DNA from: a virus
Virus record (IMG/VR): IMGVR_UViG_3300044695_001020
Span: 1 to 34,170 of that record
Reading direction: 5' to 3' (one strand)
Length of the DNA stretch: 34,170 nt
The number at the start of each line of letters is the position of its first letter. Within the stretch, counting starts at the first letter, position 1. A program made the position numbers and the translations under genes. Shown here in pieces: positions 1 through 34,170 of this stretch. The notes below the pieces were generated by a model. The model did no database searches. It worked only from the letters and a program-made list of their open reading frames with translations, and was not told the DNA's origin.

Positions 1-127
1 CAAAAAGAAGCGGTAGGCTCTCGTTCTTGACTTTATGACCATGATGGATTCCCAGCATAGTGCTGCCCCATTCAAACACATAGAATGGTAGGACGCTATC
101 GTTGACAGTGACGCGGGGTTCTTCTTC
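1..127. repeat. terminal direct repeat, left copy
   Basis: The first 127 bases are identical to bases 34044-34170. A gene on the minus strand continues in frame from position 1 to position 34043, so the two copies are one locus and the molecule closes into a 34043-bp circle. A repeat of exactly 127 bases equals a common largest assembly k-mer, so it is probably an assembly overlap rather than a physical terminal redundancy. P22-like phages package by headful and give circular maps, which fits. Confidence 0.95.
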
Positions 128-928
128 GTAATGCACCGAAAACAAATCAGCTAGCCAGCCGCTTGCTTCTTCGTCGTGATTGCCTTCAGCTATAATCAGA
201 TGCACTTCCTGATGGCGAAGCAATGACATTGTTACCAGCGATCGAATGACGCGGATTGCAGACTTGCGTATCTTTGGGAAACGGCTGTCAGCATCCAGAA
301 CGTGCTTTGACGCTGGAGTTACTGGTGTCTTGCCGTCTGTATGCAGAAAGTCGCCTTGGATGTTAATAACTGCGGTGTGAGCCTTTGGACTTTGTTCTAT
401 CATTTGTTGCAGTGCAGCGATGATGGTGCGCTCTGCGATAGATATGTTCCAATCGCTTCCGCCCTCTTGATGCCATGCCAGCATTCCAAGGTGGTAATCA
501 GTGAACGTATAAAGGTTGCACAGATGCTCCTCAGAAGCCACTGGAGCAGCAATTGATACCACAGGCGGTATCTCGTCCTTAAAGCCCTCAACTGCCTCTC
601 TCATGGCATCCACAAGAGCCTCATGGCTTAGTGATGCCTTTACCCATTGCCCCGCTGGTTTGCCTTCAGCGTTGTAATAGGTGCTGACGCCCTTAGCTAC
701 ATAGCCATCAGGCACAGGTCGAGTGAAGTCATGCTCAGGCGCATAGCCGAATTTTGCAGCCTTGCGCTTTACCGCAACATAAGTCTCGCTTGCGCCGCCA
801 ATGTTCATGCCTAGCTCAGTGGCTGCTGCCCTGGCACTGCCTAGCCGATCTATGGCCTCAAGAACTTGCTTCTGACGAGGCGTGCAATACCTGTACAGAT
901 TTTCGTCTATCGTTATGGTCGATGGCAT
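1..928 (-). CDS. metallophosphoesterase (calcineurin-like), N-terminal part, continues across the ends
   Basis: This reading frame starts at ATG 926-928, directly after the o-spanin stop (TAAATG). It runs off the left edge and continues at 34043-33793, giving 392 aa when the circle is closed. Residues about 10-60 look like a helix-turn-helix, and a linker follows. The catalytic core has the family motifs: D144-x-H146, G192-D193, GNHD at 249-252, HHGH at 295-298 and GHRH at 328-331. These residues bind a two-metal centre in phosphodiesterases and nucleases of the Mre11/SbcD/calcineurin superfamily. The substrate is unknown; a nuclease or phosphatase acting on nucleic acid or nucleotides is likely. 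It is the last gene of the leftward arm, after lysis. Confidence 0.88.
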   Translation of the reverse strand, partial: MPSTITIDENLYRYCTPRQKQVLEAIDRLGSARAAATELGMNIGGASETYVAVKRKAAKFGYAPEHDFTRPVPDGYVAKGVSTYYNAEGKPAGQWVKASLSHEALVDAMREAVEGFKDEIPPVVSIAAPVASEEHLCNLYTFTDYHLGMLAWHQEGGSDWNISIAERTIIAALQQMIEQSPKAHTAVINIQGDFLHTDGKTPVTPASKHVLDADSRFPKIRKSAIRVIRSLVTMSLLRHQEVHLIIAEGNHDEEASGWLADLFSVHYEEEPRVTVNDSVLPFYVFEWGSTMLGIHHGHKVKNESLPLLF

Positions 929-1165
929 TTACTTGCCTTTCGGACAATCATCCTCGCAGAGACACGTGAAGACGCCATTATGTAGCTCTATTTCTGCCAC
1001 AGTTTCAGGCGTGTCTTTTGTTGTGTCATAGGTGATGGGTTTCGCAATAGCGCAATAACTATTTACGGGAACGGTCGAAACGGTCGCGCAGCCGCTCAGT
1101 GCGCTCAGGATCAGGAGTAATAATGGCGGCTTCACCCAATGCAATTTGCTCATTGATGGCCTCAT
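929..1165 (-). CDS. o-spanin, Rz1-like outer-membrane lipoprotein
   Basis: This 78-aa protein has a basic start, a hydrophobic run (PPLLLLILSAL) and a lipobox ending SGC at Cys26, so it should be cleaved and lipid-anchored in the outer membrane, leaving a short periplasmic peptide with several Cys residues. It overlaps the i-spanin gene by about 107 bases in another frame, the classic Rz/Rz1 arrangement. With the i-spanin it would span the periplasm and fuse the membranes at the last step of lysis. An internal Met at residue 5 is an alternative start. The stop abuts the ATG of the metallophosphoesterase. Confidence 0.85.
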   Translation of the reverse strand: MRPSMSKLHWVKPPLLLLILSALSGCATVSTVPVNSYCAIAKPITYDTTKDTPETVAEIELHNGVFTCLCEDDCPKGK

Positions 1166-1271
1166 TTATTTCTTTGATTGTTTCCTGACGCCCTTGCCGC
1201 TTCCAACGATGCTCTGCCCAAGCTCCCAACAGCTTGTCCAGAACACCCAGCAAGAGCATCAGGAACTTCAT
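1059..1271 (-). CDS. i-spanin, Rz-like inner-membrane protein
   Basis: This 70-aa protein has an N-terminal hydrophobic helix (MKFLMLLLGVLDKLLGAW) and then a highly charged helical stretch, including a C-terminal run ending ERTERLRDRFDRSRK. This is the layout of an inner-membrane spanin with a periplasmic coiled coil. Its ATG overlaps the stop of the holin-like gene (TAATG), and its 3' part contains the start of the o-spanin in another frame. The pairing supports the call more than similarity does, because spanins diverge quickly. Confidence 0.8.
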   Translation of the reverse strand: MKFLMLLLGVLDKLLGAWAEHRWKRQGRQETIKEINEAINEQIALGEAAIITPDPERTERLRDRFDRSRK

Positions 1272-1453
1272 TACTCTGCGGACTCAGCTACAGGTTGCTT
1301 GCTGAAAACAGACCAAACAGCAACGCCAATGGTAGCTACGGCAGCAGCCAGCGCATCAACCGTTGCGCCATCGATAAGGCCTTTTCCTGCCAGATAGCCA
1401 AAGCCAGCCGCAGCCACTGTACGAACGATTCCAAACAATTGTTCCTTATTCAT
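1271..1453 (-). CDS. putative holin, two membrane segments
   Basis: This 60-aa protein has two hydrophobic stretches, about residues 7-24 (FGIVRTVAAAGFGYLAGK) and 31-49 (TVDALAAAVATIGVAVWSV), joined by a short turn. It resembles small phage holin-like proteins that start MNKEQ. It lies between the endolysin and the spanins, so a role in opening the inner membrane is likely. The XhlA-like protein at 1950-2132 is the other holin candidate; the sequence does not show which sets lysis timing. Confidence 0.72.
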   Translation of the reverse strand: MNKEQLFGIVRTVAAAGFGYLAGKGLIDGATVDALAAAVATIGVAVWSVFSKQPVAESAE

Positions 1454-1464
1454 GTCATTTTCCT

Positions 1465-1953
1465 TTACGCTTCATTGGTGGAAACTTTCCCACCCTTCAT
1501 ATATACAGGCTTTCCAATTACAGGCTCACCCTTAGGCCATCGTGAAGCAACCAATCTTGTCTTGCCTAGCTTCATGACATTTACAGCATTACCCTGATTG
1601 CCGCCAAGAACAAAATAATGCCCAGCGTCCTCGCCAACATAAAAGCCAACGTGTCCACCACCAGCGCGATCAAAGACCAAGATTGCTCCAGGCGCTAGTC
1701 GATCGCGGCGCAGCAATGAGCCATAATCAGCCCATGCCTTTGCACGCATATACATCTTAGGATAAGGCAACCCAGCTTCTTTTATGCAGTGAGCGACAAA
1801 GACACCGCACCAAGGTGCTTCATCATTGCGCCACCAAGCATTCAGCTTTTCAAGCCATCCAAGTATAATCTTGTTGTGACCAGGCCCTATAACTTCGCGC
1901 AATCCAATCCAGCAATTAGCTGTCTGCATCCACTCTGGAATCGCAGTGCTCAC
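1465..1953 (-). CDS. endolysin, CHAP/NlpC-P60-like cysteine peptidase or amidase (TIGR02594-type)
   Basis: Counted from the GTG start at 1951-1953 the protein has 162 aa. It carries a cysteine peptidase core: Cys49 in APWCGVFVAHC, His101 in GGGHVGFYVG and Asn119 in LGGNQGN, the usual Cys-His-polar triad. Members cut peptidoglycan peptides or the amide link. The open frame extends upstream to 2016, but the GTG shares a 4-base GTGA overlap with the stop of the previous gene, so the shorter start is preferred. There is no signal peptide, so export would depend on the holin. Confidence 0.88.
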   Translation of the reverse strand: MSTAIPEWMQTANCWIGLREVIGPGHNKIILGWLEKLNAWWRNDEAPWCGVFVAHCIKEAGLPYPKMYMRAKAWADYGSLLRRDRLAPGAILVFDRAGGGHVGFYVGEDAGHYFVLGGNQGNAVNVMKLGKTRLVASRWPKGEPVIGKPVYMKGGKVSTNEA

Positions 1954-2132
1954 ACAACACCCTTTTGCAGCACGCTTACTAGTATGCCGATCAGCAACAC
2001 AATGATGGTTCCGCAAGCGCCAATGCCAACGCTTTCTAGGCGCTTCATCCTGGCGCAGATGCTTTCGTATCTAAATGCACAGACTTCTTCATGCGTGTTG
2101 AGTTGTGCTTGTGTTGCGTCAATCGTGTTCAT
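1950..2132 (-). CDS. small membrane protein, haemolysin XhlA-like
   Basis: This 60-aa protein has a charged, probably helical N-terminal half (residues 1-35) and one membrane helix near the C-terminus (IGACGTIIVLLIGILVSVL). This is the layout of the XhlA family, which helps holins in several phages. It is the first gene of the lysis cassette and overlaps the endolysin by 4 bases. The match is by layout and length, so the family name is tentative. Confidence 0.65.
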   Translation of the reverse strand: MNTIDATQAQLNTHEEVCAFRYESICARMKRLESVGIGACGTIIVLLIGILVSVLQKGVV

Positions 2133-2177
2133 GTTGTCTCACTCATTTGATGCAGTCTGGCAATCTTGTTACGCTAC

Positions 2178-3428
2178 TTATGCTAAGTACGAAAATTGAA
2201 GCCTAAATATATCGCCAACAGCCCATGTTGCAGGGGACGTAGCTGTTATTACGCCGGAGTTAGTACAAGAAACCATACGAACATATTGGCTTACGGAAAT
2301 ACATTGCGCTAAAGCAGTATAAAGTGTTGGGGACTTATTTAATACGCAAGTCCCGTTTACGGTCGTTAAACCATTTCTATTTGGGTAAAATGTAGGTAGA
2401 GAAAACCGAATTTCGCCCGTGCCTAACGTTGTTGTAGACCCTAAAGTTAGTTCGATACTTACTGTAACTACAGACCCACTTCTGGCAACGTTGCCTGAAA
2501 TAGTGCCGTTACCTAAACTTGGCGCTGTTCCGTCAGTTGTTATGACGGGGGTATAGCTAACGGAGGGGCACGATATAAGGTTTACCCCAAAAGCCGATGA
2601 GTCTAAAACAGGCGGGTAGTTAAACGAACAGCCTTCAATCGTAATCGCGCTGCCAGAAGTAATTACTGTTTCAGGCGAGGCTCCACCAAAATTACAAGAT
2701 GAAAAAGCATGGTTGCCGCCTTTTATATCAAAAGTGCCTAGATATGCTACGCGCACCCCAGAAAAAAGAACATCCCTAGAGTCATCGGTAAATTCGCAGT
2801 CCCCTATATAACCGCCGATTACACTGAATCCATTGCAGCTCCCAAACGAAAAAGCAGTAAACCCACTAGACATATAATTATAAAAGGTTCTAGGTGCGGC
2901 GGTGGCAAAAAATCCGTCATCTTCCACTACAACACAATAGTCAGTAGCTGGATAAACAGCGCCTACTCTTGTACCTTTAACATTCACAAAACAAGATTGT
3001 GAACCTGCTGCTTTTTCAAAATATATAGCAGCACCTGCAAAATCAAGAAAATAGCAGTTTTCAACATATTGTCTGCCGTTTGTGCTCGTCATTACTAGAC
3101 CTTGGCCTGTAAATGTAGCGCCTTGACCTGTAAAAGTGATGTTAAGAAGTTGCGCTTTTTCTGATATTTCAATCATGTCGCCGTTAAACGCATGAATAAG
3201 AAAAACACTATCTGGATTTGAGCCGTATAATGTTTGCCCAGAGCCTAAAGTAATTTTACTAGTTATTTTGTACGATCCGTCGGGTAGAAATATGCCTCCC
3301 GCTCCAGTTGCAATAGCAGCCAGAATAGCAGCCGTATCATTAGCCACGCCATCGCCAACAGCACCGTAATCAAGCACATTGGCAACTGCGCCCTCAATCA
3401 TTGAATATGTGGCTTTGGTTAGGCTCAT
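2178..3428 (-). CDS. second tailspike or fibre protein with pectate-lyase-like beta-helix
   Basis: This 416-aa protein opens with a short leader and the typical phage beta-helix entry NVLDYGAVGDGVANDTAAI (residues 17-35). A run of repeated short strands typical of right-handed beta-helices follows. The last roughly 120 residues (from VSYTPVITTDG) look like a separate beta-rich C-terminal domain. It has no P22-type head-binding domain, so it must attach through another protein, perhaps the 254-aa fibre protein encoded just before it. It likely binds or cuts a surface polysaccharide; the enzyme specificity cannot be read. Confidence 0.82.
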   Translation of the reverse strand: MSLTKATYSMIEGAVANVLDYGAVGDGVANDTAAILAAIATGAGGIFLPDGSYKITSKITLGSGQTLYGSNPDSVFLIHAFNGDMIEISEKAQLLNITFTGQGATFTGQGLVMTSTNGRQYVENCYFLDFAGAAIYFEKAAGSQSCFVNVKGTRVGAVYPATDYCVVVEDDGFFATAAPRTFYNYMSSGFTAFSFGSCNGFSVIGGYIGDCEFTDDSRDVLFSGVRVAYLGTFDIKGGNHAFSSCNFGGASPETVITSGSAITIEGCSFNYPPVLDSSAFGVNLISCPSVSYTPVITTDGTAPSLGNGTISGNVARSGSVVTVSIELTLGSTTTLGTGEIRFSLPTFYPNRNGLTTVNGTCVLNKSPTLYTALAQCISVSQYVRMVSCTNSGVITATSPATWAVGDIFRLQFSYLA

Positions 3429-3440
3429 GTTCCGTCCTTA

Positions 3441-4205
3441 TTAAAATAATCTAATATATGAAAAAGCAATAACTTGATTGCCGCCAGAAGTTTGAGTTGC
3501 TTGCACATTTGCGCCGCTAACCGATATACTCATATTTGTAGCAGTAGATATTGCCGTTGCCGCTAAAACGCCACCAGAAGCCTTTATCATTGAACTTGTT
3601 ATGTATGCTGCTGGCGCTCCCGTTAACGTCACTAGCGCGTTAACAATCCATACGCCGTCGCCGCTTGGCGTAAATAATGTTACTGGAGTTGCCGTGGGTG
3701 TAGATGCAGTATTTCCAGTAGCTGTGACAACCGATGGCGCTACGATTTGTTTATTAGAAGCCACTTGAAGGCTTGTAAATTGTAGGCTGGTGGTGCCTGT
3801 TGAGTCCACGATGCCTTTGCCAGCAGTGCCGATTACGAAGTTACCTATGGTGGCTTTCGCGTTTCCGCTGGTGTCTACATCAATGACTTCCGTTCCGTTT
3901 AGTTTAACCTTAAACGGCAATGCGGCGCTAGCTGCTACGTTAGAAATGTTCAGGACACCTGCGCCAGTAGCGCCATCGCCTTCAACAGCGACTTTGGTGT
4001 TTGACCAGTTGCTCTTAAACGTGCCAAGAACACCGCCGCCAGCAGAGTTTTCTACGTCAAGTAGCGACATTGCTGTGGTACGCCCAGCAGTCAGGTTAGC
4101 AACGGAAACTTTAACAGTGCTGCCGCTCTGCACGATAGGCAGAACTTCAGTTCCGGCTAATGGTGTTGAAGCACCTGTAAGTGCGGAAATCTTTTTATCT
4201 GCCAT
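3441..4205 (-). CDS. tail fibre-like structural protein
   Basis: This 254-aa protein begins MADKKISALTGASTPLAGTE, a start seen on many phage fibre and baseplate-attached proteins. The rest is low in charged residues and rich in Ala, Thr, Ser, Gly and Val, as expected for a beta-structured trimeric fibre. Short strand-like repeats (VIDVDTSGNAKATIGNFVIG) look like fibre shaft. It lies between two tailspike genes and may be a linker or a third receptor-binding part. No enzyme motif is visible. Confidence 0.72.
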   Translation of the reverse strand: MADKKISALTGASTPLAGTEVLPIVQSGSTVKVSVANLTAGRTTAMSLLDVENSAGGGVLGTFKSNWSNTKVAVEGDGATGAGVLNISNVAASAALPFKVKLNGTEVIDVDTSGNAKATIGNFVIGTAGKGIVDSTGTTSLQFTSLQVASNKQIVAPSVVTATGNTASTPTATPVTLFTPSGDGVWIVNALVTLTGAPAAYITSSMIKASGGVLAATAISTATNMSISVSGANVQATQTSGGNQVIAFSYIRLF

Positions 4206-4216
4206 CTGTACGATCC

Positions 4217-6130
4217 TTAGTTAGCAACATCAGTTTGGCTCATGGCGATAGGATACCAACGTCCAAAGCTAGAATTATAGCGAAAACGAATTGAACGGTT
4301 TGCGCCGTTAGCGGGGTTAATCCATCCGTTTGTGCGGAATACTGCATCCCATGTGACTGTCAACGCGCCGCCAGAAGTGTTCCAAATGGATACGTCGATA
4401 GCCTGTCCGTCGATAGCATTGGTAGGCGCAGATACGGTCATCGTGGAGCCTTGAGCCTCCAACACCACATAGTCAGCAGTCTTGCAGTTAATCGCATAAG
4501 AGCCAGCAGCAGCGACTTGTGCTGTCGTGCGCGTAAACAGTTTGGTATCAGGCAAACGCACTGGAGTGCTGATGTTATACACATCATTAATGCGATTTCC
4601 TGATCCAGCGTCTACAATGGTATCAGCGGTGTCCAGCAAACTCACGCTTGTAATTGTATTGTTGTCAGCGCCTGCATCAATAGCAAATCCGCCTGTCACG
4701 CCACCGTTAAAAAAGTTCCGGTTTGTTCCTGCCTTTAGTTGGATTGCGCCAGACAAATAACCAGCTTTTAGGCCAATAAAATCATTGCTTCCGGCGCTTG
4801 CATAACAAATTATGTCTGCTGTTGGATTAACTTCTAAATCCATGCCGACAAAAGTATTGCCGATAGCAGTCAAAGCAGCGGCAGGGGTTTCCCCTAGTTC
4901 AATACCTGTAGTGTCATTTCCTTCGCTGGTTCCATTAAGGAACAGAGAATTAACTAGCGAAACGCCTTTGATGCCTGCGCCAGATACTTTTTCAATGCAG
5001 ATGTTTGTGAACGTATTAGCAGAGCAAGATGCGGTATCAGCCAGCACGCCATTTACCGGAATAGTAGTAAATGCTTCAACATTGTCGCTGACAGTGAAGT
5101 TTTCAAAATAGCACAACTGCGCCCAGTGCAAATGCAATCCTGCACCAGTTACGTTCGTAACGCGGATGTTGGGGAAGTTGGCAGAGATAACGCCTTTGAG
5201 CGAAAGGCCGTCAGGTGCATTTCCGTCACCATCCAGCACAAAGTTTTCCATCGATCCTGTGTGATCAAAAAATGCGCCGCCATTGGTGTAGTCAAACTCA
5301 ACGACTGCAACATCAGCAGCCGTCAATTTAATACGCGTTTCTGGATCGCCAAACAAAAAAGCAGGCGATGTAAAACGTATGGTTTCTGACGTTGTATAGG
5401 CATCTGCTGGTTTGGGAAAATAAATAGGCTTGCCTGTAGCCATAGCCGCCTGAATAGCTGCTGTATCGTCAGCTATGCCATCGCCAACAGCACCGAAATC
5501 TTTGACAGATACATATTGCTCTAGTTTGGTCTGAACGGTCTGTGTAGTGGCACCAGGGAGGCTTGCAGTGTAGCTAATAGCCGTTGCGTTACCAGCATTA
5601 ATGACACCTGTTTCGTTTGTCATAATCTCAATGCTGGAACTCAGTGGTGGAGCGATTGAGAACGTGATGACGTTACCAGAAAGCGTGTAGCTATCCTTTT
5701 CCTGATAGACGCCGTTGATGAAAACGTTGGTTGCTAGGATGGTAGATGGTGCGGCAGAAAGTGTGAAGTCAACCTCAACGCCATCACCAGTAAAGTCGTT
5801 CTTGACAACAGACGCAGATACAGCCGCAGGATCGAATCCATAGCCTACAGGACTGTAGAGAACGAACTCTTGGCGCTTGTTACGGATGGTAATGGAGAAC
5901 TCGCCAGCAGTGTAAAGCAGGGCTGGTGTGCCGTTACGATAGGCATAGCCGTTGCTTGTGCGGATTGGCTGCGTAGCAGGAATTGTAAGGTTGGCGTCAA
6001 AGAACACCTGAATCGGATTCTGCTCAGGGTCTTCGTTAATCTCACCGATATACAGGTAGCCGTCATCCAGCGGCGTGCCGTCTAGATCGGTGAATATTGG
6101 GTAAGGGCCAGTAACTTGAGTAAGTGCCAT
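4217..6130 (-). CDS. tailspike with P22-type head-binding domain and beta-helix
   Basis: This 637-aa protein has a modular plan. Residues about 1-100 match the P22 tailspike head-binding domain (PYPIFTDLDGTPLDDGYLYIG, then FFDANLTIPATQPIRTSNGY). Residues about 112-175 look like a small fibre domain (DFTGDGVEVDFTLSAAPS). From 207 on, VSVKDFGAVGDGIADDTAA opens a pectate-lyase-like beta-helix. In P22 the homologue (gp9) binds and cleaves O-antigen. It follows the last ejection gene, as in P22. A 20-aa ORF fills the gap before it and overlaps its start codon (TAATG). Confidence 0.9.
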   Translation of the reverse strand: MALTQVTGPYPIFTDLDGTPLDDGYLYIGEINEDPEQNPIQVFFDANLTIPATQPIRTSNGYAYRNGTPALLYTAGEFSITIRNKRQEFVLYSPVGYGFDPAAVSASVVKNDFTGDGVEVDFTLSAAPSTILATNVFINGVYQEKDSYTLSGNVITFSIAPPLSSSIEIMTNETGVINAGNATAISYTASLPGATTQTVQTKLEQYVSVKDFGAVGDGIADDTAAIQAAMATGKPIYFPKPADAYTTSETIRFTSPAFLFGDPETRIKLTAADVAVVEFDYTNGGAFFDHTGSMENFVLDGDGNAPDGLSLKGVISANFPNIRVTNVTGAGLHLHWAQLCYFENFTVSDNVEAFTTIPVNGVLADTASCSANTFTNICIEKVSGAGIKGVSLVNSLFLNGTSEGNDTTGIELGETPAAALTAIGNTFVGMDLEVNPTADIICYASAGSNDFIGLKAGYLSGAIQLKAGTNRNFFNGGVTGGFAIDAGADNNTITSVSLLDTADTIVDAGSGNRINDVYNISTPVRLPDTKLFTRTTAQVAAAGSYAINCKTADYVVLEAQGSTMTVSAPTNAIDGQAIDVSIWNTSGGALTVTWDAVFRTNGWINPANGANRSIRFRYNSSFGRWYPIAMSQTDVAN

Positions 6131-6192
6131 TAGAACTTAATCCCTTGCGTCTTTGGGCTTATAGCCGAAATTATGTTGCAGCGAAAGGTCAT
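6130..6192 (-). CDS. micro-ORF (20 aa) between ejection protein and tailspike
   Basis: The peptide starts MTFRCNIISAISPK and ends KTQGIKF. Its ATG overlaps the stop of the large ejection gene by 4 bases (ATGA) and its TAA overlaps the tailspike ATG (TAATG), so it fills the 58-base gap with translational coupling on both sides. It is too short for family recognition. It may be a real tiny gene, or only a coupling device that carries ribosomes to the tailspike start. Confidence 0.5.
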   Translation of the reverse strand: MTFRCNIISAISPKTQGIKF

Positions 6193-9100
6193 TGTGGCAT
6201 TTCCACAGTTGGAGGAGCTTCTGGATTTTCGCTAATCATTTCAGTTCCAGCAATCGTTGCGCCCTTCGATATTGCAGAGTTCAGCCAATTACGGGCATCT
6301 TTCATGTCAATACCAACTAGCTTGGCGTAATCGCGGAACTCTTTGCTTCCAACTAGACGATTGATGTTGCGATCAACACCTTCGCCCGTTGCCGCACTGA
6401 CAGCAAGCTCACGGAAGTTATCGCTTTTCATAAGTGCGTGCAATTTTTCAGCATTAGTTTTGCCAACAAACTTTTGAGCTAATGCAGGGCCACCAGCGGC
6501 AGCAATCACAGTCCCAGCAGTCATAAGCAAATCTGCGCCCATCATGCTTGTTGCACCCGCAGCAGCACCAGCACTACCAAGCCCCTTAACAATCTTGAGC
6601 AAAAGGTTTTCGGCATTAAGTGCATTTAACTGCGTAGATGCGCCTGTTTTGCTTATATTAGCTTCAGCATCAGCGATGCGTCGAGAAATGGCACTGAAGT
6701 CATTCAACAGATTCACGCCTTCAGGGCCAATGGCTTTAGCAAACTGCTTAAAAACCTGGTTTTGTTCACGCAGTTTGCCGTAAGTGTTTGCAAAATTTGT
6801 GAAGCTGAATCTGCCGTTTGCGCCTGTTGCTGTGCTGAATAATCCAGACGTCAAGACTGTCCCACGCATATCTGCTGGAATATTCTCAAGCAATTTATTG
6901 ATAGCTTCTACGCCGCCCTTACCGCCTTGAGTGATGGCTGTTGTGATAAGAGGCCCAAGGTCTTTGGACAGATTGCGCCCAAAAATCTCCTGCATTTGCG
7001 CCCGTCCGTCATACATTTGTTTGAACAGCGTATTTGCAGCGCGTTGCTTATCGGCAACCTCTCGACCAGCAGTGGACTCAATGAAGCCCATCTGATCGTC
7101 AGCAAGTTTAGCATAAATCTCTTTGATGCGCCGTTCGCTTGAATCTACCCAAGGCCCAGCATTTTTAGTCATTGCCCGACCAATTTCGGCGCGTTTGCTA
7201 TCTAAAGCTTCATATGTTGGATTGCCCTTTGATACCATCGCCCAGAGCTTTTTCTCCTCTGACGAAAGTGACGCCAAGCCTTCTTTGCCGCCACCTAATT
7301 TTTGTATTTGGTCTTGCAAATATGTTCTTATAGCAGTTGCATCGACTCTGCCGCTCACATCAATGGCGTCATTAACTTGCTTCCGCAAATCATCAGCTTG
7401 AATTTCAAGCCCCTTGTTTGCAGTCTCAAGTTTATCAAATACATTTTTAGAGACCTGAGAAATGTCTTTAACGGCCTCAAGCTCATCCATGACAGCATAG
7501 GCTCTCTCAGCCGCTGCATCATAAGTCTTGCGCCACGCAGTTTCTATGTCCGAGCCTATCTGTGCGCGATCTAAGCCAGTCAGCCTTTGCAACTGTGCGT
7601 TTTCGCCAAGAACATCCACAGGCAATTCAATGCCAAGTCGATCCGCTGCGGCTTGCGCTTCTGGATCAATCTTTGCAAGAGCAGCAAGTTCAGCGCGAGC
7701 TTTTGACGCGCCAGGGCCACGACTAACGGCCTTCCGAGCAATAGCGGTTATCTCATCACGGCCAACATTAAGTGCCACATCTTCTACCGCTTCGCCAGCG
7801 ATGGGTGGAGCCATGCCAGAAGGCGGAGCCATACCAGCAGGAGCGCCAGCAGGAGCACCAGTTGGAATATCTAGTGTAGTTGGAGATGGGGCCGCCTGTC
7901 CGCCCATACCAATATCAGGAGTCATGCCAGTGGGAACTTCGCCCGTGACATTAACGAACTCACCTTCAGGTATGCCAGCGCCTTCAGGGGTTGCTCCGCC
8001 TGGAAGAAAGCGTCTGCCAGCAGCGCCGAATGTGCTTTGCAAGAAACCGCCACTAGCAGCAGTTTTAGCACGTTCTAAAGCACTAGCATCAAGACGACCT
8101 TCGCCGCCGCCATAAATAGTGCCTTCAACAATGTCCTGCACTACTGGGCCACCAGGCACAAACTTTGTAAGTTTGTTGACTGGAGAAAAAATACTGCTTG
8201 GTATTTCAGTAAGCGCCGAGACTATAGGATATTCCTTCATGCCAGCCTCACCAGCGGCCTGAAGTTTTGACGCAGTTTCTGGAGAAAATATCGAAAGAAT
8301 TTCTTCCCCAAGATTGCTAGTATATCCACGAATAGCAGACGCAGCAGCAGCCTCGCCTAGGCCAATTTGAGAAGCGGAGCCTTCACGAATGCCAGAACGA
8401 GCAGGAGTCCATCTAATCGTGCGATTAGGGTCGTTTCTTAAAGCATTAATAGTCGATTCAGCCAGTGGAGCGCCACCAGTTAATTCGATTGATTTTGCGT
8501 TAAGCTCATCAATGGACTTTCCGCTTTGCCACATACCCTGAAGAATGCTGGCAACTTCAATATCCCTGTCCGTTGCGAATCTGTCGCCTTCAGCAACCTT
8601 GAGATCAATAGTGCCTTTATCAACAGCTTCAGGGCCAGCGCCCATGACCTTTAAGAAATTTTCTTTTATTCTGTCTTTGTAAGCGTTAGCAAAATCTTCA
8701 CCGATAACAGCGTCTGGATTAACATTGTAAGTCGGGTCTATAGCAAGTTGCTTAAACCGATTACGAGCAAAGTCATATGCGCGTCTGTCGGACGCAATCA
8801 AATCTCTTGTTGCAATAAGAAACTGGCGACGAGCCTGTGGAGATACAAATCCAGATTCTGGATCATATAAACCCTTCAAATCAGTTATGGTTCTATCAAT
8901 CGAAGTTTGAATATCCTTGGTTGTTTCAAACTCTCCGCCCAACACGCCAGTGCTAGGGTCTTTGATTTTACTACCTAACGTAATTAAGAAATTGTCATCA
9001 GCTTTGCTTGGGTTAGCGCGGCTGGCAATCGTGACCATGGTATCAAATATAGGCAGAACCTTTTGATACTTAACTACAGCAGGGTCAGCCCCATACTTTG

Positions 9101-9374
9101 AGAAAAGTGATTCAAATTTTGTTCGACCTTCAGTTTCAATACCCTTCTGCTCTTGGCGATTGGCACGTTCGGCATCTTCTTGAGATAAACGCAAGCGTTC
9201 TTCTTCGCGTGTCTCACCTGATACTTTGCGGCCTTCTTCAGCACGACGAGCAGCCGCCTCCTCTGGAGATTCTCCGCCAATGATAGGCCTAATGGTAGAA
9301 ACAGGCACGCTTCTTGATTCTGGCTGATAGCCGCCATATTTTTTCAAGAAAGCTTTGTCATCAGGTTCAGCCAT
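6189..9374 (-). CDS. large ejection / internal virion protein (P22 gp16 position)
   Basis: From ATG 9374 (with a GGTGA ribosome site) the protein has 1061 aa; a TTG at 9380 is an alternative. The N-terminal 100 residues are very charged. A Pro/Gly/Ala-rich linker lies at about 460-530, and long helical stretches follow. A hydrophobic segment near residues 935-975 (GLGSAGAAAGATSMMGADLLM and onward) could be membrane-active. It lies last of the ejection genes, where P22 encodes gp16, which helps DNA cross the inner membrane. Function is inferred from position, size and composition. No lytic transglycosylase motif was seen. Confidence 0.75.
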   Translation of the reverse strand: MAEPDDKAFLKKYGGYQPESRSVPVSTIRPIIGGESPEEAAARRAEEGRKVSGETREEERLRLSQEDAERANRQEQKGIETEGRTKFESLFSKYGADPAVVKYQKVLPIFDTMVTIASRANPSKADDNFLITLGSKIKDPSTGVLGGEFETTKDIQTSIDRTITDLKGLYDPESGFVSPQARRQFLIATRDLIASDRRAYDFARNRFKQLAIDPTYNVNPDAVIGEDFANAYKDRIKENFLKVMGAGPEAVDKGTIDLKVAEGDRFATDRDIEVASILQGMWQSGKSIDELNAKSIELTGGAPLAESTINALRNDPNRTIRWTPARSGIREGSASQIGLGEAAAASAIRGYTSNLGEEILSIFSPETASKLQAAGEAGMKEYPIVSALTEIPSSIFSPVNKLTKFVPGGPVVQDIVEGTIYGGGEGRLDASALERAKTAASGGFLQSTFGAAGRRFLPGGATPEGAGIPEGEFVNVTGEVPTGMTPDIGMGGQAAPSPTTLDIPTGAPAGAPAGMAPPSGMAPPIAGEAVEDVALNVGRDEITAIARKAVSRGPGASKARAELAALAKIDPEAQAAADRLGIELPVDVLGENAQLQRLTGLDRAQIGSDIETAWRKTYDAAAERAYAVMDELEAVKDISQVSKNVFDKLETANKGLEIQADDLRKQVNDAIDVSGRVDATAIRTYLQDQIQKLGGGKEGLASLSSEEKKLWAMVSKGNPTYEALDSKRAEIGRAMTKNAGPWVDSSERRIKEIYAKLADDQMGFIESTAGREVADKQRAANTLFKQMYDGRAQMQEIFGRNLSKDLGPLITTAITQGGKGGVEAINKLLENIPADMRGTVLTSGLFSTATGANGRFSFTNFANTYGKLREQNQVFKQFAKAIGPEGVNLLNDFSAISRRIADAEANISKTGASTQLNALNAENLLLKIVKGLGSAGAAAGATSMMGADLLMTAGTVIAAAGGPALAQKFVGKTNAEKLHALMKSDNFRELAVSAATGEGVDRNINRLVGSKEFRDYAKLVGIDMKDARNWLNSAISKGATIAGTEMISENPEAPPTVEMPQ

Positions 9375-9376
9375 AA

Positions 9377-9685
9377 TCAATCACCATATCTTTCACGAGA
9401 ACGACTTACGTCAGGAGCCTTGCCCCAACCAGGAAAGGTTATATGCAATGCACCTTTGTTACTAACAGAAACGCGAGTTCCTGGGTATTTTTGTTTTACT
9501 AAAGCCATTGCTTCAGAAGTCTTCATACCCCTTGGTGGCATAAAATCTAATGCATCACCAATAGGGTGCGATCCCGTCTTTGTTGTTGTCAATCCTTGCG
9601 CCCTTAATGCATTTTGATGCCTTTGGGTTCTAAAGCCACTTGTCGGAACAAAGCCCAATGCACCCAAATCCTTTATAGGGTTAAT
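9377..9685 (-). CDS. peptidase M15-like (D-Ala-D-Ala carboxypeptidase fold) protein in the ejection cluster
   Basis: The core SGFRTQRHQNALRAQGL ... SHPIGDALDF is the M15 pattern, with metal ligands His and Asp in SHxxGxAxDF. A later ALHITF supplies the usual C-terminal HxxF strand. Such enzymes trim peptidoglycan peptides; inside an ejection gene cluster it probably opens the wall during DNA entry. The start is unresolved. The open frame reaches TTG 9778, deep in the upstream gene, and contains no early ATG or GTG. The start listed is an ATT 7 bases after an AAGGG site; TTG 9658 is another option. Confidence 0.68.
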   Translation of the reverse strand: MNPIKDLGALGFVPTSGFRTQRHQNALRAQGLTTTKTGSHPIGDALDFMPPRGMKTSEAMALVKQKYPGTRVSVSNKGALHITFPGWGKAPDVSRSRERYGD

Positions 9686-9686
9686 C

Positions 9687-10481
9687 TTACTGCCCTTGAA
9701 AGTTACCAGACGGAGTAGCCGTCTGACCTCCTGCTTGCAGAGTTCTGTTTGCAGCACCTTTGCCAAATACGCTATCAAATGCTGCGGGGCTAACTTTACC
9801 AGCCTTTAAATCAGCGGCAGCATCTTCAGGGATGATGGCCTGCACATCAACAGTTGGTGAACCAGCAGCTTTTGCTGCGGCAACAGCCTTGTTAATATCA
9901 GACTTAAGGACAATACCAATGTTGGGAATAGCCTCATATTCCTTCTGCTCATACGCAATTTTATAAGCGTCTGGGTCAAATTGATTCAGCAATGAACGGG
10001 CTGCGAAGTTATCATCCATATTTGGATTCAGCGCCATCTTAGCAGCAGCGTCGAATTTCTCTGCTATGTCTGGACGGTTCGAAGCCCTTGCTGCTTCTGC
10101 ACCCTGTGCATAAATTGTTGAAACTTGCTGATCGTTTTGCCCGTTATCTTTTGCGATAATAGCGCGTTGCAAGATTGTTCCATATGTGCGCTTGTCAGCC
10201 TCACCTAGACTTTTTGAAAACCTATCAATGTCTACGCCATACGTTGGAAAATCAGCGTACAATGCGGACAGCTTTTCAGGCGACGGGTCTTTAGCAACTT
10301 CTTTTGCGCGTATTCTAAAGTTATTTGCTTCATCAATTTTAGCCTGATCCGCTCGCGCAGACGCTGCAGCAGCCGCCTGTGTAGCCATTGCCTTTTGTTG
10401 ATTTTGAATCGCCTGAACACCCGCCAGAAATGACTCTGTGGTTGATGGTGTTTTCAGTGTGTAATCGAAAGGTTGTACCAT
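9687..10481 (-). CDS. putative DNA ejection protein (P22 gp20 position)
   Basis: This 264-aa protein is rich in Ala, Gln, Lys and Asp and is probably mostly helical, with no Cys and no clear membrane segment. The N-terminal part (residues 25-60) is an Ala/Gln-rich coiled-coil-like stretch. It lies between the gp7-like protein and the large gp16-like protein, where P22 encodes gp20, one of the three proteins released with the DNA. Sequence similarity to gp20 is not evident, so the call rests on position and composition. Confidence 0.62.
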   Translation of the reverse strand: MVQPFDYTLKTPSTTESFLAGVQAIQNQQKAMATQAAAAASARADQAKIDEANNFRIRAKEVAKDPSPEKLSALYADFPTYGVDIDRFSKSLGEADKRTYGTILQRAIIAKDNGQNDQQVSTIYAQGAEAARASNRPDIAEKFDAAAKMALNPNMDDNFAARSLLNQFDPDAYKIAYEQKEYEAIPNIGIVLKSDINKAVAAAKAAGSPTVDVQAIIPEDAAADLKAGKVSPAAFDSVFGKGAANRTLQAGGQTATPSGNFQGQ

Positions 10482-10483
10482 CT

Positions 10484-11140
10484 TTAAAAGCCTCTAGGTG
10501 GTGGAGCGTAGCCCATAGATTTAGAAGCAGACATACCGCCCAGCGTTGACAATAGATTAAATGGCCCACTTAAAGCTTGACCAACACCCAGTGCAGAACC
10601 AGCCCTTGCAGCACCAGCTTGTCCTAATAGATCGGCAATAGCACCAGCAGATTGCATACCAGCAGTTCCAACACCAGCCGCAGATTGCTGACCAAGTGCT
10701 GTCATGCCGCCAAGCCGACCATATTGTTGTTCAAGGAATTGATTCAACAAAGCTGGACGGAACTGTGCTAAAGCACCCTGAACATTGCCGCCACGAAGTC
10801 CGCCAGTTGCTGAAGCGTTTTGCAGCATAGCTTCTTCGCCTTGACGAGCTAAAGCCTGAAAGATTGGGCTTTGCTCTTGCTGCGCTACATAAGCTTGCTG
10901 CGCTTCTGCGCCTCGAAGTCCTAACGCACCCATCTGAGCCTCTAAAGCAGGGCCACCAGCAGCAACATAAGGCTCAAGCAAGCGGCGCATTTCTTCGCGT
11001 GCAGCCCGTTGCTCCGCTGCGCCAGCATCTGCTGCAGCTACCTGAGCCTTGCCAGCCTTGCTTGCCGCACTTGCACCGATAGCCGCGCTACCTAATGCGC
11101 CAACGCCAAGGGCGATTGCTGCCGCTGTTCCAATAGCCAT
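10484..11140 (-). CDS. DNA transfer / ejection protein (P22 gp7-like)
   Basis: This 218-aa protein starts with a hydrophobic Gly/Ala stretch (AAAIALGVGALGSAAIGASAASK) and then a charged helix (AAEQRAAREEMRRLLEPYV). Its C-terminal half is rich in Gly, Ala and Gln. This plan, including the LEPYVAAGGPALEAQ segment, is typical of phage DNA transfer proteins of the gp7 type, which leave the virion with the genome and help build the channel. It is the first gene of the ejection block. Confidence 0.75.
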   Translation of the reverse strand: MAIGTAAAIALGVGALGSAAIGASAASKAGKAQVAAADAGAAEQRAAREEMRRLLEPYVAAGGPALEAQMGALGLRGAEAQQAYVAQQEQSPIFQALARQGEEAMLQNASATGGLRGGNVQGALAQFRPALLNQFLEQQYGRLGGMTALGQQSAAGVGTAGMQSAGAIADLLGQAGAARAGSALGVGQALSGPFNLLSTLGGMSASKSMGYAPPPRGF

Positions 11141-11141
11141 A

Positions 11142-11660
11142 TTACACTAGCCTCTTAATAAATGAGTGTTCGCTTGGTCTGTATCCATTGCGGATATAAA
11201 GGTTGGACATTCTATCGCCATTCAGTGCGTCGATTGACTTCATCTGTATAGAAAGAGCGCCACGCTTTTTAGCTTCTTCTTCCATTTGCTTCTTCAACTT
11301 CATGCCAATGCCAGGATAGTTGGATTCAGGATCAGCCCACCAAAACAATTCTTCGCACGAAATATGCGAGTGGTTGAAATATACTGGGCTTAGAACAAGA
11401 GAGCCAAATGAAACGAATCTGCCGTTGACTTCAGCAACCATGCAGATGAAATTAGGCTGACCAATAAAGCCCTCCAAAGACACAATGCAATCGTCTATGT
11501 CATATTCTAGAATGTCATCCCAGAACGCCTGCTCATGGAATATGCAGCCCAAATACGCAATCTGCTCAGCGTCATCAATAGTTGCATGACGGATTACAGG
11601 CAAAGAAACCCTGCCTTGATAAGCTAGTTCTGCATTGGAATCTGCGTTACTGTCCGTCAT
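11142..11660 (-). CDS. GNAT-family N-acetyltransferase
   Basis: This 172-aa protein fits the GNAT fold: an N-terminal strand-helix RHATIDDAEQIAYLG, a central beta strand CMVAEVNGRFVSFGSLVLS, a pyrophosphate-binding turn in PGIGMKLKKQMEEEAKKRGA and the C-terminal NLYIRNGYRPSE. It would use acetyl-CoA; the acceptor is unknown. The position inside the virion operon, just before the ejection genes, suggests modification of a virion or host protein early in infection, but this is inference. Confidence 0.78.
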   Translation of the reverse strand: MTDSNADSNAELAYQGRVSLPVIRHATIDDAEQIAYLGCIFHEQAFWDDILEYDIDDCIVSLEGFIGQPNFICMVAEVNGRFVSFGSLVLSPVYFNHSHISCEELFWWADPESNYPGIGMKLKKQMEEEAKKRGALSIQMKSIDALNGDRMSNLYIRNGYRPSEHSFIKRLV

Positions 11661-11726
11661 TTCAATCTCTTAAAATGGTAAGCCACAGGATGCTTGATAA
11701 CGCTCTGTAGCTAAACCATAACACAA

Positions 11727-12128
11727 TCAATCTTCAAATTCAAACTCTCGTTCTTCCCACGCTTGACAAGCACGAAGATCATGACAAATAAAGCTGAATT
11801 TGTGACAATAGCCACGGAAACCAGCGTCAACATCCCAATCGTTCCAAGGTATCTTGTCCATCTTAGCTTGTGTCAAGGTGCTGTTGTCGTAATATTCGCA
11901 GTTGGAGCAGCGGCGGCGACGAGCTTCTTCTTCGTCTACTTGCCACGCATTAGCTAGTGCTGACCAGTATTCAGGGTTAGCGCCACGCTCATTGCTGGGA
12001 TTCTCAGGGCCAAGCATCCAGTCATCAATGACCATCTTGGTGTTCTTCTTGTTCTCAGCAGTCGTGATGAATGGTTCGCTTTCACGAAGCCCACCGAAAC
12101 CTTCGATAATAAATGCTGGCTTTTTCAT
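11727..12128 (-). CDS. hypothetical protein with four-plus cysteine metal-site pattern
   Basis: This 133-aa soluble protein carries CSNCEYYD (C-x2-C) near residue 75 and further Cys residues in GYCHKFSFICHDLRAC near the C-terminus. The spacing looks like a bound zinc or an iron-sulphur cluster. The N-terminal half is rich in Glu, Asn and Trp, and the C-terminus is strongly acidic (EEREFEFED). The stop overlaps the start of no other gene, and the ATG overlaps the end of the upstream gene by one base. I do not recognise the family. Confidence 0.55.
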   Translation of the reverse strand: MKKPAFIIEGFGGLRESEPFITTAENKKNTKMVIDDWMLGPENPSNERGANPEYWSALANAWQVDEEEARRRRCSNCEYYDNSTLTQAKMDKIPWNDWDVDAGFRGYCHKFSFICHDLRACQAWEEREFEFED

Positions 12129-12463
12129 TATGATATTTCCCGACCAGATGCGCGGATGTTGATGGCTGTAGCCGTTCCCGCAATAGTTGAAATAAATCCA
12201 CCAGACGCAAGTACCTGACCGACCAGTTCAGGGAACGTATAGGTTTCCGATGGCTGAAGCGTTTTGGTCTTGACGATCAGGTTGTCATTACCTGCGCTAC
12301 CAGATACCGTAACAAGGTTGACGCTAATCGTCGCAGCCGTTGCGCTGTAATTAGTCGCCGTAAACTTGTCGATGACCGTTGTAACGCTCACCGCAGTGTA
12401 TTGCGTTGTCTGCGCGTTCTCCGCAGTCTTTGCTGGAATCAGAACTCTTGTTGCAACTGCCAT
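12128..12463 (-). CDS. small virion-associated beta-rich protein
   Basis: This 111-aa protein is rich in Thr, Ala, Val and Ser with alternating hydrophobic residues (TTVIDKFTATNYSATAATIS, then LQPSETYTFPELVGQVLASG). This suggests a small all-beta domain. It lies between the needle-like protein and the Cys-rich protein in the tail block. A virion role is inferred from position only. Confidence 0.55.
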   Translation of the reverse strand: MAVATRVLIPAKTAENAQTTQYTAVSVTTVIDKFTATNYSATAATISVNLVTVSGSAGNDNLIVKTKTLQPSETYTFPELVGQVLASGGFISTIAGTATAINIRASGREIS

Positions 12464-12464
12464 A

Positions 12465-13241
12465 TTACGTCTCCAAAGAACTTATATTATCTGTTACCGT
12501 CAAAATGACTGACGGAACGGAAGGGTGTACGGCAGACGCCGCTTCAGCTAACAAAATAACAGAAGTATCGTCTACTTCCCACATTAATTCAATATAGTCT
12601 CCAGCGTTTAGTTGGATGACGTAATTCCATGCAGCCAAAATTTCAGAGTCATTACCCTGTATGCGTATCTGTCCTGCGCTGTCAGGGACGTTGACGCCAT
12701 TCTTGCGTAGCCATACCCAGACCAATGCGGTGCCACCGGACGTTTTATCCACCTGCGCCGAAAACTGCACATTGTACACGTTAGGGCGGTCTACGTAAAT
12801 GCGTGATGTGGGCGTGCCGCGAGTGACACCTACCGACAAATCAACAGTGTTGAACGTCATGGCGTAGGCTGTGTTGATAGCCGCCGCTGTCTGTGATGTC
12901 GTGTCGTAAAACGAACCATAGCGAGGCGATCGAAACTCTTTTGGTGGTGGCATCTGTTGCAATGCCGTAATCTGTTCCTGCAACGATGCGACCTGTTCTT
13001 GCGATGCCGATGCTGGCGCTCGATCAAGATACTCCAATAAAGACTTCATTACCTCAATAGAGGATAGTGCTTCGTTTGCGGATGCCACTGCGTCTCCAGC
13101 CAAGATAGTAGCTTCCGTAACGCTAAAGGGAGCCACCTCATTGCTGACAACTTGAAACAGCAATTCAAACTGCTTAATCTGTTCATGATCTTGCAAGAAC
13201 GATGCCAGTTGGTCGCGGGTAAGATTGAGCCTCTGAACCAT
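12465..13241 (-). CDS. tail needle-like protein with coiled coil and C-terminal knob
   Basis: This 258-aa protein follows the gp10-like gene, where P22 encodes the gp26 needle. Residues about 1-110 are helical with heptad-like Leu/Val/Ile (QEQVASLQEQITALQQM). From about 120 the composition changes to a beta-rich domain (SFYDTTSQTAAAINTAYAM, then GDYIELMWEVDDTSVILL) that resembles C1q/TNF-like jelly-roll domains of trimeric phage proteins. A needle would plug the portal and pierce the outer membrane, and the knob may touch a receptor. Direct homology to gp26 is not visible. Confidence 0.62.
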   Translation of the reverse strand: MVQRLNLTRDQLASFLQDHEQIKQFELLFQVVSNEVAPFSVTEATILAGDAVASANEALSSIEVMKSLLEYLDRAPASASQEQVASLQEQITALQQMPPPKEFRSPRYGSFYDTTSQTAAAINTAYAMTFNTVDLSVGVTRGTPTSRIYVDRPNVYNVQFSAQVDKTSGGTALVWVWLRKNGVNVPDSAGQIRIQGNDSEILAAWNYVIQLNAGDYIELMWEVDDTSVILLAEAASAVHPSVPSVILTVTDNISSLET

Positions 13242-13242
13242 A

Positions 13243-14652
13243 TTAGTAGGCTAACGGCTCGATTGCCGCCTCTAGTCTAGCAAACGACATATGCGCGTCT
13301 GACGTTCCTTGGAATCGCTGTATGCGCCAGTTACGCATCCAACCCTGCTGGAACCACACCAAACGCTTTGCACGCTGTCCTGTAGTGCCAGCCTTAATGA
13401 ACTTCTGCTGGCTCCACGTTTCGCCATCAGTTGAATAGCTAGTGTTGATTGTTGGGTCGATGCCATATGCAACGGAACCAGTTAGACCAACCAACTCAAG
13501 GTTCTGAATGATTGCGCCACGGCCTTCGTTGTAAACAATCGTTGTGCCAAACTCCCAGCGCACTTTTTGTCCGTAATGGGTTGAGATATCGCTGACCATG
13601 TAGCCTACAGCTACATCTGTTGGGTCGCCCACCAGCCACTTGTCATAGCAATACACAAGGTTCTGTGCGCGATACTTCGACAAACCAACCAAGCTGCTTG
13701 TCAGGGTGAACCAAACTGGCTGGCCTAAGTCCTGCGAGGCCGCGCCATCAAACACAAGCGTGCGATCGGGCAAGTGAATATATAGATGCTCGTGTGCCTT
13801 ATCATTACGCGCTTCCAGCTTGACCGTAGACAGTTGTGCTTCAGTAAACTCAAGCAGGATTTGGTCTATCTCTTGCGTGCTGATTTTATTCGCTTTGGCA
13901 TTGCCGCCAAGATAAACGCCAGGTGCTTCATTGAATCCGCTACCAAGGAAGGCAATGCTCTCCAGATAGACGCAGCAAGCATGAGTGCCGACAACGCCCT
14001 TTTCAACCTGAGCGCCCTCAATGCGCTGGAACGGAAATAGGTCACCGCCTACGTTGTCAAAGACTTCAATGGTGTTCCGGTTCAGCGCGTATATCTCATT
14101 GCGAAGCTTCAGCAGCGCGACAACTGGATCTGGGTCAATTTCAGACGAACCGTATTTCAGGGGATTAACCTGCGTCGGGTCGCTTAGTTCCGTAACGACA
14201 AGAAACTCGCCGTCAGTGGTCATGAAGTAGCCATCTACCCAAACCACATCCAGAACGATTCCAAGGTCAGGATCGGTGACTTGAACAAGGCCAAGGCTGG
14301 GAGACCAGTAAAACAGGTCTTCGTTAGATGCGATAGCCAAGCGATCGAAGCTGTAGTCCATCGTCACTAGTTGACCGTTGTTTCCAACGTCACCCAGAAT
14401 CGTTACCGCACCTGTGCTGGACACTGTGACAAGCTTAGAACCCATCACGCGATAACAGACGCCATTCCAGTTAATGCCGCCACGATCGATGCCAGGGCCA
14501 GTGCCGTTAGCCACCAAGCCATCAGCAGGACGCAAGAAGCCTTCGCTTATACCATTACTCTTTGGCACTGGAATCATATTGACAGGATAGGACGTACGAA
14601 AGTCCGGCCCATTGTCCGTGTAGATTCCATTGACTATCGGAATTTGAACCAT
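13243..14652 (-). CDS. packaged DNA stabilisation protein, P22 gp10-like
   Basis: This 469-aa protein begins IPIVNGIYTDNGPDFRTSYPVNMIPV and continues with repeated short beta blades. This matches the P22 gp10 family, the hub of the tail that seals the portal-gp4 channel and holds the DNA in place. Length is near that of P22 gp10. It is placed between the gp4-like gene and the needle-like gene, as in P22, with several small extra genes inserted before it. Confidence 0.88.
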   Translation of the reverse strand: MVQIPIVNGIYTDNGPDFRTSYPVNMIPVPKSNGISEGFLRPADGLVANGTGPGIDRGGINWNGVCYRVMGSKLVTVSSTGAVTILGDVGNNGQLVTMDYSFDRLAIASNEDLFYWSPSLGLVQVTDPDLGIVLDVVWVDGYFMTTDGEFLVVTELSDPTQVNPLKYGSSEIDPDPVVALLKLRNEIYALNRNTIEVFDNVGGDLFPFQRIEGAQVEKGVVGTHACCVYLESIAFLGSGFNEAPGVYLGGNAKANKISTQEIDQILLEFTEAQLSTVKLEARNDKAHEHLYIHLPDRTLVFDGAASQDLGQPVWFTLTSSLVGLSKYRAQNLVYCYDKWLVGDPTDVAVGYMVSDISTHYGQKVRWEFGTTIVYNEGRGAIIQNLELVGLTGSVAYGIDPTINTSYSTDGETWSQQKFIKAGTTGQRAKRLVWFQQGWMRNWRIQRFQGTSDAHMSFARLEAAIEPLAY

Positions 14653-14668
14653 GTTTTATCCGACAAAG

Positions 14669-14800
14669 TTAGAGGAGGATGTAGCCGCCATCCTCAAGTA
14701 ATAGAAAGTCGCCGTTCTCTTGCAACAAAGCGCCTAGCACTGGGCCACCGCCTGTGTTGAAATAACGGAGGCGTGAGCGCAAGCGCGTCAGCAGGAACAT
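14669..14800 (-). CDS. small hypothetical protein (43 aa), phage LLLE-type peptide
   Basis: The protein starts with a basic stretch (MFLLTRLRSRLRYFN) and ends ENGDFLLLEDGGYILL. Repeats of the form ENGD-LLLE at the C-terminus occur in many short phage virion-block proteins. The ATG overlaps the previous stop (TAATG). The coding frame here differs from a longer open frame on the same strand, which is rejected. Function is unknown. Confidence 0.6.
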   Translation of the reverse strand: MFLLTRLRSRLRYFNTGGGPVLGALLQENGDFLLLEDGGYILL

Positions 14801-15099
14801 TAGAAGCCCTCGCCAGGAATGATGTGAAGCGAACCACCGCCAGCAGGAGCGATGTAAGCAATCGTATCATAGTCGCGGAACTTGGAGATGGTGACCTGAC
14901 CATTCGGCGGAACAAGGTAATCAGCAGTCGTTGCCGTAACGCCAGCAGGCCCAACGCGCACAAAGCACTCAACCGAATTGCGGCTTGTGATGCAAAGCGT
15001 TTCGGTAGATACAGGCAAAGTTGTGCTCGCCGTTGTGTTACCAGGTGTTACTGCAAAGCCACGACCAAAGGCGGGTGCAAATGTTTCAATATCAGCCAT
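14800..15099 (-). CDS. small beta-rich virion-block protein (99 aa)
   Basis: The sequence has alternating polar and hydrophobic residues (SVECFVRVGPAGVTATTADY, then VPPNGQVTISKFRDYDTIAY) typical of a compact beta sandwich such as small head decoration or tail-accessory proteins. It is between the gp4-like and gp10-like genes, and its last codons overlap the 43-aa gene. A structural role is inferred from place and composition. Confidence 0.55.
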   Translation of the reverse strand: MADIETFAPAFGRGFAVTPGNTTASTTLPVSTETLCITSRNSVECFVRVGPAGVTATTADYLVPPNGQVTISKFRDYDTIAYIAPAGGGSLHIIPGEGF

Positions 15100-15141
15100 A
15101 ATAAACTCCTTTAGTTTCCTTAGCGTAAATTGCGCTATCTG

Positions 15142-15426
15142 TCACCACTTAGTCTTGTCAGCCCAAAATGCTGCTGACATCTTGCCTTTAGCTATGTTCT
15201 TTGCGTGCCTAGCCTTAAAAGATGCACGCTTCTTCTTCATCGCTTCAGATTCGCCCTTCTTTGGCGATCCAGCAGTCTTAGCGCCCTGCTGTCCAAATCG
15301 AATGGTCTTTATCTTGTCGCCTACTTTAGCAACGACAATGTGAGACTTCTTCGGATGGTCAGGCGTGCGTTTGGGTTTATTATAGCCGGAAACGCCAGCG
15401 CGAGAGAGGCGCGAGTCTTTTTTCAC
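15142..15426 (-). CDS. conserved small basic phage protein (94 aa)
   Basis: The protein has a GTG start overlapping the previous stop by 4 bases (GTGA). It contains GVSGYNKPKRTPDHPKKSH, KTIRFGQQGAKTAGSPKKGE and FKARHAKNIAKGKMSAAFWA, blocks I recognise from a widely found phage protein of unknown function next to head and tail genes. It is highly basic and likely binds nucleic acid. The family is uncharacterised, so no function is claimed. Confidence 0.75.
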   Translation of the reverse strand: MKKDSRLSRAGVSGYNKPKRTPDHPKKSHIVVAKVGDKIKTIRFGQQGAKTAGSPKKGESEAMKKKRASFKARHAKNIAKGKMSAAFWADKTKW

Positions 15427-15542
15427 TTTTTCTTTTTGGCCTTAGCCATCTTCATGGTCTTGCCAGCTTTGGCAACGGCCTTCTTCGCCATTCCCATAGC
15501 TTTCGCTTCATAACCAGATTTCTTTTTACCCATCATTGGCAT
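15423..15542 (-). CDS. Lys-rich 39-aa protein
   Basis: The peptide starts MPMMGKKKSGYEAKAM and ends in MAKAKKKK. More than a quarter of residues are Lys, and there is almost no acidic residue. Both neighbours are tightly packed, and it overlaps the 94-aa gene by GTGA. Two further Lys-rich genes lie at 16709-17055. It may bind DNA in the virion or be a charge-neutralising peptide; this is inference. Confidence 0.6.
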   Translation of the reverse strand: MPMMGKKKSGYEAKAMGMAKKAVAKAGKTMKMAKAKKKK

Positions 15543-15569
15543 TTCAATTCTCCATCAATTAAGTTTAAC

Positions 15570-15896
15570 TTAGCCTACTTTCCACACAGTGCCATTGCTG
15601 TAGACGGGAACGAAGTTAGAACCACCGCCTGCAATAGTTGCGCCGAATGTCGCAGTGCTGCCGTCAGTGACAAAAGCGCGTGCGCCAGTGTTGCCAACAG
15701 GATTCGGAAGCTGGGCAAAAGTCGATGGTGTTGTTTGCACTGTATTTGCAACGACAGCATCAAAGTTGGCTTCCATATAGGTAATCATCGTTGTCACAGA
15801 GCAACGACGCGCATCACCTTGGCTGGTTACATAAAGCGGGAACTGATCTCCACCTGATACCTGAGTAACGGTAGGAAGCTGATTAATTGCAGGCAT
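15570..15896 (-). CDS. small virion-block protein (108 aa)
   Basis: The N-terminus MPAINQLPTVTQVSGGDQFP is a start shared by phage fibre-like or tail accessory proteins, followed by a phrase seen before beta domains (DARRCSVTTMITYME). The C-terminal half is Gly/Thr/Val-rich (FVTDGSTATFGATIAGGGSN, then FVPVYSNGTVWKVG). This suggests a small beta domain that may decorate the tail. It is directly downstream of the gp4-like gene. Confidence 0.58.
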   Translation of the reverse strand: MPAINQLPTVTQVSGGDQFPLYVTSQGDARRCSVTTMITYMEANFDAVVANTVQTTPSTFAQLPNPVGNTGARAFVTDGSTATFGATIAGGGSNFVPVYSNGTVWKVG

Positions 15897-15899
15897 GAC

Positions 15900-16379
15900 T
15901 TAACTCCATTCAATAGGGCCATCAGGCCCAGCGTCAACAGGATCGACAGGTAGCATGACGAAAGGATTATCCCAGCGCCAAGGTTTGTTGCCCTGACCGA
16001 TCGGCATTGTTTCAGGTAGCTGCTGTTCAAGCGGGAATGCGGCTCTTTGCAGTAGCGTGTTGTATGCAGCCTTAGCGGTTGTCTTAGTGTCCGGAGCCAC
16101 AGCCTTACCATATCCAGGCGCAATGCGAATGGCTAGATTGGTAATGATTGCTTCCCATGCGCTGTCAGGCACAAAGGTAGGCTCGTCTAAGTCGCTATCC
16201 TGTGGGCTGCTTGGCATTGAATAACCTAAGCGCAGTCCTTTAGCGTTCCACTCAGCCATCATAGCGTCGAGGCGGTTCAGCGCACTCTGTAGCTGCTCTG
16301 GCTGTAGATCGAACACATATTCCGCCATACCTATTTCTTCAAAGGCGGCGGACACGAACTGGCGCTTGCTGTAACCCAT
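15900..16379 (-). CDS. tail accessory factor, P22 gp4-like
   Basis: This 159-aa protein contains FVSAAFEEIGMAEYVFDLQP, LQSALNRLDAMMAEWNAKGL and SAWEAIITNLAIRIAPGYGK. These are features of the P22 gp4 family, which docks twelve copies beneath the portal to start tail assembly. Length is close to the family norm. It lies upstream of gp10 as in P22, but five small extra genes separate the two. Confidence 0.85.
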   Translation of the reverse strand: MGYSKRQFVSAAFEEIGMAEYVFDLQPEQLQSALNRLDAMMAEWNAKGLRLGYSMPSSPQDSDLDEPTFVPDSAWEAIITNLAIRIAPGYGKAVAPDTKTTAKAAYNTLLQRAAFPLEQQLPETMPIGQGNKPWRWDNPFVMLPVDPVDAGPDGPIEWS

Positions 16380-16712
16380 TTATTCCTCCAACGCCTTCGC
16401 AATGCGTTCAGCTAGCTTCTTATCAGAAGTTCGCCCATCATACGATACATTTAGTTCTTTAGCCTTGGCCTCAAGCTCCTCACGGGTTGGGCCAGAGACT
16501 TCATCAATCTCATCTTCAACGGGTTCTGCAGGTGCAACAACCTTTTTGGCTGCTTTGCTGTCCTTGGCTTCTTCGTAAGACGCGAACCAACCCTTCGCAA
16601 TTAATGCGTCAAATGCCTCTTTGTCCGCAGCGGGGCGAGTAGCATATGTGCCGCCACGAGGCTTCTTGAATGGGCCTGGTGTGCGATAGAGAATGGTTGG
16701 AAAGTCTGTCAT
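16380..16712 (-). CDS. small head-tail block protein with C-terminal LEM/HeH-like helix pair
   Basis: This 110-aa protein has an N-terminal Gly/Pro-rich part (LYRTPGPFKKPRGGTYAT), a Lys/Ala/Glu-rich middle and a C-terminal motif TREELEAKAKELNVSYDGRT followed by SDKKLAERIAKAL. That end resembles the small helix-extended-loop-helix domains (HeH/LEM/Rho-N-like) of phage proteins that may bind nucleic acid. It is between the Lys-rich genes and gp4. No defined role is known. Confidence 0.6.
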   Translation of the reverse strand: MTDFPTILYRTPGPFKKPRGGTYATRPAADKEAFDALIAKGWFASYEEAKDSKAAKKVVAPAEPVEDEIDEVSGPTREELEAKAKELNVSYDGRTSDKKLAERIAKALEE

Positions 16713-16888
16713 TTCTTTTTTGCCTTCTTTGGCTTTGCGGTCTTTGCGGATTCCTTGAAAGCGGCAGCAGTTGGTGCGCCCTTGCTTCCTACCTTACGCA
16801 TACGCTCAGGTGTCTTGCCAGCAGCCTTCTGCCTTTCAATGCGCTTACGTTTGGCATTGATGTTTGCATAGAGACCTGGCTTCATCAT
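16709..16888 (-). CDS. Lys/Arg-rich 59-aa protein
   Basis: This gene is flanked by 4-base overlaps at both ends (ATGA into the 110-aa gene; ATG at 16888 inside the previous stop). The sequence begins MMKPGLYANINAKRKRIERQ and ends AKPKKAKKK, with Lys and Arg near 40 percent of residues. A strong net positive charge suggests binding to DNA or RNA in the capsid or during packaging. It was identified by overlap logic and charge, not by family match. Confidence 0.62.
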   Translation of the reverse strand: MMKPGLYANINAKRKRIERQKAAGKTPERMRKVGSKGAPTAAAFKESAKTAKPKKAKKK

Positions 16889-17055
16889 TTCTTTTTCCCT
16901 TTAGGAGCCTTGCTTGGCTTGCCAGCCTTCATAGCAGCTTTCTTCGCTACGTTCAAAGCAATCGCAATGGCTTGCTTTCTAGGGCGTCCAGCCTTTTCTT
17001 CCATCTTGATGTTTTTGCCGATGCTTGAACGGCTGTAACCTTTTTTAAGTGGCAT
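16885..17055 (-). CDS. Lys-rich 56-aa protein, DUF6496-like
   Basis: The protein starts MPLKKGYSRSSIGKNIKMEE and contains GRPRKQAIAIALNVAKKAA, a short pattern (M-P-L-K-K-G, K-N-I, K-Q-A-x-A-I-A-L) shared with a small phage family that I associate with DUF6496. It is strongly basic and ends in KGKKK. An AGGAG site lies 8 bases before the ATG. It is the first gene after the coat protein and the first of the Lys-rich group. Confidence 0.7.
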   Translation of the reverse strand: MPLKKGYSRSSIGKNIKMEEKAGRPRKQAIAIALNVAKKAAMKAGKPSKAPKGKKK

Positions 17056-17110
17056 CTGACTATCTCCTACAGGAAATGAAAGGGGAGAGCCGAAGCCCTC
17101 CCCAGTCTTA

Positions 17111-18388
17111 TTAAGTTTGGTTGAACAACAGAATCCCAGCCATTTCTGGGTTCGTCATTACCACACCATACAGTGTGTCCAGCGTGTAAAGCGTCTGGAA
17201 GGTCAGTGGGTCGAACTTCTTGGTCATGACCAATTCGATGCCCTGATCTGTCGATGCACGCATTACGTCAACGCCAGCGCCATCTGGAACAGCATAACGA
17301 CCAGGCAACAGCTCGATCGAATCCTTGCGCCAGAATGGGTTGATGTTCGAAGCAGCAACGTTCAAGAAGTTGAGCGGAGCAGCCGAAGAAGCTGCAACCA
17401 ATTCAACGTTCTTGTACTGCAGTTCAGCATCAGTTGCTGGAGCAGTCGCTGCGATGATTGGAGGGCTGATTACCAACGTAGTGCCGCCAGCAGGGACGTC
17501 AATTACGCGGAAGGTCTTCAGTTCGCCAGTCGAACGCTTCGTGATGTGGTGGACTGCTTCGATGCCGTCGATGGTGAACGCGTCACCAGCAACAACACCA
17601 GTAGACGATGAAACAGTTACAGTCTGGTAACGGTTGTCAACGTTTAGGATGCCGCCAGTCGAAGTGGTTGTCGCCTGTGGAACATACTGAGCTTGAGCGC
17701 CAGTGGTGTTGATGGTGACAGTTGCCGAGTTTGCAGCGCAACGGTTAGCATAGTCGAGCTTGTAGGTCTGGAAGCTTGCGACTTCACCGACGAACGAACG
17801 CTCATATGCATTAGCCGACTTGTTGCCAGTGAACGAACGAGTCGCTACTGCCAAGTTGCCTGCCATGCCGTTATAATCGCGGCTCGACAATGCGAGGTAA
17901 CGATCGCCAGCCATAACGCCCTGTTCGTTCATGATGCTGTCGCAAAGTGCGATGTCATCATAGTCGCCAGCAGGGGTTGCAACGTCAACAACGAGCGTGC
18001 CTTGAGCAGCAGCCAAATCCATAACGGAAAGGTTAATGTCAGAAGCAAGCTTTTGCTTTGCGGAGTCACCAAGACGGCCTTCTTGCAACGCGTCACGCAG
18101 TTCCAAGGCGTCCATCTGCCAAGCAGAGCACTTGTTGAAACCGAGCGTCGATGGAACAGAAAGCTGAGTCATCGTCGAAACATCGCCAGCAATCGAAGTG
18201 CCGATAACACGATCGAATGACTGAGCAATGTATGGTTGTGGACGCCAGATGGTGTCGCGTGCGCGCTCCATCGTTACGCCGTTTGTGTTGTATACGTTGA
18301 TGTTCTTTGACAGAATCAAAGCATCATTGAAGCCTTCGAGAATGTTCTCGAAAGCAACAATTTCTTCTTTTGAAAAGCTATTCGCCAT
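17111..18388 (-). CDS. major capsid (coat) protein, P22 coat family
   Basis: This 425-aa protein begins MANSFSKEEIVAFENILEGF, then INVYNTNGVTMERARDTIWR and PQPYIAQSF, the start of the P22 coat protein family (HK97 fold with an extra I-domain). Length is near P22 gp5 (430 aa). It forms the procapsid shell around the scaffold. A start one codon earlier (18391) is possible, but the AAGGA site is better spaced to the second ATG. It follows the scaffold gene by a short gap. Confidence 0.93.
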   Translation of the reverse strand: MANSFSKEEIVAFENILEGFNDALILSKNINVYNTNGVTMERARDTIWRPQPYIAQSFDRVIGTSIAGDVSTMTQLSVPSTLGFNKCSAWQMDALELRDALQEGRLGDSAKQKLASDINLSVMDLAAAQGTLVVDVATPAGDYDDIALCDSIMNEQGVMAGDRYLALSSRDYNGMAGNLAVATRSFTGNKSANAYERSFVGEVASFQTYKLDYANRCAANSATVTINTTGAQAQYVPQATTTSTGGILNVDNRYQTVTVSSSTGVVAGDAFTIDGIEAVHHITKRSTGELKTFRVIDVPAGGTTLVISPPIIAATAPATDAELQYKNVELVAASSAAPLNFLNVAASNINPFWRKDSIELLPGRYAVPDGAGVDVMRASTDQGIELVMTKKFDPLTFQTLYTLDTLYGVVMTNPEMAGILLFNQT

Positions 18389-18403
18389 CATTCATTCCTT
18401 TAA

Positions 18404-19267
18404 TCAAGTTTTTTTGCTTCGCTTGTAAGCCATGACTTTTGACAGATCGCCTGTCTTCAAAGCTTCAGCGCGTAAGCGTTCAAGTGTTGAGTCGATAGCA
18501 CCAGATAAACGGCCACCACCGGAATTGATGGTGCGCTCTGGTGCGGTGGCTGCCTTACGGTTTGTTACTTTCAACTGAGTCTCCAGTTTAGCTACCGCAA
18601 AGGCAAACTTTACGGGGTCATTAATTGAGGCAAGTTCTTTTGCACGCTTTGCGTTTCTGCCGATCGCATAAATTAGCAATGCGGGATTGTCAGAGCCTTG
18701 CAGAACGATTCCTTGCTGCGTTACGTCAAACGTATCTAAAGCCGTAGCTTCAGCTTCGTCATAGTCCCGCACCTTCAACGAGGCTTTCGCCTTCGCATAG
18801 GAATCAAGCTTATCCTGCCATGCCTTAGCTTCAGCATCTCGCTGGGCTGCAACACTGGCTTCGGCTGCATCGTATTCGCGTTTCTGCTCATACCATTCAG
18901 CAAGCTTTTGTTCGTACTCGTCGGAATCGTAATCGCAACTTTCAAGCGTCGGCTTTGCTGACAAGGCAACTGGTTTGGTCTCAGTTGCTGGCGCAGCGTT
19001 TAGCTTTGCTTCCAGTTCGCGTATCTTCCGTTCTTTTTCCCGATTGGATTTACGCAATTCACGCACCCACGCTGGCGCACGAACTTCTTCCTCTTGAGGT
19101 GGCGATTCCTCACCTATGGATATTACAACTTCGTCCTCGTCGCCTTCTTCGTCATCCTCTTGAACATCTTCGATGGCAAAGTTCTCATCGTCAAACTGTT
19201 CATTTTCTGTGGTGTCGATGTCAATCGCGTCTAATACTTCGTCATTCTCCATTGCTGCCGTTTTCAT
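18404..19267 (-). CDS. scaffolding protein
   Basis: This 287-aa protein is highly charged and helical: an acidic N-terminal third (residues 7-65 rich in Asp and Glu), a basic coiled stretch (RELRKSNREKERKIRELEAK) and a Lys/Arg-rich end. Scaffolds of P22-like phages have this plan, with a basic C-terminal helix that binds coat. It lies between portal and coat, the P22 gp8 position. The likely ATG at 19267 follows a GGGG ribosome site; ATG 19252 is an alternative. Confidence 0.82.
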   Translation of the reverse strand: MKTAAMENDEVLDAIDIDTTENEQFDDENFAIEDVQEDDEEGDEDEVVISIGEESPPQEEEVRAPAWVRELRKSNREKERKIRELEAKLNAAPATETKPVALSAKPTLESCDYDSDEYEQKLAEWYEQKREYDAAEASVAAQRDAEAKAWQDKLDSYAKAKASLKVRDYDEAEATALDTFDVTQQGIVLQGSDNPALLIYAIGRNAKRAKELASINDPVKFAFAVAKLETQLKVTNRKAATAPERTINSGGGRLSGAIDSTLERLRAEALKTGDLSKVMAYKRSKKT

Positions 19268-19283
19268 ATACTACCCCATCAAC

Positions 19284-21356
19284 TCACCCAAATTGCGCGG
19301 TGGGTGGAACCGCATTCGTCTGGGATCGCAATGCTTCCCCAATCTTTTCCGCTGACTCAATAGCAGACTTGCGCTGATCGATGTCAATGTTCGATAGCGT
19401 TTCTGCTGTCTTAGCTCTCGTTTCTTGTGAGCGTGCCAGCGTGTATTCAGTGTCGGCTTGCGCCTTAATGGTCAAAGCTTCAGCCTTGCCTGCCTCTGCC
19501 ATCAGATAAGCTGATTGCGGATCAGGCTGCTGGTTCTGCATTGCCATCATCATTTCTTGCTGTTCTTCTTCAGTTGGCTGCAATACGCCCAACTGGACAA
19601 GCTGCTTACGGAAGTATTCACGAACATCGTCGATGCCTTCGCCGTCCATGTTCATGATAGCCATAGCCTGCAAGACTTGCTGCGTTTGCGGGTCAGTTGT
19701 TACTTGCATCATGCCTGTAAGCGCACGAACAGTCGCATCGCGGCGGCTGCTGAATGATGGGCCTACGTCTACAGCAACGTCAAAGGTCGCATTGCTTAGG
19801 TCGTTCTCGTAAACAAGTTCGCCTGACTCTGCGTCAATAACTGGCTTCATCAGTTCAACAGAGGAGATTTCCTCCATAGAGCCGATGGTTTTCATCTTAC
19901 GCTTTTCTTCAACGTAGATGTCCTTAGCCATTGACAACCATATCTCACCACAGCGACGCACAGCCTTAGCCATGTTGGTCATATAGATGAACGATTGCAT
20001 ATCAAGGCGCGTCTGGATTAGCTCAACAGCTTTGCCGCTGATGTTGCTAACCATCTTGTCGCCCTGTTGATTGCTGCCAAGGATTTCAGCCATGTCCTGC
20101 TCAGTCAACTGCAAAAGAGCAGCCATCGCTGGCGGAATCTGTGGCGACTTGGTGTAGGCAACAGGCCCAGCAGCTTGAGTCTCACCATTAGGGCCAGTGA
20201 TAGGATTGACCAGGAGATAAGGATAGTTGCGGAGGTTATCTTCCGCCCACATCACTTGGTGACCTGAAACTTGCTCAGGCAACAGGATTGGCTTTTCAAC
20301 AGATGACAGTGCGCTGATTTCGCCCAGCTTCGATAGCTGCATATTCTTCAGGCGCTGCGGGTCTTTCGCTAGGCGCACTTGGCCCATGCAACGCTCTACG
20401 TTGTCAACGAACCAACGCTTGCCGTAGACAGGAACGATCGGAATGTTCTTGCCAGCAATGTAGCCAGCGTCCTCAAGGATGCCGCCACCGCTCATGATAT
20501 ACTTGTGAACCTTGCGGCGCTTGGTGCGCTTCTGGCGTACTTCTACAGTGCCAACAGCCATCAGGGTTTCTTCAAGCGTTTCGTCAGCGTCAAAGTCAGC
20601 TTGCGTGTAGCGTTCTTCTTCGCCGTCTATCGTTGTGAAGATGCGAACAGTCTCGCGCACTTCTTCAACGCGATAGTATTCAGCCACATACACAACGTCA
20701 GGCGTGCACCAGTCAAACTCTGACTGCTGAATGTCTTTAGGCCATGTGGTTGGATCGTCGTTAAACTCATCGCGGTAAGCTTGGAAGCTCATGCTGTAGA
20801 GAACGAAGCAATACTTAGCGTCGGCTTTGTCCTGGCGCTTGGCGTCTAGGTCAAAGAAAACACTGCTGTCAGCGTCAAAGATAGGCTCGATGCGGATGCG
20901 CTGACGATCGTTCTCATCGTCTTCGTCATCTTCATAAACAGTGCGTAAGCGCCATGCACCAAAGCCACCGCCTACTGCTTCCTCGAAACCATTGTCATAA
21001 GCTTCTTCAGCGCCGCTATCACGTTCATCCGCACGATAGAGACCATTGCAGGTTGCTGATAGCTTGTCGTTCTCTGTTCCGTCTTTGGAAACGAAGTCAA
21101 CGCCAATGCGGTTATTGCGGTATTCATTGATGATGCGAATGACGCTTAGAGCAATCTTGTTTACTTCGAAGCGCGGCTTGTTCTCGAACTGCTCACCTAA
21201 TGGGCCTTCCCATTGTGCGCCAGCGAGAGAGTAGAAGCGTCTATCCTGCAAACACTGCAAGCGTTCGTCGCGCATGGTTGTCTGGCAACGATCGAATTCT
21301 GCCAGCGCGTTAGCGTGAACGTTTGCAAAACGCTGGTCTCTAGTTAGTCGAGCCAT
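19284..21356 (-). CDS. portal protein, P22 type
   Basis: This 690-aa protein is close in size to P22 gp1 (725 aa). It contains YNN-type N-terminal blocks (RFEVNKIALSVIRIINEYRN and NRIGVDFVSKDG), a core KPILLPEQVSGHQVMWAEDN and a long helical C-terminus rich in Gln, Glu and Ala, as expected for the barrel. It forms the dodecameric ring through which TerL pumps DNA. The AGGTGG site upstream lies in a 15-bp repeat shared with the end of TerL. Confidence 0.92.
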   Translation of the reverse strand: MARLTRDQRFANVHANALAEFDRCQTTMRDERLQCLQDRRFYSLAGAQWEGPLGEQFENKPRFEVNKIALSVIRIINEYRNNRIGVDFVSKDGTENDKLSATCNGLYRADERDSGAEEAYDNGFEEAVGGGFGAWRLRTVYEDDEDDENDRQRIRIEPIFDADSSVFFDLDAKRQDKADAKYCFVLYSMSFQAYRDEFNDDPTTWPKDIQQSEFDWCTPDVVYVAEYYRVEEVRETVRIFTTIDGEEERYTQADFDADETLEETLMAVGTVEVRQKRTKRRKVHKYIMSGGGILEDAGYIAGKNIPIVPVYGKRWFVDNVERCMGQVRLAKDPQRLKNMQLSKLGEISALSSVEKPILLPEQVSGHQVMWAEDNLRNYPYLLVNPITGPNGETQAAGPVAYTKSPQIPPAMAALLQLTEQDMAEILGSNQQGDKMVSNISGKAVELIQTRLDMQSFIYMTNMAKAVRRCGEIWLSMAKDIYVEEKRKMKTIGSMEEISSVELMKPVIDAESGELVYENDLSNATFDVAVDVGPSFSSRRDATVRALTGMMQVTTDPQTQQVLQAMAIMNMDGEGIDDVREYFRKQLVQLGVLQPTEEEQQEMMMAMQNQQPDPQSAYLMAEAGKAEALTIKAQADTEYTLARSQETRAKTAETLSNIDIDQRKSAIESAEKIGEALRSQTNAVPPTAQFG

Positions 21357-21358
21357 TC

Positions 21359-21373
21359 ATTACCACCTATTCA
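21359..21373. repeat. 15-bp direct repeat, copy next to the portal start
   Basis: ATTACCACCTATTCA here is identical to 21442-21456. The complement contains the AGGTGG ribosome site of the portal gene. The two copies are 83 bp apart and bound the small insert between TerL and portal. Confidence 0.85.
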
Positions 21374-21440
21374 CAAACGCAAGCATAAAAAACATTTCTA
21401 CCTCGTATACATTACAAGGAACAATGCCGCAAGGTTTCAT
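21360..21440 (-). CDS. 26-aa ORF inside a direct-repeat-bounded insert
   Basis: The reading frame begins at ATG 21440 with its own AGGTGG ribosome site and ends VNRW-stop at 21360. The same ending NRW-stop closes TerL because both ends lie in the 15-bp repeat. The peptide has a hydrophobic middle (EVEMFFMLAFV). It may be expressed, but may also be a by-product of the duplication between TerL and portal. Only local features support it. Confidence 0.35.
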   Translation of the reverse strand: MKPCGIVPCNVYEVEMFFMLAFVNRW

Positions 21441-21441
21441 A

Positions 21442-21456
21442 ATTACCACCTATTCA
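21442..21456. repeat. 15-bp direct repeat, copy at the TerL stop
   Basis: This copy of ATTACCACCTATTCA includes the last codons and stop of TerL. Its complement supplies the AGGTGG site of the 26-aa ORF. Joining the two copies would leave TerL directly followed by the portal start. Confidence 0.85.
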
Positions 21457-22666
21457 GCGTTGGCATGGGCATTGCATCTATTGGCTTCTTAGGCGCTGCT
21501 CTACGCAAAGCTTCGCAAGCATATCTCAGGGCATCCACCACATGATTATCTTTATCTTCCAAGACAGGAATAATATTACCTGTCAAGGGGTCTGTTTTAT
21601 AGCTGTAAAGAGATAGCTCGTCGATCGTATGCTGGCAGCGCGGATGCACAACAATATCGTAGTTCTTCAGCCACTCAATGCCTTCCTCTACAGATTTAGG
21701 GCCTTTGACGGCTGGCATAATCTTTGGAAAGCCATTCTTCTTCATGTGGCTGATTGTTTCGGGTCGAGCGTTATCAGCAACAATGGGCCACTTTTCTGAT
21801 TCCGGTATCGTCAGGAACAGGTCTGGCGTGTTTACGATTTCGCAGCCTACCATGTAAGCCTCGTAATCAACGTAAAGCTTTCGGCCTATCAGATGGCATC
21901 GAACCAGAACTGTTGGGTCTGTAGCAAAGCCCCAGTCAGCACCAAAGCGATGCGTTGCGTCTTCAGGTGCTTCAAACTCCTCCACAGTCCAGTTGCGGAA
22001 TACTCGCGCTTCACTATTGCTGAGATACGAGCCAAGCCAAACGTGCTTGTATTTGTCAGGGTCACGGTCTCGATCGTATTCCATTTCCGCTTTGAGAACG
22101 TCAGGGAACCAAGGATTGTCGCGGAAGTTTACTTCTTTCACGATTGCGCTTGGCGGAAGATTAGGCCCACGAAGCAGTGCGTCAATCGGATCAGTGCTGT
22201 TGCGCGGGTTCCATGTGAACCATAGCTCACTGTCTGGCTTACGGATTGTCGGACGCAATAGGTCGAGAGAGCGTTGCGATAAGCTCTGCGCTTCTTCCAC
22301 CCACGCACAGTCATAGCCTTCGAGAGACTTGATTGAATCGCTTGTGTGGTTCTGCATCCCCTGGAAGATTATTAGGCCATCGCCATGCACAGATTTAATC
22401 TGTGTCTCTTGCACTTCAAAGTAGGATTGCACGCCCATCTGCTGAATCTTTAGCTCCAGTAGGCGCTTGACTGATTGGCTTAGGGACTTTTGTATTTCAC
22501 GAACGCAGACAGAGCGGCGCGTCTGATCGATAACGTGCGCTTCAATCATGGCTTCAGCGAAGGCGTGCGACTTCCCGCTTCCTCGTCCACCATGTGCGCC
22601 CTTGTAACGGCTGGGCTGCAAGAATGGCTTATACCATCGCGGTGTTTTAATCTTCAGCGTTGTCAT
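21443..22666 (-). CDS. terminase large subunit (TerL), Sf6 gp2 / PBSX type
   Basis: This protein of about 407 aa carries the packaging ATPase with Walker A GGRGSGKS at residues 26-33 and Walker B CAWVEEA near 120-126. A C-terminal RNase H-like nuclease has acidic residues in FGADWGFATDP, IVADNARPE and DNHVVDALRYA. It cuts the concatemer and drives DNA into the head. The ATG at 22666 is preferred over the GTG at 22678; both overlap the end of TerS. Family members package by headful, consistent with circular maps. Confidence 0.93.
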   Translation of the reverse strand: MTTLKIKTPRWYKPFLQPSRYKGAHGGRGSGKSHAFAEAMIEAHVIDQTRRSVCVREIQKSLSQSVKRLLELKIQQMGVQSYFEVQETQIKSVHGDGLIIFQGMQNHTSDSIKSLEGYDCAWVEEAQSLSQRSLDLLRPTIRKPDSELWFTWNPRNSTDPIDALLRGPNLPPSAIVKEVNFRDNPWFPDVLKAEMEYDRDRDPDKYKHVWLGSYLSNSEARVFRNWTVEEFEAPEDATHRFGADWGFATDPTVLVRCHLIGRKLYVDYEAYMVGCEIVNTPDLFLTIPESEKWPIVADNARPETISHMKKNGFPKIMPAVKGPKSVEEGIEWLKNYDIVVHPRCQHTIDELSLYSYKTDPLTGNIIPVLEDKDNHVVDALRYACEALRRAAPKKPIDAMPMPTLNRW

Positions 22667-23057
22667 CAATAACTTCACGCTGGATGCGCTGGATCATGCT
22701 GCCAGTGATACTAAGCTTAGTCGGCTCATTGAACCCATGCATTACGTTTAGCTCTTTAACGGCTGCTGTCATGCCTGTTGATGTCTTTGCATCCTGGGCA
22801 ATACGATACGCTTGTATCAACCCTTTGACAGACATTTCGCGTGTCCATAATTGCTTTTCGACCACCTGAGATTTCAATTCGTCAACCCTTATAGCAACCT
22901 TAGGGTTTTTCATCAGGTTGGATGCTTGCACATAAATGCTGGCATCAGATCCAGTCTTAGCGTCATAAGCAGTTCGATAAGCATCTGCTTGCCCCATGCC
23001 ATCAGCAATGCATTGAGCGAACAATTCTTGTTTTGCAGTCAACTTATTTTGAGTCAT
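22647..23057 (-). CDS. terminase small subunit (TerS, terminase_2 type)
   Basis: This 136-aa protein contains LTAKQELFAQCIADGMGQAD and AYRTAYDAKTGSDASIYVQA, followed by NLMKNPKVAIRVDEL. This is the helix-turn-helix and oligomerisation plan of phage TerS, which recognises the packaging site and activates TerL. The ATG 23057 has an AGGTGAG ribosome site and overlaps the methyltransferase gene by 14 bases. A GTG at 23069 is less likely. Confidence 0.9.
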   Translation of the reverse strand: MTQNKLTAKQELFAQCIADGMGQADAYRTAYDAKTGSDASIYVQASNLMKNPKVAIRVDELKSQVVEKQLWTREMSVKGLIQAYRIAQDAKTSTGMTAAVKELNVMHGFNEPTKLSITGSMIQRIQREVIDDNAED

Positions 23058-24393
23058 TGAATGTCTCACCTGTCTCTGCGTGGACAGCTTCCCTGCCTGT
23101 AAATTGCTGCCAACGATTAATGATTAAATCCACATACAATGGGCTTAATTCCAAGCCATATGCGTTTCTTCCATTCTTCTCCGCTGCCATCAGAGTTGAA
23201 CCACTCCCCATGAACGGATCGAAAACGACATCATCAGGATCAGTATACGCTTTTATAAAGAACTCTGGAAGACCTACCGGATAAGCAGCCGGATGCCCTA
23301 ATGCCTCAGATTGAAAGGTCGGCAGTCTGTTACCAGGATAAGCCATTCCTGCTGCAACCGCATTACCATCAACGGCAGACACATGGCCTTGGCGTTGCGC
23401 TGCATTGGTGTTTCCAGCGCCCTTCCCCTTTGCTTTAGGAACAGCCTTTGATTCATGCTTCACTGCGTCAGGATTGAACTTCCATTCACCCTTGGTAAAA
23501 TGATAGATTGGCTCAAATTGGTTCTTGAACCTTCTTGCAACCTGTTGAGGTATTCCAGCTCTCTCCCAGCAGAACTCATCTGCATAATTCCATTGCCATT
23601 TGCGCGCATGGGCCAACACTAAGTCAAATACATATAGCTCGCGTTTTATGCCTTCAGCATTAGGCTTGATGTTGCAGAAATACGAACCATCATTTTCTAG
23701 GTTGGCATAAATGTTTGTTGCAATGTCTTCATACCAATCCACATACTCATCAACGTGAATAGGTTTAAAGGATGATTCTTTATCATATTCCCGCTGTGAT
23801 GCATACGGAGGAGATGTAACCACCAGGTTAATCATTTTCCCATCAAGAACCTTTGCGACATCGTTGAAGGATTTGCAATCTCCACACATCAACCTGTGAT
23901 TGCCCAATATCCAGACATCACCAACAATGGTCTTTGCTGTTTTAGGCATCTCAGGAACAGTGTCTTCATCCACCAATTTAACGGACGGCACTGTCTCCAG
24001 CAATCCATCGAGAAAATCATCATCAAAGCCTAATAGCTCTAGGTTAAAGTCCTCCAGGCTTAGGTCTTCAATCTCTGCCTTCAGCATATCCATGTCCCAC
24101 CCTGCGTTTAGGGCAAGCTGGTTGTCTGCTATCACTAAGGCGCGTTGCTGGGCCTTTGTAAGATGGTCAAGGATAATAGCTGGCACTTCTTCCATGCCAA
24201 GCTTTCTTGCTGCCAGTAGGCGTCCATGTCCTGCAATGATCGTGTTATCGTCATCTATCAGGATTGGGTTAGTCCAGCCAAACTCTTTTATGCTGGCTGC
24301 GATCTGCGCTACCTGTGCATCGCTGTGCGTGCGGCTGTTGGCGGCATATGGAATTAAATCTGCGACTAGGCGCGTTTCAATCTTCGGTGTCAT
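23044..24393 (-). CDS. ParB-domain / DNA methyltransferase fusion
   Basis: This 449-aa protein has an N-terminal ParB/sulfiredoxin-like domain (residues about 1-95) with AGHGRLLAARKLGMEEVPAI at 54-73. Its C-terminal methyltransferase domain carries the catalytic TSPPY at 193-197 and a SAM-binding DPFMGSGSTLMAAEKNGR close to the end. The motif order (catalytic first, SAM site last) is the beta group of amino-methyltransferases, giving N6-adenine or N4-cytosine; SPPY fits either. The start is ATG 24393; a TTG at 24405 is possible. Lying next to TerS, it may mark phage DNA against host restriction or tune packaging. Confidence 0.9.
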   Translation of the reverse strand: MTPKIETRLVADLIPYAANSRTHSDAQVAQIAASIKEFGWTNPILIDDDNTIIAGHGRLLAARKLGMEEVPAIILDHLTKAQQRALVIADNQLALNAGWDMDMLKAEIEDLSLEDFNLELLGFDDDFLDGLLETVPSVKLVDEDTVPEMPKTAKTIVGDVWILGNHRLMCGDCKSFNDVAKVLDGKMINLVVTSPPYASQREYDKESSFKPIHVDEYVDWYEDIATNIYANLENDGSYFCNIKPNAEGIKRELYVFDLVLAHARKWQWNYADEFCWERAGIPQQVARRFKNQFEPIYHFTKGEWKFNPDAVKHESKAVPKAKGKGAGNTNAAQRQGHVSAVDGNAVAAGMAYPGNRLPTFQSEALGHPAAYPVGLPEFFIKAYTDPDDVVFDPFMGSGSTLMAAEKNGRNAYGLELSPLYVDLIINRWQQFTGREAVHAETGETFNDSK

Positions 24394-24463
24394 CTCAGCT
24401 TCCAATAAGGTCTGGTGAAAACCTTTTAGAACATCTTAGTCACTGTGTCCATAATGTATAAAA

Positions 24464-24712
24464 TCAACTATCCACTTCATATCGATTGAAGGCTTTGGAT
24501 TCCACTTCGAGAAGCTTTGCAAGATAGTGTTGCGCCTTCATCAAATCCTCAATTCCATTCTTATCACGATAGCGTGCGAGATATTTTATGCAGTTTCCCT
24601 GCAAATATCCTGAGAATGCTTCTTGCGACATCCAAGACTCCATCACTTGCCAAGGCTGAACGCTTTTGGATGCGTAATGGTTTCCGCCTACTTGTTGTGA
24701 ATTAACACTCAT
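24464..24712 (-). CDS. DUF3310 protein
   Basis: This 82-aa protein shows the DUF3310 signature VGGNHYASKSVQPWQVMES and CIKYLARYRDKNGIEDLMKA. The domain occurs in many phages near replication or nucleotide-metabolism genes and is sometimes annotated as nucleotide kinase, but no kinase motif is present. An AGGAGG site is 6 bases before ATG 24712. It overlaps the end of the upstream HTH gene. Confidence 0.85.
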   Translation of the reverse strand: MSVNSQQVGGNHYASKSVQPWQVMESWMSQEAFSGYLQGNCIKYLARYRDKNGIEDLMKAQHYLAKLLEVESKAFNRYEVDS

Positions 24713-24926
24713 CATCTTCCTCCTCGTCTAAATAGCAAAATGGATCATAGCCCTTTAGCATTGCATCGACTGCAACCATGATTGGCCCAGTGATACGAAC
24801 CTTGCCAGCTTCCATCTTGCGAATGGTTGTGCCGCCATTGTCAGGCGATAGGCGGAGAGCGTCCGCCATCTCGTTTACGCTGTAGCCCATGTAGGCTCTA
24901 GCTAGTTTAAGCTTTGCTGGCGTCAT
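24702..24926 (-). CDS. helix-turn-helix DNA-binding protein (74 aa)
   Basis: The protein begins MTPAKLKLARAYMGYSVNEM and continues with ADALRLSPDNGGTTIRKMEA, a Xre-like HTH. The C-terminal end is very acidic (LDEEEDDEC). The start chosen shares ATGA with the stop of the DnaA-like gene; a longer open frame to 25052 is rejected because it runs against that gene. A role as transcription regulator of the leftward arm is likely but not proven. Confidence 0.78.
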   Translation of the reverse strand: MTPAKLKLARAYMGYSVNEMADALRLSPDNGGTTIRKMEAGKVRITGPIMVAVDAMLKGYDPFCYLDEEEDDEC

Positions 24927-25171
24927 GCTTCTTCCATTTCTGCTATCGCTGCCATCTTCTGCAATGAGTGAACAATAGTGCTGTGATCGCGGTTCATAAT
25001 TCTTCCAATCTCTGTGGTTGAATAGCCCTTGCCTCTCATCCACACAACGCATTTCCGCCTTACTTCTACCAATGGCTTCAGTTTGCTTCTGCCTAGAATG
25101 TCTTCAAGTGTGTAACCGTGTAATTCTGCAATGGCATCAATCTCTGCTAAATTCTTTTCCCTTGGCGTCAT
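24923..25171 (-). CDS. DnaA domain IV-like DNA-binding protein
   Basis: This 82-aa protein has the DnaA box-binding helix-turn-helix: RGKGYSTTEIGRIMNRDHST followed by IVHSLQK, close to the DnaA signature RDHSTVIHA. The AAA+ domain of host DnaA is absent. It could bind DnaA boxes and compete with or recruit host DnaA at the phage or host origin. A perfect DnaA box lies at 28738-28746. Ribosome site AAGGA precedes the ATG. Confidence 0.87.
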   Translation of the reverse strand: MTPREKNLAEIDAIAELHGYTLEDILGRSKLKPLVEVRRKCVVWMRGKGYSTTEIGRIMNRDHSTIVHSLQKMAAIAEMEEA

Positions 25172-25202
25172 GAATGTTCCTTAATGGAAGTTCCGTATAG
25201 CA

Positions 25203-25403
25203 TTAGATTTTGTCCTTTTTAATAAAGCGGCCCGTGTTTGAATCGCGCAGTGAAGCGTTGCGTTTCAAGAGTAACAATTCCGTTGTGTCCTTTATCCATG
25301 CGTTCCTCCACCAAGTGCGGTCAACGTGCGTTTGCCAGAGGATAAGTAGCGTTGTGGCTTCCAGCGCCAGCAGTGCAATGATTGCGATTTGATATTGGTT
25401 CAT
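25203..25403 (-). CDS. small membrane protein (66 aa)
   Basis: One N-terminal membrane helix (IAIIALLALEATTLLILW) is followed by a Trp/Arg-rich segment (RTWWRNAWIKDTTELLLLKR) and the ending DSNTGRFIKKDKI, similar to ends of many short phage membrane proteins. The ATG overlaps the methyltransferase stop by 4 bases (ATGA). Function is unknown. Confidence 0.65.
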   Translation of the reverse strand: MNQYQIAIIALLALEATTLLILWQTHVDRTWWRNAWIKDTTELLLLKRNASLRDSNTGRFIKKDKI

Positions 25404-26245
25404 TTTATATCCTCCACCATTTGTATTCGTTTACCTATCCAGTGCATTACTGGGACTGCCATGCTGTTGCCTAACGCCTTGTAGCGTGGGCCATCAGCCA
25501 TTGGTTTGCCTCGATGCGGCGTTAATGTGTAATCGTCTGGGAAACCCTGTAATCGTTCGCATTCGCGTGGCGTTAGATGACGGATTGCGCCACACAACTC
25601 AACAACATAGCCTTCTTCTTCTCGCAGACTTCCCGCCCCTCTTCTCGTGAGGCAAGGAAATATCCCGCCAGCCCTCTGTCTCTTCTTGATGCTCTGCGAA
25701 GTATCCCATGACAAGCTTTCGCGCTCAAAAAGAACCGCTGCGGCACTGGTTGCGTTTCTAAGACATCCGATAACGAACACACGGCGGCGGCGCTGGGCCA
25801 CTCCGAAGTATTGAGCGTTAAGCACTCGGTAGGCGAACCCATACCCGAGTTCAACCAGCCCTCCGAGAATGGAACCAAAGTCCCCCCCCCCCCCAGATGA
25901 CAAGACGCCGGGGACGTTCTCCCAAACCAACCACTTGGGCCTTTTTCGTTGAGCAAGCCTAAGAAACTCAAGGGCCAAGTTGCCACGGTCATCATCCAAT
26001 CCGCCTCTGAGTCCTGCAACGCTGAAGGATTGACAGGGTGTTCCTCCGACAAGAAGGTTAATTGATCCATAGTCATCTGCTCCGATAGTGGTAAAGTCGC
26101 CATGACACGGCACATCAGGATAGTGATGAGCAAGCACAGAGCGTGGCGCGGGTTCTATTTCAGAAAAGAATGCTGGCTCCCATCCTAATGGATGCCATGC
26201 AACAGTTGCAGCCTCAATGCCGCTACAGACTGAACCGTATCTCAT
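25400..26245 (-). CDS. dcm: C5-cytosine DNA methyltransferase
   Basis: This 281-aa enzyme has the motifs in order: I SVCSGIEAATVAW (5-17), IV GTPCQSFSVAG with catalytic Cys71, VI WENVPGVL (108-115), VIII AQRRRRVFVIG and IX/X LTPRECERLQGFPDD with ALGNSMAVPV. The variable region is short, so the target sequence is not readable. It probably methylates phage DNA to resist host restriction. A run of 13 G (25882-25894) encodes Gly118-121 in the loop after motif VI. Slippage there would shift the frame. The gene overlaps its neighbours at both ends by ATGA. Confidence 0.93.
   Translation of the reverse strand: MRYGSVCSGIEAATVAWHPLGWEPAFFSEIEPAPRSVLAHHYPDVPCHGDFTTIGADDYGSINLLVGGTPCQSFSVAGLRGGLDDDRGNLALEFLRLAQRKRPKWLVWENVPGVLSSGGGGDFGSILGGLVELGYGFAYRVLNAQYFGVAQRRRRVFVIGCLRNATSAAAVLFERESLSWDTSQSIKKRQRAGGIFPCLTRRGAGSLREEEGYVVELCGAIRHLTPRECERLQGFPDDYTLTPHRGKPMADGPRYKALGNSMAVPVMHWIGKRIQMVEDIK
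25882..25894. repeat. 13-base homopolymer (C on plus, G in the coding strand)
   Basis: An unbroken run of 13 identical bases lies in the C5-methyltransferase gene, where homologues usually show SSNGGRDF. The present length keeps the frame, giving SSGGGGDF. Such tracts are prone to polymerase slippage, and the length may also be misread in sequencing. Confidence 0.9.
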
Positions 26246-26487
26246 GCGTCTTCCGCCACAAAGTCAGCGTATAGCAATCCCTCTGTAACGATTGCGGCAG
26301 CGCAATGTTCTGCGCTTGAAAACTGATCCATGTAAGCAAAGCCCATTGCGTCAATGCAAGCATCAAACAAGCGGTTGCTGTTGCGGATGTATTCGTGCGG
26401 ATCAGCGCATTCTTCAAATGGGCCAGCGCGAAGCTGCTTTGATAGAAGTCCGTCGATGCGTTCAAATGCGGCTAGTGAAATTGTCAT
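26242..26487 (-). CDS. hypothetical protein (81 aa)
   Basis: The protein starts MTISLAAFERIDGLLSKQLR with a strong AGGAG site 7 bases before, and ends LYADFVAEDA. It contains no membrane segment or known motif. It overlaps the methyltransferase start by ATGA and is the first gene after a promoter-like site. I do not recognise the family. Confidence 0.65.
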   Translation of the reverse strand: MTISLAAFERIDGLLSKQLRAGPFEECADPHEYIRNSNRLFDACIDAMGFAYMDQFSSAEHCAAAIVTEGLLYADFVAEDA

Positions 26488-26531
26488 GTCAGTCTCCTTG
26501 TTGGCGGGAAATATTCCCTTGCTGATGCACC

Positions 26532-26560
26532 CTCATAATCTTGGTAATTTTATATGTAAA
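26532..26560 (-). promoter_or_regulatory. putative promoter for the methyltransferase operon
   Basis: On the minus strand TTTACA is followed after 17 bases by TATGAG. The leader then contains GGGAA-ATA-TTCCC, an inverted repeat at 26506-26518, and the AGGAG of the 81-aa gene. The -35 element with GC before it (GCTTTACA) recurs at the promoters near 28.05 and 32.43 kb. The score is by eye only. Confidence 0.45.
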
Positions 26561-26580
26561 GCGCATTATTCAATAAAGTA

Positions 26581-26754
26581 TCATTTTTGCCGTTTTGCGT
26601 GCGCGATGGCTTCAAGCGCCCAGGCTTCCGGCGCTCCTACATAGCGTCCTTTGGCCCAGTGCTTGCGTATGTCATCCATCGAAAGCTTCCCAGCCTGGTA
26701 TCGAATCAGATCGCACATCAAGTTCGTTGCGGCGCTTCCGTCAGTCTTGGTCAC
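26581..26754 (-). CDS. hypothetical protein (57 aa)
   Basis: The GTG start lies in a 4-base GTGA overlap with the upstream P-like gene. The sequence begins MTKTDGSAATNLMCDLIRYQ and continues KLSMDDIRKHWAKGRYVGAP. It is soluble and mixed in charge. It is the last gene before a probable new promoter. No family is recognised. Confidence 0.6.
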   Translation of the reverse strand: MTKTDGSAATNLMCDLIRYQAGKLSMDDIRKHWAKGRYVGAPEAWALEAIAHAKRQK

Positions 26755-27332
26755 CTGACAATATACTCCCCATCCACAATGCGAAGGTAGCCACGATCTT
26801 CAGCAATCCGTAACCAACGCTCTGGCTTGTCTGTCAGATCGACAGGCTCACGGCATCGCAGCGACATAATAAATTCCTCGAACCTTGCCTGCGTATTATT
26901 CAAACAGATTCGAAGCGCCTTGTCCTTTTTTGTTGTTCGCGGCGTGTAGCTATCCAATATCTGTAAGCACTGGCGCGGCGTCGGAAACCAATCAAGTTCC
27001 TTGCAGACGCGCTCAGTCATGTAGCTAAGGGCTTCTTTTGTGTAGCCGCCAAGAATCCTGGCATATACTGCTGTCCGCATCTGTCCGCTTTGCTCGTCGG
27101 TGTTCTTGCTTGGCAGGGTTGCCTCAATAAACTGAAGCTGCTTGGCAAGCTCTTTGGTTTCGACTGGGATGTTCTCGACAGGCATCGCTAACGCAATCGA
27201 TCGTAACTCATCGCATTCTGCTAATGTAAGCTCAGAACGGCTCATCAGTTCGTCCATCCGCGACGTATCGAAGTGCTGCGGCAAAGCCGTTTTGGTTTCC
27301 ACGTTGACCAGTTGTCCGATTTGCTGCGCCAT
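26751..27332 (-). CDS. putative replication partner of the initiator (lambda P position)
   Basis: This 193-aa protein begins at ATG 27332, which has an AAGGA site 8 bases upstream. It overlaps the initiator gene by about 100 bases; shorter starts (27256, 27244) cannot be excluded. It contains ILGGYTKEALSYMTERVCKE and WFPTPRQCLQILDSYTPR. No AAA+ motif is present, so it is not a DnaC-type loader. Position after an O-like gene suggests a helicase-recruiting role, by analogy only. Confidence 0.55.
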   Translation of the reverse strand: MAQQIGQLVNVETKTALPQHFDTSRMDELMSRSELTLAECDELRSIALAMPVENIPVETKELAKQLQFIEATLPSKNTDEQSGQMRTAVYARILGGYTKEALSYMTERVCKELDWFPTPRQCLQILDSYTPRTTKKDKALRICLNNTQARFEEFIMSLRCREPVDLTDKPERWLRIAEDRGYLRIVDGEYIVR

Positions 27333-27915
27333 TCTTGATTTCCTTAATTTCGTAAAGGTCTGTCCAGCCATTCATTGTGCTGCGATCTAAAACATCTGTT
27401 ATGTTTTGGCCTTTAGCCATAAATGCTACCAGCTTGTCGATAGCCTGATTGTATGCGCGATCCGTTAAAGGCTTCTTGCGCTGCTTCCGCATCTCTACCC
27501 AACCGTTCCAGGCATCAGCAGGAATGCAATCTGGAAGCTCCCGTCTTATATACTTGGTGGTTAATTGATGTATCTTTGATGTATTGGGTGACACTGTGTC
27601 AGGGGTGGGGTGACTCTCTGTCAGGGGTGGGGTGACACTGGGACAGGGGTGACACTGTGTCAGGGGTATGTGAATCCAATACCTATTGCCCTTACCAAGC
27701 ACCTCATCGCGCTTGACAAAACCCATAGATTCCAAATCACGAATGATGCGTTGAACCGATCTGCCAGCCATACTGGTCTTAATCGCAAGTCGCTCAATAG
27801 AAGGCCAGCACAAACCTTCATCGTTCGCCCAGTCTGCCAAAGACAGAAGGACAAGCTTTTGCGTGGATGATAGGTCTTCCCTATCCCATACTGCTGTCAT
27901 TAATTTGATACTCAT
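27232..27915 (-). CDS. replication initiator, O-like, with winged-helix domain (HTH_36)
   Basis: The protein of 227 aa has an N-terminal winged helix: AVWDREDLSSTQKLVLLSLA, IERLAIKTSMAGRSVQRIIR and LGKGNRYWIHIPL. A Pro/Thr-rich linker (residues about 84-108) follows, and then a C-terminal domain (PADAWNGWVEMRKQRKKPLT). The linker is encoded by four iterons, so gene and origin coincide as in lambda O. The chosen ATG shares ATGA with a 15-aa leader ORF; a GTG at 28026 would add about 37 residues. The family binds the origin and recruits the helicase. Confidence 0.82.
   Translation of the reverse strand: MSIKLMTAVWDREDLSSTQKLVLLSLADWANDEGLCWPSIERLAIKTSMAGRSVQRIIRDLESMGFVKRDEVLGKGNRYWIHIPLTQCHPCPSVTPPLTESHPTPDTVSPNTSKIHQLTTKYIRRELPDCIPADAWNGWVEMRKQRKKPLTDRAYNQAIDKLVAFMAKGQNITDVLDRSTMNGWTDLYEIKEIKNGAANRTTGQRGNQNGFAAALRYVADGRTDEPF
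27589..27669. repeat. ori: four iterons, probable replication origin
   Basis: Four copies start at 27589, 27611, 27633 and 27650, with the core TGACACTGTGTCA followed by GGGG. Copies 1 and 4 have the perfect 13-base palindrome; copies 2 and 3 are variants (TGACTCTCTGTCA, TGACACTGGGACA). The first two repeat with a 22-base period, and copy 3 is shortened to 17. An AT-rich stretch (27546-27586) abuts them. Tandem palindromic iterons plus AT-rich DNA inside an O-like gene match the lambda ori plan. Confidence 0.75.
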
Positions 27916-27959
27916 AACGCAATATCTTGCGTGATGGTTCTGTGGCGTGTATTGCTCAT
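27912..27959 (-). CDS. 15-aa leader peptide ORF coupled to the initiator
   Basis: The peptide is MSNTRHRTITQDIAL. An AGGAGG ribosome site (27970-27975) lies 10 bases before its ATG, and its TGA overlaps the initiator ATG (ATGA). The initiator ATG has no good site of its own, so translation by reinitiation from the leader is likely. If the initiator instead starts at GTG 28026 this ORF would be a coincidence. Confidence 0.5.
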   Translation of the reverse strand: MSNTRHRTITQDIAL

Positions 27960-27992
27960 TACAGCGATGCCTCCTCTTGCTAGGCGTTGTTA

Positions 27993-28035
27993 GAGCGGGT
28001 CGAGTGCCTTTCCCTTTCTCAGGCACTCCCCGCTC
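27993..28035. promoter_or_regulatory. strong stem-loop at the 5' end of the initiator transcript
   Basis: The arms GAGCGGG + GAGTGCCT and AGGCACTC + CCCGCTC pair over 15 bp with a 2-base bulge and an 11-base loop. Neither side is followed by a T run, so it is not an intrinsic terminator. It begins at the predicted transcription start from the promoter 28041-28068, and could be a stabilising 5' hairpin, an operator dyad or a control element for the leader. Confidence 0.6.
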
Positions 28036-28040
28036 GCTCT

Positions 28041-28068
28041 TACATAACTCAAAATCAGCATTTGTAAA
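28041..28068 (-). promoter_or_regulatory. putative promoter for the replication operon
   Basis: On the minus strand TTTACA (preceded by GCT) and TATGTA are separated by 16 bases. Transcription would begin near 28034, in the stem-loop. It resembles the promoters at 26532-26560 and 32424-32452. Confidence 0.4.
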
Positions 28069-28085
28069 AGCATTTTATGGCAGCG

Positions 28086-28115
28086 TTGACAGCCAATGCG
28101 CTGATAGCGTATTCT
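28086..28115 (+). promoter_or_regulatory. putative promoter of a short plus-strand RNA
   Basis: A perfect TTGACA and TATTCT are 18 bases apart on the plus strand, opposite to the genes on both sides. The terminator at 28149-28173 would end an RNA of about 50 bases. Confidence 0.4.
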
Positions 28116-28121
28116 GTGCGG

Positions 28122-28173
28122 ATTGGTACCTCCTTACCGAAACGAACTTGGGTGGCTTCGGTCACCCATTTTT
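28122..28173 (+). ncRNA. candidate small antisense RNA (OOP-like)
   Basis: A promoter-like TTGACA site and a UUCG-capped terminator frame about 50 bases on the plus strand beside the replication initiator. The RNA would contain ACCUCCUUA (28128-28136), the same bases as the 3' tail of 16S rRNA, and would be complementary to the leader of the minus-strand transcript. Lambda OOP RNA has a similar place, next to O and antisense to the leftward or rightward message. No expression evidence exists here. Confidence 0.35.
28149..28173 (+). terminator. intrinsic terminator with UUCG loop
   Basis: TGGGTG-GC-TTCG-GT-CACCCA forms an 8-bp stem (one G-T pair) with a UUCG tetraloop and is followed by five T. 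The T run is on the plus-strand side only, although the flanking genes are on the minus strand. Confidence 0.6.
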
Positions 28174-28516
28174 ATTTGGTCTCACGAAGATCGTGATGTG
28201 GGAATAGCGCCTTAAAGACAGCGCGGCGTAAGGGCCAATCTCTGACAACGACTCCCTTAACATCTTCAGTCACCAGCATACCGTTTTCGACATATTCGAA
28301 ATCAGATTTGTAACCAACGCGCCTGCCATTGGAATGTTTAAGCTGGCGTCCATTAATGACGAACCAGTATTGCGGGTGAATCATCAGGTCACTTATCTCC
28401 CCAGCAGCCTCCAGTGCGTGCAGTTCATTGCAGCGTATAGCCTCCCGTTTGCTGTCATGGGTATGACCAGCATTGCAGTTTGCTTTGACAGCACGATACT
28501 TTCCGAAGCGCCTCAT
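28172..28516 (-). CDS. DUF1064 protein, PD-(D/E)XK nuclease-like
   Basis: This 114-aa protein matches DUF1064: KYRAVKANCNAGHTHDSKRE, then AIRCNELHALEAAGEISDLM, SDFEYVENGMLVTEDVKGVV. The D and E-x-K (EDVKG) residues fit a nuclease-superfamily core seen in phages near replication genes. Role may be Holliday-junction or flap processing, not shown. It overlaps the HTH gene by ATGA and ends just before the antisense RNA candidate. Confidence 0.82.
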   Translation of the reverse strand: MRRFGKYRAVKANCNAGHTHDSKREAIRCNELHALEAAGEISDLMIHPQYWFVINGRQLKHSNGRRVGYKSDFEYVENGMLVTEDVKGVVVRDWPLRRAVFKALFPHHDLRETK

Positions 28517-28719
28517 GCGTTAAGCTTCTGCTCTATTAGGCGATCGAGTGCGTCATTGGCTGCAAGCCATGCGCCTAGCTGTGGTTCAGTGCGACCACTT
28601 TTCCAATTCGACAGCGTGACGCGGGTGATGCCAGCCTCAATCGCTATCTTGCAAGCCCTGATTTTATGCGTCTTGGCATAGCTAAAAAAGTTCGCAATCT
28701 CGTTTTCTACCTGAGTCAT
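28513..28719 (-). CDS. small HTH regulator at the arm divergence
   Basis: This 68-aa protein has an HTH of the Cro/C1 or YdaS type: ACKIAIEAGITRVTLSNWKS and GRTEPQLGAWLAANDALD. It is the first gene of the leftward arm and lies next to the divergent promoters, the usual place for a Cro-like switch protein. It lacks a dimerisation/cleavage domain, so it is not a CI/LexA-type repressor. ATG 28719 is preferred to TTG 28725. Confidence 0.78.
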   Translation of the reverse strand: MTQVENEIANFFSYAKTHKIRACKIAIEAGITRVTLSNWKSGRTEPQLGAWLAANDALDRLIEQKLNA

Positions 28720-28810
28720 ATTCAACTTTCTTTGGGTTGTGGATAAAAAGGGCTTTTAATCTTCTGAAAATTAGTTACAAGGGGTTTGGCAAATAAAAGG
28801 AGATACCGCA
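28720..28810. promoter_or_regulatory. divergent control region with DnaA box and palindrome
   Basis: The 91-base region between the two arms contains TGTGGATAA at 28738-28746, the complement of the perfect DnaA box TTATCCACA. It also contains ATAAAAAGGGCTTTTAAT at 28743-28760, an AAAAG..CTTTT inverted repeat that resembles the one in the 32.43-kb promoter. A rightward TTGGGT-17-TTTAAT pair can be drawn, and a leftward pair TTGTAA-16-TAAAAG is weaker. The AAGGAG ribosome site of the ERF-like gene is at 28796-28802. Confidence 0.5.
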
Positions 28811-29371
28811 ATGCCAGTACATAAAAAGCTTAACGAAGCACGAGTTGCTTTTCATGCATTACCGCTGAAAAAGTCCGGTCATAATACGTTTGCTGGATAT
28901 AAATATTTCGAGCTTTCCGACTTTGTGATTCCAGCCCTTCGCATCTTTAACGATGTCGGATTGTGCGCGGTTATCAGCTTTTCGGAAACCACAGCATCGA
29001 TGCACATTGTCGATGTTGAAGATGGCTCGATGGTTATTATTCACAGCCCAATGGGATCAGCCAATCTTAAAGGCTGTCACGAGATACAGAACATTGGCGC
29101 TTGCGAGACTTACTCCACGCGCTATCTCTGGACAGCAGCCCTTTGCATTGTCGAGCATGATGCTCTGGATGCTACCACAGGCAAGAGCGAACCAGCACCA
29201 CGCGCTAAGTTTATAAGTCAAGACCAGTTCGCTTTTTTAGCGGAATTAGTGTTCCGCACGGAAACTGACCTAGCCTTGCTTTGCAAGCATTACAAAATCG
29301 ACGCACTTAATGAATTGCCGGAAAGCCGCTTTGATGCGGTTAAGGCTGCATTAGAAAAGAAGCTGGCATGA
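28811..29371 (+). CDS. erf: ERF-family single-strand annealing protein
   Basis: This 186-aa protein has the ERF core LNEARVAFHALPLKKSGHNT, FAGYKYFELSDFVIPALRIF and GACETYSTRYLWTAALCIVE. ERF proteins form rings that anneal complementary single strands in phage recombination; P22 Erf circularises the genome after headful packaging. It is first in the rightward operon, next to the exonuclease, a typical recombination pair. Confidence 0.88.
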   Translation: MPVHKKLNEARVAFHALPLKKSGHNTFAGYKYFELSDFVIPALRIFNDVGLCAVISFSETTASMHIVDVEDGSMVIIHSPMGSANLKGCHEIQNIGACETYSTRYLWTAALCIVEHDALDATTGKSEPAPRAKFISQDQFAFLAELVFRTETDLALLCKHYKIDALNELPESRFDAVKAALEKKLA

Positions 29372-29508
29372 GAGAAATTTTAGCAGCCGCAATTGTGGGC
29401 GCGATATATGCTATGTTGTTTCTGCTGTTTCTGGTTGTGGGCGAACTGCGGACACAAACCGACATATGCACACAACGTGCAAACGCAATAGAAGGGGCGA
29501 GCCAATGA
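29368..29508 (+). CDS. small membrane protein (46 aa)
   Basis: The ATG overlaps the ERF stop (ATGA) and the stop overlaps the exonuclease ATG (ATGA). The N-terminal half is a strong membrane helix (IVGAIYAMLFLLFLVVGE), followed by a polar tail TQTDICTQRANAIEGASQ. It would be translated with the recombination genes. Function is unknown. Confidence 0.65.
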   Translation: MREILAAAIVGAIYAMLFLLFLVVGELRTQTDICTQRANAIEGASQ

Positions 29509-30137
29509 GCGACTCAGATATTATCCAACGAAGTCCCGAATGGTATGCAGCACGTTGTGGGAGCCTTGGCGCTTCCCAACTGGCAGACGCCCTAGCCAAG
29601 ACAAAATCAGGCTGGGGAGCGTCACGCGCTAACCTTCGTGCCAAGCTTGTGGTCGAAAGGCTCACAGGCCAGCAGGAGGATGGATTCACCAACGCAGCAA
29701 TGCAATGGGGAGTGGACAAGGAAGAAGAAGCCAGAATCGCCTACAGCTTCATGACAGGCCATGATGTGACTGAGGTGGGGCTATATAAGCATCCTACCAT
29801 TATCGGCACTCACGCCAGCCCTGACGGGCTTGTGGGCGAAGATGGCTGCATTGAGATTAAATGCCCAAACTCTGCCACACACATAGAAGTGCTCAAAACT
29901 AATCAAATCGCGCACAAATATATACTCCAGATGCAATGGCAGATGGCTTGCGCCGATCGTCAATGGTGCGATTTCGTAAGCTTCGATCCACGAATGCCAG
30001 ACCATCTAATGCTTTACATTGCGCGGGTGCAGCGCGACAACGATATGCTGGCGACTTTGGAATCAGAGGTTGCCGAATTTCTGGCAGAAGTTGACAAAGA
30101 CGTAGAAGCATTATCAGAGCTAGGAATCCCATCATGA
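29505..30137 (+). CDS. YqaJ-type recombination exonuclease (lambda Exo-like)
   Basis: This 210-aa protein has the nuclease motifs in order: SPEWYAARCGSLGASQLADA, GTHASPDGLVGEDGCIEIKC with D and E-x-K, and YILQMQWQMACADRQWCDFV. This is the lambda exonuclease/YqaJ fold, which degrades the 5' strand to produce substrates for annealing. ATG 29505 with an AAGGGG site is preferred over the upstream M at 29466. Partner of the ERF protein. Confidence 0.9.
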   Translation: MSDSDIIQRSPEWYAARCGSLGASQLADALAKTKSGWGASRANLRAKLVVERLTGQQEDGFTNAAMQWGVDKEEEARIAYSFMTGHDVTEVGLYKHPTIIGTHASPDGLVGEDGCIEIKCPNSATHIEVLKTNQIAHKYILQMQWQMACADRQWCDFVSFDPRMPDHLMLYIARVQRDNDMLATLESEVAEFLAEVDKDVEALSELGIPS

Positions 30138-30355
30138 CACAGAACGAAAGAGTTTTCGATCACTTGCTTACTGTTGGGCCAATCCGTCCAATGACAGCAT
30201 TGAATGACCTTGGCATCTATCGCCTAGCATCAAGGATTAATGATCTGCGAAAGGCTGGGCATAAAATCAAAACCAAGAAGATTGAGGTGGTCAATCGCTG
30301 GGGAGAATCATCTTACGTTGCTGAGTATAGCCTGGAACTTGAAGATGCTGCCTAA
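30134..30355 (+). CDS. winged-helix DNA-binding protein (HTH_39/PF14090-like)
   Basis: This 73-aa protein fits the small winged helix-turn-helix with RVFDHLLTVGPIRPMTALND and LGIYRLASRINDLRKAGHKI. The wing is in IEVVNRWGESSYVAEYSLE. It overlaps both neighbours. It may regulate the rightward arm, but such domains also occur without a known regulon. Confidence 0.8.
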   Translation: MTQNERVFDHLLTVGPIRPMTALNDLGIYRLASRINDLRKAGHKIKTKKIEVVNRWGESSYVAEYSLELEDAA

Positions 30356-30677
30356 TCGCATTGCCAAGAAGCCAAAGCGTTCATCGCGCTGGCGCTCACA
30401 AGGCCATCTAAACTTTATTCGATCGTTCCATTGCTCGATCAATGGTTGCCAGGATATGCCGATTGAGTGCGCTCATGTGCGTCTTGGCAGCAACACAGGG
30501 ATGGGGCAGAAGCCGGACGATTGGCGAGTTGTGCCATTATGCCGTCAACATCATAATCAGCAGCACACAGTTGGTGAGCAGACGTTCTGGAAAGGCATTG
30601 ACGTAGAGGCTTTGATTGAAGCATTCTGCAAGGCCAGCCCAAAGGCGCGTGAGATTAAAGAGGCTCAAAGCCAATGA
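30345..30677 (+). CDS. HNH-like nuclease, DUF968 type
   Basis: This 110-aa protein, started at ATG 30345, has a basic N-terminus, a CSINGCQ pair and the core AHVRLGSNTGMGQKPDDWRV followed by VPLCRQHHNQQHTVGEQTFW. The layout of C-x4-C, H, C-x2-HH residues is that of DUF968, an HNH-family nuclease of phage recombination regions. It lies next to NinB, as in lambdoid phages. Confidence 0.85.
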   Translation: MLPNRIAKKPKRSSRWRSQGHLNFIRSFHCSINGCQDMPIECAHVRLGSNTGMGQKPDDWRVVPLCRQHHNQQHTVGEQTFWKGIDVEALIEAFCKASPKAREIKEAQSQ

Positions 30678-31057
30678 CGCAAACAGTTTGGCTTCGCGGT
30701 GAATATCAAAGACGATTGGCTCACCAGTTGATTGACAAAGCGCCGCAAGACGCAGTTGTTAAGATAAGCCAAGCCAAGCGATCCGATGACCAGAATGCAA
30801 AGATGTGGGCCATGCTGTCAGATATTAGTCGAGCAGCACCAGAAGAAAGGCGACACATACCAGAAGTTTGGAAGTGTATTTTTATGGCAGCATTGGGGCA
30901 TGAAGTGATGTTCACAATGGGCCTTAACGATCAGCCATTTCCGATAGGGTTCAAAACATCAAAACTAAGCAAGCCCCAGATGTCAGACCTGATTGAGTTT
31001 ATCTATGCGTATGGGGCGCAACACAACGTAAAATGGAGTGAAGAATATGACGGATAA
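30674..31057 (+). CDS. ninB: NinB recombination protein
   Basis: This 127-aa protein contains [20 protein letters not shown] and [20 protein letters not shown], the NinB (Orf of lambda) signature. Lambda Orf replaces RecFOR by helping load recombination proteins on SSB-covered DNA. The nearby SSB and ERF genes fit. It overlaps the GapR gene by 11 bases. Confidence 0.9.
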
Positions 31058-31280
31058 TACAGACGATATGCTGCGATTGTTGATCGAGCGCATTGAGCGC
31101 CAAGAGGAAGAAAAGAAGCACATTTCAGATAACATACGCGACATTTACAGCGAGGCAAAGTCTCACGGATACGATGTTAAAATCCTTCGCGCTGTGATCC
31201 GGCTTCGCAAGATGGAAAAACACGAACGGGCAGAATATGAAGTCCTGCTTGAAACATACATGAACGCCCTAGGCGGTTAA
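31047..31280 (+). CDS. gapR: GapR-family DNA-binding protein (DUF2312)
   Basis: This 77-aa protein shows [40 protein letters not shown] and [20 protein letters not shown], the whole DUF2312 core. In Caulobacter GapR clamps overtwisted DNA ahead of forks and RNA polymerase and helps topoisomerases. A phage copy could favour its own replication. A GGAG site precedes ATG 31047. The family is typical of Alphaproteobacteria and so indicates the host. Confidence 0.92.
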
Positions 31281-31291
31281 GGAGAAAGAGA

Positions 31292-31672
31292 ATGCAGAAT
31301 ATCACAATATCAGGAAACGTAGGCAAGGACGCTGAGTTGCGCGACACCCGCGACAGCAAGGTTCTAAGCTTCAACGTAGGCGTCAAGAACGGATTCGGTA
31401 AAGATGCTGGCAGCGTTTGGTATCGGTGCAGCTTATGGGGCAAGGCAGCAGAAGCGTTCGCTGGCAGCTTAAAGAAAGGCACTAAGGTCTTTGTATCTGG
31501 TGAGCTTACGCATGACGAATACGAAGGCAAGCCACAGTTCAACGTGCGCGTTGGCAGCATTGATACAGCGCCGCGATCGGAAGCCAAAGCTGATGGCGGT
31601 TCACAAGTTCAAGCTGATGGTGGTTCACATACCACTTGGAATAATGACCTTGACGATGATTGCCCATTTTAG
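31292..31672 (+). CDS. ssb: single-stranded DNA-binding protein
   Basis: This 126-aa protein has the OB-fold core ITISGNVGKDAELRDTRDSK, VLSFNVGVKNGFGKD, WYRCSLWGKAAEAFAGSLKK and GTKVFVSGEL. It ends in the acidic tail DDDCPF, equivalent to the DDDIPF of bacterial SSB that binds repair partners. The linker carries a 24-base duplication (ADGGS twice). It would coat phage ssDNA and work with ERF, Exo and NinB. Confidence 0.95.
   Translation: MQNITISGNVGKDAELRDTRDSKVLSFNVGVKNGFGKDAGSVWYRCSLWGKAAEAFAGSLKKGTKVFVSGELTHDEYEGKPQFNVRVGSIDTAPRSEAKADGGSQVQADGGSHTTWNNDLDDDCPF
31587..31629. repeat. 24-base tandem duplication in the SSB linker
   Basis: AAGCTGATGGCGGTTCACA at 31587-31605 recurs with one change at 31611-31629. 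It codes for ADGGS twice in the flexible linker, where length varies freely between homologues. Confidence 0.75.
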
Positions 31673-31710
31673 GATTGACAACGTATCAATTCTAAACGAT
31701 TGCGAATGGT

Positions 31711-32142
31711 ATGGAACAAGAAATATGGAAACCTATACCTTCGCAATCTGGGATGATGGCTTCATCATGGGGTCGTGTGCTTCTACCTGAACGCACAGCG
31801 CAAATGCCATATGGCGGTTGGCGAACATACACGCCAGTTCCGACATATGGGTGCAAAAGAAAAGCAACCAAAACTGCAAGGCATGAATATTACGGCATAT
31901 TTCAAAAAGAGCGCGGTAATTTAAAAATCCACCGTTTGATTTGTGAGGCATTCCACGGCCTAGCACCATTTCCAAAAGCGGTGGTAATTCATTTAGATGA
32001 AGACGGCTTAAACAATAAGGCTGAAAATCTAAAATGGGGAACGCAAAAAGAAAATCTGAATATGCCGAAATTCATTGCTTATTGCAAAAGCAGAACTGGC
32101 GAAAATTCGCCAAGCATAAAGGGAAGAAAAAATGCTCTCTAA
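31711..32142 (+). CDS. HNH homing endonuclease
   Basis: This 143-aa protein opens with a NUMOD4-type phrase (EIWKPIPSQSGMMASSWGRV) and carries an HNH core LKIHRLICEAFHGLAPFPKA followed by VVIHLDEDGLNNKAENLKWG. It is a free-standing, probably selfish nuclease. It lies in a 38-base spacer after SSB and has no good ribosome site, which fits an insertion. Local AT content seems higher than in its neighbours. Confidence 0.85.
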   Translation: MEQEIWKPIPSQSGMMASSWGRVLLPERTAQMPYGGWRTYTPVPTYGCKRKATKTARHEYYGIFQKERGNLKIHRLICEAFHGLAPFPKAVVIHLDEDGLNNKAENLKWGTQKENLNMPKFIAYCKSRTGENSPSIKGRKNAL

Positions 32143-32362
32143 AGCACGCAATGAACTGCCGACACGCACTAGGAATATTCCTCCACCGTCTGAATATCTG
32201 GAGCATCGCTATAGGCAAAGCAATCAAGCTATCGTGGATTCATCCAGGGCATTGTTGAAGGCGCAGTTAAAGGCTGGGCATCATACGCTAACGCCCGAAA
32301 GCTACAAGGCGATCGTCAGGAAATACGACTGGCAGTTCTGCTTACATCCTACATTATTCTAA
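32132..32362 (+). CDS. hypothetical protein (76 aa)
   Basis: The protein begins MLSKARNELPTRTRNIPPPS with a GGGAAG site before the ATG, and it is basic and probably helical. It overlaps the end of the HNH gene by 11 bases and is followed by an intrinsic terminator. No family is recognised. Confidence 0.6.
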   Translation: MLSKARNELPTRTRNIPPPSEYLEHRYRQSNQAIVDSSRALLKAQLKAGHHTLTPESYKAIVRKYDWQFCLHPTLF

Positions 32363-32366
32363 GCCA

Positions 32367-32403
32367 AATGGCGGGTGGCAATAAGCTTCCCGCCATTATT
32401 TTT
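32367..32403 (+). terminator. intrinsic terminator after the SSB operon
   Basis: AATGGCGGG and CCCGCCATT pair over 9 bp across a 13-base loop, followed by ATTTTT. It closes the first rightward operon and precedes a new promoter. Confidence 0.82.
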
Positions 32404-32423
32404 GTCTGTTATGAAAAAAGTGC

Positions 32424-32452
32424 TTTACACATTAAAAGGCCCTTTTTATAAG
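32424..32452 (+). promoter_or_regulatory. sigma70-type promoter for the micro-gene cluster
   Basis: TTTACA and TATAAG are separated by 17 bases, each 5 of 6 to consensus. The spacer contains AAAAGG-C-CCTTTT, a 13-base inverted repeat that may be an operator and resembles the palindrome at 28743-28760. A GGGGC-cat-GCCCC hairpin follows in the leader (32466-32478). Confidence 0.68.
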
Positions 32453-32497
32453 AGGGCATCAACCAAGGGGCCATGCCCCGCCATTGTGGAGTGAGTT

Positions 32498-32683
32498 ATG
32501 ATAACTGATAATCTAACCGAAGCAGAACGGGTTCAGCGCCGCATAGAATTTTACAGGGAAGTCGCAAAAGAACTTGCTGAAAGGCTCAAGACATATCCTC
32601 TGCAAGAGGATGTAGCTACACCGCATCCAGACGATTACGATGGCGGACGCTTTGATTACCTAACTTCACGAGGTGTAAAATGA
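32498..32683 (+). CDS. hypothetical protein (61 aa), first of micro-gene cluster
   Basis: The protein starts MITDNLTEAERVQRRIEFYR with a GGAG site, is probably helical in the first half, and ends in a Asp/Tyr-rich tail. It is the first of eight short, tightly packed genes after the promoter. Function unknown. Confidence 0.68.
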   Translation: MITDNLTEAERVQRRIEFYREVAKELAERLKTYPLQEDVATPHPDDYDGGRFDYLTSRGVK

Positions 32684-32769
32684 CCAAGATGACAAAGACT
32701 CAATTTTGGCTGACCGTAATATGGTTCGCTGCAATGATAATTATGTTCGCAACGGAGAGGACATTCTAA
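32680..32769 (+). CDS. 29-aa membrane peptide
   Basis: The ATG overlaps the previous stop by ATGA. After MTKMTKTQ comes a single membrane helix FWLTVIWFAAMIIMFA and a short polar end. Its small size and membrane helix resemble phage peptides that act on host membrane proteins. Too short for a family call. Confidence 0.58.
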   Translation: MTKMTKTQFWLTVIWFAAMIIMFATERTF

Positions 32770-32770
32770 A

Positions 32771-32959
32771 ATGACATTAATCGAACTTAGAAATATTGTC
32801 GCGGATCGCGTTGAGATGATGCACGGCAATGCAGAATTTATCCGCCAAATCAGAAATGGTGAGCAGGATGATGGCCCATTCATAACAGGCGCTTTAGCAG
32901 TCTGGGCAAAGTTTATGGAAGGCTTGCAGCCAGCACCAGAAGGATTGGCAGATGATTAA
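32771..32959 (+). CDS. hypothetical protein (62 aa)
   Basis: The protein starts MTLIELRNIVADRVEMMHGN after a GGAGAGG site. It is acidic, predicted helical, and has no known motif. The next gene begins inside its last codons. Confidence 0.62.
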   Translation: MTLIELRNIVADRVEMMHGNAEFIRQIRNGEQDDGPFITGALAVWAKFMEGLQPAPEGLADD

Positions 32960-33089
32960 AGCACAGCAAGCAGCGCCTATGGGAAAGCCCTACCGTGTAT
33001 CATCTGATAGCGCATGGCCTCTTAGGGGCTTAGATGGAAAAACCTTTGCAGAGCGCCGTGCAGAGCGGGAGAAAGGGCAAAGCAAATGA
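32952..33089 (+). CDS. 45-aa basic peptide
   Basis: The ATG at 32952 is 8 bases inside the end of the previous gene, and the stop shares ATGA with the next. The peptide is basic and ends FAERRAERE then KGQSK. No family is seen. Confidence 0.55.
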   Translation: MIKAQQAAPMGKPYRVSSDSAWPLRGLDGKTFAERRAEREKGQSK

Positions 33090-33169
33090 AACGCTATATA
33101 ATCAGCAAGGGAAAGACGTTCAGGATTCGCACTGTGGGCGGCGTTTCATTCATAACTAGATTGGTGTAG
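33086..33169 (+). CDS. 27-aa basic peptide
   Basis: The gene starts in an ATGA overlap. The peptide begins MKRYIISKGKTFRIRTVGG and is very basic and probably beta. Supported only by the overlap and the tight packing. Confidence 0.5.
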   Translation: MKRYIISKGKTFRIRTVGGVSFITRLV

Positions 33170-33173
33170 GCAA

Positions 33174-33311
33174 ATGACCAATCCAATCCAAACTAAGCGC
33201 ATTGAGATGGCTGACAAACGCAAGGGTAGAAGCTGTTTCTATTTTTCAGGGAGTAGGTCTGGCCGTATTTCTTGGGCTGACTGGTTTTATATACGGGACA
33301 AGCGCAAATGA
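33174..33311 (+). CDS. 45-aa basic peptide with aromatic end
   Basis: The ATG follows a 4-base gap, and the stop shares ATGA with the zinc-ribbon gene. The peptide begins MTNPIQTKRIEMADKRKGRS and ends DWFYIRDKRK. This frame is favoured over a longer frame that overlaps it because of the matching junctions. Confidence 0.55.
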   Translation: MTNPIQTKRIEMADKRKGRSCFYFSGSRSGRISWADWFYIRDKRK

Positions 33312-33547
33312 CAGACCAGCCAAACACCTGCCCGAACTGTTCAACCGACCTCGACGGAGGCTTAATCTGGCAGACGTTTATGGACCAATACCAAGACGAG
33401 GAAAAGGCGGACGAAACCGCTGAAATGTATGGCGCGACCAGAACCACAGGTCGCTGGAAACGTCAGATTGGCCTTTACTCACAAGAGCGTGACCGCACCG
33501 TCGCGTGGCTTTGCCCCGACTGCAAACACGAATGGGAACGCAAATGA
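33308..33547 (+). CDS. zinc-ribbon protein (79 aa)
   Basis: The protein has CPNC near the N-terminus and CPDC near the C-terminus (WLCPDCKHEWERK), a four-Cys zinc ribbon with a helical, acidic middle. Phages often have such small ribbons near DNA genes. It may bind nucleic acid or modulate host RNA polymerase, not shown. Confidence 0.7.
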   Translation: MTDQPNTCPNCSTDLDGGLIWQTFMDQYQDEEKADETAEMYGATRTTGRWKRQIGLYSQERDRTVAWLCPDCKHEWERK

Positions 33548-33738
33548 CAGACGAATGGCGAAATATTAATATTAACCAATTAAGTGCGCTTCATCAGGCT
33601 TGTTCTGATATGCTTGGCTATTTGGGCGACAACTCATGTAGCGATCCAGACTGCTGTGGTGGCCCATATTATGAAAAGGAAGATTTTGATCGTGGGCAAG
33701 ATACCTTGCGGACACTTGGTTTACGCTTCGTTGAGTAA
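33544..33738 (+). CDS. Cys-rich hypothetical protein (64 aa)
   Basis: The start at ATG 33544 shares ATGA with the zinc-ribbon gene, so the longer open frame is not used. The sequence has CSDPDCCGG in the middle (three Cys) and a short acidic end LGLRFVE. It is the last gene of the rightward arm. Function unknown. Confidence 0.65.
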   Translation: MTDEWRNININQLSALHQACSDMLGYLGDNSCSDPDCCGGPYYEKEDFDRGQDTLRTLGLRFVE

Positions 33739-33763
33739 AATCCCGCCACCCGAAGGTGACGGG
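33738..33763. terminator. probable terminator between convergent arms
   Basis: CCCG-c-CACC-CGAA-GGTG-a-CGGG forms an 8-bp stem with one mismatch. On the minus side it is followed by ATTTTA, which suits the end of the metallophosphoesterase transcript. It may act in both directions, since two genes converge here. Confidence 0.5.
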
Positions 33764-33792
33764 GATCACCGCCGCAGCGATGACGGGAAAAT

Positions 33793-34170
33793 CTAGTCTG
33801 CTTCAAGCATTTCGGTGGTTATCATAACCCTGCCTACAGCGCCATACTTTTTATGGTACGTTATCGCCCAGGCTGCTCGATCAGCAATCCACCCTCCACG
33901 CGCAGCATAAGCGTCACGCGCTGCCAAGGTTGGATGCTGAACCACAGTTACGCCGTTATATTCTTTTTCGTCCCTGTGGTGGCGATGTCCACAGTGTATC
34001 TCACGCCTGCTAGTCCTGCCCCATTGCTGCGGGAACTGTGCCGCAAAAAGAAGCGGTAGGCTCTCGTTCTTGACTTTATGACCATGATGGATTCCCAGCA
34101 TAGTGCTGCCCCATTCAAACACATAGAATGGTAGGACGCTATCGTTGACAGTGACGCGGGGTTCTTCTTC
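33793..34170 (-). CDS. metallophosphoesterase, C-terminal part (joins 1-928)
   Basis: This open frame runs off the right edge. Bases 33793-34043 are the unique 3' end of the gene whose 5' part is at 1-928; bases 34044-34170 repeat 1-127. It includes HHGH (metal ligand) and CGHRHH, and ends MITTEMLEAD. The joined product has 392 aa with no frameshift at the junction. The ATG at 34122 is internal, not the real start. Confidence 0.88.
   Translation of the reverse strand, partial: EEEPRVTVNDSVLPFYVFEWGSTMLGIHHGHKVKNESLPLLFAAQFPQQWGRTSRREIHCGHRHHRDEKEYNGVTVVQHPTLAARDAYAARGGWIADRAAWAITYHKKYGAVGRVMITTEMLEAD
34044..34170. repeat. terminal direct repeat, right copy
   Basis: These 127 bases equal bases 1-127, so they should be counted once when the circle is closed. 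Confidence 0.95.

Follow-up and report, generated by a model that had tools for sequence, protein, structure and literature searches.

The window (the whole stretch of 34,170 nucleotides that was analysed) carries a gene for an O-like replication initiator with short palindromic repeats in its coding region. The question raised by this locus is whether the gene contains its own replication origin, as in lambda, and, if so, whether the two initiators arrived at this design separately or by descent. As judged from comparison of related sequences, the element is most likely a phage origin for theta replication, laid out as in lambda (probability of roughly 0.9). The features concerned are given in Table 1.

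Table 1. Features of the putative origin region in the window.
Feature	Coordinates	Strand	Details
O-like initiator gene	27232-27915	-	227 aa; ATG at 27915, stop at 27232; HTH_36, phrog_678, AlphaFold model
Partner gene	26751-27332	-	193 aa; overlaps initiator gene by 101 nt; candidate P/G39P-like helicase loader
Iteron 1 (first in gene direction)	27650-27662	-	TGACACAGTGTCA, listed also as TGACACTGTGTCA; perfect dyad
Iteron 2	27633-27645	-	TGTCCCAGTGTCA, listed also as TGACACTGGGACA; left half degenerate
Iteron 3	27611-27623	-	TGACAGAGAGTCA, listed also as TGACTCTCTGTCA; one half-site mismatch
Iteron 4	27589-27601	-	TGACACAGTGTCA, listed also as TGACACTGTGTCA; perfect dyad; adjoins AT-rich stretch
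AT-rich stretch	27542-27588	-	Period-11 repeats AATACATCAAA GATACATCAAT TAACCACCAAG; candidate DNA-unwinding element

The initiator was assigned to Pfam family HTH_36 (PF13730; 48.6 bits against a cutoff of 25) and matched phrog_678, 'replication initiation O-like', at 4.8e-35 over residues 32-241 of the longer open reading frame. HTH_36 alone passed: the profile of the lambda O N-domain (Phage_rep_O; PF04492) stayed below its cutoff, as the earlier note had implied in placing the protein in another family than lambda O, and no RepA_N match was obtained in a Pfam scan up to E = 0.1. A model was built with AlphaFold from a 40-sequence alignment. It predicts a winged helix for residues 1-84 (pLDDT about 90 or more) with the recognition helix at residues 51-64. 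The linker that follows, which corresponds to the iteron region, is disordered in the model; the C-terminal domain (about 128-190) is helical, and structure resumes at about residue 133. Foldseek searches with the model gave 4pql and 4pt7 (RepA_N-type) as the best matches (E about 2e-3), with 5kbj also found. The fold in common with the RepA_N initiators is a winged helix (VIA Z score of 9.0), for which generic winged helices score equally high. Sequence searches of the PDB with the initiator and partner proteins returned nothing useful.

The array spans positions 27589-27662 and consists of four dyad-symmetric 13-bp iterons, two of them perfect and two degenerate (one and two mismatches with respect to TGACANNNTGTCA). 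Start-to-start spacings are 22/22/17 by coordinate, or 17/22/22 on the gene strand, and since these are not multiples of three the copies lie in different reading frames. The array occupies the linker-coding part of the HTH_36 gene, about 250 nt past the initiator start codon; its coordinates and the boundaries of the model agree with the earlier placement of four iterons between the winged helix and the C-terminal domain. Within the 34 kb record the exact core was found only at the places of the array. Single degenerate matches (two mismatches or fewer) numbered 22 over the window against 16.8 expected, which is near chance; what stands out is therefore the clustering and phasing of the copies in the array, not any site taken singly.

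Relatives were taken from IMG/VR and from named phages of Pseudomonas, Sphingopyxis, Microcystis, Stenotrophomonas, Escherichia and Vibrio. The best four-copy array of 13-mers with spacings of 15-26 nt was searched for in 106 relatives with less than 90% winged-helix identity. It exceeded all 25 synonymous-codon shuffles in 104 of the 106, started a median of 10 nt past the end of the winged helix and had at least one spacing that was not a multiple of three in 79% of cases. The in-gene array is thus a property of the whole family and not of this phage; homologues that lacked the repeats or kept only the amino acids would have spoken against an origin, and the opposite was found. Comparison of the spacing with the encoded linker among close relatives showed the spacing to be constant while the residues differ, for example from LTQCHPCPSVTPP to MHEMHPCIKDMTP. 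The retained arrays, their spacing and the covariation described below argue strongly for the origin within the initiator gene that had been proposed. No close prophage relatives of the window protein were found in the cellular genomes searched, which yielded distant ones. In mEp554-type Escherichia coli O-like genes (L088-L107) the matched length varies by about 100 bp, suggesting a variable number of iterons.

The stretch into which the array leads is conserved across iteron classes; in 85 close relatives its AT content is 67%, that of the gene being 51%. That the iterons abut an AT-rich stretch was therefore correctly noted. In the family profile (91-92 genes), where the gene averages 45% AT, the AT content past the array climbs from about 38% to 56%, peaking 15-45 nt after the array on the C-terminal side. 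Tandem AACCRTCA-like units follow the iterons in most lineages, with a period of 10-12, in all three frames and strand-specifically. This motif was first picked out by visual inspection of the training genes and was then tested on held-out genes. Counted per 100 nt with one mismatch allowed, it occurred in the training set at 1.48 downstream, 0.09 upstream, 0.13 later, 0.43 in synonymous shuffles and 0.10 on the reverse strand; the corresponding values for the held-out genes were 2.41, 0.14, 0.12, 0.86 and 0.03. In the window itself the second repeat has diverged from this motif and recurs every 11 nt (ATACATCAA, ATACATCAA and AACCACCAA). We infer that the second repeat is a conserved melting-site element.

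The start of the partner gene was set at Met 27332 because relatives have stop codons upstream of that Met. The protein was assigned to no sequence family: sequence-profile searches gave no loader match, and comparison with lambda P in hhalign gave no match. Foldseek scores for its predicted structure (pLDDT 83) were weak. When the model was re-aligned to about 1000 chains, DnaB-bound lambda P was the best match (9oa1_Z; Z score 9.1, 2.7 Å over 78 residues) and SPP1 G39P the second (1no1; Z score 7.5, 2.3 Å over 67/67 residues), followed by unrelated AAA+ proteins (Z score 6.5). The resemblance to lambda P and G39P resides in the predicted core (residues 55-133). Among the matches in the viral library are proteins that carry the names G39P, replisome organizer and helicase loader. 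The partner is probably a P/G39P-like helicase loader, which points to an identity for a gene without annotated function; the earlier statement that it has no recognised loader motif holds for the sequence, the predicted fold being closest to these two loaders. In relatives L008, L015, L021, L029, L050 and L052 different small genes replace one another at the partner position; some of the genes found there have an F(F/M)P(T/S) motif, and they are apparently matched to the C-terminal tail of the initiator.

Further features were recorded around the gene. An 82-aa gene at 24923-25171 (minus strand) has a match (1.8e-10) to Bac_DnaA_C, the domain with which DnaA binds DNA at its C-terminus, and its product is possibly a phage-borne reader of DnaA boxes. 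A perfect DnaA box, TTATCCACA, is present at 28738-28746 in the divergent intergenic region. A recombination module at 28172-31057 comprises a Holliday-junction-resolvase-like DUF1064 protein, an Erf annealing protein, a YqaJ exonuclease and NinB. GC skew was considered as an origin marker and set aside: its sign changes near 28-29 kb (28000-29000), where gene direction also flips, so that it is not evidence.

Two other readings of the repeats were weighed. The linker is Pro-rich in every relative, and a Pro/His/Thr-rich linker could in principle dictate repeats in the DNA, which would then be a feature of the protein only. This was rejected as a full explanation, and we regard it as almost certainly wrong: the spacings of 17 and 22 shift the copies between frames, the arrays exceed the synonymous shuffles, and the spacing stays constant through changes of the encoded residues. 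The other reading takes the repeats to be operators, bound by the initiator or another regulator for autoregulation or control of the early operon, with replication starting elsewhere. It would have to account for sites that lie in a fixed phase within the coding region, well past the start codon, for their contact with an AT-rich stretch that has conserved repeats of its own, which is the lambda layout, and for a neighbouring gene with a loader-like predicted fold. Dyads of this size are typical of operators, and the perfect DnaA box and the DnaA-domain-IV-like gene near the divergent promoter region make another start conceivable; we nevertheless consider an operator array very unlikely and retain the reading as an origin of the lambda plan.

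Whether this plan was reached by convergence or marks a distant relative of lambda O had been left as alternatives in the earlier note. Lambda O (1.7e-35), the P22-type O of phage N7 (1.3e-81) and the window initiator all match phrog_678, in overlapping winged-helix columns. The N7 protein, which like lambda O matches PF04492, combines a lambda-type N-domain with a C-terminal domain like that of the window initiator and is thus a natural intermediate. Independent emergence of the HTH_36 and lambda O in-gene origins would fit the separate Pfam families (HTH_36 and Phage_rep_O) and the weak result of direct comparison in hhalign of HTH_36 with lambda O from small alignments (E = 0.01, probability 4%), in which, however, the register of helices 2-3 fits. 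With phrog_678 in common at about 1e-35, a remote shared ancestor is likelier than convergence, and we hold separate emergence to be unlikely; the comparisons tie the HTH_36 group to lambda O, and of the two alternatives the distant relative is kept.

For the analysis of specificity, dyad consensus sequences were derived without protein data from 224 unique genes; 167 gave a clear consensus and 57 no clear half-site. Residue numbers refer to the window protein, and the positions of a half-site are numbered outwards from the centre of the dyad. The centre was picked by palindromy and a preference for G at position 5, and position 5 is therefore not evidence. Within the 167-gene set, Arg56 was accompanied by C3 and A2 in 29/29 genes, whereas genes without it had A at position 3 in 137/138 cases and C3 in 0/138. 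Arg or Lys55 occurred with G6 (17/18), Gln55 with C or T at position 6 (103/104), Ile or Met55 with T6 (45/45), Asp51 with A4 (20/20), Glu51 with C4 (57/61), Lys56 with C2 (12/13) and Leu or Ile56 with T2 (15/15). The normalized mutual information between residue 56 and position 3 is 0.96, the next residue reaching 0.42. Residue 52 is Arg in 159/167 genes and is a plausible contact for the invariant G5. In the model, the covarying residues fall at the N-terminal end of the recognition helix. By lineage, the pairing of Arg56 with C3 was seen in 9/9 window-type, 4/4 Sphingomonas-type and 15/15 Vibrio/enteric genes, with no C3 among genes lacking Arg56. Tree counts agree (7 and 7 changes). Seven Arg56 changes were placed on the best tree; three independent ones lie on supported branches, and the supported independent pairs were 3/3 concordant, a number too small for the phylogenetic test alone to be significant.

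The rules were fixed before held-out prophages (from bacterial genomes) and further viral contigs were fetched. These supplied 47 new winged helices less than 90% identical to the training set, 38 of which had clear half-sites. C3 was present in six and absent from three genes with Arg56 and was present in one and absent from 28 of the others (Fisher p = 2e-4); for Arg or Lys55 and G6 the same counts were 7, 3, 0 and 28 (p = 1e-5), and Glu51 occurred with C4 in 19/23. Two of the 3/9 held-out Arg56 genes that broke the rule look mis-centred. One exception is L412, in which Arg56 is accompanied by GCAG in the left half-site, the right half being asymmetric. The residue-base rules generalize, with exceptions in divergent members, and the matching rule appears to be partly readable from sequence alone.

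Three iteron types occur in close relatives, TGACA-nnn-TGTCA (that of the window), TGAAC-nnn-GTTCA and TGCAT/C-nnn-A/GTGCA, all with the identical 17/22/22 spacing and matching recognition-helix variants, and the flanking CCCAATACATCAAAGATACATCAATTAACC stretch is near-constant across them. The DNA identity of L029 and L021 is 98% in the 600 bp upstream of the gene and 99% in the part that encodes residues 1-40, falls to 48% in the recognition-helix region and 52% in the iterons, and is 88-96% onwards. The same drop at helix and iterons was seen for L050/L055 and L008/L015, with the AT stretch and C-terminal region conserved. The C-terminal tail of the initiator and the partner gene vary independently of iteron type. 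As read from these alignments, genomes that are nearly identical elsewhere have exchanged helix and iterons together, as a single cassette, which the location of site and reader in one gene permits; each exchange would yield a new origin type, probably compatible with the former one. L061 (4355-5059) and L062 keep this C-terminal domain but combine it with GGAACAGT-type repeats and with an HTH_36 winged helix that looks unrelated. This is the specificity swap on a larger scale, possibly with a different residue-base rule.

In the mechanism that we propose, each of the four dyad iterons would be bound by a dimer of the O-like initiator, contact being made by the N-terminal portion of its recognition helix (51-64), with Arg52 pairing with G5, residue 51 setting position 4, residue 56 setting positions 3 and 2 and residue 55 setting position 6. 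The four dimers would form an O-some and open the adjacent AT-rich stretch, where the strand-specific repeats of period 10-12 may be held as single strand, and the C-terminal domain would recruit the adjacent P/G39P-like loader to deliver the host DnaB helicase. On balance we favour a combined account in which HTH_36/O-like initiators follow a largely readable code, types are switched by a helix-plus-iteron cassette of about 200 bp, probably in evasion of competition or origin-targeted attack, and the second repeat marks the melting site. As every such gene encodes a DNA-binding helix together with the site that it reads, public sequence amounts to a large natural experiment on winged-helix specificity. 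Origins and iteron types become predictable in many phages and prophages, and the reason why lambdoid phages keep type-specific origins becomes testable.

The closest known system is lambda O with ori-lambda (together with the P22-type and Stx-phage O proteins; PMC7466680, PMC6022878), in which the origin also lies within the initiator gene. The likeness to lambda ori that had been claimed was borne out: both have four dyad iterons between the domains and an AT-rich stretch on the C-terminal side, with the initiators in one PHROG family; the gene next to the window initiator encodes a probable loader where lambda has P, and the lambda iterons (39034, 39054, 39078 and 39101) are spaced 20/24/23, close to the 17/22/22 of the window. 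Unlike in lambda, the N-domain is HTH_36 and not Phage_rep_O, the iterons are shorter (13 bp) with different half-sites, and the partner has a sequence that does not identify it as P; AACCRTCA-type repeats adjoin the iterons in most lineages of the window family, whereas no cluster of them was found next to the lambda O iterons. SPP1 G39P and lambda P resemble the predicted fold of the partner core, their sequence similarity to it not being detectable. In the Vibrio PLE modules the RepA N-domain varies in step with the origin, and experiments showed the two to be swapped as a unit (PMC8263062), but that origin is noncoding and outside repA, and PLE RepA is in the RepA_N family (PMC8263062). 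The RepA_N initiator Rep of pSK41 has a winged-helix N-domain, four Rep boxes in central rep, a dispensable linker and a C-terminal recruiting domain (PMC5703833); this layout is like that of the window initiator, and N-domains of this kind are the best Foldseek matches of its model. It differs in its boxes and in a C-terminal domain that binds DnaG primase (PMC5703833), and the window protein is without a RepA_N Pfam match. In the chimeric Rep of pPR9/pUSA03, as summarized in PMC5703833 (citing Perez-Roth 2010), an HTH_36 (PF13730) N-domain with its origin, about 500 bp, was swapped into a pSK41-type initiator, and the plasmid is described there as compatible with pSK41. That account concerns a staphylococcal plasmid and one exchange event and gives no residue-to-base rule; it is a direct precedent for cassette exchange and for an in-gene origin with HTH_36. 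No such rule for HTH_36/O-like initiators was found in the open-access papers searched. In-gene origins are already known from lambda O, RepA_N initiators and pPR9; what appears to be new is the code linking residues to bases, together with the second repeat.
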